A stretch of DNA of 41,094 bases from Alphaproteobacteria bacterium (GTDB taxonomy: Bacteria; Pseudomonadota; Alphaproteobacteria; Micropepsales; Micropepsaceae): contig CANJBZ010000035.1 in NCBI GenBank assembly GCA_947473475.1, positions 1 to 41,094 on the forward strand. The letters run 5' to 3'. Below the pieces are notes generated by a model. The model saw only the letters and a list, made by a program, of their open reading frames with translations. It had not been told where the DNA came from and searched no databases. Shown here one piece after another: positions 1 through 41,094 of this stretch. Each line of letters starts with the position of its first letter. Position 1 is the first letter of the stretch. The translations under genes were made by a program, and so were the position numbers.

Positions 1-94
1 AGCCTTGCTCCCCACGGGCTCGAACCCTGGGGGGAATCGGTCTTCCGCCCGCCACCGCATCGGACAGCTTATCCGATGACGACGATTTCAAGTT

Positions 95-258
95 ACAAGG
101 GGGACCATGCGAAGCATGGTGGAGGGGGCGGCTGCAGCGCGGATTCCCTCCCGTTAAACTCAAAAGCTTAGTCTCTATGGATGATTGCGCGGTGGCCGCC
201 CCCCTCCACCGCTTCGCGGTCCCCCTCCCCCGCTGCGCTTCGCTCCGCAGGGGAGGAA
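95..258. repeat. Pair of inverted intergenic GC-rich repeat copies
   Basis: A block at about 98-134 (ending ggtggagggggcggc) faces a longer copy at about 193-258 in the opposite orientation. Together they form a large imperfect palindrome downstream of the CcmI-like gene. The same sequence family recurs at 14233-14289 and 26448-26511, so it is a dispersed genomic repeat rather than coding DNA. Positions 1-94 hold no gene that I can recognise. Confidence 0.7.
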
Positions 259-261
259 CAA

Positions 262-1155
262 CTAATTCAACCCGTTGTCCGACGCGGTCTTGGCCAACTG
301 CGCTTGCGCGTCGGCCTGACTGGCGAACACCGAGCGCGCCTTTGCCAATGCCGCCACCGCTTTGGGCTTGTCGCCCAGCACCGAATAGGCCCGGATCAGC
401 ATCATCCAGCCGTTCAGATCGTTGGGGCTGGTCTCCAGCCGCTGCGCCAATTGCGCGACCATGGCCATCGGATTGGGCGCCGCGCCGCCGGTTTGCGCCT
501 TCAGCGCCGCCACTTGATTGACCAGATCGCTCCGCCACGGCGTTTCGGGCGGCGCATCGGCAAGCACGCCTTCCCAAATCTGCAGGGCCGCCGCCTTGTC
601 GTTGCGCGTCGCAAGCGCCAGCCCGACGTAATAGCGTGCGACGAGATCGCGTGGATTTTCGCTGAGGGCTTCGCGGAAAACGGCTTCCGCTTCCTTGGTG
701 ACCTGACCGGCGGATTCAGTCATCGCTTCCCCGTAATTGGACAGCAAATCCGCAGGGGCATTGCCTTGAATGGCTTTGGCGGCCTGAACCGCGTGCGCAA
801 ACGCCTTTTCCGCCTGAGCCGTATTGCCGAGCGCCAGATAACCGCGGCCCAACAGGCTCCAGCCCTCGATATCGCCCGGCCGCTCCGGCATACGCCGCGC
901 CAGCGTGGCGATCAGCGCGCGATAGTCGGTGCGCGACGGCCCGGTCAGTTCGGTCAGCGCGATTTCGGGCGCGCCCACATAGGCATAAGCGCCGAGCCCG
1001 ATGGCCATTGTCGCCAACCCGGCGGCAACGGCGCCCCAGGCGCGGCGCGGGGCCGCCTCGGCTGCCGGCTCGCGCGTCCGCAGCATGGGCAGCACAACGA
1101 ACGCCGCCGCCGCGAGCGCTACCAGACTGAAAACGAGGATGAGAACGGCAATCAT
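262..1155 (-). CDS. ccmI: CcmI/CycH-like cytochrome c biogenesis TPR protein
   Basis: The product has about 297 residues. It carries two hydrophobic segments near the N-terminus (about residues 1-25 and 42-62), then a long periplasmic part with TPR-type helices (for example GWSLLGRGYLALGN and GWMMLIRAYSVLGD). This matches the C-terminal half of CcmI/CycH, which holds apocytochrome c for haem attachment in the system I pathway. The frame could also open at TTG 1164, but ATG 1155 keeps the membrane segment intact and is the better start. Family CcmI proteins are often longer, so this is a short version. No other ccm gene is visible; the operon may continue left of the window or the gene may stand alone. 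The function is inferred from the TPR pattern and topology. Confidence 0.7.
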   Translation of the reverse strand: MIAVLILVFSLVALAAAAFVVLPMLRTREPAAEAAPRRAWGAVAAGLATMAIGLGAYAYVGAPEIALTELTGPSRTDYRALIATLARRMPERPGDIEGWSLLGRGYLALGNTAQAEKAFAHAVQAAKAIQGNAPADLLSNYGEAMTESAGQVTKEAEAVFREALSENPRDLVARYYVGLALATRNDKAAALQIWEGVLADAPPETPWRSDLVNQVAALKAQTGGAAPNPMAMVAQLAQRLETSPNDLNGWMMLIRAYSVLGDKPKAVAALAKARSVFASQADAQAQLAKTASDNGLN

Positions 1156-1355
1156 GGGGCGCAACGCCTATCATGCTTCGGCCCCGCCTGTCACAGGTTC
1201 GCCATAGCTTCGTCGCGGGCCCGCATCACGCCTGCTTGACGGCTTGGCGGGGGGATATGGTTAGCAAGTGGTGTTCATCATCTCTGCAAATGTCGCTACC
1301 CGCCCTCGCCCTCCCCTGCCACTCTCTCGGACGAGACAGAGCGGGTGAGCGGACA

Positions 1356-1757
1356 ATGAAACGGCAATGGATCGCAGCGGCATTTGCGGGCGTGCTTGCC
1401 ATCAGCGGAAGCGCGGCGGCTTACGGGGCGACAACGCTTTCCGCCGCCCAGATCGATCCCGAGACGCTTGAAATCACCGGCCTGGGCGATGCCCACACCA
1501 CGCCAGACCGCATGAGGCGCGACGTGCTGCTGAAGGCGGCCGAGGAAACCGAGAAGCGCGGCTTCGACCTGTTCCTGATGGTCGACGCATCGGGCGCGGC
1601 CCCCGCCGGCAGCGCGGCGCGCCCGGAGGAAAAGGTGCTCCTGATGCTCTTTAGAGGCAGCAAGCCCACCGGCGGCCCAGCCAACCTGTACCGCGCCAGC
1701 GACGTGCTCGACCGCTTCGAAGTCCCCTGCCTGACACCCGCCACCGGCTGCGATTGA
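1356..1757 (+). CDS. Small secreted protein, possibly CC0125/CC1285-like
   Basis: This is a 133-residue protein with a clear type I signal peptide (MKRQWIAAAFAGVLAISGSA, cleaved near residue 25). The mature part contains an 'ITGLGDAHTTPDRMRRDVLLK' type segment followed by a Gly-Phe-Asp-Leu-Phe motif. It resembles the short alphaproteobacterial envelope proteins of the CC0125/CC1285 type, in which an Arg-rich helix precedes 'GFDWF'. It lacks the lipobox Cys of those lipoproteins. An open frame extends upstream to 1173, but the signal peptide shows that ATG 1356 is the start. It is divergent from the CcmI-like gene. The function is unknown and the family assignment is tentative. Confidence 0.6.
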   Translation: MKRQWIAAAFAGVLAISGSAAAYGATTLSAAQIDPETLEITGLGDAHTTPDRMRRDVLLKAAEETEKRGFDLFLMVDASGAAPAGSAARPEEKVLLMLFRGSKPTGGPANLYRASDVLDRFEVPCLTPATGCD

Positions 1758-1811
1758 TCTTCCGCGACGGGCGCATAGCTGAAGACTCTTTGAGCTGGGT
1801 TACCCAGCCCT

Positions 1812-1851
1812 CGTCATCCTGAGGTGCGAGCGCAGCGAGCCTCGAAGGACG
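1812..1851. repeat. Dispersed intergenic repeat (cgtcatcctgaggtgcgagc type)
   Basis: This 40-bp element reads cgtcatcctgaggtgcgagc and then returns through cgagcctcgaaggacg as an imperfect palindrome. Elements of this sequence are widespread between genes in alphaproteobacterial genomes (established, from memory). It lies between the secreted protein gene and tRNA-Leu. Confidence 0.6.
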
Positions 1852-1928
1852 CAGGCCCGCTTCCACCTCGTGGAAATCGTAGGCTTAAAACTCCGCGCTT
1901 CACCCGCTATACAGAATTACACACGCGA

Positions 1929-2016
1929 GCGGGCGTGGCGAAATGGTAGACGCAACGGACTTAAAATCCGTAGGGTCGAAAGACCTGTGCCGGTTCAAGT
2001 CCGGCCGCCCGCACCA
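1929..2016 (+). tRNA. tRNA-Leu (anticodon TAA)
   Basis: A complete cloverleaf is visible. The acceptor stem gcgggcg (1929-1935) pairs with cgcccgc (2006-2012), followed by discriminator A and an encoded CCA (2014-2016). The anticodon stem acgga/tccgt encloses the loop cttaaaa, with anticodon TAA at 1962-1964. A long variable arm (class II, as expected for Leu) is followed by T-arm gccgg-ttcaagt-ccggc. It reads UUA codons. The 3' end lies 44 bp before the SIR2-APAZ gene and no terminator is seen between them, which fits island insertion at a tRNA gene. Confidence 0.97.
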
Positions 2017-2060
2017 TGTTGCCTTCGCATTGACCAGCAGATTTTCTTTTTGAGAAATTC

Positions 2061-3806
2061 GTGGACAGCACGCTCGCGCTCGATCTTCCGACTTTCCTCC
2101 GCATGTTTCAGATGCGTAAGGGACAGATCATGTGGCTGCTTGGCGCGGGTGCTTCGCGAGCAGCCGGCATCAAGACCGCTGGCGACATGGTTTGGGAATT
2201 CAAGCACAAGCTGTATTGCTCAGAACGTAAACAGCCATTGACAGTAATTGCTGATCTGGGCGACCCGATCATTCGCAGCAAATTGCAGTCGCACTTCGAC
2301 GCGCAGAAGACACACCCGCCACTTAACGCGCCTGAGGAATACTCGCATTATTTCGAGCGCACCTACCCAAGTGCCATGGATAGACGCGCCTATATCGAGG
2401 CGCAAATCCAGCAGGGCAAGCCATCATTCGGGCATCATGCGCTCGCGCTTCTCCTTAAACACGGCTTCAGCCGGTTCATTTGGACAACGAACTTCGACCG
2501 CACCGTAGAGGACGCCGCATTCCATGCGCTCGGAGGCACCGGAAAGCTTGTCGTTGCCGACCTGGGGAAACCGCAAGTGCTAGCGCAGGCCATTAGCCAA
2601 CAGCGTTTCCCTATCTATGCAAAATTACATGGAGACTTCCAATCGGAGGACATCAAGAACACGTCCGCGGAACTGAGCAAGCAAGATCGCGAAATGCGCG
2701 CCGCCTTGACGGGTGCCTGCGCGACCAACGGTCTCGCCATAGTTGGTTACAGCGGCCGTGACGCTTCTGTCATGGATGCGCTCCGCGATGCGCTCAACGC
2801 AGAGCATCCATTTCCGTCCGGCTTGTTTTGGTTCAAGCGGTTTAACGAAGAACCATATTCCGCGATTCTGGCATTCATGGAGACGGCTCGCGCGAAGGGT
2901 GTTTCGGCTCACTTCATCGAAGTCGAAACATTCGATGAGCTCATGAGTGATATTGTTCGGTTCCTTCCGGAAACTGAACCAGAAGCAGCGAAGATCGCCG
3001 ATCCAACCAAGCCCCGCCTCAGTCATGTCGCCATTCGTGCTCCGGGCATTGGCTTCCCAGTCATCCGTACCAACGCAATACCCGTTCTGTCCTTTCCGGC
3101 GATGGTCCGATTGGTGAAGTGCCAAATCGGCGGGTGGGAGGAAATCGAGAAGGCAATCGCTACAGCCAAGACCGATATCGAAGCGCAGCGCACGAAGGCG
3201 GGCGTTATCTGCTTCGGTCGCGATACGGATATTCGCAAGACCTTTGAGCCATACAAAATCGAAGGAGCCGACACGGTAGCCATCTTTGATGGGCAGCTCA
3301 GAAGGCCAAGCGGAACGCGCAATCTTGTGCAGAACGCACTCATGCGCGCGATAGGCAAACGCCCGGGACTCATGTTGCAGGTTCATAAGGGCAAATACCA
3401 GCTAAGGACTGACGACACAGTTCCGGCTTCTACCTTCACGTTGGGTGATGGCAACGCGCTCGCTTCACTGAAAGGGAAGCTTGGCGGCGGCATCGAATGG
3501 ACCGAAACATGCCGGGTCCGCCTTGATTACCGTTTGGATAAACTATGGATCCTTTGTGAACCCCGAATCCAGCTCGTCATTCCTGACACCGCAACGCCCG
3601 AGGAGGAAGAAGCGGCGCGTGAGTTTCGACGGGAAAGGCGCGCCGCGCGTCGAAACAAAGACGTCAATGCGCTTCTCGATGGTTGGGTGAAACTTATCGC
3701 CGGCACCACGGACACCATCCGCATCAAGGCATTTAACATCGGTGACGGCATAGACGCTGAGTTTGAACTTTCTCGCGTTACTGGATTCAGCGGGAGGGCG
3801 GCATGA
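2061..3806 (+). CDS. SIR2-APAZ NADase subunit of a short-Argonaute (SPARSA) system
   Basis: The protein has 581 residues. The N-terminal SIR2-like domain shows the nucleotide-binding GAGAS (residues 28-32), TTNFD with Asn144 and Asp146 (142-146), KLHGD with His190 (188-192) and VGYSGRD near residue 230. From about residue 290 to the end is a domain without common motifs, whose position fits APAZ, the platform that pairs with short Argonautes. In known SPARSA systems this subunit degrades NAD+ after the Argonaute recognises guide-matched invader DNA, so infected cells stop growing or die. The GTG start at 2061 is forced by a stop at 2031-2033, and residues 8-17 (DLPTFLRMFQ) look like a conserved family start. 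It overlaps the Argonaute gene by 4 bp. GC content is lower than in neighbouring host genes. A weak TTGACC lies at 2030-2035, but the operon could also be read from the tRNA promoter. Confidence 0.88.
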   Translation: MDSTLALDLPTFLRMFQMRKGQIMWLLGAGASRAAGIKTAGDMVWEFKHKLYCSERKQPLTVIADLGDPIIRSKLQSHFDAQKTHPPLNAPEEYSHYFERTYPSAMDRRAYIEAQIQQGKPSFGHHALALLLKHGFSRFIWTTNFDRTVEDAAFHALGGTGKLVVADLGKPQVLAQAISQQRFPIYAKLHGDFQSEDIKNTSAELSKQDREMRAALTGACATNGLAIVGYSGRDASVMDALRDALNAEHPFPSGLFWFKRFNEEPYSAILAFMETARAKGVSAHFIEVETFDELMSDIVRFLPETEPEAAKIADPTKPRLSHVAIRAPGIGFPVIRTNAIPVLSFPAMVRLVKCQIGGWEEIEKAIATAKTDIEAQRTKAGVICFGRDTDIRKTFEPYKIEGADTVAIFDGQLRRPSGTRNLVQNALMRAIGKRPGLMLQVHKGKYQLRTDDTVPASTFTLGDGNALASLKGKLGGGIEWTETCRVRLDYRLDKLWILCEPRIQLVIPDTATPEEEEAAREFRRERRAARRNKDVNALLDGWVKLIAGTTDTIRIKAFNIGDGIDAEFELSRVTGFSGRAA

Positions 3807-5233
3807 GCTCAAAGTCTTTTGAGCTACCGGGGCACGTCATATTTGATGAGCCTATGCTCCGCTTCGGCGGTGACCCACTGGTTGCGCGCGATGTGCATCC
3901 GCTTCGTGGCCTTTTAAACTATGGGCCGTTTACAAAGGACAAGCTGGCCGCCGTCCCCGATCCAATCCGGGTCGCGACAATTTTTCCTGCGAGGCAGAGA
4001 GAGAAGCTAATTGGCCTTCTCCGCGAACTTTATGGCCGACACACGCCGCGTGAGCGCCGTGCCTTTCTTTTGGAGTACCCGGGTTTCACTAAGATTTTCG
4101 AAGTAAAAATCATTCCCGCCGGGGACGCGACGTCCTACGAAATGGGCTCGACTCTTACCGCTGACATGGCAGCGGCAGAACGCCCCCATGCGGTTTTGGC
4201 CGAGGCCATCACGCAAGGCATACGTGCATTACGCAATGTTCGGAACCAATTCGACGTGGTGCTTATTCTTCTCAGCGAAGAGTGGGAAGCCGCGTTCAAG
4301 GAGACCAAGGTCGAAGATTTCGATCTTCACGACTACATTAAGGCGACGGCCGCCGCCGATGGCATCCCGGTCCAGATCGTGAAGGAAAGCGGCGCCATGA
4401 GCTACTATTGCCGATGCAGTGTCATGTGGCGGCTATCGACTGCGCTATACACGAAGGCGGGCGGAATTCCTTGGGTGCTCGCCGATCTTAAGCCGGGTAC
4501 GGCTTACATCGGGATCGATTACGCACTTCGCCCTAATCCCCAGGGCGAAAGCCGTTTTGCTATCTGTTGCAGTCAGGTCTTCGACGCCGAAGGCTCTGGG
4601 CTAGAATTCATTGCTTACGAAGCCGATGGCGTTCGCCTATTCGGCAAAAACCCCTTCTTGCGGCGCGATCAAATGATGAAGGTCGTCGCGCGTAGCCTTG
4701 CCATCTATCAGCGCAAACATACCGGAACTTTACCGACGCGCGTGGTCATCCACAAAAACACGGAGTTTAAGCCGGAAGAAGTGGACGGTTGCTTTGACGC
4801 GCTTATGGGCGTCAAAGACATCGAACTTGTCCAAATCCAACAAGAGTGCGGCTGGCGTGGCATCCACATCAGCGGCAAACATCAGCCGCACGGCTATCCG
4901 GTTCTACGAGGATCATCGTTCCAGCTTGGGCCACAAGAAACTCTTCTCTGGACACAGGGCAATCTTCCCGATGTGACCCAAACTGGCCGAGGCGATTACT
5001 ACAAGGAAGGCAAAGGAATACCGGAGCCGCTTCTTCTTTCACGCTACGCTGGTTTCGGCCCAACCGACGACCTTTGCAAGGAAGTGCTAGCCCTCACCAA
5101 AATGGATTGGAATAATGACGGACCTTACGACCGCATTCCCGTCACTTTGAGCTATGCTAAAATTCTGGCAAGCGTGGTAAAACGCATGCCGAAAATGGAG
5201 CCACATTCCTACGCCTTTAGATTGTTCATGTGA
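3803..5233 (+). CDS. Short prokaryotic Argonaute (MID-PIWI only)
   Basis: The protein has 476 residues, the size of a short pAgo lacking N and PAZ domains. MID lies at about 130-225. PIWI begins at YIGIDYA (235-241), continues through VVIHKNTEF (314-322) and ends in the characteristic tail YDRIPVTLSYAKI...FRLFM. Catalytic Argonautes have HRDG where this protein has HKNT, so the third catalytic Asp is replaced. It should therefore sense targets with a guide but not cut. It would act as the guide-binding half of a heterodimer with the SIR2-APAZ protein, with target recognition switching on NADase activity. A good ribosome site (gggagg) precedes ATG 3803, and the ATGA overlap gives translational coupling. 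It is followed after 1 bp by the AbiJ-like gene. Pairing with a separate SIR2-APAZ gene fits the SPARSA class. Confidence 0.88.
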   Translation: MSSKSFELPGHVIFDEPMLRFGGDPLVARDVHPLRGLLNYGPFTKDKLAAVPDPIRVATIFPARQREKLIGLLRELYGRHTPRERRAFLLEYPGFTKIFEVKIIPAGDATSYEMGSTLTADMAAAERPHAVLAEAITQGIRALRNVRNQFDVVLILLSEEWEAAFKETKVEDFDLHDYIKATAAADGIPVQIVKESGAMSYYCRCSVMWRLSTALYTKAGGIPWVLADLKPGTAYIGIDYALRPNPQGESRFAICCSQVFDAEGSGLEFIAYEADGVRLFGKNPFLRRDQMMKVVARSLAIYQRKHTGTLPTRVVIHKNTEFKPEEVDGCFDALMGVKDIELVQIQQECGWRGIHISGKHQPHGYPVLRGSSFQLGPQETLLWTQGNLPDVTQTGRGDYYKEGKGIPEPLLLSRYAGFGPTDDLCKEVLALTKMDWNNDGPYDRIPVTLSYAKILASVVKRMPKMEPHSYAFRLFM

Positions 5234-5234
5234 C

Positions 5235-6020
5235 ATGTCGTCGTTCTCCGACAGGTACAATCATCAGCCAGCGGACGCGGAAATTACCGTTCGCGAGGAT
5301 GCACCGCGCGAAATGCGCTACGCAGTCCTACATCTCGCAACGGACAACGGCCTGAGTCCTTCCGTTTTGCGAGACATCGCTTGCGGCATCCTTTTTGTTA
5401 GTCCAGACCGAAACAACTGGTCTGAGTACCCCAACGTCTGGGACGAAGTGCAACGTATCGTCGACGAAGCCCCTTGGTACCGCGTTTACGATATTGCCGA
5501 AGCTATTTACCAGCGTGTTCGTTTTGATAAACAACGTAACTACGGCGATGCGCTGAACCGATATTTCAGACAGGCCGGAATTGGCTGGCAGATGACGCCG
5601 GAAGGTATCACGCATCGCGGTGATGAAACTTATGCTGCCGCCGTCCAGAATGCGGCGCAGACCCTCTCCGAGACAAACCGACAGAACGCGGCGAGTGAAA
5701 TCCGCGAGGCCATTCGTGACATTTCTCGCAGACCGCAGCCCGACACAACGGGCGCTATCCAGCATTCAGTCGCGGCGATGGAGTGTGTCGCCCGCGATGT
5801 GCTGGGGGAACGTAATGCCACACTTGGCGCGCTTGTCCCACGATTAGGCCTGCCGCGCCCACTCGACCAAGCGATCGAAAAGTTATGGGGATTTTCCAGC
5901 GACCGCGCTCGTCATATTCGCGAAGGTGAAGTCGTGACCGACGACCAAGCCGAACTTGTAGTCAGTGTTGCGTGCGCGGTTTGTGCCTTTCTGGCAAAGA
6001 AAGCGGGCCGCCCATCGTAA
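5235..6020 (+). CDS. AbiJ-NTD4-like protein with C-terminal HEPN-like region
   Basis: This 261-residue protein starts one base after the Argonaute stop with no ribosome site of its own, so it is probably translated by coupling. Residues 1 to about 115 (FSDRYNHQPADAEITVRED, later NNWSEYPNVWDEV and GIGWQM) look like the AbiJ N-terminal domain 4 family. Residues about 140-261 form a helical region with GAIQHSVAAMECVARDV and GFSSDRARHIREGE, resembling the C-terminal region of abortive-infection proteins. HEPN RNases usually carry an R-x4-6-H motif; here only DRARH (223-227) sits in that place, so RNase activity is uncertain. It is likely a third, accessory component of the defence operon, either a second effector or a regulator. 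The family calls are from memory of the sequence pattern; the role is inferred from operon position. Confidence 0.7.
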   Translation: MSSFSDRYNHQPADAEITVREDAPREMRYAVLHLATDNGLSPSVLRDIACGILFVSPDRNNWSEYPNVWDEVQRIVDEAPWYRVYDIAEAIYQRVRFDKQRNYGDALNRYFRQAGIGWQMTPEGITHRGDETYAAAVQNAAQTLSETNRQNAASEIREAIRDISRRPQPDTTGAIQHSVAAMECVARDVLGERNATLGALVPRLGLPRPLDQAIEKLWGFSSDRARHIREGEVVTDDQAELVVSVACAVCAFLAKKAGRPS

Positions 6021-6109
6021 GTCTATAAAGTTGTCGACTTCTCCTTTGAAGCGCGATGGCGCATCCATTTAAATACACACCCTTAACTCTGGCCGGACCA
6101 CTACTCACG

Positions 6110-6176
6110 CAATGCGTCCCAATAAGTGCCAGCATGTCCTGGCGCAGCGTGGTTCTTCCGCGGAAGCCGTGGGAAA
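6110..6176 (-). pseudogene. Remnant of an esterase 3' end
   Basis: On the minus strand this stretch encodes GFRGRTTLRQDMLALIG, nearly the same as the C-terminus of the intact esterase gene at 6616-7476 (GFRGRTTLRQDMLDFIAARQ). At the DNA level 6129-6155 matches 6640-6666 with a single difference before divergence grows. It is a broken or duplicated copy of the end of that gene, lying just beyond the defence operon. The rest of 6021-6384 holds no gene that I can support. Confidence 0.7.
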
Positions 6177-6384
6177 TGGGGTCAGGGTCGATAGCTAAGT
6201 GCCGGTTAAAAGAGCAGAGCATCGCACGGATCCACGCAACGACGGGCCATTCGCCCAGCTGGGGCGCTCGCGCGATTCACGGATGGCGGTGGTGTTACGG
6301 TTTCTCCATGGGCCGCACCTTCCAAGGCTTCCTTCATGTTCGGCGCGCATCATCTCGCGTGTTGCAATTTGAGAGGAGAACTTC

Positions 6385-6552
6385 ATGCAAATCGCAAGTA
6401 TGGGCTCAGCGCCCCCTGTCGCGGCATTGAGCAAGCCGCCGGAGAAGGCCGAAGGTCCTGGTCCGGATCATGACGGCGATGCCGATGACAAGGGTGCGGT
6501 GAAATCCGCCACCGCGCCGGGTGTCGGTTCTGCCGTGGATATCTCGGCTTAG
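6385..6552 (+). CDS. Small acidic protein with DHDGDADD motif
   Basis: This 55-residue product starts MQIASMGSAPPVAALSKPPE, then has a charged DHDGDADDKG stretch and ends VGSAVDISA. A strong ribosome site (gagaggaga at 6371-6379) stands 5-6 bases before ATG 6385. Short proteins with the same layout (Ser/Ala/Pro-rich start, DHDGDADD, hydrophobic valine-rich end) occur in alphaproteobacteria, to my recollection, with no known function. The Asp-rich run resembles a calcium-binding loop, but this is only suggestive. It is probably monocistronic, ending at the hairpin at 6561-6598. Confidence 0.6.
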   Translation: MQIASMGSAPPVAALSKPPEKAEGPGPDHDGDADDKGAVKSATAPGVGSAVDISA

Positions 6553-6560
6553 TCACGCAC

Positions 6561-6598
6561 GGCTATGACCGCCTGCTTAACCGCCGGCGGTCATGGCC
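6561..6598. terminator. Hairpin between convergent genes
   Basis: A 13-bp stem (ggctatgaccgcc with ggcggtcatggcc, one G-T pair) encloses a 12-nt loop. It lies between the stops of the 55-residue gene and the esterase. There is no T-run, so it is a possible bidirectional or factor-assisted terminator. Confidence 0.5.
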
Positions 6599-6615
6599 GT
6601 TCCATGCTGCTTCCG

Positions 6616-7476
6616 TCACTGCCGCGCCGCGATGAAATCCAGCATGTCCTGACGCAGCGTGGTTCGCCCCCGAAACCCTGGCGCCAGCGACAAGATGATC
6701 CCGACATGGCCCACACCGGGATAGGTCTTCACCTCCACGGGACTTCCGAACGACCTTAGTTTCTCCGCCAGCCTTGCCGTGTTTCCGGGTGATACCGTCT
6801 CATCAGCCGTGCCCGTCGCCAGAAGCATCGGGGGCCGCTTGCCGTCGATATGGTTGATCGGCTGCGTTTCACGCACGTTAGCGCCACCGAAAATGGTGAC
6901 CAGGTTCGGATCGCGTAAGGGGAGAAAATCATACGGCCCGGCAATGCCGATAACCCCGCGCACCCAAGCCGGGTCGGCGCCCGCCGCGCGCAAGTAAGAC
7001 CAATCCGCCGCCAGCATCATGGCGATATAGGCGCCCGCCGAATGCCCCGTCAGAAACAGCCGTGACGGATCGCCCCCATATTGCGCGACATGCGCATGCA
7101 GATAGGCAAAGGCTTGGGCCCCGTCCTCCACAAAGGCGGGATAGCGCACCTGCGGGTAAACCCGGTAATCGGCGACGGCGACAATGATGCCCTGGCTCGC
7201 GAACGCCTGTCCCAAAGCGAGATACAAATCCTTGCTGCCGTCCTGCCAGGAGCCGCCATAGAAGAACAGCATCGCCGGCGCGCCCGCCGCCGCCCCATCG
7301 GGCACGTACACATCCATCTTCTGGCGCGGGTCTGGCCCATACGCCACATCGCGCACAGCATGAAAGCCGCCGCGCGGCACCAGCAGATTGAGCGCGGCCA
7401 CCGGCGAACAGGCCGCCGCCACCGCCGCCAGACCGAGCGCTCCAAACGCCAGCAGGGCTGTCCACATTTTGGGCAT
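6616..7476 (-). CDS. Alpha/beta-hydrolase esterase (BD-FAE/carboxylesterase type)
   Basis: The product has 286 residues from ATG 7476. An N-terminal hydrophobic export segment ends at VAAACSPVA, so it may be a lipoprotein with a weak lipobox. The hydrolase core shows an oxyanion-hole FYGGSW, a nucleophile elbow GHSAG, an Asp in GTADETV and a His in GVGHVG, which together form a Ser-Asp-His triad. It probably cleaves small ester substrates in the envelope; the substrate is unknown. The open frame extends upstream to 7557, but the hydrophobic signal marks the start at 7476. The gene diverges from the FAD oxidoreductase gene, and a piece of its 3' end is repeated at 6110-6176. Confidence 0.85.
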   Translation of the reverse strand: MPKMWTALLAFGALGLAAVAAACSPVAALNLLVPRGGFHAVRDVAYGPDPRQKMDVYVPDGAAAGAPAMLFFYGGSWQDGSKDLYLALGQAFASQGIIVAVADYRVYPQVRYPAFVEDGAQAFAYLHAHVAQYGGDPSRLFLTGHSAGAYIAMMLAADWSYLRAAGADPAWVRGVIGIAGPYDFLPLRDPNLVTIFGGANVRETQPINHIDGKRPPMLLATGTADETVSPGNTARLAEKLRSFGSPVEVKTYPGVGHVGIILSLAPGFRGRTTLRQDMLDFIAARQ

Positions 7477-7507
7477 GCTGATAATCACCAGGATCGAGGA
7501 CTTACAA

Positions 7508-7535
7508 TGATCCAAACGCACAACTTGGCCGTATA
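7508..7535 (+). promoter_or_regulatory. ECF sigma-E (RpoE/ChrR-type) promoter of the lipid-modification operon
   Basis: TGATCC (7508-7513), 16 bp, then CGTATA (7530-7535). This fits the recalled group IV ECF sigma-E consensus TGATCC-N18-TAnnT, with TATAT at 7532-7536. Two related sites stand before the cfa and DUF1295 genes of the same cluster. Transcription would begin within a few bases of ATG 7542, giving a nearly leaderless mRNA. Confidence 0.7.
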
Positions 7536-7541
7536 TGAGGC

Positions 7542-8885
7542 ATGGCACGCATAGCAATTATCGGCACGGGGATTGCCGGCCTTTCGGCCGCCTATCTGCT
7601 TCATCCGCATCACGACATCACGGTCTACGAGAAAGAGCCGCGCGTTGGCGGCCACAGCCGCACCGTCACAGTGCGGCACGGCGACCGTCACATCGCCGTG
7701 GACACCGGCTTTATCGTCTTCAATCCCCGCAATTACCCCAATTTGACGGCGCTGTTCCGCCGTCTGGGCGTGCCCACCAAGAAAAGCGATATGAGCTTCG
7801 GCCTTTCGGTCGACGGGGGCCGGCTGGAATGGGGGGCTCGCGATTTGAACTCCATGTTCGGCCAGCGCATCAATCTGGTGCGGCCGAAGTTCTATAAGCT
7901 TCTATTCGATGTCCTGCGTTTCAACGCCGCCGCCGCCGCCGAGGCGGAGCGCTCGCCAGACCTGACGCTAGGTCAAATGCTGGCCCGGATGGGCTTGCAC
8001 GATGGCTTTCAGCGGAACTTCCTTTTGCCCATGGCGGGTGCGATCTGGAGCTGTCCGCCGCAGCAAATTCTGGAGTTCCCTGCCCGCAGTTTCGTCCGCT
8101 TCTTCATCAATCATGAGCTTATGTCGATAAAAAGCCGTCCCCAGTGGTGGACGGTTGACGGCGGCGCGCAGGCCTATGTCGAGCGCCTTTCCGCGCCCTT
8201 CGACGATCGCATTCGGACGGGCTGTGCCGCTGTACGCGTCTGGCGCAAACCTCGGGGCGTCGAGATTTTAGACACCAATGGCTGTTTGGACCGCTATGAT
8301 GAGGTGGTGTTTGCCGGTCATGCCAACGACACCCTTGCCATTCTGGCCGATCCTTCGCCTGAGGAGCAAAAGGCGCTGGGCGCCATCCGCTATCAGCGCA
8401 ATGAAATGGTGCTGCACCGTGACCCGTCCTTCATGCCGAAGAACCGTCGCTGCTGGGCAAGCTGGGTCTATCATTGCGAGGCGCAAGACGATGGAGCCGC
8501 GCTGTTTGTTACGTATTGGATGAACCGGCTACAGGGCATCGACGATCGCTATCCCGTGTTCGTGACACTCAACCCTGCGCGTCCGGTTGCCGAAGCAAAC
8601 GTGTTCGATCGTCATAGCTTCATGCACCCGGTGTTCGATTTTGCCGCCTTCAAAGCGCAAGATGAACTGAAGGCCATGCAGGGCCGCCGGAACAGTTGGT
8701 TCTGCGGGGCGCATATGGGTTACGGCTTTCACGAAGACGGCCTGGTCAGCGCGATGCGGGTTACTGAACAGTTGGGAGCGCGCGCGCCCTGGCTGGATGA
8801 GACGGCGGACGAGCCCGGTAAAGCCCATGTTCTCACCGGTGCTGAAAATGAGGCGCCCGCGGTTCCTCTCGAGGCCGCGGAGTGA
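7542..8885 (+). CDS. FAD-dependent amine-oxidase-like oxidoreductase (fatty-acid modification)
   Basis: The product has 447 residues. A Rossmann FAD motif IAIIGTGIAGLSAAYLL opens the protein, followed by VYEKEPRVGGHSRTV and AVDTGFIVFN. This is the flavin oxidoreductase that usually travels with DUF1365 and Cfa-type methyltransferase genes. In related alphaproteobacteria such clusters make modified membrane fatty acids (methylated, cyclopropane or furan types) and belong to the singlet-oxygen sigma-E response; this is known for the cluster type and inferred here. The FAD motif at residue 4 onward fixes the start at ATG 7542. It overlaps the DUF1365 gene by 4 bp (GTGA), so the two are translationally coupled. 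Possible substrates are unsaturated or methylated acyl chains of phospholipids. Confidence 0.85.
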   Translation: MARIAIIGTGIAGLSAAYLLHPHHDITVYEKEPRVGGHSRTVTVRHGDRHIAVDTGFIVFNPRNYPNLTALFRRLGVPTKKSDMSFGLSVDGGRLEWGARDLNSMFGQRINLVRPKFYKLLFDVLRFNAAAAAEAERSPDLTLGQMLARMGLHDGFQRNFLLPMAGAIWSCPPQQILEFPARSFVRFFINHELMSIKSRPQWWTVDGGAQAYVERLSAPFDDRIRTGCAAVRVWRKPRGVEILDTNGCLDRYDEVVFAGHANDTLAILADPSPEEQKALGAIRYQRNEMVLHRDPSFMPKNRRCWASWVYHCEAQDDGAALFVTYWMNRLQGIDDRYPVFVTLNPARPVAEANVFDRHSFMHPVFDFAAFKAQDELKAMQGRRNSWFCGAHMGYGFHEDGLVSAMRVTEQLGARAPWLDETADEPGKAHVLTGAENEAPAVPLEAAE

Positions 8886-9637
8886 TCCGCCTTCTCAGCG
8901 CGCGCATTTTCCACTGCCGCCTGAGGCCGCGCGTGAACCGTTTCCGCTACGGCGCGCTTTACGTCACCGTTCCCACGGAAGCATTGGCGAAGCCCAGCCG
9001 CACCGGGCTGTTTTCCGTCGATCGCGCCAATCTTTTCAGCGTTCGCAGTCGCGACTATGGGGACGGCACAATAGCGCCGCACCTGTGGATCCGGCAGGTG
9101 TTGAACGAATGGGCCGTACCGCAGGCCGACGGCGAGATCGTGCTGATGACCATACCGCGCGTGCTCGGCTATGCGTTTAACCCCGTCAGCTTTTGGTGCT
9201 GCTTTGACCGCGAAAAGCGGTTGCGCGCGGTGCTGGCGGAGGTGAGCAACACCTTCGGCGAGCGCCACTCTTACCTGTGTTTCCACGAGGACCGCCGGCC
9301 TATCCTTGCCGATGACACGCTGAAGGCCAGCAAAGTGTTCCACGTCTCGCCCTTCATCGACGTGGCGGGCGAATATGCGTTTCGCTTTTCCATGACGCCG
9401 GAACACATCGCTATTTCCATCACGCTGTCCGATGACAAGGGCGTGCTGCTGCAGACATCAGTCGCGGGGGCGACACAGCCGTTAACCTCGGCGCGGATTT
9501 TGGTCGCGTTCTTAGGCAATCCGCTTTATGCGCTGAAGATCATCAGCCTCATCCACTATCAGGCCGTCAAACTGTTCCTGAAGGGCATCGGCCACTTCCG
9601 CAAGCCCGCGCCGCCGGCGAGTACCATTTCCCACTGA
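8882..9637 (+). CDS. DUF1365 family protein
   Basis: The product has 251 residues and starts with GTG inside the stop of the FAD gene. The family is recognised by the opening SARIFHCRLRPRVNRFRYGA, the motif LGYAFNPVSFWCCFD and an EVSNTFGERHSY segment. DUF1365 proteins have no proven activity but nearly always sit beside the FAD oxidoreductase and Cfa-like methyltransferase, so they are taken as part of the same membrane fatty-acid modification. The gene is co-transcribed with the FAD gene from the sigma-E-type promoter. It ends 10 bp from the stop of the convergent cfa gene. Confidence 0.87.
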   Translation: MIRLLSARIFHCRLRPRVNRFRYGALYVTVPTEALAKPSRTGLFSVDRANLFSVRSRDYGDGTIAPHLWIRQVLNEWAVPQADGEIVLMTIPRVLGYAFNPVSFWCCFDREKRLRAVLAEVSNTFGERHSYLCFHEDRRPILADDTLKASKVFHVSPFIDVAGEYAFRFSMTPEHIAISITLSDDKGVLLQTSVAGATQPLTSARILVAFLGNPLYALKIISLIHYQAVKLFLKGIGHFRKPAPPASTISH

Positions 9638-9647
9638 TGTCACACGC

Positions 9648-10817
9648 TTAGGCGTGCGCGAATTCCAGCTGCGCGACATCGGTTCTGCCGACGGCGAAAG
9701 CGGCAGCGCACATCGCAAGATAGAATTGCCAATTGCGCAGGAAGCGGTCGTCGTGCCCAAGAGCGCGTATTTCGGCTTCCTGTGCCTTCATCCGATCCGA
9801 CCAGTTGCGCAGCGTGCGGGCATAGTCCTGCCCGAAGCGGTAGACATCCACCACCTTTAGCCCTGCGCGCATCGCTTCTTCTTTCATGCGCGCCAGTGAG
9901 GGCAGCATGCCGCCGGGGAATACATAATGGCGGATGAAATCACTGCGCTGGCGATAGCCGGGGAACAATTCGTCCTGCACAAGGATCGCCTGCACGACAG
10001 CGCGCCCGCCGCGCGACATGCGCTCCGCAATGCTTTGGAAATAAACCGGCCAATAGCGTTCGCCCACCGCCTCCACCATCTCAATCGACACGATGGCATC
10101 GAAGGTCCCGCGCACCTGCCGGTAATCCTGCAACCGGATGTCGGCCTTGCCGCCCAACCGCGACGTCGCGAAGGCGTGCTGCGCCGGAGAAATCGTCAGC
10201 CCGGTGACGTCGTGTCCGGTCTGCACCGCCTGCTCCGCGAAACCGCCCCAGCCGCACCCGATCTCCAGAACAGAGCCTCGGTTTTTTTCCAGCTTGGACA
10301 AAATGCGTTCGTACTTTCGCCGTTGCGCGGCGGGCAGCGGATCGTCTTCTTTGGCAAACAGAGCCGACGAATACGTCATCGTCTCGTCCAGCCACAATTT
10401 GTAGAAATCGTTGCCGACGTCGTAATGGGATTCGATGTTGCGCTTGGCGCCGCTTTCACTGTTGCGGCGAACGAATGCGTTCAACGCACGGAAGGCGAGG
10501 CGATTTAGGAAATTGCCGTGCGCAAATCCTTCGAGCTCGTCGAGGTTGAGCAGAAAGAACACGATGAGCGATTCGAGATCGTCAGTGTCCCAGGCGGCGG
10601 CGATATAATCTTCGCCAAGGCCGATATCGCCGCGCGCGACCAGGCGTTCGAGGACGCCGAAATCATGGATGCGGAAGGTTGCGTGCGGACCGGGCTCGCT
10701 GCCTTCGAAGCGATGTTCATCGCCGTTCGGTGCGGCATAGACGATGGACCCGCGCCGGGTGCGTCCCAACGCCGAAAGCCAACGATCCTGAAGGATTGAT
10801 TTTGGTATCAAGCTCAT
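9648..10817 (-). CDS. cfa: Cyclopropane-fatty-acid synthase-type SAM methyltransferase
   Basis: The product has 389 residues from ATG 10817. The SAM-binding motif VLEIGCGWGGFAEQA is in the middle. NIESHYDVGNDFYKLWLD precedes it, and YVFPGGMLPS with NWSDRMKAQE follows; all are typical of Cfa. The enzyme transfers a methyl(ene) group from SAM to unsaturated acyl chains of membrane phospholipids. GTG 10841 and ATG 10826 are in frame upstream, but the ribosome site ggggaggg has ideal spacing only to ATG 10817. The promoter at 10850-10877 fits the sigma-E pattern. The gene is convergent with the FAD-DUF1365 pair and divergent from DUF1295, so all five cluster genes lie together in three transcripts. 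Confidence 0.9.
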   Translation of the reverse strand: MSLIPKSILQDRWLSALGRTRRGSIVYAAPNGDEHRFEGSEPGPHATFRIHDFGVLERLVARGDIGLGEDYIAAAWDTDDLESLIVFFLLNLDELEGFAHGNFLNRLAFRALNAFVRRNSESGAKRNIESHYDVGNDFYKLWLDETMTYSSALFAKEDDPLPAAQRRKYERILSKLEKNRGSVLEIGCGWGGFAEQAVQTGHDVTGLTISPAQHAFATSRLGGKADIRLQDYRQVRGTFDAIVSIEMVEAVGERYWPVYFQSIAERMSRGGRAVVQAILVQDELFPGYRQRSDFIRHYVFPGGMLPSLARMKEEAMRAGLKVVDVYRFGQDYARTLRNWSDRMKAQEAEIRALGHDDRFLRNWQFYLAMCAAAFAVGRTDVAQLEFAHA

Positions 10818-10849
10818 CGACGGCATCCCTCCCCTCGACACCCACCCAT

Positions 10850-10877
10850 TCTACGCCAAATCGCGCAAAATAGATCA
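10850..10877 (-). promoter_or_regulatory. ECF sigma-E-type promoter of cfa
   Basis: On the minus strand: TGATCT, 16 bp, CGTAGA. The -35 element is at 10872-10877 and the -10 at 10850-10855. It has the same layout as the promoter before the FAD gene and lies back-to-back with the DUF1295 promoter, 8 bp away. Confidence 0.65.
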
Positions 10878-10885
10878 CCGGCAGG

Positions 10886-10913
10886 CAATCCAAACCGCGA
10901 TTCTATTCGTACT
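10886..10913 (+). promoter_or_regulatory. ECF sigma-E-type promoter of DUF1295-DUF2177
   Basis: CAATCC (10886-10891), 16 bp, CGTACT (10908-10913), then about 29 bp to ATG 10943. It is the weakest of the three sites in the -35 element but has identical spacing and the CGTA core. Confidence 0.55.
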
Positions 10914-10942
10914 GAGCGGGTAACCATCGTGGAAACGCTGAC

Positions 10943-11743
10943 ATGGCCCATCCGATCCCTACCCTTTTGATGGCCTTTGCCATGATGACGACCCTGTGGC
11001 CGCTGAGCATCCGGCTGAAAGATGTCAGCATTATCGACATCTTATGGGCGCCGGCCTTTGCGGTTCTGGCCTGGCTTTCGGCCGGGCTTGCGCCGGATGT
11101 GGGTGCCCGCGGCTGGATCGTGCTGGCGCTGATTACGGTGTGGGCGATCCGCCTGGGTACCCACGTCTATGGCCGCTGGCAGCGGCTTGGGCATGAGGAT
11201 TACCGCTACACCGCCATCCGCAAGCAGCGTGGCGGCAATTTCGCGCTGACCAGCCTGTGGTGGATTTTCTGGATGCAGGCTCTTCTGCTCTGGATCATTT
11301 CCTGGCCGCTGCAAGCCGCCTTCGATGCACCCGAAACACCGTTGGGCATGCTGGACGCATTGGGAATCCCCTTTGCGGCAGGCGGTATCGTCATCGAAGC
11401 CGCCGCCGATGCGCAGCTCACCCGGTTCCGAGCCAACCCTGAGAACCGCGGCCACGTGCTCGACACGGGACTGTGGGGTTGGTCGCGGCACCCCAATTAC
11501 TTCGGCGACTTCGCTTTGTGGTGGGGTCTGTACCTGATCGCGCTGGGCGCGGGCGCGCCCTGGTGGACGGCTCTGGGTCCCATCGTCATGAGCGGACTGC
11601 TGCTACATTATTCCGGCGCGAGCCTTATGGAAGACACCATCGTGGACCGGCGGCCGGCCTATGCCGATTACATCCGGCGCACCAGCGCCTTCTTTCTCTG
11701 GCCGCCAACCCGCAGCCCCCGCACGCAAGGTCCAAGCACATGA
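10943..11743 (+). CDS. DUF1295 membrane protein (steroid 5-alpha-reductase-like fold)
   Basis: The product has 266 residues with about six membrane segments. The motif RFRANPENRG followed by GLWGWSRHPNYFGD is the signature of DUF1295, a relative of steroid 5-alpha-reductase and isoprenylcysteine methyltransferase membrane enzymes. It likely acts on lipids in the inner membrane; family members in such clusters are presumed to reduce or modify the acyl chain changed by Cfa and the FAD enzyme. ATG 10943 is preceded by a purine-rich ribosome site. The stop overlaps the start of the DUF2177 gene (ATGA), so the two are coupled. The substrate is not known. Confidence 0.87.
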   Translation: MAHPIPTLLMAFAMMTTLWPLSIRLKDVSIIDILWAPAFAVLAWLSAGLAPDVGARGWIVLALITVWAIRLGTHVYGRWQRLGHEDYRYTAIRKQRGGNFALTSLWWIFWMQALLLWIISWPLQAAFDAPETPLGMLDALGIPFAAGGIVIEAAADAQLTRFRANPENRGHVLDTGLWGWSRHPNYFGDFALWWGLYLIALGAGAPWWTALGPIVMSGLLLHYSGASLMEDTIVDRRPAYADYIRRTSAFFLWPPTRSPRTQGPST

Positions 11744-12138
11744 CCAGCTATGCCATCCGCTATGTCACGGTTCTATTGGTGCTCGTCATCGGCGATGCCG
11801 CTTGGCTGAGCTTCTTTGCCCGTACCATGTTCCGCCCAACACTCGGCGACATCCTGCTGGAAGACCCGCGCTGGGTCGGCGTTGCGATATTTTATCTCCT
11901 GTTTACGGCGGGCGTCCTGGTTTTCCCGCTGCAGCTCGGCTTGCGCGGCCAAACCCCGTTGGCCGCGGCGATGTACGGCTTCCTGTTCGGCTTCTTCTGC
12001 TACATGACCTATGACGCGACGAACTACGCCACCATCAAGAACTGGACGGCTCCCTTGGCGTTCATCGACACGCTCTGGGGCGCCCTGCTGACGGCCGCGG
12101 CAACAACGGCGGCCTATTTCGTCGCGAACCGGGTCTGA
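11740..12138 (+). CDS. DUF2177 membrane protein
   Basis: This 132-residue protein has four hydrophobic segments. The family hallmarks GDAAWLSF, FGFFCYMTYDATNYATIKNW and IDTLWGALLT are all present. DUF2177 genes regularly accompany DUF1295, DUF1365 and Cfa genes, so it is counted in the membrane-lipid cluster, but no biochemical role is known. It starts at ATG 11740 inside the DUF1295 stop. The open frame extends further upstream to 11473 but lies inside DUF1295. It is convergent with the MmgE/PrpD gene, with 4 bp between stops. Confidence 0.85.
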   Translation: MTSYAIRYVTVLLVLVIGDAAWLSFFARTMFRPTLGDILLEDPRWVGVAIFYLLFTAGVLVFPLQLGLRGQTPLAAAMYGFLFGFFCYMTYDATNYATIKNWTAPLAFIDTLWGALLTAAATTAAYFVANRV

Positions 12139-12142
12139 ACGG

Positions 12143-13627
12143 TTAGACCGAAATCCATTCAAGTGTGCGCTCGTTTTCCAGGTTTTGGAGGCGGTCGAAC
12201 AGGCGCAGCATCGCATCGCGCGGGAAACGTTTGGTGAGGAGCAGGAATTTTTCCTGCAGCCCGGCGCGGTCCAGAGGCCGGGCCGGGGTGCCGGAAAATT
12301 CCGTCACTTTGCGCTCCACCACGCGCCCGCCCTTTAGCGTGACGGCGACGGTGGACGTTAGGTCTTCGCGCTCTTGTCCGGGCGCGGCCACCATTTTGAC
12401 CCGCCGCGCAAGCGCGAGAATCTGCGCGTCCTTGTGCACATTATCGTCGAACGAGTCCGGATCGATGGGATTGCGGTACATCGATAGGGCCACCGAGAAG
12501 GGAATGCTGTATTGCGCCAGCAGCACGTCCGGCGGCGCGGGAATGTTGTTGGTTGTCGCCATGCGCTGATTGCCGGTGATGGTAATCGCTTCGATATCGG
12601 CCGCCGTGAATTTGTATTCGTTCTTCAGGTCCAGCATGCCTTCTACCGGCCGGTGCGCCGTGATGTGACAGGCAAACCGTTTCATCATGATGTCCATGCA
12701 CGCATAATCCGTACCAAGACCTTTGGTCAGCTCTGCCGTGTCGCGGTCGTTGCAGAAGGCGTGCAGATAGCCCGCTTCGCCTTCCAGCACGGTATCGGGG
12801 CCGGTAAAACCGTCAGACGCCAAGCTTGCCGCCAGCACACCGGATTCGGCGGCGCGTCCCAGATGCAGCTTCTTCACCATGGCGCCCGTGTTGGAATGGG
12901 CGAACTCCAGAAGGCCGCTCGACAGCGAGCCTGCGATGCCGAGCGCGTTGGACATTTTGCCGGCATCGAAACCCATGAGCTTGCCGCAGGTCACCGCGCC
13001 GCCGAACGGGCCCGTAGTTCCGGGGGCATGGAAGCCGCGCGGCTCCAAGGTGCCTTTCGCGGCCCGTCCGACGCGGATCATCACTTCGCCACCCGCCGTC
13101 ATGCCGGTGATGAGATCGCGCCCGCTGGAGCCGCGTTCCTGAGCAACCGCAAGCCCGGAGGAAAACATGGCCGCGCCCGGATGCGAGCCGGAATCGGGGT
13201 TGGTCAGATTGTCGAGTTCGAAGGCGTGGGTCATGGCGCCATGCGCCAGCGCCGCCGACGGCGCATACACGGTCATGCCGCCGGTACCGAGGATGTGGCT
13301 CTTACCGCCCGCGCCGCTGCGGTGCGCATGGGCGATGACCATCTGGCTCCACGGCAGCTTGCCGCCATAAATGATGACCGCAACGGTGTCGGTGATGCAG
13401 TCTTTGACGCGCTGCCGGACTTGCGCGGGGATGTCTTCGTACTTCAGACCTGCTGCATACGCCGCAAGTTTGGGCGTGTAACCGCGTTCGCCTTTGGGCG
13501 CGGGTTCCGCCGCTTGCGCGGGCGCCGCACCGGTCAGAAGTTCCGGCGAAAGCGCGCTCGCGCTGGCCGCCAAGGCGACCCCGCTCAAAAATCCGCGCCG
13601 TCCAACAGTGGCTTTATCTTCGGCCAT
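12143..13627 (-). CDS. Tat-exported MmgE/PrpD family protein
   Basis: The product has 494 residues. A twin-arginine signal (RRGFLSGVALAASASAL, Arg10-Arg11) is followed by an alanine-rich cleavage region near residue 40. The rest is an MmgE/PrpD fold, seen in LAHGAMTHAFELDN, GSHPGAA and MMKRFACHITAHRPVEG. The family includes 2-methylcitrate dehydratase, cis-aconitate decarboxylase and iminodisuccinate epimerase. Exported members are less common and their substrate is unknown. A gggaggg ribosome site stands 4 bases before ATG 13627. The gene is divergent from the VOC protein gene and probably monocistronic. Confidence 0.87.
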   Translation of the reverse strand: MAEDKATVGRRGFLSGVALAASASALSPELLTGAAPAQAAEPAPKGERGYTPKLAAYAAGLKYEDIPAQVRQRVKDCITDTVAVIIYGGKLPWSQMVIAHAHRSGAGGKSHILGTGGMTVYAPSAALAHGAMTHAFELDNLTNPDSGSHPGAAMFSSGLAVAQERGSSGRDLITGMTAGGEVMIRVGRAAKGTLEPRGFHAPGTTGPFGGAVTCGKLMGFDAGKMSNALGIAGSLSSGLLEFAHSNTGAMVKKLHLGRAAESGVLAASLASDGFTGPDTVLEGEAGYLHAFCNDRDTAELTKGLGTDYACMDIMMKRFACHITAHRPVEGMLDLKNEYKFTAADIEAITITGNQRMATTNNIPAPPDVLLAQYSIPFSVALSMYRNPIDPDSFDDNVHKDAQILALARRVKMVAAPGQEREDLTSTVAVTLKGGRVVERKVTEFSGTPARPLDRAGLQEKFLLLTKRFPRDAMLRLFDRLQNLENERTLEWISV

Positions 13628-13808
13628 GGTTCCCTCCCCAAACTTTCGGCCAACCTAGCGAAAAACTCCGCTTTTGCCGAGAGAGCGCCGAGGAACGATT
13701 TGTGCCCCCCCCGCGGACGGTTGCGAGGGGCTGTCAGATATGGAAGCCTGCATGACTTGCAGCGCCTGCGCGCATAGCTGCTGCGCAATGGCTTCTTAAG
13801 GAACTCGA

Positions 13809-14228
13809 ATGGCCGAACTATCGCGCTGCACAATCATTCCCACCCTGCGCTATCGCGATGCGAATGCGGCCATCGAATTTCTCTGCAACGCATTCGGCTT
13901 CGACCGGCATCTGGTCGTTCCAGGTCCGGACAACACCGTGGCGCATGCACAGCTTCGTTTCGGCAACGGCATGATCATGCTGGGCTCGGCGTCGAATGAG
14001 GGCGATTACGGCAATTACGTGCGCCCGCCGCAGCCGCCAGACCGCATCAACACCCAAGGTTTGTACATCGTCGTCACCGACGCGGACGCACATTGCGCAC
14101 AGGCAAAAGCGGGCGGCGCGGAAATCCTCCGTCCACCGGCGGATCAGGATTATGGCGGCCGCGACTACACTTGCCGCGACCTTGAAGGCCACATCTGGAG
14201 CTTCGGCACCTACGACCCCTGGATGTGA
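13809..14228 (+). CDS. VOC (glyoxalase/PhnB-like) family protein
   Basis: The product has 139 residues in a single vicinal-oxygen-chelate domain: IPTLRYRDANAAIEFLCNAFGF at the start, AQLRFGNGMIMLG in the middle, and YTCRDLEGHIWSFGTYDPW at the end. The pattern fits the PhnB/glyoxalase-like subgroup, often metal-dependent enzymes or resistance proteins of unknown substrate. Ribosome site aagga precedes ATG 13809. It diverges from the MmgE/PrpD gene across about 180 bp. No operon partner follows; a dispersed repeat begins directly after the stop. Confidence 0.88.
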   Translation: MAELSRCTIIPTLRYRDANAAIEFLCNAFGFDRHLVVPGPDNTVAHAQLRFGNGMIMLGSASNEGDYGNYVRPPQPPDRINTQGLYIVVTDADAHCAQAKAGGAEILRPPADQDYGGRDYTCRDLEGHIWSFGTYDPWM

Positions 14229-14232
14229 CTTT

Positions 14233-14289
14233 TCCTCCCCTGCGAGCGCAGCGGATAAGGTGGACCGTGAAGCGGTGGAGGGGGCGAGG
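14233..14289. repeat. Dispersed GC-rich repeat copy
   Basis: cctcccctgcgagcgcagcg continues to ggtggagggggcgagg. It shares its two ends with the copies at 193-258 and 26448-26511 but has a shorter middle. It lies between the VOC gene and the promoter of the DUF992 gene. Confidence 0.65.
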
Positions 14290-14328
14290 TTCCACGCCGG
14301 CGCCCCGCAATACGACCGCTTAGTTCCA

Positions 14329-14354
14329 GGAACCGCTCCCGCGCCACCCGCGTT
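14329..14354 (+). promoter_or_regulatory. EcfG (general stress sigma) type promoter of the DUF992 gene
   Basis: GGAAC (14329-14333), 17 bp, CGTT (14351-14354) matches the alphaproteobacterial EcfG consensus GGAAC-N16/17-CGTT. The start codon lies about 85 bp downstream, behind a strong ribosome site. Confidence 0.65.
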
Positions 14355-14439
14355 CTCTATGTCGGCAGCCGGACGCATCCGCATCCGGCTAAGAATTATG
14401 GCCGTCCCCGTGAACGATGGGGAAGCATAGGAGGCGAAC

Positions 14440-14919
14440 ATGTCAAAGAAATTTGCAATTGCGATCGGTGCGATGTTGCTGGCGGCAGGTGCCTCGTTGG
14501 CCCCGGCTCAAGCCGCGGGCATTAAAGTGGGGGTATTGACCTGCAACGTGGATAGCGGCTGGGGCTTCATTCTCGGCTCATCGAAGGATGTCCGCTGCAA
14601 CTATGTGCCGAACAAAGGCTTTGGCGAGCACTATGTCGGCAGCATTTCCAAAGTCGGCGTCGATATCGGCTACACCAAGGGCGGCGTTCTGATCTGGGAT
14701 GTGATTGCCCCGTCGTCTGACATGAAGCCCGGTGCGCTGGAAGGCGGCTATGGTGGCGTGTCGGCGAGCGCCACGGTTGGCATTGGCGGCGGCGCCAATG
14801 TCCTCCTCGGCGGTTTCGACAAGTCGGTCGCGCTGCAGCCCATCAGCCTGGAAGGCAACACCGGTCTGAACGTCGCCGCCGGCATCGGCGCTTTGGATCT
14901 GAAGTTCGAGAGAGGCTGA
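14440..14919 (+). CDS. DUF992 secreted protein
   Basis: The product has 159 residues. A clear signal peptide is cleaved near residue 26 (PAQA-AG). The mature part begins IKVGVLTCNVDSGWGFILGS and contains CNYVPNKGFGEHYVGSI, the DUF992 signature with two cysteines that may pair, and ends in a glycine-rich beta-type region. These are small abundant envelope proteins of alphaproteobacteria with no defined role. A strong ribosome site (aggagg) stands before ATG 14440. An EcfG-type promoter upstream suggests induction in the general stress response. A textbook terminator follows the stop, so it is transcribed alone. Confidence 0.9.
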   Translation: MSKKFAIAIGAMLLAAGASLAPAQAAGIKVGVLTCNVDSGWGFILGSSKDVRCNYVPNKGFGEHYVGSISKVGVDIGYTKGGVLIWDVIAPSSDMKPGALEGGYGGVSASATVGIGGGANVLLGGFDKSVALQPISLEGNTGLNVAAGIGALDLKFERG

Positions 14920-14952
14920 GTTCGCCGTAAAAGGCGATAACCGCTTCTTTCA

Positions 14953-14991
14953 CGAAGAGCCCCGCGGTCAAACGCGGGGCTCTTCGTTTTT
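14953..14991 (+). terminator. Rho-independent terminator after the DUF992 gene
   Basis: A perfect 14-bp stem (cgaagagccccgcg with cgcggggctcttcg), a 6-nt loop gtcaaa and a run of five T at 14987-14991. Confidence 0.93.
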
Positions 14992-15002
14992 ACGAAAGCT
15001 TT

Positions 15003-15066
15003 CTTCCCCCGCGAGCGGGGGAAGTGGCGCGCGTTAGCGCGACGAAGGGGGCGCGGCGGAGCGGGG
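15003..15066. repeat. Dispersed GC-rich repeat, variant form
   Basis: ttcccccgcgagcgggggaa forms a short hairpin and is followed by gcgcgttagcgcgacgaagg and a GC-rich tail. It is related in composition and layout to the other intergenic repeats. It lies between the DUF992 terminator and the end of lpdA. Confidence 0.5.
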
Positions 15067-15086
15067 TGTTTTCCTCGGCAGCAACT

Positions 15087-15148
15087 GGATCCCCTTCCCT
15101 CGCATCGCTCACGCGATGCTCGCCGGGGATGACAGCCTTCGGCTGTCA
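15087..15148. repeat. Palindromic repeat at the end of lpdA
   Basis: On the minus strand it runs tgacagccgaaggctgtca, then catccccggcgagc, a gcatcgcgtgagcgatgc hairpin and gaaggggatcc. It contains two short perfect palindromes. The first reaches into the lpdA stop codon and may help end or stabilise the suc operon mRNA. This sequence type is common between genes in alphaproteobacteria (from memory). Confidence 0.55.
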
Positions 15149-16546
15149 CATCTGCATCGTCCAGCCGTCGACGCCCATGGCGGCTTGGCGGATGGCTTCG
15201 GTGAGCGTGGGGTGCGCGTGAGAGGTGCGCGCGATGTCTTCGGCGGAAGCTGAGAACTCCATCGCCAGCGAGGCTTCGCCGATCATGTTGCCGACGTCGG
15301 GGCCGATCATATGGACGCCCAGCACGCGATCGGTTGTCGCGTCGGCAAGTACCTTCACAAACCCTTCGGTCGCCATGTTCGCCTTGGCGCGTGCATTCGC
15401 GGTGAACGGGAATTTGCCGACCTTGTACGCGACACCCGCCGCTTTGAGTTCTTCCTCGGTTTTGCCGACGGTCGCGACTTCCGGATAGGTGTAGATGACC
15501 GACGGAATCGCATCGTAATTCACGTGGCCCGCTTTGCCCGCGATACGCTCGGCGCAAGCAACCGCTTCGTCTTCGGCCTTGTGGGCCAGCATCGCGCCTT
15601 CGCGGACGTCACCAATGGCCCAGATGCCCGTCACGTTGGTTTTGAAGTGCTCGTCTGTGACGATGCGACCGCGCGCATCGCGCTTCACGCCGGCCTCATC
15701 CAGCCCCAGCCCATCCGTGTACGGACGGCGTCCGATGGCCACCAGGATCACATCCGCGTCGAAGGTTTCCCGCGCGCCGCCTTTGGCCGGTTCGACGGCG
15801 ACCGCATAGGCGTCCCCCGTCTTCTCGACCCCAACCACTTTGGAACCGAGCTTGAATTTCATGCCCTGCTTTTCGAGCAGCCGCTGGAATTGCTTGCCGA
15901 CTTCGCTGTCCAGCCCCGGCACGATGCGGTCGAGAAATTCCACGACCTGCACGTCGGAACCAAGACGCCGCCACACCGAGCCCAATTCCAACCCGATCAC
16001 ACCTGCGCCAACGACGAGCAACCGCTTCGGCGGGCTCTCGAGTGACAGCGCCCCGGTCGATGACACGATCTGCTTTTCGTCGATGGTGACGCCCGGAAGT
16101 GGCGCGACATCTGAACCCGTCGCAATCACGATGTGCTTGCAGGTCAGCTCGCGCGTGCCGTCTTTGGTTTTGACAGAAACCTTGCCGGGTCCCGTGATCT
16201 TTGCCTCGCCGACAATGCCTTCGGCCTTGTTCTTGCGGAGCAGAAATTCCACACCCTTGGTCAGCTCGCCGACGACCTTGTCCTTGTGAGCCATCATGGT
16301 TTTCAGATCGAGCTCGTACGTGCCCTTGATGCCGAAGCGGGCGAAATCGCTTTTAGCCAGATGATACAGATCGCTCGCGTGCAGCAGGGCCTTGGAGGGA
16401 ATGCAGCCGACATTCAAACACGTGCCGCCGAAGGTTCCGCGCTTGTCCACGCACGCCGCTTCCAGCCCAAGCTGCCCAAGCCGGATCGCGCAATTGTATC
16501 CGCCCGGCCCGCCGCCAATGACGACCACGTCGAATGCATCAGCCAT
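15146..16546 (-). CDS. lpdA: Dihydrolipoyl dehydrogenase (E3)
   Basis: The product has 466 residues. FAD motif VVIGGGPGGYNCA (8-20), redox-active disulfide GGTCLNVGCIPSKA (Cys43, Cys48), a second nucleotide motif VVGAGVIGLELGSVW and the C-terminal His-Glu pair in HAHPTLTEA are all present. It reoxidises the dihydrolipoyl groups of the E2 subunit with NAD+, here for 2-oxoglutarate dehydrogenase. A good ribosome site (agagga) precedes ATG 16546. It is the last gene of the sucCDAB-lpdA operon and is separated from sucB by a 138-bp palindromic repeat. Confidence 0.97.
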   Translation of the reverse strand: MADAFDVVVIGGGPGGYNCAIRLGQLGLEAACVDKRGTFGGTCLNVGCIPSKALLHASDLYHLAKSDFARFGIKGTYELDLKTMMAHKDKVVGELTKGVEFLLRKNKAEGIVGEAKITGPGKVSVKTKDGTRELTCKHIVIATGSDVAPLPGVTIDEKQIVSSTGALSLESPPKRLLVVGAGVIGLELGSVWRRLGSDVQVVEFLDRIVPGLDSEVGKQFQRLLEKQGMKFKLGSKVVGVEKTGDAYAVAVEPAKGGARETFDADVILVAIGRRPYTDGLGLDEAGVKRDARGRIVTDEHFKTNVTGIWAIGDVREGAMLAHKAEDEAVACAERIAGKAGHVNYDAIPSVIYTYPEVATVGKTEEELKAAGVAYKVGKFPFTANARAKANMATEGFVKVLADATTDRVLGVHMIGPDVGNMIGEASLAMEFSASAEDIARTSHAHPTLTEAIRQAAMGVDGWTMQM

Positions 16547-16568
16547 GATTCAATCCTCTTACTCGACA

Positions 16569-16706
16569 TCACCTCCCCCTTGCGGGGAGGTCGAAATGCC
16601 GGAGCGGCATCAGCCGCGAGGCATTTCGGGTGGGGGGATGGTGCCGGATAGATCCCCCCACCCGAAATTGCTTCGCAATTTCGACCTCCCCGCAAGGGGG
16701 AGGTGA
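16569..16706. repeat. 138-bp nested palindromic repeat inside the suc operon
   Basis: Perfect 29-bp outer arms (16569-16597 and 16678-16706, tcacctcccccttgcggggagg type) enclose inner arms built on catttcgggtggggggat and its complement, with a short centre near 16641-16650. The whole transcript could fold into one long hairpin. It lies between sucB and lpdA, so it should be transcribed with the operon. This looks like a small non-autonomous or REP-like element. Confidence 0.85.
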
Positions 16707-16715
16707 TCGCAGGGC

Positions 16716-17897
16716 TCAGACGTCCAGCAGCAGGCGCTGGGGGTCTTCCAGATTTTCCTTTACGCGCACCAGGAACGTCACCGCTTCGCGGCCGTCCACC
16801 AGGCGATGATCGTAGGACAGCGCCAGATACATCATCGGACGAATCTCGACCTTGTCGCCGATCGCCACCGGGCGGTTTTGAATCTTGTGCATGCCCAAGA
16901 TGCCGGTCTGCGGCATGTTGAGAATGGGCGTGGACATCAGCGAACCGAACACGCCGCCATTGGTGATGGTGAACGTCCCGCCCAGCAGCTCTTCCAGCTT
17001 CAGCTTGTTGTCGCGCGCGCGCACCGCAAATTCGTTGATCTGCTTTTCGACACCGGCGAGCGACGCGCTGTCGGCATCGCGCACGACCGGCACCACCAGC
17101 CCGCGTTCGGTCGAGACCGCAACGCCGATGTCGTAGTAATTCTTGTAGACGACATCATCGCCGTCGATTTCGGCGTTGATGGCCGGAATTTCTTTCAGCG
17201 CGGCGATGCAGGCTTTGACGAAGAAGCCCATGAAGCCAAGCTTGGTGCCATGCTTCTTTTCGAAGCTGTCCTTATACGTGCTGCGCAGCGCCATCACGTG
17301 GGACATGTCGACTTCGTTGAACGTCGTCAGTTGCGCGGCAATGTCCTGGCTTTCCTTCAGGCGCAGCGCAATCGTCTTGCGCAGCCGCGTCATCGGCACG
17401 CGTTCTTCACGCTCGGCGCGCGCACGCGGACCGGAGGGCGCCGCCGGAGCTTTCGGCGGCGCGCTTACGCGGGCCGATTCGAGAGCGGCCAGCGCATCGG
17501 TCTTGGTGACTTGGCCATGCTTGCCGGAACCGGCGATCTTCGCGGTGTCGAGTTTTTCTTCTTCGGCGATGCGGCGAACCGACGGCGGTGGCGGCGGTGC
17601 GGTCACTGCCGGAGCGGCAGGCTTGGCTTCCGCTTTGACCGGCTTGGCGGCAGCCGCAGCGCCTTCCGCGACGGCGCCCAATATGGTGCCAACGCTCACC
17701 GTGCCGCCTTGCTGCACGTTGATGTATTCGAGCACGCCCGCGGCAGGAGAAGGCACCTCGACGCTGACCTTGTCGGTCTCCAACTCGACGATGGGCTCAT
17801 CTTTTTTAACGGAATCGCCTTCGCGCTTCAGCCAGCGCGCGATCGTCGCTTCGGTAACCGATTCCCCCATGGCGGGCACTTTGATTTCGATACTCAT
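16716..17897 (-). CDS. sucB: Dihydrolipoyllysine succinyltransferase (E2 of 2-oxoglutarate dehydrogenase)
   Basis: The product has 393 residues. The N-terminal lipoyl domain (1 to about 75) carries the lipoyl Lys43 in ETDKVSV. An Ala/Pro-rich linker leads to the E1/E3-binding domain ([19 protein letters not shown]), a second linker, and the catalytic domain ending in [12 protein letters not shown] with the active-site His and Asp. It passes the succinyl group from E1 to CoA. The start ATG 17897 lies 17 bp after sucA and has only a weak ribosome site, as expected inside an operon. lpdA follows. Confidence 0.97.
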
Positions 17898-17914
17898 GTC
17901 AGCGGACTTTCGGA

Positions 17915-20878
17915 TTAAATCGTGAGCGCGTCGTCGAGGAACGCCTTCAACTCGGCCAGGTGCAGGCTCATCTGGCCAACGGCGGGAGACGCAGAGGCTT
18001 TACGGCCCGTGTAGCGCAGCGGATTTTTGCGGCCCAACTGCTCCATCACGCCTTCGATCATCGGGGCAATGAAGCTCCAGGCGCCCTGGTTCTTCGGCTC
18101 TTCCTGACACCAGATGATTTCGGCATTCGGGAAGCGGGTCAGCTCATCGGTCAGCGCCAACCCCGGGAACGGGTAGATCTGCTCGACACGGATCAACTGA
18201 ATGCGGTTTTCGTTGCGTTTCTCGCGTTCATCGAACAGGTCGTAATAAACCTTGCCGGTGCAGAGCACGACGCGCTTTATCTGCTCGTTCGGCGCCAGCG
18301 CGATGCTGGATCCGGGAACCGATTCCGCATCGTCCCACAGCACGCGATGGAAAGATGATCCCGGCCCGAACTCGCTCAGCTTCGACACCGCGCGCTTGTG
18401 GCGCAAAAGCGATTTCGGCGTCATCAGAATAAGCGGCTTGCGGAAGTTGCGGTGCATCTGCCGCCGCAGCACATGGAAATAATTGGCCGGCGTCGTGCAG
18501 TTCGCCACCTGCATGTTGTCGTCGGCGCAAAGCTGCAAATACCGCTCCAGACGCGCGGAGGAATGCTCCGGCCCCTGGCCTTCAAAGCCGTGCGGCAGCA
18601 GCATCACCAAGCCCGACATGCGCAGCCATTTCATTTCGCCCGAAGCGATGAACTGGTCGATGAGAACCTGCGCGCCATTGGCAAAATCGCCGAATTGCGC
18701 TTCCCACAGCACCAGGGCGCGCGGCTCGGCAAGGCTGTAGCCATATTCGAACCCGACCACGGCCTCTTCCGACAGCAGCGAGTCGATGACTTCGAATTCG
18801 CCTTGTCCCTCGCCCAGATGATTGAGTGGCGTGTAGCGATGCTCGGTTTCCTGATCCACCAGCGAAGCGTGACGCTGCGAGAATGTGCCGCGCGAGGAAT
18901 CCTGGCCCGACAGACGAATGAACGTGCCTTCGTCCAACAGTGTCCCGAACGCGAGCGCCTCGCCGGTTGCCCAATCGATGCCCTCGCCCGTTTCGATCAT
19001 TTGATGCTTCTGCTGCATCAAACGCTGAATCGTGCGGTGAGCATGGAAGTCTTCGGGAATGCGCGAAATCGCAAAGCCGATCCGCTTCAGCGTGTCGAGG
19101 TCGACATCGGTGGTGCCACGGCGGTCGCCGCGCGGCGCGGTTTCCATGCCGGTCCAGCGGCCGTCCAGCCAGTCGGCCTTATTCGGCAAATGGCCCTTGG
19201 CTACTTCCAGTTCGTCTTCCAGCTTTTTCTGGAAGCCGGCGACCATGTCGGAGACTTCCGTCTCCGTCACCACGCCTTCGGAAATCAGCTTTTTCGAATA
19301 CAGCTCCAGCGCGGCCGGGTGATCCTTGATCGCCCGGTACATGATCGGCTGCGTGAAGGATGGCTCGTCGCTTTCGTTGTGACCGAAGCGGCGATAGCAG
19401 AACATGTCGACGACGACATCTTTGTGGAAAAGCTGACGGAATTCCGTGGCAATGCGGCAGCAGTGGACGACCGCTTCCGGATCATCGCCATTCACATGGA
19501 AGATCGGCGCCTGCACCATCAGCGCCACATCGGAGCAATAGGGCGAGGAGCGCGAATATATCGGCGCCGTCGTAAAGCCGATCTGATTGTTGACGACGAA
19601 ATGGATCGTGCCGCCGGTGCGGAAACCCTTCACGCCCGACATCGCGAAGCATTCTGCGACGACGCCCTGTCCGGCAAACGCCGCATCGCCATGCAGCAGC
19701 AGCGGCAGCACGGAGGCGCGCGTGACCTTGTCGTCGTTTTGATATTGTTTGGCACGCGCCTTGCCCAGCACCACCGGATCGGCCGCCTCCAAATGCGACG
19801 GATTGGCAGTGAGCGACAAATGCACATCGTTGCTGTCGAACGAACGGTCCGACGATGCGCCCAAATGATACTTCACATCGCCCGAACCTTGGACGTCGGA
19901 CGGCTTGGCGGAGCCGCCTTGGAATTCGTGGAAGAGCTGCCGGTAGGGCTTCGCCATCACATTGGCGAGCACGTTCAAGCGCCCGCGATGCGGCATGCCC
20001 AGCACAATGTCTTTCACGCCGAGCTGACCGCCGCGTTTGATGATCTGTTCAAGGCCAGGGATCATCGACTCGCCGCCATCCAAGCCGAAGCGCTTGGTGC
20101 CGACGAATTTCACGCCGCAGAATCGTTCGAAGATTTCGGCTTCGATCAGCTTGTTGAGAATGGCCCGCTTGCCTTCACGCGTGAAGGTTATGTTTTTGTC
20201 GGGGCCTTCGATCCGGCGCTGGAGCCAATCCTTCTGCTCCGGATCGTTGATGTGCATGAACTCGTAGCCGATATTCCCGCAATAGGTGCGCTTGAGAATG
20301 TCGGTCATCTGGCGCGGTGTCGCCGATTCCAGCCCCATCACGCCGTCGATGAAGATCGGCTTGTCCAGATCCGCTTCCTGGAAGCCGTAGAACGACGGCT
20401 GCAATTGCGGATGTGGCTTCTTCTTATCAAGGCCTAACGGATCGAGATTGGCTTCGAGGTGACCGATCACCCGGTAGGCGCGGACAAGCTGGATGGCCCG
20501 GATGGATTCCTGCGGATCGCCGCCTGCGACGGTGACCGCCGGAGTGGCAGACGCCGGCGGTGCAGCCGCTGCTTTGGGACGGGGGACGCCCCAGTCGGCC
20601 GTCAGCGCCGAAATCAGGTCACCCTTCTCCAGGACCGGCTTGGAGCCGCGTCTCCAGGAGGGTCCCGAGCCCAATTGGGTCGCGTTCAGGCCCTTTTCGC
20701 CGAGCGCCTCGAAAAAGGCGCCCCAAGTGCCGTCCACGGAAGACGGATCGCTCAGATACTGGGCGTACAGGCCTTCAATGAAGGCTGCATTGGTCCCGAA
20801 CAGAAAGGAGGTGGCATCCAGAACCTCGTTGGGGGAGGTTCCTTTGGGAGTACGATTTTCTTTGGATTCTGCAGTCAT
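17915..20878 (-). CDS. sucA: 2-oxoglutarate dehydrogenase E1
   Basis: The product has 987 residues from ATG 20878, close to the usual length. It carries the N-terminal E2-binding stretch ([18 protein letters not shown]), the thiamine diphosphate region with [13 protein letters not shown], and [18 protein letters not shown] followed by NNQIGFTT. It decarboxylates 2-oxoglutarate and loads the succinyl group on the E2 lipoyl arm in the TCA cycle. The frame is open to 20962, but residues before MTAESKENR are not family-like and lie in a region with a hairpin. It follows sucD after 131 bp, and sucB follows after 17 bp. Confidence 0.96.
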
Positions 20879-20930
20879 CTCAAACGCTTGGCTTTGGCCT
20901 CGGCAGGCGGTAGGCGCGCCGGAAGGAACG

Positions 20931-20967
20931 CTTGCTTGGCGGCGATTCACCAAACGCGCCAAGCAAG
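20931..20967 (-). other. Hairpin between sucD and sucA
   Basis: A perfect 11-bp inverted repeat (cttgcttggcg with cgccaagcaag) with a 15-nt loop lies in the 131-bp gap upstream of sucA. There is no T-run, so it is more likely an RNA processing or stability structure than a full terminator. It could set different amounts of sucCD and sucAB-lpd mRNA. Confidence 0.6.
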
Positions 20968-21009
20968 GCTTCTGGGTAGCGCAGTTTGCTTAATATTACA
21001 TGGGCAAAT

Positions 21010-21888
21010 TTAAGAACCCTTAAGCAGTTCTACCAGGGTCGTCCCCAGCGCCGCCGGATTGGGCGAAACGCGGATCCCGGCCGACTTCATGGCCTCGATC
21101 TTGGAACCCGCCCCACCCTTGCCGCCGGATATGATCGCCCCGGCATGGCCCATGCGACGGCCGGGAGGGGCGGTAACGCCCGCGATGAACCCGACGGTGG
21201 GTTTCTTGATCTTGGAGTGCTTGATGAAATCCGCGGCGTCTTCCTCGGCCGAACCGCCGATTTCGCCAATCATGATGATCGACTGCGTTTCCGGATCGGC
21301 CAACAGCATTTCCAGCACATCGATGTGCTCGGTCCCTTTGACCGGATCGCCGCCGATGCCGACGCAGGTGGTTTGGCCAAGCCCGACCGCGGTCGTCTGG
21401 GCGACGGCTTCATAGGTCAGCGTCCCGGAGCGTGAAACGATGCCCACGGAACCCCGCCGATGAATGTGCCCCGGCATAATGCCGATCTTGCACTCGCCCG
21501 GCGTGATGATGCCGGGGCAGTTCGGCCCGATCAGCCGCGATTTGGAACCGCAGAGCGCGCGCTTCACCCGCACCATGTCCAGCACCGGAATGCCTTCGGT
21601 GATGCAGACGATCAGCGGCACTTCCGCATCGATGGCTTCCAGAATGGCGTCGGCGGCGAACGGAGGCGGCACGTAAATCGCGGTCGCATCGGCGCCGGTC
21701 GCTTCCCTTGCGTCGCGCACGGTTTCGAACACCGGCAAACCCAAATGCGTCGTTCCGCCTTTGCCCGGCCCGACGCCGCCCACCATTTTGGTGCCGTACG
21801 CGATCGCCTGCTCGGAATGGAACGTGCCCTGCTTGCCCGTAAAGCCCTGGCAGATCACGCGCGTGTTTTTGTCGACAAGAATGGACAT
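21010..21888 (-). CDS. sucD: Succinyl-CoA synthetase alpha subunit
   Basis: The product has 292 residues. The CoA-binding Rossmann part opens with [16 protein letters not shown], and [20 protein letters not shown] is in the middle. The phosphohistidine loop is [14 protein letters not shown] near residue 245. With SucC it converts succinyl-CoA to succinate with ATP or GTP formation. Its ATG at 21886-21888 follows the sucC stop with no gap, so translation is coupled. sucA is next downstream. Confidence 0.97.
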
Positions 21889-23055
21889 TCAGCGCCCCCT
21901 GACGGCGGCGACGATCTTCTGCGCGCCGTCCGCGAGATCGTTACCGGAAATAATGGGAAGCCCCGATTTGGCGAGAATATCTTTGCCCTGCTGCACATTC
22001 GTGCCCTCAAGCCGCACGACAACGGGGACCGACAGCGACACTTCCTTCGCCGCCGCCACAATGCCGTCCGCGATGATATCGCAACGCATGATCCCGCCGA
22101 AAATGTTGACGAGAATGCCCTTCACGTTCGGATCGGAGAGAATGATCTTCAGCGCCGCCGTCACTTTTTCCTTCGAGGCGCCGCCGCCCACGTCCAGGAA
22201 GTTGGCGGGCTCTTCGCCATACAGCTTGATGATGTCCATCGTCGCCATGGCAAGACCGGCACCGTTCACCATGCAGCCGATCGAACCGTCGAGCTTGATG
22301 TAGTTGAGATCGTATTTGCCGGCTTCGAGTTCGCTTGGATCTTCCTCGTCGGGGTCGCGCAGTTCCTGCACGTCCTTGTGGCGATACAGCGCGTTGTCGT
22401 CGAAATTCACCTTGGCGTCCAAGCAGATCACCTGCCCGCTTTTGGTCACCACAAGCGGATTGATTTCCAGGAGGCTCATGTCCTTCGCGACAAACGCCCG
22501 ATAGAGGCTGTCGATCACAGCGCCGGCCTGTTTGACCTGGTCGCCTTGGAGCTTCAGCGCCGTCGCAATCGAACGCCCCGTATGCGCGCTCAAACCCGCG
22601 GCGGGATCGATGTGGAATGTTTGGATTTTTTCCGGCGTATGCTTGGCGACTTCTTCGATATCCATGCCGCCTTCGGTCGATACGATGAAGGCGATGCGCG
22701 ACGTCTCACGGTCGACGAGCGCGGAGAGATAAAGCTCCCGCTCAATGGCGGAGCCGTCCTCGATATAGAGGCGGCGAACCACGCGCCCCTGCGGTCCCGT
22801 TTGATGCGTGATCAGCGTCATGCCCAGCATGCGCTCGGCTTCGCGCCGCACGTCCTCGATGGACTTAACCACCTTGACGCCGCCGCCCTTGCCGCGGCCG
22901 CCGGCGTGGATCTGGGCTTTCACCACCCAGACGGGGCCGCCCAATTCTTTCGCGGCGGCAACCGCTTCTTCAACGGTGAACGCCGCCTTGCCTTTTGGAG
23001 TCGGCGCCCCGAAGGCGCGCAAAACCTCTTTGGCCTGATATTCGTGGATGTTCAT
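21889..23055 (-). CDS. sucC: Succinyl-CoA synthetase beta subunit
   Basis: The product has 388 residues. An ATP-grasp domain ([38 protein letters not shown]) leads to the C-terminal ligase domain with [16 protein letters not shown]. It is the first gene of the sucC-sucD-sucA-sucB-lpdA operon. In many alphaproteobacteria mdh stands directly before sucC; here a 94-bp gap and then hemY stand in that place, so mdh is elsewhere. No promoter could be placed with confidence. Confidence 0.97.
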
Positions 23056-23149
23056 GCGATTCCCGAATTTGGGCGCGAATTCGCCTGCTGAATAGCGGGG
23101 CTCTAGCCGCTATGGCGCGCGCTGTCCAGCCGAACCATCGGTTCCCGCT

Positions 23150-23791
23150 CTAACTCGTGAGTTCCGTGGGGCGGCCCGCCGTCTCCCCCATGGTCGGTTC
23201 CGCGCACGCGGCTTGTACTTGCGACAGGAACTCCGACGCAGAAACCGATTTGGGCTTCAAAGCGCAGGCGCGTGAGGCGTAAGCCATCGCCTCTTCTTTA
23301 CTGCCTCTTTTGAGGGCAAGCCGGGCGAGATTGTGTAAGCCGAGGAACTCGGTGTCGGGCTGCGCCAGCATGGCTTTGGACGCCGCTTCTTCCCGGACCT
23401 CATCGCCGATCAGGCGGGCGGCCTCGGCCTTCAGCAGCAGGCTGAGCGGCTGCGTGCCCAATAGTTTCTCCACTTGATGGGCAACGTGCTCCGCCTCGCC
23501 GGCCTCTCCGGCCGCCGCAGCGATCAGTCCCTTCGTCAGCGCGTGATAGGCGGTGCGAGCCCGCCGCGCGGCGAAATAGGCGCTGAGCTTTGCCGGCCCC
23601 CGAACGATCAAGCGGATGAACGTGTAAAGCCCCGTAAACACGAGCAGCAGCAACACGGCCGCAACGACCGCGCGCATGCGGACTTCGTATCCCGCGATCT
23701 CCAGCAGAACCATTCCGTCATGATTGACGAGCCAAATGGCGGCAGCTGCGGCAAGCCCGGCAACAATCAGGATTGAGATGAGACGTCTCAC
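23150..23791 (-). CDS. hemY: HemY-like inner membrane protein, short form
   Basis: The product has 213 residues. Two membrane segments (about 5-22 and 41-63) precede the HemY N-terminal helices (AYFAARRARTAYHALTKGLIAAAAGE) and one TPR-like region ending ACALKPKS. HemY proteins are usually 380-500 residues; here the second half is absent and the chain ends in a non-family tail. It is either a natural short form or a truncated gene. The protein is tied to haem synthesis by gene order (hemC, hemD, mitofilin-like, hemY) but has no proven enzymatic role. It overlaps the upstream gene by 4 bp. Confidence 0.8.
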   Translation of the reverse strand: MRRLISILIVAGLAAAAAIWLVNHDGMVLLEIAGYEVRMRAVVAAVLLLLVFTGLYTFIRLIVRGPAKLSAYFAARRARTAYHALTKGLIAAAAGEAGEAEHVAHQVEKLLGTQPLSLLLKAEAARLIGDEVREEAASKAMLAQPDTEFLGLHNLARLALKRGSKEEAMAYASRACALKPKSVSASEFLSQVQAACAEPTMGETAGRPTELTS

Positions 23792-24714
23792 GGCGCAGCC
23801 TTTACCGCAGCCAGCGCCTGGATAATGCGGGCGTTCACATCCATCGCGGCGCTATCGACGGTGAGGCGCGCATCCGCGTCCCGAAGCCACGATCCGAGCG
23901 GCGCGGCCGCAGGACCGCTGACACTTCGCGCTTCCTTGATGGCGCCGGAAAGGTCGCCGCGATCCAGATCGGCCTGCGCCCGCGCCAGCCGGTCCTCGTT
24001 GCTATCACCGCGCGCGTCGCCGACGCGCCGCACCGAAATCAGTTCGCGCAGGCGCGCCCACAGACGCCCGGCAAAATTCCCATTCGCGTCCACGGCCGCA
24101 TCGGCGGTGAGGGACGCCCGGGCGGCCTCCGGAAAGGCCGCAAGCAGCGCCGCATGCGTCGGCACCACGACATCAGCAAACGGCTGCAACGCGGCAACGG
24201 CAGGATCGTCGGGCGCTACGGCGCGTAAGGCTTCCCATTCCGATTTGAAGCTGGGCGAATCTTGTGCAGCATGAACCAGTCCGGCGCGCGCGAGGGTCGC
24301 GGCGGCCACTTTCAGCATTTCGCCGGGGCTGCCGCTTTCGACCCGCGCAATCCGCGTCTGCAACGCCGTGATCGCGTCGCGGTCTGGCGCTTGAGACAGC
24401 ATGCGCTCCGCTTCGGCAAGCCGCATTTCGACCGCTGCCAACTGGGCGGCAAGATCGGCCGCGGGCGTAGATTTTTCCAGCGAAGCCACCCTGGTATCGA
24501 GCGCCTGCACATCGGTTTTCAGCGCACCTAGACCGCGCGCAATCTCAGCAATCTGCGGCTCCAGCACGAGCCGCTGCGTGACCTGCTGAAATGCCAGAAA
24601 GCCCGCGCCGGCCAGCAGCACCAAAACCGCCATGGCAAAGAAGACGGGAAACAGCCGCCGCCGGCGCGGCGGCGCCACGCTTGCGGGATGCGAAGGATTT
24701 TCCGTCTCGCTCAA
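23788..24714 (-). CDS. Mitofilin-like inner membrane protein
   Basis: The product has 308 residues. A short cytoplasmic start (SETENPSHPAS) and a PPRRRR stretch lead to one membrane segment (FPVFFAMAVLVLLAGAGFLA), then a coiled coil with heptad-like leucines and alanines, and a helical C-terminal domain (LWARLRELISVRR). This is the COG4223 mitofilin-related family found between hemD and hemY in alphaproteobacteria. The start is chosen as TTG 24714: ggag stands 6 bases before it, no ATG lies in the family-like region, and longer frames run through hemD. It may organise the inner membrane, as in mitochondrial cristae; this is inference. Confidence 0.78.
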   Translation of the reverse strand: MSETENPSHPASVAPPRRRRLFPVFFAMAVLVLLAGAGFLAFQQVTQRLVLEPQIAEIARGLGALKTDVQALDTRVASLEKSTPAADLAAQLAAVEMRLAEAERMLSQAPDRDAITALQTRIARVESGSPGEMLKVAAATLARAGLVHAAQDSPSFKSEWEALRAVAPDDPAVAALQPFADVVVPTHAALLAAFPEAARASLTADAAVDANGNFAGRLWARLRELISVRRVGDARGDSNEDRLARAQADLDRGDLSGAIKEARSVSGPAAAPLGSWLRDADARLTVDSAAMDVNARIIQALAAVKAAP

Positions 24715-24746
24715 TCGGGTCTCCGCGATGGGCGCAAAGCGCAATT

Positions 24747-25466
24747 CTACCGGACGGGCTCCGGTCCCGGAATAAGGTCCAGTATTGCGCCTTGATTGGG
24801 CGTCCCCGCAACCGCAACACGCGAAAACATCAGGGGCGTCAGCGCCTCGGCGGTCGCCGCGCTGATGCAGAAAGCCACCAGCCCTACGCATTCCTCGCCC
24901 AGCTTCGCCTGTTGCACCAGTGTCGCGAAGGTCTTTGCGCTGCGAGGGGAAAAGAGCAGAACCCCGTCCAAGGCGCTGTTCTTAAGCGCCTCCAGTGCGG
25001 CTTCAGGCAATTGGGTGGCGGGCAGCGCCTCGTACAGCACGACCGTTTCAACAGCGAACCCGCGCGCGGTCAGCGCCTGCTTTACGCGCCCAGCCGTCTC
25101 CGCACCGGCCGCATGCAATAGCACGCCGTTCTTCGGATCGGCTTGCCCGGCCACCGTCTCGACAAGCTGCGCGGAGTCCCCCGAAGCGTTAATGACCGGG
25201 ACAAACCCCGCCATGCGCGCCGCTTCCGCCGTCTGCGGCCCCACTGCATAGACGGTCAAATCGCGGCGTTCCATCCGCTGGGCCAGCGCGCGGATTCCAT
25301 TGGCGCTGGTGGCAAGAACCGCTTGCACGCCCTGGCAGGTGAGCTGCGCGCCCGGAATGAAATGCACCTCCATGACGGGCGCGATGATGGCTTCGTGGCC
25401 CCGGGCGCGCAAAAGGCCCGCGAACGCTTCCGCGTCATCGCGAGGCCGGGTCACCAGAAGGCGCAT
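24747..25466 (-). CDS. hemD: Uroporphyrinogen-III synthase
   Basis: The product has 239 residues in the two-domain HemD fold. It begins MRLLVTRPRDDAEAFAGLLRARGHEAI, carries AVGPQTAEAARMAGF in the hinge region and LDGVLLFSPRSAKTF in the second domain. It closes and inverts hydroxymethylbilane to uroporphyrinogen III, the branch point of haem and cobalamin routes. Sequence conservation in this family is low, but position directly after hemC (15 bp) makes the call secure. The mitofilin-like gene follows. Confidence 0.92.
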   Translation of the reverse strand: MRLLVTRPRDDAEAFAGLLRARGHEAIIAPVMEVHFIPGAQLTCQGVQAVLATSANGIRALAQRMERRDLTVYAVGPQTAEAARMAGFVPVINASGDSAQLVETVAGQADPKNGVLLHAAGAETAGRVKQALTARGFAVETVVLYEALPATQLPEAALEALKNSALDGVLLFSPRSAKTFATLVQQAKLGEECVGLVAFCISAATAEALTPLMFSRVAVAGTPNQGAILDLIPGPEPVR

Positions 25467-25481
25467 GGTCTTGGTCTCGGC

Positions 25482-26441
25482 TCAAAACCGGGGAAGCTTG
25501 CTTCCCGCGTTTCGCATGATCTCGTGGGCGGCATCCTGTCCGGCCGTGTAGGCGCGTGCGCGAGCGTGTTCTCCGGCGGATTCATCGATCCTGATATCGC
25601 GCGAAGCCTGCCAGGAGTTCCGGCCATCTACCGTCAGCACTTCGCCGCTGAAGCGCAGATGGCCTTGATCAACCTCGGCCAAACCGGCAATCGGCGTGCG
25701 GCACGATCCATCGAGCGCCGCCAGGAAGCCGCGTTCGCAGGCGACGGCGAGATGAGTCGGTGAATCGTCGATAGCGGCAACGAGCTGGGCGGTGATCCGG
25801 TCCTCGTTACGGGTTTCGATGCCGACGGCGCCTTGGCACAGCGCGGGCAGCCAATTGTCGAATTCCAGCAATTCGCCATCGGGCAGGTTGAGCTTCAGCC
25901 GCGACAGACCGGCACGCGCGAGCAAGGTCGCATCGGCCTCGCCGCGCGCCAGCTTCAACAGCCGCGTTTCGACATTGCCGCGTAAACCGACGATTTTCAG
26001 ATCGGGGCGCAGCCGCAGCGCCTGCGCCTGGCGCCGCACCGAACTGGTGCCGAGCTTGGCGTTTTCCGGCAGCTTGTCGAACGGCTGGCCATCGCGGGCG
26101 ATAAAGACGTCATGCGGGTCTTCGCGCGGCAGCACGGCCGTGATCGAAAGGCCGGGCGGCTGCAGCGAAGGCACATCTTTCATCGAGTGCACCGCGATGT
26201 CGGCCTCATCGTTCAGAAGCGCTTCCTCGATCTCCTTGACGAATAGGCCCTTACCGCCCGCCTCGACGAGCGGACGATCTTGAATGCGGTCGCCTGTGGT
26301 CTTGAGGATCAGGATGGGACAAATCTCGTCCATCTCGTCAGGGTCCCAGCCATGGGCTTCCGCGAGGGTCACGCGCACCATATGCGCTTGTGCCAACGCC
26401 AAAGGCGACCCGCGCGTCGCCAACCGCAACACCGCACTCAT
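25482..26441 (-). CDS. hemC: Porphobilinogen deaminase (hydroxymethylbilane synthase)
   Basis: The product has 319 residues. LATRGSPLALAQA at the start, HSMKDVP with the catalytic Asp89, GTSSVRRQAQ and RGNVETR in the middle, and GSCRTPI with Cys247, which holds the dipyrromethane cofactor. It joins four porphobilinogens in haem synthesis. ATG 26441 has an ideal ribosome site (ggggagg, 6 bases before), and this site is supplied by the edge of the dispersed repeat at 26448-26511. It is divergent from tsaD. Confidence 0.97.
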   Translation of the reverse strand: MSAVLRLATRGSPLALAQAHMVRVTLAEAHGWDPDEMDEICPILILKTTGDRIQDRPLVEAGGKGLFVKEIEEALLNDEADIAVHSMKDVPSLQPPGLSITAVLPREDPHDVFIARDGQPFDKLPENAKLGTSSVRRQAQALRLRPDLKIVGLRGNVETRLLKLARGEADATLLARAGLSRLKLNLPDGELLEFDNWLPALCQGAVGIETRNEDRITAQLVAAIDDSPTHLAVACERGFLAALDGSCRTPIAGLAEVDQGHLRFSGEVLTVDGRNSWQASRDIRIDESAGEHARARAYTAGQDAAHEIMRNAGSKLPRF

Positions 26442-26447
26442 ATCGAT

Positions 26448-26511
26448 CCTCCCCTGCGGAGCGATAGCGGAGCGGGGGAGGGGGACCGTCGAAGACGGTG
26501 GAGGGGGCGAC
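26448..26511. repeat. Dispersed GC-rich repeat copy between hemC and tsaD
   Basis: It begins cctcccctgcggagcgatag and ends ggtggagggggcgac, matching the copies at 193-258 (reverse) and 14233-14289. Its left edge forms the hemC ribosome site. The centre can fold (gaccgtcgaagacggt). Confidence 0.75.
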
Positions 26512-26552
26512 GAATGTTGGACATGAGCTGCCCCTTAGCATAGATCGGCCCC

Positions 26553-27692
26553 ATGCCGGCAAAAGCTTTAACGGTCTTAGGCATCGAAACCAGCTGCGAT
26601 GAAACCGCCGCTGCGATCGTGCGGGGATTCCCGCCCGGACCGGGCGAGATTTTGTCCAACGTCATGTTCAGCCAGATCGCCGCGCACCAGCCTTATGGCG
26701 GGGTTGTGCCAGAAATCGCCGCCCGCGCGCATGTCGAGCTGCTGGATGGCATTATCTCGCAGGCGCTAAGCGAGGCGGGACTGACGCTGGGCGATGTCGA
26801 CGCCGTGGCGGCCACAGCCGGGCCCGGCTTGATTGGCGGGGTCATGGTGGGACTCGTTTCCGGAAAAGCCTTGGCGCTGGCCTCAGGCAAGCCACTGGTT
26901 GGCGTGAACCATCTGGAAGCGCACGCTCTCTCCGCCCGGCTGGCTCAGGGCGTCGCCTTCCCGTTCCTGTTGTTGCTGATATCCGGCGGGCATTGCCAGC
27001 TGATGGCGGCTGAAGGCGTTGGGTGCTATCGCCTGTACGGGGCCACGATCGATGACGCGGTCGGCGAGGCCTTCGACAAGACAGCTAAGCTTCTGGGCCT
27101 ACCCTATCCCGGAGGGCCCCAGATTGAAGCCGCGGCCCGCTCAGGTAATCCCAAACGCTATCCGCTTCCCCGGCCGATGATCGGGCGGGAGGGTGCGGAC
27201 TTCTCTTTTTCGGGGCTTAAGACCGCGATCCGTTTGATTGCGAAAGAGGAAACGCTGACCGGACAAGCGGTTGCGGACCTCGCGGCGAGCTTTCAGGCTG
27301 CGGTGGTCGATGTCATGGTCGATCGCGTAGCCTCGGCCATGCGGGAATTCCGAACGGAGTTCGGAGGAGTAAATCAGGAGCTTACCTTGGTAGCGGCGGG
27401 CGGGGTTGCCGCCAACCGTGCCATTCGTCAAGGCTTAGAAGGGCTTGCAGGCCGCGAGGGTTATCGCTTGTCTGTTCCGCCGCCGGCACTCTGTACCGAC
27501 AATGGCGCGATGGTCGCGTGGGCGGGTGTGGAAAGGCTCGCCGTCGGATTTACGACGCCTCTTGACGCCGCCCCGCGTGCCCGGTGGCCCTTGCAGGGCC
27601 TGGAGGATTCAGTTCACTTACTCAGTGGGTTAGGTACGCCGCCACTGGAGCCAGCGACAGAAAGCCGGACATCGCAATCACCACTGAAGTGA
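26553..27692 (+). CDS. tsaD: tRNA threonylcarbamoyladenosine synthase subunit TsaD
   Basis: The product has 379 residues. [14 protein letters not shown] at the start, [15 protein letters not shown], and the metal-binding motif NHLEAH (His120, His124). With TsaB and TsaE it transfers threonylcarbamoyl to A37 of ANN-decoding tRNAs. The family usually ends soon after the ARWPL segment; here about 25 more residues follow, rich in Ser/Thr/Pro and without family likeness. That tail overlaps a possible small ORF on the other strand. The gene is divergent from hemC across a repeat. The ribosome site is weak. Confidence 0.95.
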
Positions 27693-27765
27693 TGACCCGG
27701 CTGCTGAAAGAGGAAACTTCCTTGCTTTCGGCAGGGTGCGCAGCCCTAAGGCTCAGATTATACAT
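27622..27765 (-). CDS. Possible 47-residue small hydrophobic protein
   Basis: [20 protein letters not shown] is followed by a 25-residue hydrophobic segment ([20 protein letters not shown]) and ends YLTH. A ribosome site (ggaga, 5 bases before ATG 27765), a -35/-10 promoter pair and a perfect inverted repeat stand in the right order upstream. It overlaps the atypical 3' tail of tsaD on the opposite strand. I do not recognise a family. The upstream signals are the main support; it could be a small membrane protein or a chance frame. Confidence 0.45.
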
Positions 27766-27775
27766 GATATTCTCC

Positions 27776-27807
27776 GTTGCAGTGCGGCACGTATTGTGCA
27801 CTGCAAC
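27776..27807. promoter_or_regulatory. Perfect 10-bp inverted repeat, candidate operator
   Basis: gttgcagtgc (27776-27785) and gcactgcaac (27798-27807) with a 12-bp spacer. It lies directly downstream of the minus-strand -10 element and before the ribosome site of the 47-residue ORF, where a repressor would block transcription. It also lies 33 bp upstream of xth on the other strand. Confidence 0.6.
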
Positions 27808-27808
27808 A

Positions 27809-27837
27809 TATATAGGGACGCAGGGTTAAAGAACCAA
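27809..27837 (-). promoter_or_regulatory. Candidate sigma-70 promoter for the 47-residue ORF
   Basis: On the minus strand TTGGTT (27832-27837), 17 bp, TATATA (27809-27814). Its -35 element almost touches the xth start codon on the other strand. Confidence 0.5.
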
Positions 27838-27839
27838 TA

Positions 27840-28643
27840 ATGGCATCGCTAAAAATCGCGACCTGGAACATCAACTCCGTCCGGCTACGGGCGAATCTCG
27901 TGCGGCGGTTTCTGAGGGCTCACGAGCCCGACGTGCTCTGCCTGCAGGAGACAAAGGTCCCCAATGAGCTTTTCCCGGCCGGTGCCTTCGAAAGCATGGG
28001 CTACGTCCATCAGGCGATCAACGGCCAGAAGGGCTACCACGGCGTGGCGATTCTCTCGCGTGTGCCGTTTCGCAAAACCCATGCGCTGTCCTTTTGCGGC
28101 AAGAACGATACCCGCCATGTCGCCGCGCAATTCGAGTCGGGCCTCGAACTGCACAATTTCTATGTGCCTGCGGGCGGAGACATTCCTGACCCTGCGGTGA
28201 ATCCGAAGTTCGCGCACAAGCTCGACTTCCTGCGCGAGATGGAATCGCGCTTCGCGGCGGAATCCCATCGTAGAACGGACCCCATGGTTCTGGTGGGCGA
28301 CCTAAACGTGGCGCCGCTGGAACACGACGTCTGGGGTCACAAGCAGCTTTTGAACGTCGTCAGCCACACGCCGGTGGAAACCGAATTGCTGAAGGCGGCC
28401 ATCGACTCTTTCGACTGGCAGGACGTGACGCGGCTGTTCGTGCCTCACAATGAAAAGATCTATTCCTGGTGGAGCTATCGCGCCCAGGATTGGGAAGCCT
28501 CCGATCGCGGCCGGCGCCTGGACCACATCTGGGTCACCCGCCCGCTACGCGACGCCGTCTCCAACCACGAAATCCTCAAAAAAGCGCGCGGCTGGATGCG
28601 CCCCTCCGACCACGTGCCGGTCCTGGCGACGATTAGCCTTTAG
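27840..28643 (+). CDS. xth: Exodeoxyribonuclease III
   Basis: The product has 267 residues in the EEP nuclease fold. KIATWNINSVRLR at the start, CLQETK with the metal-binding Glu, VGDLNVAP with Asp and Asn, and PSDHVPVLA with the catalytic Asp-His at the end. It cleaves at abasic sites and trims 3' blocked ends in base excision repair. ATG 27840 fits the family start; there is no clear ribosome site or own promoter. It follows tsaD by about 150 bp. Confidence 0.95.
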   Translation: MASLKIATWNINSVRLRANLVRRFLRAHEPDVLCLQETKVPNELFPAGAFESMGYVHQAINGQKGYHGVAILSRVPFRKTHALSFCGKNDTRHVAAQFESGLELHNFYVPAGGDIPDPAVNPKFAHKLDFLREMESRFAAESHRRTDPMVLVGDLNVAPLEHDVWGHKQLLNVVSHTPVETELLKAAIDSFDWQDVTRLFVPHNEKIYSWWSYRAQDWEASDRGRRLDHIWVTRPLRDAVSNHEILKKARGWMRPSDHVPVLATISL

Positions 28644-28731
28644 AGCTTTGCCGGTGTCTTACATTGGGCGCGCGTGCTGACCGCGTTAGAGGCATAATGA
28701 CTGCGCGCAGCATCGCCCGGACATACCGCGA

Positions 28732-29622
28732 ATGGTTTCAGCAAAATGTTTCGCCTCCGTGGCCGTCGCGTTTGTCTCGATGTCTATTGTTGAGCAGCCG
28801 GCACACGGCGCCGGCATCCCCAATTTTTCGGGCCTGTGGGGACGCGACACGCTCCTACTGGAGCCGCCGGAGTCGGGACCGGGTCCCGTTGCGCGGATAA
28901 CGCGCAACCCCGATGGGACGAGGACTCCCACGGGCGTGTGGATCGGCGATCATACCAATCCCATTCTGAAACCCGCGATTGCGGAGATCGTCAGGAATCG
29001 CGCCGTGGGATCTTTGAGCGGCACGGTCGTACCGGATATGCACAATTCCTGCTGGCCCGAACCTCCGCCTTATGTCCTGGGTGTGCATTTCGGTGTGCAG
29101 ATACTGCAGCAGAGAGACGAAGTCGTCTTGGTCTACCTGCTCCACAATACGGTGCGCCATGTGCGCCTGAACGCGTCCCATCCCAAGAACGTCACGCCGA
29201 GCTGGCAAGGCCACTCCGTGGGCCGGTTCGAAGGCGACACGCTTGTGGTCGATACGGTCGGGATCACGGTGGCGCCAATATCGACCGTCGATACGCTTGG
29301 CACGCCGCACAGTGAGGCGCTGCATGTCGTTGAGCGCTATCGCATGATCGACGGCGCAGCCGCCGCCGAAGCGCAGCGAAAGAAAGGGACTATCGCCAAC
29401 CTTAACGCCTACGGCCGTGGCGACATCGATCCGGACACGGCGAAAAAAGGGCTACAGGTCGACGTCACGGTCGAGGATGCGGGCGTGTTCACCACACCCT
29501 GGTCCGCGCGCGTCACCTACCGCCCCCTGATCGGTCAATGGCCCGAAGTGGTCTGCGCTGAGAATCCATTTTATCTGGGGACAAGCGAAGCAATTCCCGC
29601 TGCCGGCACGCCGGATTTCTGA
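28732..29622 (+). CDS. Secreted protein of unknown function, paralogue of the one at 32978-33904
   Basis: The product has 296 residues with a signal peptide (cleavage near AHG, residue 26). Shared landmarks with the second copy are IPNFSGLWGRD at the mature start, SCWPEPPPYVLG, VRHVRLNASHP, SVGRFEGDTLVVDTVGI, GTPHSEALHVVERYRMI and KKGLQVDVTVED. I do not recognise a named domain. Such proteins are periplasmic and common in soil alphaproteobacteria, to my recollection. The two copies face each other across the P-type ATPase. ATG 28732 is the only start compatible with the signal peptide. Confidence 0.75.
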   Translation: MVSAKCFASVAVAFVSMSIVEQPAHGAGIPNFSGLWGRDTLLLEPPESGPGPVARITRNPDGTRTPTGVWIGDHTNPILKPAIAEIVRNRAVGSLSGTVVPDMHNSCWPEPPPYVLGVHFGVQILQQRDEVVLVYLLHNTVRHVRLNASHPKNVTPSWQGHSVGRFEGDTLVVDTVGITVAPISTVDTLGTPHSEALHVVERYRMIDGAAAAEAQRKKGTIANLNAYGRGDIDPDTAKKGLQVDVTVEDAGVFTTPWSARVTYRPLIGQWPEVVCAENPFYLGTSEAIPAAGTPDF

Positions 29623-29682
29623 CGGCTGTGCGGCAATGGTCACCAAGAAGAAGCCCCCTGACGGAAACTCCCGCGACGGGCC

Positions 29683-29862
29683 TTATTTTTGGCTCTTGAA
29701 CATCAGGAACATAAGGGCCAAGCCGACCACGGGTATCGCCACCAAAGCAGCCTGCTGGGCTAATTCGGCTTGCCCTTCATCTGTCAAAAGCAGCAAGATT
29801 CCGTCAGCGACTACAATAATCGCAAGGCCGATAAACCAGGGAAGATACCTATTGCGCTGCAT
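29683..29862 (-). CDS. Small two-helix membrane protein (59 residues)
   Basis: MQRNRYLPWFIGLAIIVVAD begins the first membrane helix; a short loop (TDEGQAELAQQA) leads to a second helix ending MFLMFKSQK. The start at ATG 29862 is preferred over ATG 29874 because ggag stands 6 bases before it. The 5' end and about 140 bp upstream are tandemly duplicated (29838-30159). No family is recognised; topology suggests an inner membrane protein. Confidence 0.65.
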   Translation of the reverse strand: MQRNRYLPWFIGLAIIVVADGILLLLTDEGQAELAQQAALVAIPVVGLALMFLMFKSQK

Positions 29863-30159
29863 AAAAATCTCCATTCTCTAATAAAATGAATTCCGGCGCA
29901 GCCCGCAGATTGCGTGCTGTGGCGAAGCCTCGAACCAAGAAAGAAAAATGTCTTGGTGTGAGTGAGAAAATATTGCTCACCACTTATGCCGCCTGAAGGT
30001 AGGGAAGATACCTATTGCGCTGCATGAAAATCTCCATGCTCTAATAAAATGACTTCCGGCGCAGCCCGCAGATTGCGTGCTGTGGCGAAGACTCGAACCA
30101 AGGAAGAAAAATGTCTCGGTGTGAGTGAGCAATATCGCTCACCTATGCCGCCTGAAGGT
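29838..30159. repeat. Tandem duplication of a 163-bp unit
   Basis: Unit 1 (29838-30000) and unit 2 (30001-30159) both start agggaagatacctattgcgc and end gccgcctgaaggt, with few differences and a 4-bp length change. Unit 1 covers the start codon, ribosome site and upstream region of the small membrane protein gene; unit 2 repeats them without the rest of the gene. Each unit also holds a gtgagtgag/gctcac inverted pair. There is no other gene in 29863-30159. Confidence 0.92.
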
Positions 30160-30344
30160 GATGCTTACTCCGTAGGAAAATATGCCCTTGCGTAACGCTG
30201 CGGCGCTGCGAGAGTTCCTCCTAAGACGAACTATATTTTTTAGGGCGTTAGCGCGTTGTGCGCGCCGCTCAATCTTTGTTAGCGCCCATCAGAAGCATTT
30301 CGCGATGTAGCGAACCTGCGTCCATTCGCGCTAAGTAGATTGAG
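30160..30344. other. Gene-free leader of the P-type ATPase gene
   Basis: This AT-richer DNA includes actatattttttaggg near 30225. I see no gene, clear promoter or hairpin here, though the transcription start of the ATPase gene should lie within it. Confidence 0.4.
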
Positions 30345-32921
30345 ATGTCCAACGATCCCTCATCGCCTTCATCCGCCGGCCCGATTCGCGGCCTTAGCGA
30401 GACTGATGCTCAGGCCCGGCTGAAAAGCGAAGGGTACAACGAACTCCCCAGACCCGATCGGCGCACACCGTTTCGGATCGTTCTTGAGGTGCTGCGCGAG
30501 CCGATGCTGGCCTTGTTGCTCGGCGGCGGTGTTGTCTATCTGGCGCTTGGAGACCTGAAAGAAGCGCTGATCCTGCTTGCTTTCGCGACCCTTTCGGTCC
30601 TGATCACCGTGGTGCAGGAAACGCGGACCGAGCATGTCCTGGAAGCTCTGCGCGAACTTACGAGCCCGCGGGCGCTGGTCATTCGCGACGGCGAGCGCAA
30701 GCGAATCGCAGGCCGGGAGGTCGTCCGCGGCGATTTCATCGTGCTGGCGGAGGGAGACCGGGTGCCGGCCGACGCCATGCTGGTCGAAAGCCGCGATCTG
30801 CAAAGCGATGAATCGCTGCTCACAGGCGAGTCTGTACCGGTGCGCAAGATCGCCAATGACCCTGGCGCCCCTTCGCACGCCCGCCGGCCGGGCGGCGATG
30901 ATCTACCCCACGTTTTTTCAGGCTCGCTCGTCGTGCGCGGGACAGGGATAGGTGAGGTATTCGCAACCGGCGCTCGGAGCGAAATCGGCAAGATCGGTCA
31001 GTCGCTGAGCACGCTGGAGACAGAGCCGCCACGGTTGCAGGCTCAAACCCGCCGCCTTGTCCGCTGGTTCGCGATAGTTGGGGGAGCGGTGAGCATTCTC
31101 ACCGTCCTGCTCTATGGAATTTTCCGCGGTGGATGGCTCGATGCCGTGCTTGCCGGCATTGCGCTGGGCATGTCGATGCTGCCCGAAGAATTTCCGGTCG
31201 TGCTCACCGTATTCATGGCCATGGGAGCTTGGCGCATCTCTAAGGCGCGCGTTCTTACGCGGCGTGCGGCTGCGGTCGAGACGCTCGGATCGGCGACGGT
31301 GTTGTGCACGGACAAAACCGGCACTCTGACCGAGAATCGAATGTCCATCGCCGAGCTGCGGCTCAAGAATGGTCAAACCATTCAAACCGGCGAAATCTCA
31401 GGGAAGAAGATGCCGGAGAGCTTCCGCGACATGGCCACGTTCGGCGTTCTCGCCAGCGCGCAAGAACCTTTCGACCCCATGGAGAAGGCGTTCCACGCAC
31501 TGGGCCGCCAGCAACTGACCGGCAGCGAACAGCTGTATGGCGCGGGATGGAAACTGGTCCACGCCTATGGTCTTCGTCCCGATCTGCTGGCGATGTCGCA
31601 TATCTGGCAAACAGATGAGTCCGGTCAGAAATTCATCGTCGCGGCGAAGGGCGCCCCGGAAGCCATCGCTGACCTTTGCCGCCTTAGCGCCGCCGATCGC
31701 GCCGCAATGACCGAGGCGTTGAACGCCATGGCAGCGGAAGGTTTGCGCATTTTGGGTGTTGCCCGCGCTTCCTTTGCGGGCGGGAAATGGCCCGAGTCGC
31801 AACGCGATTTCGCGTTCGAGTTTTTGGGTCTTGCCGGTCTCGCCGATCCGTTGCGTGCAGGCGTCGTCGATGCTGTGCATGAATGCCGTTCGGCCGGGAT
31901 CAAAGTGGTGATGATTACCGGGGACTATCCGGCAACCGCCCGCGCCATCGCGCGTCAGGCGGGATTTGACACCGAAGATTGCGTATCCGGGGACGAACTC
32001 GAGCGGCTGAGCGAAGCGGAGCTGGCGTTGCGGGTGCAAGCCACGACGGTATTTGCGCGCATCATGCCGGAGCAAAAGCTCCGTATCGTCAACGCGTTCA
32101 AGGCGAATGGCGAGATCGTCGCGATGACGGGAGACGGCGTCAACGACGCACCCTCACTGAAGGCCGCACATATCGGCATCGCCATGGGCGGACGCGGAAC
32201 CGACGTGGCGCGTGAGGCGTCCTCCATCGTGCTTCTCGACGATGATTTCGGTTCCATCGTCAAAGCCATCCGGCTCGGCCGGCGGATTTACGACAATCTG
32301 CGCAAGGCGATGGGGTTCATCTTTGCCGTCCATGTACCGATCGCGGGACTGGCGTTGCTGCCGCTGGTGCTTGGCTTGCCGATTATCTTAGGACCCATGC
32401 ACATCGCGTTTTTGGAGATGGTGATCGATCCCGTGTGCTCGCTCGTCTTCGAGGCCGAGACAGAAGAGGACGACGTCATGCGCCGGAAGCCGCGTAAACC
32501 GGAAGAGCCTCTGTTCTCCGGGCCGCTCATCGGTTGGAGCATCCTTCAGGGAGCCCTCGCGTTTGCGCTTGTTGCCACTATCTTCATCGTGGCGTTCGAG
32601 CGCGGCATGCCGGAAGCCGAAGTGCGCGCGCTGGCCTTCTTTTCGTTGGTCCTGACGATTGCCAGCCTGATCTTCGTCAACCGCTCCTTCGGCACGTCGC
32701 TGATCACGGCGCTTCGCCGGCCCAATCGGGCGCTTGCCTTCGTCCTCCTTGCCGTCGTGGCCATGCTGAGCCTGACGCTGCTGTGGCCGTTCGCCAGAGA
32801 CCTCTTCCGCTTCGGCCCTTTGCACCTGGGCGATCTCACCTTGACGTTTGGCGCAGGCGCTCTTGTGCTTGTCCTTCTCGAAATCCTGAAACCACTGTGG
32901 CGCGGACGGTTCGGGGCGTAG
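30345..32921 (+). CDS. P-type cation-transporting ATPase (P2-like)
   Basis: The product has 858 residues. An N-terminal cation-ATPase domain (LSETDAQARLKSEGYNELP) leads to the actuator loop with TGES (160-163), the ion-site helix M4 with PEEFP (280-284), phosphorylation motif DKTGT (Asp323), nucleotide-domain KGAPE and hinge TGDGVNDAP. About ten membrane segments and a C-terminal transporter domain complete it. Calcium pumps of this group have PEGLP or PEELP at the ion site; PEEFP leaves the ion uncertain (Ca2+, Mn2+ or H+ are possible). It pumps cations across the inner membrane at the cost of ATP. It stands alone between two related secreted-protein genes. Confidence 0.93.
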   Translation: MSNDPSSPSSAGPIRGLSETDAQARLKSEGYNELPRPDRRTPFRIVLEVLREPMLALLLGGGVVYLALGDLKEALILLAFATLSVLITVVQETRTEHVLEALRELTSPRALVIRDGERKRIAGREVVRGDFIVLAEGDRVPADAMLVESRDLQSDESLLTGESVPVRKIANDPGAPSHARRPGGDDLPHVFSGSLVVRGTGIGEVFATGARSEIGKIGQSLSTLETEPPRLQAQTRRLVRWFAIVGGAVSILTVLLYGIFRGGWLDAVLAGIALGMSMLPEEFPVVLTVFMAMGAWRISKARVLTRRAAAVETLGSATVLCTDKTGTLTENRMSIAELRLKNGQTIQTGEISGKKMPESFRDMATFGVLASAQEPFDPMEKAFHALGRQQLTGSEQLYGAGWKLVHAYGLRPDLLAMSHIWQTDESGQKFIVAAKGAPEAIADLCRLSAADRAAMTEALNAMAAEGLRILGVARASFAGGKWPESQRDFAFEFLGLAGLADPLRAGVVDAVHECRSAGIKVVMITGDYPATARAIARQAGFDTEDCVSGDELERLSEAELALRVQATTVFARIMPEQKLRIVNAFKANGEIVAMTGDGVNDAPSLKAAHIGIAMGGRGTDVAREASSIVLLDDDFGSIVKAIRLGRRIYDNLRKAMGFIFAVHVPIAGLALLPLVLGLPIILGPMHIAFLEMVIDPVCSLVFEAETEEDDVMRRKPRKPEEPLFSGPLIGWSILQGALAFALVATIFIVAFERGMPEAEVRALAFFSLVLTIASLIFVNRSFGTSLITALRRPNRALAFVLLAVVAMLSLTLLWPFARDLFRFGPLHLGDLTLTFGAGALVLVLLEILKPLWRGRFGA

Positions 32922-32977
32922 ACGGTGCGGGCCGCGGCTGGCGTCTGAACCTGCCGGCGAACCAATGAGCCGCCGTT

Positions 32978-33904
32978 TCAGAAGTCCGGCTTGTTTGCGA
33001 CCGGAGCGTTCTTTTCCACGCCCGCCGATTGCGTTACGCTTTCGGCGCAGGTCATTTCCGGCCAGCCGTTTGCGGGCCGGTAGGTGAGCAGCCCCTTCCA
33101 GGGCGCGGCAAACATTTTCGGATCCTCTACCGTGACTTCGACCTGCAGACCCTTCTTGCTCATATCGGTGTCGAATTCCGAGCCGTAGATGCCGAAGCGC
33201 GGGATGGCGTCCGCTGTTGTAAAAGTACGCCGGTGTTTGCGCATCGCCACCGCCGCTTCTTCTCCACCGATCAGGCGATAGCGCTCCACGACATGCAACG
33301 CATCGCTGTGCGGGGTGCCGTAGCGGTCGATAACGGGCCACGCGCTCGGCTTGATGGCGATCGTATCGATGACCAGCGTGTCGCCTTCGTAACGACCAAC
33401 GGAATCCCCTGACAGAGTTGGCTTCACGCGCGTGGGATGCTGCGCGTTCATGCGAACGTGGCGCACATTCTGACCATTCACATAAATCAGTGTCACCTCG
33501 TCCTTGCGCTGCAGCAACAGAACCTCGACCTGAATGGTCAGCGTGAAAGGCGGCGGTTCGGGCCAGCATTGGTTGTGCGGGTCGGAAAGGGCCTTTCCGG
33601 TGCGGGAAAGTTCGCCGTGCTCGCGCAAAATCCGGGCGCCTTCGGGTGTGAGAATCGGGTTGGAGTAATCGCCGACACGAGCGGTGTCGTCATCGATGGT
33701 GCCGTCGGGTTTCTTCAGCGTGTTGGCGATAAATCGCGGCCCCGAATCCGGCTGTTCCAGATTGAAATTGGTACGGCTCCAATGGCCGGAGAGGTCGGGA
33801 ACGGAAGCGGGTTTCTCCGCGCCCGCCGCCGCGCAAACAACCATAGCCGCCGAGACAGCCCCGCAAGCCGCCAACCGCACACGCTTAGCCGAAACAATCC
33901 GCAT
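32978..33904 (-). CDS. Secreted protein of unknown function, paralogue of the one at 28732-29622
   Basis: The product has 308 residues with a signal peptide (AACGAVSAAMVVCAAAGAEK). It has the same ordered motifs as its paralogue: VPDLSGHWSR, QCWPEPPPFTL, VRHVRMNAQHPT, SVGRYEGDTLVIDT, GTPHSDALHVVERYRLI and KKGLQVEVTVED, ending in PDF. A conserved Trp-Pro-Glu-Pro-Pro core and Asp/His residues suggest ligand binding or enzymatic function, but no family name can be given. Its stop is 56 bp from the ATPase stop, convergent. The start ATG 33904 fits the signal peptide. Confidence 0.75.
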   Translation of the reverse strand: MRIVSAKRVRLAACGAVSAAMVVCAAAGAEKPASVPDLSGHWSRTNFNLEQPDSGPRFIANTLKKPDGTIDDDTARVGDYSNPILTPEGARILREHGELSRTGKALSDPHNQCWPEPPPFTLTIQVEVLLLQRKDEVTLIYVNGQNVRHVRMNAQHPTRVKPTLSGDSVGRYEGDTLVIDTIAIKPSAWPVIDRYGTPHSDALHVVERYRLIGGEEAAVAMRKHRRTFTTADAIPRFGIYGSEFDTDMSKKGLQVEVTVEDPKMFAAPWKGLLTYRPANGWPEMTCAESVTQSAGVEKNAPVANKPDF

Positions 33905-33973
33905 CGAAGGTTCCCATACAGCGGCCCCGGCCAGTCTAGGCGATTGGCAGGCGGGACAGAAGATGCAGACGGT

Positions 33974-35527
33974 CTACACGGTCCAGAACGGCTCTGTCCT
34001 GGTGAAGCGCTTCCAGCGCTTCTTCGCCTGTTCCCAGGTCGGCTCGATCCGGCTCTGGTGCCAGCCGTCGACGAACGCGGCGGCTTCCAGAAGTTCGGGG
34101 CTGCTGCGCTCGCCCGCGTGCTCGACGATGCGCCGCGAAATCGTTTCCACGGTCGCCGAGTCGTTGAGCGCGCCGAACAGGTCCTGCAATTTGCTCAGGC
34201 GCGCCAGAAAGGTGGCGACCGGTTTGGCGGGATAGAGCGGGGCGAACAATTCCGCCGAATAACGCAGCTTCTTCAGTGAAATCCGCAGACGATGGCGCTC
34301 CTGCACATTCAGCGACGATAAATTCTTTGCCCGCTTGCTGGCTTGTTTGAATCGCTTCTCTAACGTCGCCGAAGCCAGGGTCTGGGCGGCACACTCGAAC
34401 GCTTTCAATTGCGCCTGCGACGGGGCTTCACGCCACACGCGCGTCTCCACCGCTGCACCCAGATCAAGCAGGAAACCCGTGAAGTCGTCCGATTGCGCCA
34501 GCCCAGCCGTGCGTTCCCAGGATTCCCGGCGCAGTTCCTCAAGCAGCAAGCGCAATTGCGGCAAGCCGGCGCGCTTGCCCGCATTCTCCACCGGCGTCAA
34601 CAATTCGATGGCAAATACATCGAGGTCGCGCGTGACGCCGAAAAGATCGGACAGCGTCTTGGCCCGCTCCCGCAAACCTTCCAGCGTGCGCACCCGGAAA
34701 GCATCCCCGCAGGACGAGAGCGCCGCCCGAAGCCGGCGCAGTCCGACGCGGATCTGATGCACTCCTTCCGGCAATTTCGCCTGCGACACCGCCGTTGCGT
34801 TGCGCGCGAGGTGCCGCAAGCAGTGCAGAACCGTTGCCTGAAACGCTTCCTCTGCCGTGGAGTCCGGCGTCAATTCCACCCGTCCGGCCTTGTACACACG
34901 CAAGCCCCCGCCCTCGAGCGCGCGAAAACCGCGTTCTGACTTGCTCTCAATGGCTACCGTCAACGGCGTCTTGCGGGACAAGCGGCGCGCAACATCGTAG
35001 AGCGCCGCCCGCGCGCCGGTTTTCAGCTCCAACTCAAGCTCGCTGATGGGCAGCGGTGCGTGGCCGTTCGCAAGAATGCGGATTTCACCACGGTCGACCG
35101 CAAGTTCGATCTCATCGCCCAGCGGGCTTTTCACCGCACGGGTCGTACGTTGAATATGGGTCTCCAGAACGGGCGCTACCGGCGAGTCCCCCGCAATCTC
35201 CCTAAGCCGTTTGCGCAGATCTTCGTCGGGAACCAGGCTCAAATCCGCTTCTGCGGATTCTACCTCGCATTCACACTCGTTGCGCTCCGAGGCGAGCGAG
35301 CCGGAGCTTTGCTCTTTGACGGTTTGCACGAAGCCATGGCCGTTCTGGCGCACGCGTAACGAATAGCCGGCCTTAGCAAAGCACCGCTCCGGCGTGTCGA
35401 AATACACCGTCTTCAGATGATGGGTGACCGCCGGTCCAAGCTGAAAGCCATGCAACGCCGAGGAGCGTGCAATGCGTTTCAGTTCACGTTCGGGGGCGGC
35501 GAATCGTATCTCAATTTCCTGCGGCAT
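33974..35527 (-). CDS. CYTH and CHAD domain protein (triphosphatase/polyphosphate-binding)
   Basis: The product has 517 residues. The CYTH domain (about 1-200) opens with EIEIRF, the ExExR/K signature, and shows YFDTPERCFAKAGYSLRVRQ and LELELKTG. The CHAD domain (about 220-517) has repeated His-Arg helices: GVHQIRVGLRRLRAALS and RHRLRISLKKLRYSAELF. CYTH proteins hydrolyse triphosphates such as PPPi; CHAD helices bind polyphosphate. Together they suggest polyphosphate metabolism. It follows the glutamate dehydrogenase gene by about 80 bp on the same strand and may be co-transcribed. Confidence 0.92.
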   Translation of the reverse strand: MPQEIEIRFAAPERELKRIARSSALHGFQLGPAVTHHLKTVYFDTPERCFAKAGYSLRVRQNGHGFVQTVKEQSSGSLASERNECECEVESAEADLSLVPDEDLRKRLREIAGDSPVAPVLETHIQRTTRAVKSPLGDEIELAVDRGEIRILANGHAPLPISELELELKTGARAALYDVARRLSRKTPLTVAIESKSERGFRALEGGGLRVYKAGRVELTPDSTAEEAFQATVLHCLRHLARNATAVSQAKLPEGVHQIRVGLRRLRAALSSCGDAFRVRTLEGLRERAKTLSDLFGVTRDLDVFAIELLTPVENAGKRAGLPQLRLLLEELRRESWERTAGLAQSDDFTGFLLDLGAAVETRVWREAPSQAQLKAFECAAQTLASATLEKRFKQASKRAKNLSSLNVQERHRLRISLKKLRYSAELFAPLYPAKPVATFLARLSKLQDLFGALNDSATVETISRRIVEHAGERSSPELLEAAAFVDGWHQSRIEPTWEQAKKRWKRFTRTEPFWTV

Positions 35528-35608
35528 CGGGCCAAGGTGCGGGTGAAGGCCCGCATCTTGGTCAGAATCGGCGCATGTATCAATCGCGGCCGCCGTTCGC
35601 GTTCCGTA

Positions 35609-38600
35609 CTATACCGATGCGAGCTTTTGAATCTGGCTGTTTGCCAAAGCCAGTTTGGCGATCGAAGCGTCCCCGCCGCTTTCCAATTCGGCAAGGAAGC
35701 TCAGCGTCCGCTCGATGTCGGCGGCGCGCTGCTTGGACCAAATGTCCGCCGCGCCCGCGGGATTTTCCGGCGTCAGCTTCAGCGCATCCGCCGCAAGCAG
35801 CCGTTGCGCCGAAAACAGATCGTCGTTGATGCGCCGCAGCGCCAGGCGATCCCAATGGTCGGCCGTCACAATCCGGCCGGCCAGGGCGCGCAGCCGGTCC
35901 AGCCCAATCGAAGCGCCGACCGCAAAATAGGTGCGCGCCGCGTCTTCCGCCGGCACGTTCTGCCGGTCCGCCAGTAGCACGATTTCCGGAACGGCGGCCA
36001 GCAGCGGCAGCACGGCGACGTCTTCGGCCACGTCCTTCGGAACGCCCGCCGCCGAAAGTTTGGCGATGCGGGCTTCGACGGCTTCGGCTTCGATCCGCGA
36101 TACCAGCCCTTCGAACCGTCCCTTGAGCGATTCGAAACCGGCGCGGTACCGGGCGATTGTGCCCGCAATCCCGTTCGGTGACGGTTGCACAATGAACCAC
36201 AGGCCCAAACGGCGCAGCAATTCGCCGATGTCGTCCATCATCGCGCTCTGCACGTCGGCAGGCACTTTCAAATCCAGCGCGCAAATCCGCGCCTTCAAAT
36301 CGGAAAGCGCGAAAATGCCGTCCGCCAATGCGAAAGCGCGCACCGCGCACCATTCGGGCGCGTTCGACAGCTCCCGCATGCGCAACGGATAAAGCGGCCC
36401 GGCGAGATTGATGGTCTGGTTCGCCAGTTCCGTCCCTATGATTTCCCGCGCCAGCGCATGCCGCTTTAGTTCGCTCTTGAACCGGTCCGCCGCCGCAGGC
36501 GGGAAATAGCCGGCCAGCAAGCCGTCGAAATACGGGTCGTTCGCCAGCTCGCTTTCGTTGATCTCGTGGAACAGATCGAGCTTGGAATAGGCCACAAGAA
36601 CGCTCAGCTCGGGCCGGGTGAGCCCCAGCCCATCGCGCTGCAAAGCTCGCATCGTTTCGTCGGCAGGAAGGAATTCGACGCTGCGGTCCAGCGCACCTTT
36701 CTTTTCCAGCTCGCGCATGAAGCGGCTGGCGGCATCGATGTCGCGCGGGGCGTTGCGTTCGGCGACCGACAGAGTGAGCGTCTGGTCGTAATTGTCCTTC
36801 AACACCAGGCGCGCGACGTCGTCGGTCATGGCGACCAGCATGCTCAGGCGCTCGGCTTCCGACAGTTCGCCACGACGCAGCGGCCCGCTCATGAGAATTT
36901 TGAGATTGACCTCATGGTCCGAGGTATCGACGCCCGCGGAATTGTCGATGGCGTCCGTGTCAATACGTCCGCCCTTCGCGTCCGGCCCGCCTGACCGCGC
37001 ATATTCGATGCGGCCCAATTGCGTGACGCCGAGATTGGCCCCTTCGCCGATCACGCTTGCCCGGATCTCGCGCCCGTTGACGCGCAGCGCATCGTTGGTG
37101 CGGTCGCCCGCTTCGGCATTGGATTGCGTCGCCGCTTTGATGAACGTTCCGATGCCGCCGAAAAACAGCAGATCGACTTTCGCCGTCAGCAAGGCGCGAA
37201 TGATTTCGGCTGGGGTAGCGCGGTCTTTCGACAGCCCCGTCAGACGCTGCATTTCCGCGCTAAGCGGAATGTCTTTCGCGGTGCGGGCAAACACGCCACC
37301 GCCCCTAGAGATCAGTTTCGGATCGTAATCGGCCCAGGTCGAGCGGGGCTTGTCGAATAGGCGCTGACGTTCGGCGAACGACGTGCGCGGTTCCGGATCC
37401 GGGTCGATGAAAATATGACGGTGGTCGAACGCCGCAACGAGCCGGGTCGTTTCCGAACGCAGCATGCCATTGCCAAACACATCGCCCGACATGTCGCCGA
37501 CGCCGACGCAGGTGAACGGCTCGGTCTGTATATCGCGGCCAAGCTCGCGGAAGTGACGCTTTACCGCTTCCCAGGCGCCGCGCGCGGTGATGGCCATAAT
37601 CTTGTGGTCGTAGCCTTGGCTGCCGCCCGATGCGAAGGCATCGCCCAGCCAAAAGCCGCGCGAAACCGCCAGCGCGTTGGCGATGTCGGAGAACGTCGCG
37701 GTGCCCTTGTCGGCAGCGACGACCAGATAGGGATCGTCCCCATCGCGGCGCAGCACCTGCGCGGGCGGAACGATCCTGCCGTCGGGTCCAATATTGTCCG
37801 TCAAATCGAGCAGCGCGCCGATGAAAGTCTTGTACGCCGCAATGCCAGCAGCCTGAATCGCTTCGCGGCTGCCTTCCGCGGGGAGCCGCTTCGGATGGAA
37901 GCCGCCCTTCGCGCCCACCGGCACAATCACGGCGTTCTTCACCTGCTGCGCTTTGGCGAGGCCCAAAATCTCGGTACGGAAATCCTCCGCGCGGTCCGAC
38001 CAGCGGATGCCGCCACGGGCGATTTTGCCGAAACGCAAATGCACGCCCTCAACGTCGGGCGCGTATACGAATATCTCGTATAGCGGCCTTGGCGCGGGCA
38101 AGAGATCGAGCCCTTTGCTCGCGACCTTGAATGCCAGATAGCAGCGCGGCTCACCTGCAGCATCCGGCTGAAAGAAACTGGTTCGCAGCATGGACGCGGT
38201 GACCGCAAGCATCGCCCTGATAATGCGGTCGTCATCGGCGCTCGGCACATCGGCCAGCGCTTCTTCGATCTCAGTCCTGATTTTCTCAACGGCGTGGGCA
38301 CGCGCCTCATCCGCCGAAAATGCAGCCGGATCGAATAGCGTGTGGAACAGCCGCACGAGCCGCACCGCAAGGCCGGGATTCTTGTTGAGCGCGCTCTCCA
38401 CATAGGTCTGGCTTAGGGAGAAGCCCGCCTGTCTGAGAAACTTGGCAATCGCACGCAAAATGACCACGTCGCGCCACGGCAGTTCGGCCGCGATGACGAG
38501 ACGGTTGAAACCGTCGGATTCCGCCTGCCCGTTCCAGACAGCGTGGAAGGCGTCTTCCAACAATGGCCGCAATTGCTCAATGTCGGCTGGATTCCCGTCA

Positions 38601-39943
38601 GCGCGCTGCGCGAGAATGTTCTGCACCGCGACATGCTGCGGAGCGCCGTCGCGCGCCAGCGGAGACAGCGAGAATGCGTCTTCGGCAACGACCTTCAGGC
38701 CCAAATTTTCAAACACGGGCAGGCATTCCGACAGCGGAATGAAATCCCCATGCACAAAGAGCTTCAGATTGACGGCATCCTCTGCATCACTCTGTTGCGC
38801 GTAGACATGCGCCAGAAGCCTGCCTTCGGCGGCGGGTCCCTTCCCGCTCAGGACCGTCTCGATGCGGCCAATATCGTCCACGGCTTCGCCCGGAGAGAAG
38901 CGATCGCGATATCCGGCGGAAAACGCATTGGCATAACGGCGCTGCAGGTCCGGCGCTTTTTCGCCATTGGCGGAACGGGCGGTATCGGCAAGCACATCGT
39001 CCCAGGTGCGGATGATCTTGCGGATTTCCGCTTCCAGCTGTTTCACATCCGGGTCCGGCCGTTCGCCTGGATTGCGCCCCACAATGAAATGCACCCGCGC
39101 CAGCGCCTCGTCGTCCAGCATAGGCATCGCGGCGGAGGTGCGTCCGTTAAATGTTTTGGCCAGCAGCGCGTGAACCCGCTCGCGCACCTGCGCGCCATAG
39201 CGTTCGCGTGGAATAAAGGTCAGCGCCGAAACATAGCGGTCGAAGCGGTCGAAGCGCAGGAACAACCGCACCTTCGGCCGCTGGCCCAGATTGAGAATGC
39301 CCAGCGCCGTCGCCAGCAACTCGTCTTCGGAAATCTGAAACAATTCGTCGCGCGGAAACGTATCGAGAATATGCTGCAGCGCCTTGCCGTCGTGGCTGGA
39401 CGGCGGCAAGGCCGAACCCGCCATGACGTTCGCCACTTTGCGGCGCAGCAACGGAATTTTCGAGGGCAGTTGGCTGTAGGCGGTAGAGGTGAACAGGCCC
39501 ACGAAGCGCCGCTCGCCAATCAGCTTGCCTTTGGTGTTGAAAATTTTGACGCCGACATAATCCATGTGGACATGGCGATGCACGGGCGAACGCGTCGCCG
39601 CTTTGGCGATGATCAGCGGCGCGGGTTGCGTCAGGAACGCTTTGACGTCCGGCGTCAGGCTGGAACGATCGTCGCCCCGCCGCACAACGCGCAGATCGGT
39701 GTCGGCCAGCAATCCAAGCCCGCTTTCATAGACGGGCTCCAACCGTCCGTCGCCGTCGGTGGAGAACACGTAATCGCGGCAGCCGAGAAACGTAAAAGTG
39801 CAAAATCCGACCTGATTGAATCGGGGGCTCCGGAGCAGGCCCGCAGCGATGGTGGGCGGATGTTCTCGCGCCGTATTTCGCAGCGGCAAACGCAACAGCT
39901 TCCTCAATCTTCGTAGCATCGTTGTCGCCGTCATAAAGCTCAT
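35609..39943 (-). CDS. NAD-specific glutamate dehydrogenase, large type, probably 5'-truncated
   Basis: The open frame gives up to 1444 residues; the large bacterial enzyme (GDH-180 type) usually has about 1550-1620. Family-like sequence starts at FTFLGCRDYVFS (about residue 48) and runs to the C-terminus, including ILGLAKAQQVKNAVIVPVGAKGGF, GGIRWSDRAEDFRTE and GEGANLGVTQLGR of the catalytic part. The first 45 residues do not resemble the enzyme, and the usual N-terminal ACT region of 150-200 residues is missing. It converts glutamate to 2-oxoglutarate and ammonia with NAD+. The true start is uncertain. Loss of the N-terminal region near a junction of unrelated DNA suggests a broken or altered gene. 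Confidence 0.85.
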   Translation of the reverse strand: MSFMTATTMLRRLRKLLRLPLRNTAREHPPTIAAGLLRSPRFNQVGFCTFTFLGCRDYVFSTDGDGRLEPVYESGLGLLADTDLRVVRRGDDRSSLTPDVKAFLTQPAPLIIAKAATRSPVHRHVHMDYVGVKIFNTKGKLIGERRFVGLFTSTAYSQLPSKIPLLRRKVANVMAGSALPPSSHDGKALQHILDTFPRDELFQISEDELLATALGILNLGQRPKVRLFLRFDRFDRYVSALTFIPRERYGAQVRERVHALLAKTFNGRTSAAMPMLDDEALARVHFIVGRNPGERPDPDVKQLEAEIRKIIRTWDDVLADTARSANGEKAPDLQRRYANAFSAGYRDRFSPGEAVDDIGRIETVLSGKGPAAEGRLLAHVYAQQSDAEDAVNLKLFVHGDFIPLSECLPVFENLGLKVVAEDAFSLSPLARDGAPQHVAVQNILAQRADGNPADIEQLRPLLEDAFHAVWNGQAESDGFNRLVIAAELPWRDVVILRAIAKFLRQAGFSLSQTYVESALNKNPGLAVRLVRLFHTLFDPAAFSADEARAHAVEKIRTEIEEALADVPSADDDRIIRAMLAVTASMLRTSFFQPDAAGEPRCYLAFKVASKGLDLLPAPRPLYEIFVYAPDVEGVHLRFGKIARGGIRWSDRAEDFRTEILGLAKAQQVKNAVIVPVGAKGGFHPKRLPAEGSREAIQAAGIAAYKTFIGALLDLTDNIGPDGRIVPPAQVLRRDGDDPYLVVAADKGTATFSDIANALAVSRGFWLGDAFASGGSQGYDHKIMAITARGAWEAVKRHFRELGRDIQTEPFTCVGVGDMSGDVFGNGMLRSETTRLVAAFDHRHIFIDPDPEPRTSFAERQRLFDKPRSTWADYDPKLISRGGGVFARTAKDIPLSAEMQRLTGLSKDRATPAEIIRALLTAKVDLLFFGGIGTFIKAATQSNAEAGDRTNDALRVNGREIRASVIGEGANLGVTQLGRIEYARSGGPDAKGGRIDTDAIDNSAGVDTSDHEVNLKILMSGPLRRGELSEAERLSMLVAMTDDVARLVLKDNYDQTLTLSVAERNAPRDIDAASRFMRELEKKGALDRSVEFLPADETMRALQRDGLGLTRPELSVLVAYSKLDLFHEINESELANDPYFDGLLAGYFPPAAADRFKSELKRHALAREIIGTELANQTINLAGPLYPLRMRELSNAPEWCAVRAFALADGIFALSDLKARICALDLKVPADVQSAMMDDIGELLRRLGLWFIVQPSPNGIAGTIARYRAGFESLKGRFEGLVSRIEAEAVEARIAKLSAAGVPKDVAEDVAVLPLLAAVPEIVLLADRQNVPAEDAARTYFAVGASIGLDRLRALAGRIVTADHWDRLALRRINDDLFSAQRLLAADALKLTPENPAGAADIWSKQRAADIERTLSFLAELESGGDASIAKLALANSQIQKLASV

Positions 39944-39998
39944 CGATATTGTGCTGCTTGATCCAGCGCCTGCGCGCGCTCCCGATCATATAGCCCAT
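39862..39998 (-). pseudogene. Orphan coding-like fragment upstream of the glutamate dehydrogenase
   Basis: In a different frame from the dehydrogenase, ATG 39998 opens MGYMIGSARRRWIKQHNIDE, then LYDGDNDATKIEEAV and AFAAAKYGA. The composition looks like a real protein, but the sequence matches no family I know and loses sense near 39862, where it runs into the dehydrogenase frame. It may be the left-over start of another gene joined by rearrangement. Confidence 0.3.
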
Positions 39999-40353
39999 GA
40001 CACCCGGCTCTGCGGAGCATCTTCGTTACTTCCAGCGGTGTAGAGGCCGTGGGGTGAACCGTGCGCGCGGGCCTTGCTGGCAGAAATGCCATCTTGACGG
40101 CAAAGGGGCGGCGGTTCGCTGCCGTCAGGGCGATTTTTCTGGGTTACTACCCCGTGCAATCCGCTGAGCCGCCGCTATTGTAAGGGCGGGGCATTTCAGC
40201 GGCTTTCGTTGGTCAATCGGCGACGGTCCTGACTTCTCGCGCGAGTCTCGCCTGTGTCTCGACACTGTCCGCCACGGACCGTGGCCCAATAACATTGCTG
40301 GGCGACGGCTACGTGGGGATCATGAACGCTCATAACAAGCCTGGGGTCATTGT
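39999..40353. other. Gene-free stretch at a rearranged junction
   Basis: I find no supported gene, tRNA or clear terminator in this stretch. A partial inverted pair (ccgctgagccgccg and gcggggcatttcagcgg, 40160-40203) is visible. It separates the truncated dehydrogenase from the hsdM-like fragment. Confidence 0.4.
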
Positions 40354-40560
40354 TTGAAAACCGATCAGAGACGTCCGCTATCCCAAATCGACACAACGAC
40401 CCAGACGCTGGGATGCCGGCATTCCAATCCGGACATTTGCAGAAATCACAGCACTGAAGGGAAATGCGCCTTCGTGAGGAATGACAACATCTGTCTGATG
40501 GTGCCGCGTTCTTGGGCAAAGATATTCGCGGCGCTTAAGCGGACTGAGGCAAAGACATGA
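40354..40560 (+). CDS. Small Cys-rich protein or fragment ahead of hsdM
   Basis: The product has up to 68 residues, opening at TTG 40354; no ATG fits. Four spaced cysteines lie in TLGCRHSNPDIC, EGKCAFV and DNICLMVP, followed by RSWAKIFAALKR. The cysteine spacing suggests a metal-binding or disulfide unit. Its TGA overlaps the hsdM-like ATG by 4 bp (ATGA), the usual sign of one operon. Cys-rich ends of this look occur near restriction genes, in my memory only. It could be the 3' part of a longer lost gene. Confidence 0.4.
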   Translation: MKTDQRRPLSQIDTTTQTLGCRHSNPDICRNHSTEGKCAFVRNDNICLMVPRSWAKIFAALKRTEAKT

Positions 40561-41094
40561 GTGGCGACCACCTGATCGGTATCGAGAAGTTCGAATCCGG
40601 CCTTTGGAAGATCGCCGACAATCTGCGGGCGAACTCGCATGAGGCGATGGCCAGATACGGCAAACCAGAAATCTTCAACACCGACCAGGGCAGCCAATTT
40701 ACCAGCATAGACTTCACGGACGTGCTTAAGGACGCGAAAGTCACAATCTCCATGGACGGGCGTGGCCGCTGCCTGGACAACGTCTTCATCGAACGTTTGT
40801 GGCGCTCGATGAAATACGAGGCCGTCTATCTGCACGAACTGACCGACGGCTTCGTGGCCCAGCGCGTCATCGACGAGTGGATCAGCTTCTACAATACCGA
40901 GCGGCCTCACTCGGCCCTTGACGGCAAGACACCCGCGGAAGCCTACTCAGCCGACATTTCCCATATGGCCAGCCGATCCGGCCACCGCTGCGGTAGAGTA
41001 GGGCTGCCGAAGACGATTAGGAAGCACGAAAGCGCCATATTTCGCCCCGGTCCACCTCGGCCCACCCCCAATCCATGTTTGCGCCGTTGGAAGC
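40557..41094 (+). pseudogene. hsdM start joined to an IS3-type transposase 3' part
   Basis: The frame is open from ATG 40557 to the window end. Residues 1-27 (through FESGLWKIADNLRANS) match the start of type I restriction-modification methyltransferase HsdM. From codon 28 (about 40638) the sequence becomes the C-terminal half of an IS3-type transposase: MARYGKPEIFNTDQGSQFTS with the second catalytic Asp, DNVFIERLWRSMKYEAVYL with the Glu, and WISFYNTERPHSALDG. The first catalytic Asp and the upstream orfA are absent, and the normal transposase end (TPAEAYSA) is read through without a stop. Neither half can work; this is a deletion or insertion junction. The rest of the element may lie to the right. 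Confidence 0.8.

Follow-up and report, generated by a model that had tools for sequence, protein, structure and literature searches.

A furan fatty acid-type gene cluster in a Micropepsaceae genome as the probable lipid arm of an ECF11 RpoE-ChrR regulon

Introduction

Among the closest described systems is the sigma-E-ChrR (ECF11) response of Rhodobacter (Cereibacter) sphaeroides, which includes ufaM and the RSP1091-1087 operon. In this organism UfaM, UfaD (RSP1091) and UfaO (RSP1090, a DUF1365 protein) act sequentially to give the furan fatty acid 9M5-FuFA, and RSP1087-1089, which fill the rest of the operon, are dispensable for furan acid synthesis (PMC7380195). UfaM and Cfa are distinct activities of similar enzymes (PMC12089945), and the Cfa of E. 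coli binds bicarbonate via Glu239, His266 and Tyr317 (PMC11387697). The ChIP-seq consensus of the Pseudomonas syringae RpoE-ChrR-type sigma factor PSPTO_1043 is TGATCC-N16-CGTA (PMC5507510), and in Shewanella start sites have been mapped downstream of TGATCC with CGTATT or CGTAAT (PMC4336711). Among eukaryotes, Arabidopsis lipid droplets carry UfaM/UfaD-like and UfaO-like proteins (PMC10940516), and in Chlamydomonas the CFA1, CFA2, DUF1365, DUF2177 and DUF1295 genes need SAK1 for their induction by singlet oxygen (PMC4067076).

Here we analyse a window of 41,094 nucleotides, the entire contig C35 of a Micropepsaceae genome (3.87 Mb in 66 contigs, 99% complete), in which a sequence-only reading had proposed three ECF promoters before a lipid-modification cluster and its activation by singlet oxygen or peroxide. 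From sequence comparison, we put at about 0.88 the probability that this cluster forms the lipid arm of a photo-oxidative stress regulon of the ECF11 RpoE-ChrR type.

Results

Gene content and promoter-like sites

The gene families of the cluster are clear from sequence and agree with those first named for it, namely an Amino_oxidase-type FAD protein, DUF1365, a CMAS methyltransferase, DUF1295 and DUF2177 (Pfam; Table 1). The UfaD-like gene adjoins the UfaO-like gene, as RSP1091 and RSP1090 do in R. sphaeroides (PMC7380195), and families of the UfaM, UfaD and UfaO type are all present together, an assignment based on family, linkage and three active-site positions. The ufaM-type gene has an alternative ATG start at 10817. 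As a side observation, a contig scan with the DUF1365 protein as query returned 9 loci only.

The three proposed sites were found at their positions with exactly 16 nt between the hexamers in every case, and they precede all three transcripts of the cluster in the correct orientation, 34, 36 and 57 nt from the start codons. A search of positions 6500-12500 revealed no sigma-70-like promoter. For the neighbouring alpha/beta hydrolase gene, no ECF11 site was found in the window or in the upstream regions of 4 homologues.

Table 1. Promoter-like sites and genes of the cluster (window positions).
Feature	Position	Strand	Remarks
ECF11 (RpoE-ChrR type) promoter-like site, TGATCC-N16-CGTATA	7508..7535 (7508-7513/7530-7535)	+	before the FAD gene
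FAD-dependent amine-oxidase-type protein, UfaD-like (fatty acyl desaturase)	7542..8885	+	Pfam Amino_oxidase/NAD_binding_8
DUF1365 protein, UfaO-like (furan-forming monooxygenase)	8882..9637	+	PF07103, E 2.8e-71
UfaM-type SAM-dependent fatty acyl methyltransferase (probable; earlier labelled cfa)	9648..10841	-	CMAS, PF02353
ECF11 promoter-like site, TGATCT-N16-CGTAGA	10877-10850 (10877-10872/10855-10850)	-	before ufaM; 36 nt to the start at 10841
ECF11 promoter-like site, CAATCC-N16-CGTACT (weaker match)	10886..10913 (10886-10891/10908-10913)	+	before DUF1295-DUF2177
DUF1295 membrane protein	10943..11743	+	PF06966, E 3.4e-66
DUF2177 small membrane protein	11740..12138	+	PF09945, E 1.9e-35

The number of sites in the window is unremarkable by count; their positions are unusual. 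With at most one mismatch, TGATCC-N16-CGTA matches the window twice, where shuffles average 1.62, and exact TGATCY-N16-CGTA has 12 matches in the genome, mostly within genes and close to the number predicted from base frequencies. These raw counts at chance level speak for the view that the motif, being short, matched by chance at all three sites and that the genes lie outside RpoE control. The pattern ATCY-N16-CGTA, which covers all three sites, occurs 4 times in the window with 0.89 expected, a value reached in 2 of 100 shuffles. We consider the sites more than chance because each of them is directed towards a gene start at a distance of 34-57 nt, and because one of the few other genome matches outside genes, an exact one, lies ahead of rpoE-chrR. 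Where the sites lie and how they are oriented, their conservation in relatives and the rpoE-chrR linkage described below make a chance origin of all three extremely improbable. The exact genome-wide matches were rejected as a regulon list, since most of the other nine (the 12 minus the window and rpoE sites) lie in genes or antisense to them and resemble background.

The RpoE-ChrR pair of the genome

The regulator pair had been predicted to be encoded elsewhere, and the genome indeed holds a single rpoE-chrR pair, on contig C30 (TIGR02451, 167 bits against a cut-off of 124.5); the suggested genome scan also returned an exact TGATCC-N16-CGTA upstream of this pair (C30:563-588). The only ChrR-family gene of the genome (C30:1268-1891) is preceded by an ECF sigma gene, and in the locus L013 the order is rpoE then chrR with overlapping reading frames. 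The start codon of the sigma gene is most likely at about C30:687, because the open reading frame called from 576 would begin within the promoter. The closest PDB match of the sigma protein is R. sphaeroides RpoE (E 1.5e-42; next best 2e-20) and that of the anti-sigma protein is R. sphaeroides ChrR, with which (2z2s_B) it was aligned over most of its length, with H6, H31, C35, C38, H141, H143, E147 and H177 all kept. These positions comprise the zinc ligands of the anti-sigma domain and the ligands of the cupin domain, E147 and H177 among the latter. Both E147 and H177 of ChrR are required for the singlet oxygen response (PMC6852236). The features of an RpoE-ChrR regulon found here are the sigma/ChrR pair, the zinc and cupin ligands, an autoregulatory site, target promoters and genes belonging to the core set (PMC6852236, PMC5507510).

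Conservation in relatives

The contiguous order FAD-DUF1365-CFA is found in many relatives. Among 43 distinct FAD upstream regions, 20 carry an exact site within 250 nt and 3 a site with one mismatch, and shuffles of all 43 gave a total of about 1.4 at up to two mismatches. Since 6 of the 43 came from a search that used the motif, the unbiased set comprises 37 regions, with a site in 17 (14 exact, 3 with one mismatch), where about 1 would be expected even if two mismatches were allowed. For the remaining 20 of these 37 FAD homologues of the class, the 250 nt upstream contain no site, therefore the linkage to ECF11 is not universal.

The rpoE-chrR genes lie within or adjoining the same cluster in six loci (L044, L045, L046, L050, L051 and L052), often with DUF2177 next; in L044, L045 and L052 DUF2177 is directly 3' of chrR and DUF1295 is part of the rpoE-chrR cluster. 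In six further loci from other parts of the class (L063, L067, L069, L071, L072 and L074), rpoE-chrR is divergent from the FAD-DUF1365 operon with back-to-back sites, and CFA follows behind FAD-DUF1365. Four loci from genomes in or near the same order (L044, L046, L050 and L052) share with the window the gene families and the spacing of 34 nt between the site and the FAD-gene ATG, but have rpoE-chrR in or beside their cluster, whereas the window genome carries it on a different contig; the window ufaM is, in addition, flipped and has its own site.

The methyltransferase is probably of the UfaM type

At positions 139/239/266/317 of E. coli Cfa, the window methyltransferase displays S/E/Q/Y as compared with C/E/H/Y in Cfa paralogues. 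Of the bicarbonate ligands, Glu239 and Tyr317 are present and Gln stands for His266; Ser replaces Cys139, and Ala is found for His240. Gln at 266 and Ala at 240 are shared by all aligned proteins of its clade (34/34), whereas among 16 more distant paralogues, taken from genomes of the class, 14 retain Cys139/Glu239/His266/Tyr317. The neighbourhoods of the 33 clade members besides the window contain FAD and DUF1365 in 26 cases, FAD only in 1 and neither within the fetched flank in 6. The signature at positions 139, 240 and 266 was derived here by linkage and is unpublished.

A true cyclopropane synthase under RpoE-ChrR control, yielding cyclopropane fatty acids, would agree with the match of this protein to the CMAS family and to the model of the E. 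coli cyclopropane synthase, and with the genome having no other full-length member of the family (four further matches are short and weak). However, the protein reaches 242 bits against the curated cut-off of 400 of that model, lacks one of the three residues through which E. coli Cfa binds bicarbonate (PMC11387697), departs from that enzyme at Cys139 and His240 and belongs to a clade with Gln266 in all aligned members, whereas most of the more distant paralogues compared keep the canonical residues, leaving this alternative improbable. The earlier label cfa is thus to be revised, as the gene is probably not a cyclopropane synthase but of the UfaM type by its active-site residues. Accepting this type for the gene, the predicted output is furan fatty acids, which the cluster probably makes rather than cyclopropane fatty acids.

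A putative leaderless ufaD mRNA

In the first site, 8 nt separate the end of CGTA from the ATG at 7542. Upstream of this ATG no in-frame start codon was found, and a later ufaD start is not credible because the nucleotide-binding motif follows immediately (MARIAIIGTGIAGL). When 96 genomes of the order were searched with a pattern that allowed 6-21 nt from CGTA to ATG, 10 genomes matched. The gap was 8 nt in eight of them and 9 nt in the other two, so that the site in these relatives is 34-35 nt from the ATG; the same search with the reversed pattern as a control found no genome. The site lies 51-53 nt ahead of the FAD gene in two other genomes of the order and 55-210 nt ahead elsewhere in the class. 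Bacterial promoters usually initiate 6-9 nt after the -10 element and, given the 8-nt gap, the ufaD mRNA is predicted to have no or almost no leader.

DUF1295-DUF2177 and the third site

The CAATCC site differs at two of six -35 positions and, taken alone, is the weakest of the three. The first two sites could therefore be true ECF11 promoters and this one a chance match, with DUF1295-DUF2177 expressed otherwise; besides the two deviating positions, this would fit the weak CAAACC/CAAACT-type sites of P. syringae, which show no significant or only modest induction (PMC5507510). The site gains support, nevertheless, from recurrence: CAATCC-N16-CGTA is found ahead of DUF1295 in two other genomes (53 nt in L019, 45 nt in L043), and in 11 of 53 DUF1295 upstream regions, the window counted, a site precedes the gene by 45-78 nt. 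Considering also that relatives hold DUF1295 and DUF2177 in one run with rpoE-chrR, a chance origin of the third site is rather unlikely, and both genes are likely members of the regulon. Another pattern, TGATCG-N16-CGTA at 235-249 nt before seven DUF1295 homologues, was set aside as coding, with a conserved open frame in 4 of 4 checked.

The literature searched offered no role for DUF1295 or DUF2177. The only paper found that names both is the one on Chlamydomonas SAK1 (PMC4067076). That singlet-oxygen response has the CFA1/CFA2, DUF1365, DUF2177 and DUF1295 families in common with the window cluster, but it is eukaryotic and operates without an ECF sigma factor, and the likeness is one of family names.

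Discussion

The cluster analysed here resembles most closely the sigma-E-ChrR system of R. sphaeroides, sharing the sigma/anti-sigma pair (by closest PDB match), the ChrR zinc ligands, the UfaM/UfaD/UfaO-type families, the -35 element and the autoregulatory site, and the published core sigma-E-ChrR regulon includes the same genes (PMC6852236). It differs in that the window ufaM neighbours ufaDO, is encoded on the other strand and has its own site, and in having DUF1295-DUF2177 in place of RSP1087-1089. The PSPTO_1043 regulon of P. syringae (phrB ... cfa, PSPTO_1121-1114) has an identical consensus and homologues of FAD, cfa and, by position, DUF1365, but it forms one long locus with one site and a photolyase, whereas the window has three transcripts and three sites. 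A FAD_binding_7 photolyase, sought as an additional regulon member (phrB), had no match in the genome, which also sets it apart from R. sphaeroides.

On the favoured reading, the zinc anti-sigma factor ChrR would keep RpoE inactive until singlet oxygen or an organic peroxide led to the loss of ChrR. Free RpoE would then steer RNA polymerase to the TGATCC-N16-CGTA promoters, its own and the three in the window, raising the ufaD-ufaO, ufaM and DUF1295-DUF2177 transcripts. UfaM would methylate an unsaturated acyl chain, UfaD would introduce a second double bond and UfaO would close the chain with O2 into a furan fatty acid, which may protect against singlet oxygen and feed back on ChrR turnover. 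The assignment of the cluster to the lipid arm draws on the sites, the regulator pair with its own site, the ChrR zinc ligands, the conserved linkage and the UfaM-type residues, and it is from these that we infer promoter activity, inducing signal and lipid product in the organism of the window; the induction by singlet oxygen or peroxide proposed at the outset is likewise a prediction.

Given that the motif, the regulon genes and the UfaM/D/O enzymology were already published, the cluster represents a further instance of a known system. It offers a testable case of an RpoE-ChrR lipid response in a lineage for which experimental data were not found in the literature searched. Furthermore, the residues described here provide a sequence rule for telling UfaM from cyclopropane synthase, in genes that are commonly labelled cfa. 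The broader proposal, that DUF1295 and DUF2177 are standing partners of the furan and singlet-oxygen response in RpoE-ChrR bacteria and SAK1 green algae, and that conserved design makes the ufaD mRNA of the order leaderless, with its 5' end at or adjacent to the AUG whenever RpoE is free, is one to which we give even odds. We name DUF1295 and DUF2177, both uncharacterised membrane proteins, as likely partners in the furan fatty acid response; a green alga offers a parallel.

Putative promoter spacing and active-site residues in the lipid-modification cluster

The RpoE site (an ECF11 promoter-like motif) lies at a constant 34-35 nt from the FAD-gene ATG in ten genomes of the order (window and L158-L167), with a CGTA-to-ATG gap of 8-9 nt, and from this constant sequence spacing a leaderless FAD-gene mRNA is predicted.

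Active-site residues (E. coli Cfa numbering) separate the UfaD/UfaO-linked methyltransferases, mostly Ser139, Ala240 and Gln266, from cyclopropane synthases with Cys139, His240 and His266 (window and L088-L133). Two CMAS paralogues in L118 and L127 carry neither signature, showing APQY and CQQY at 139/239/266/317, and possibly represent further acyl-modifying activities.

Features of the window
Feature	Position	Strand	Remark
Alpha/beta hydrolase, BD-FAE type	6616-7476	(-)	divergent from FAD gene
RpoE site to FAD-gene start	7508-7544	(+)
Methyltransferase	9648-10841	(-)
DUF1295 and DUF2177	10943-12138

The DUF1295, DUF2177, DUF1365 and CFA families also appear together in the Chlamydomonas singlet-oxygen-induced list (PMC4067076, Table 5).

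The hydrolase also adjoins the cluster in relatives L044, L045, L050 and L051; no RpoE site of its own was found in the window or in four upstream regions of homologues. It may be a lipid esterase in the same pathway as the cluster.
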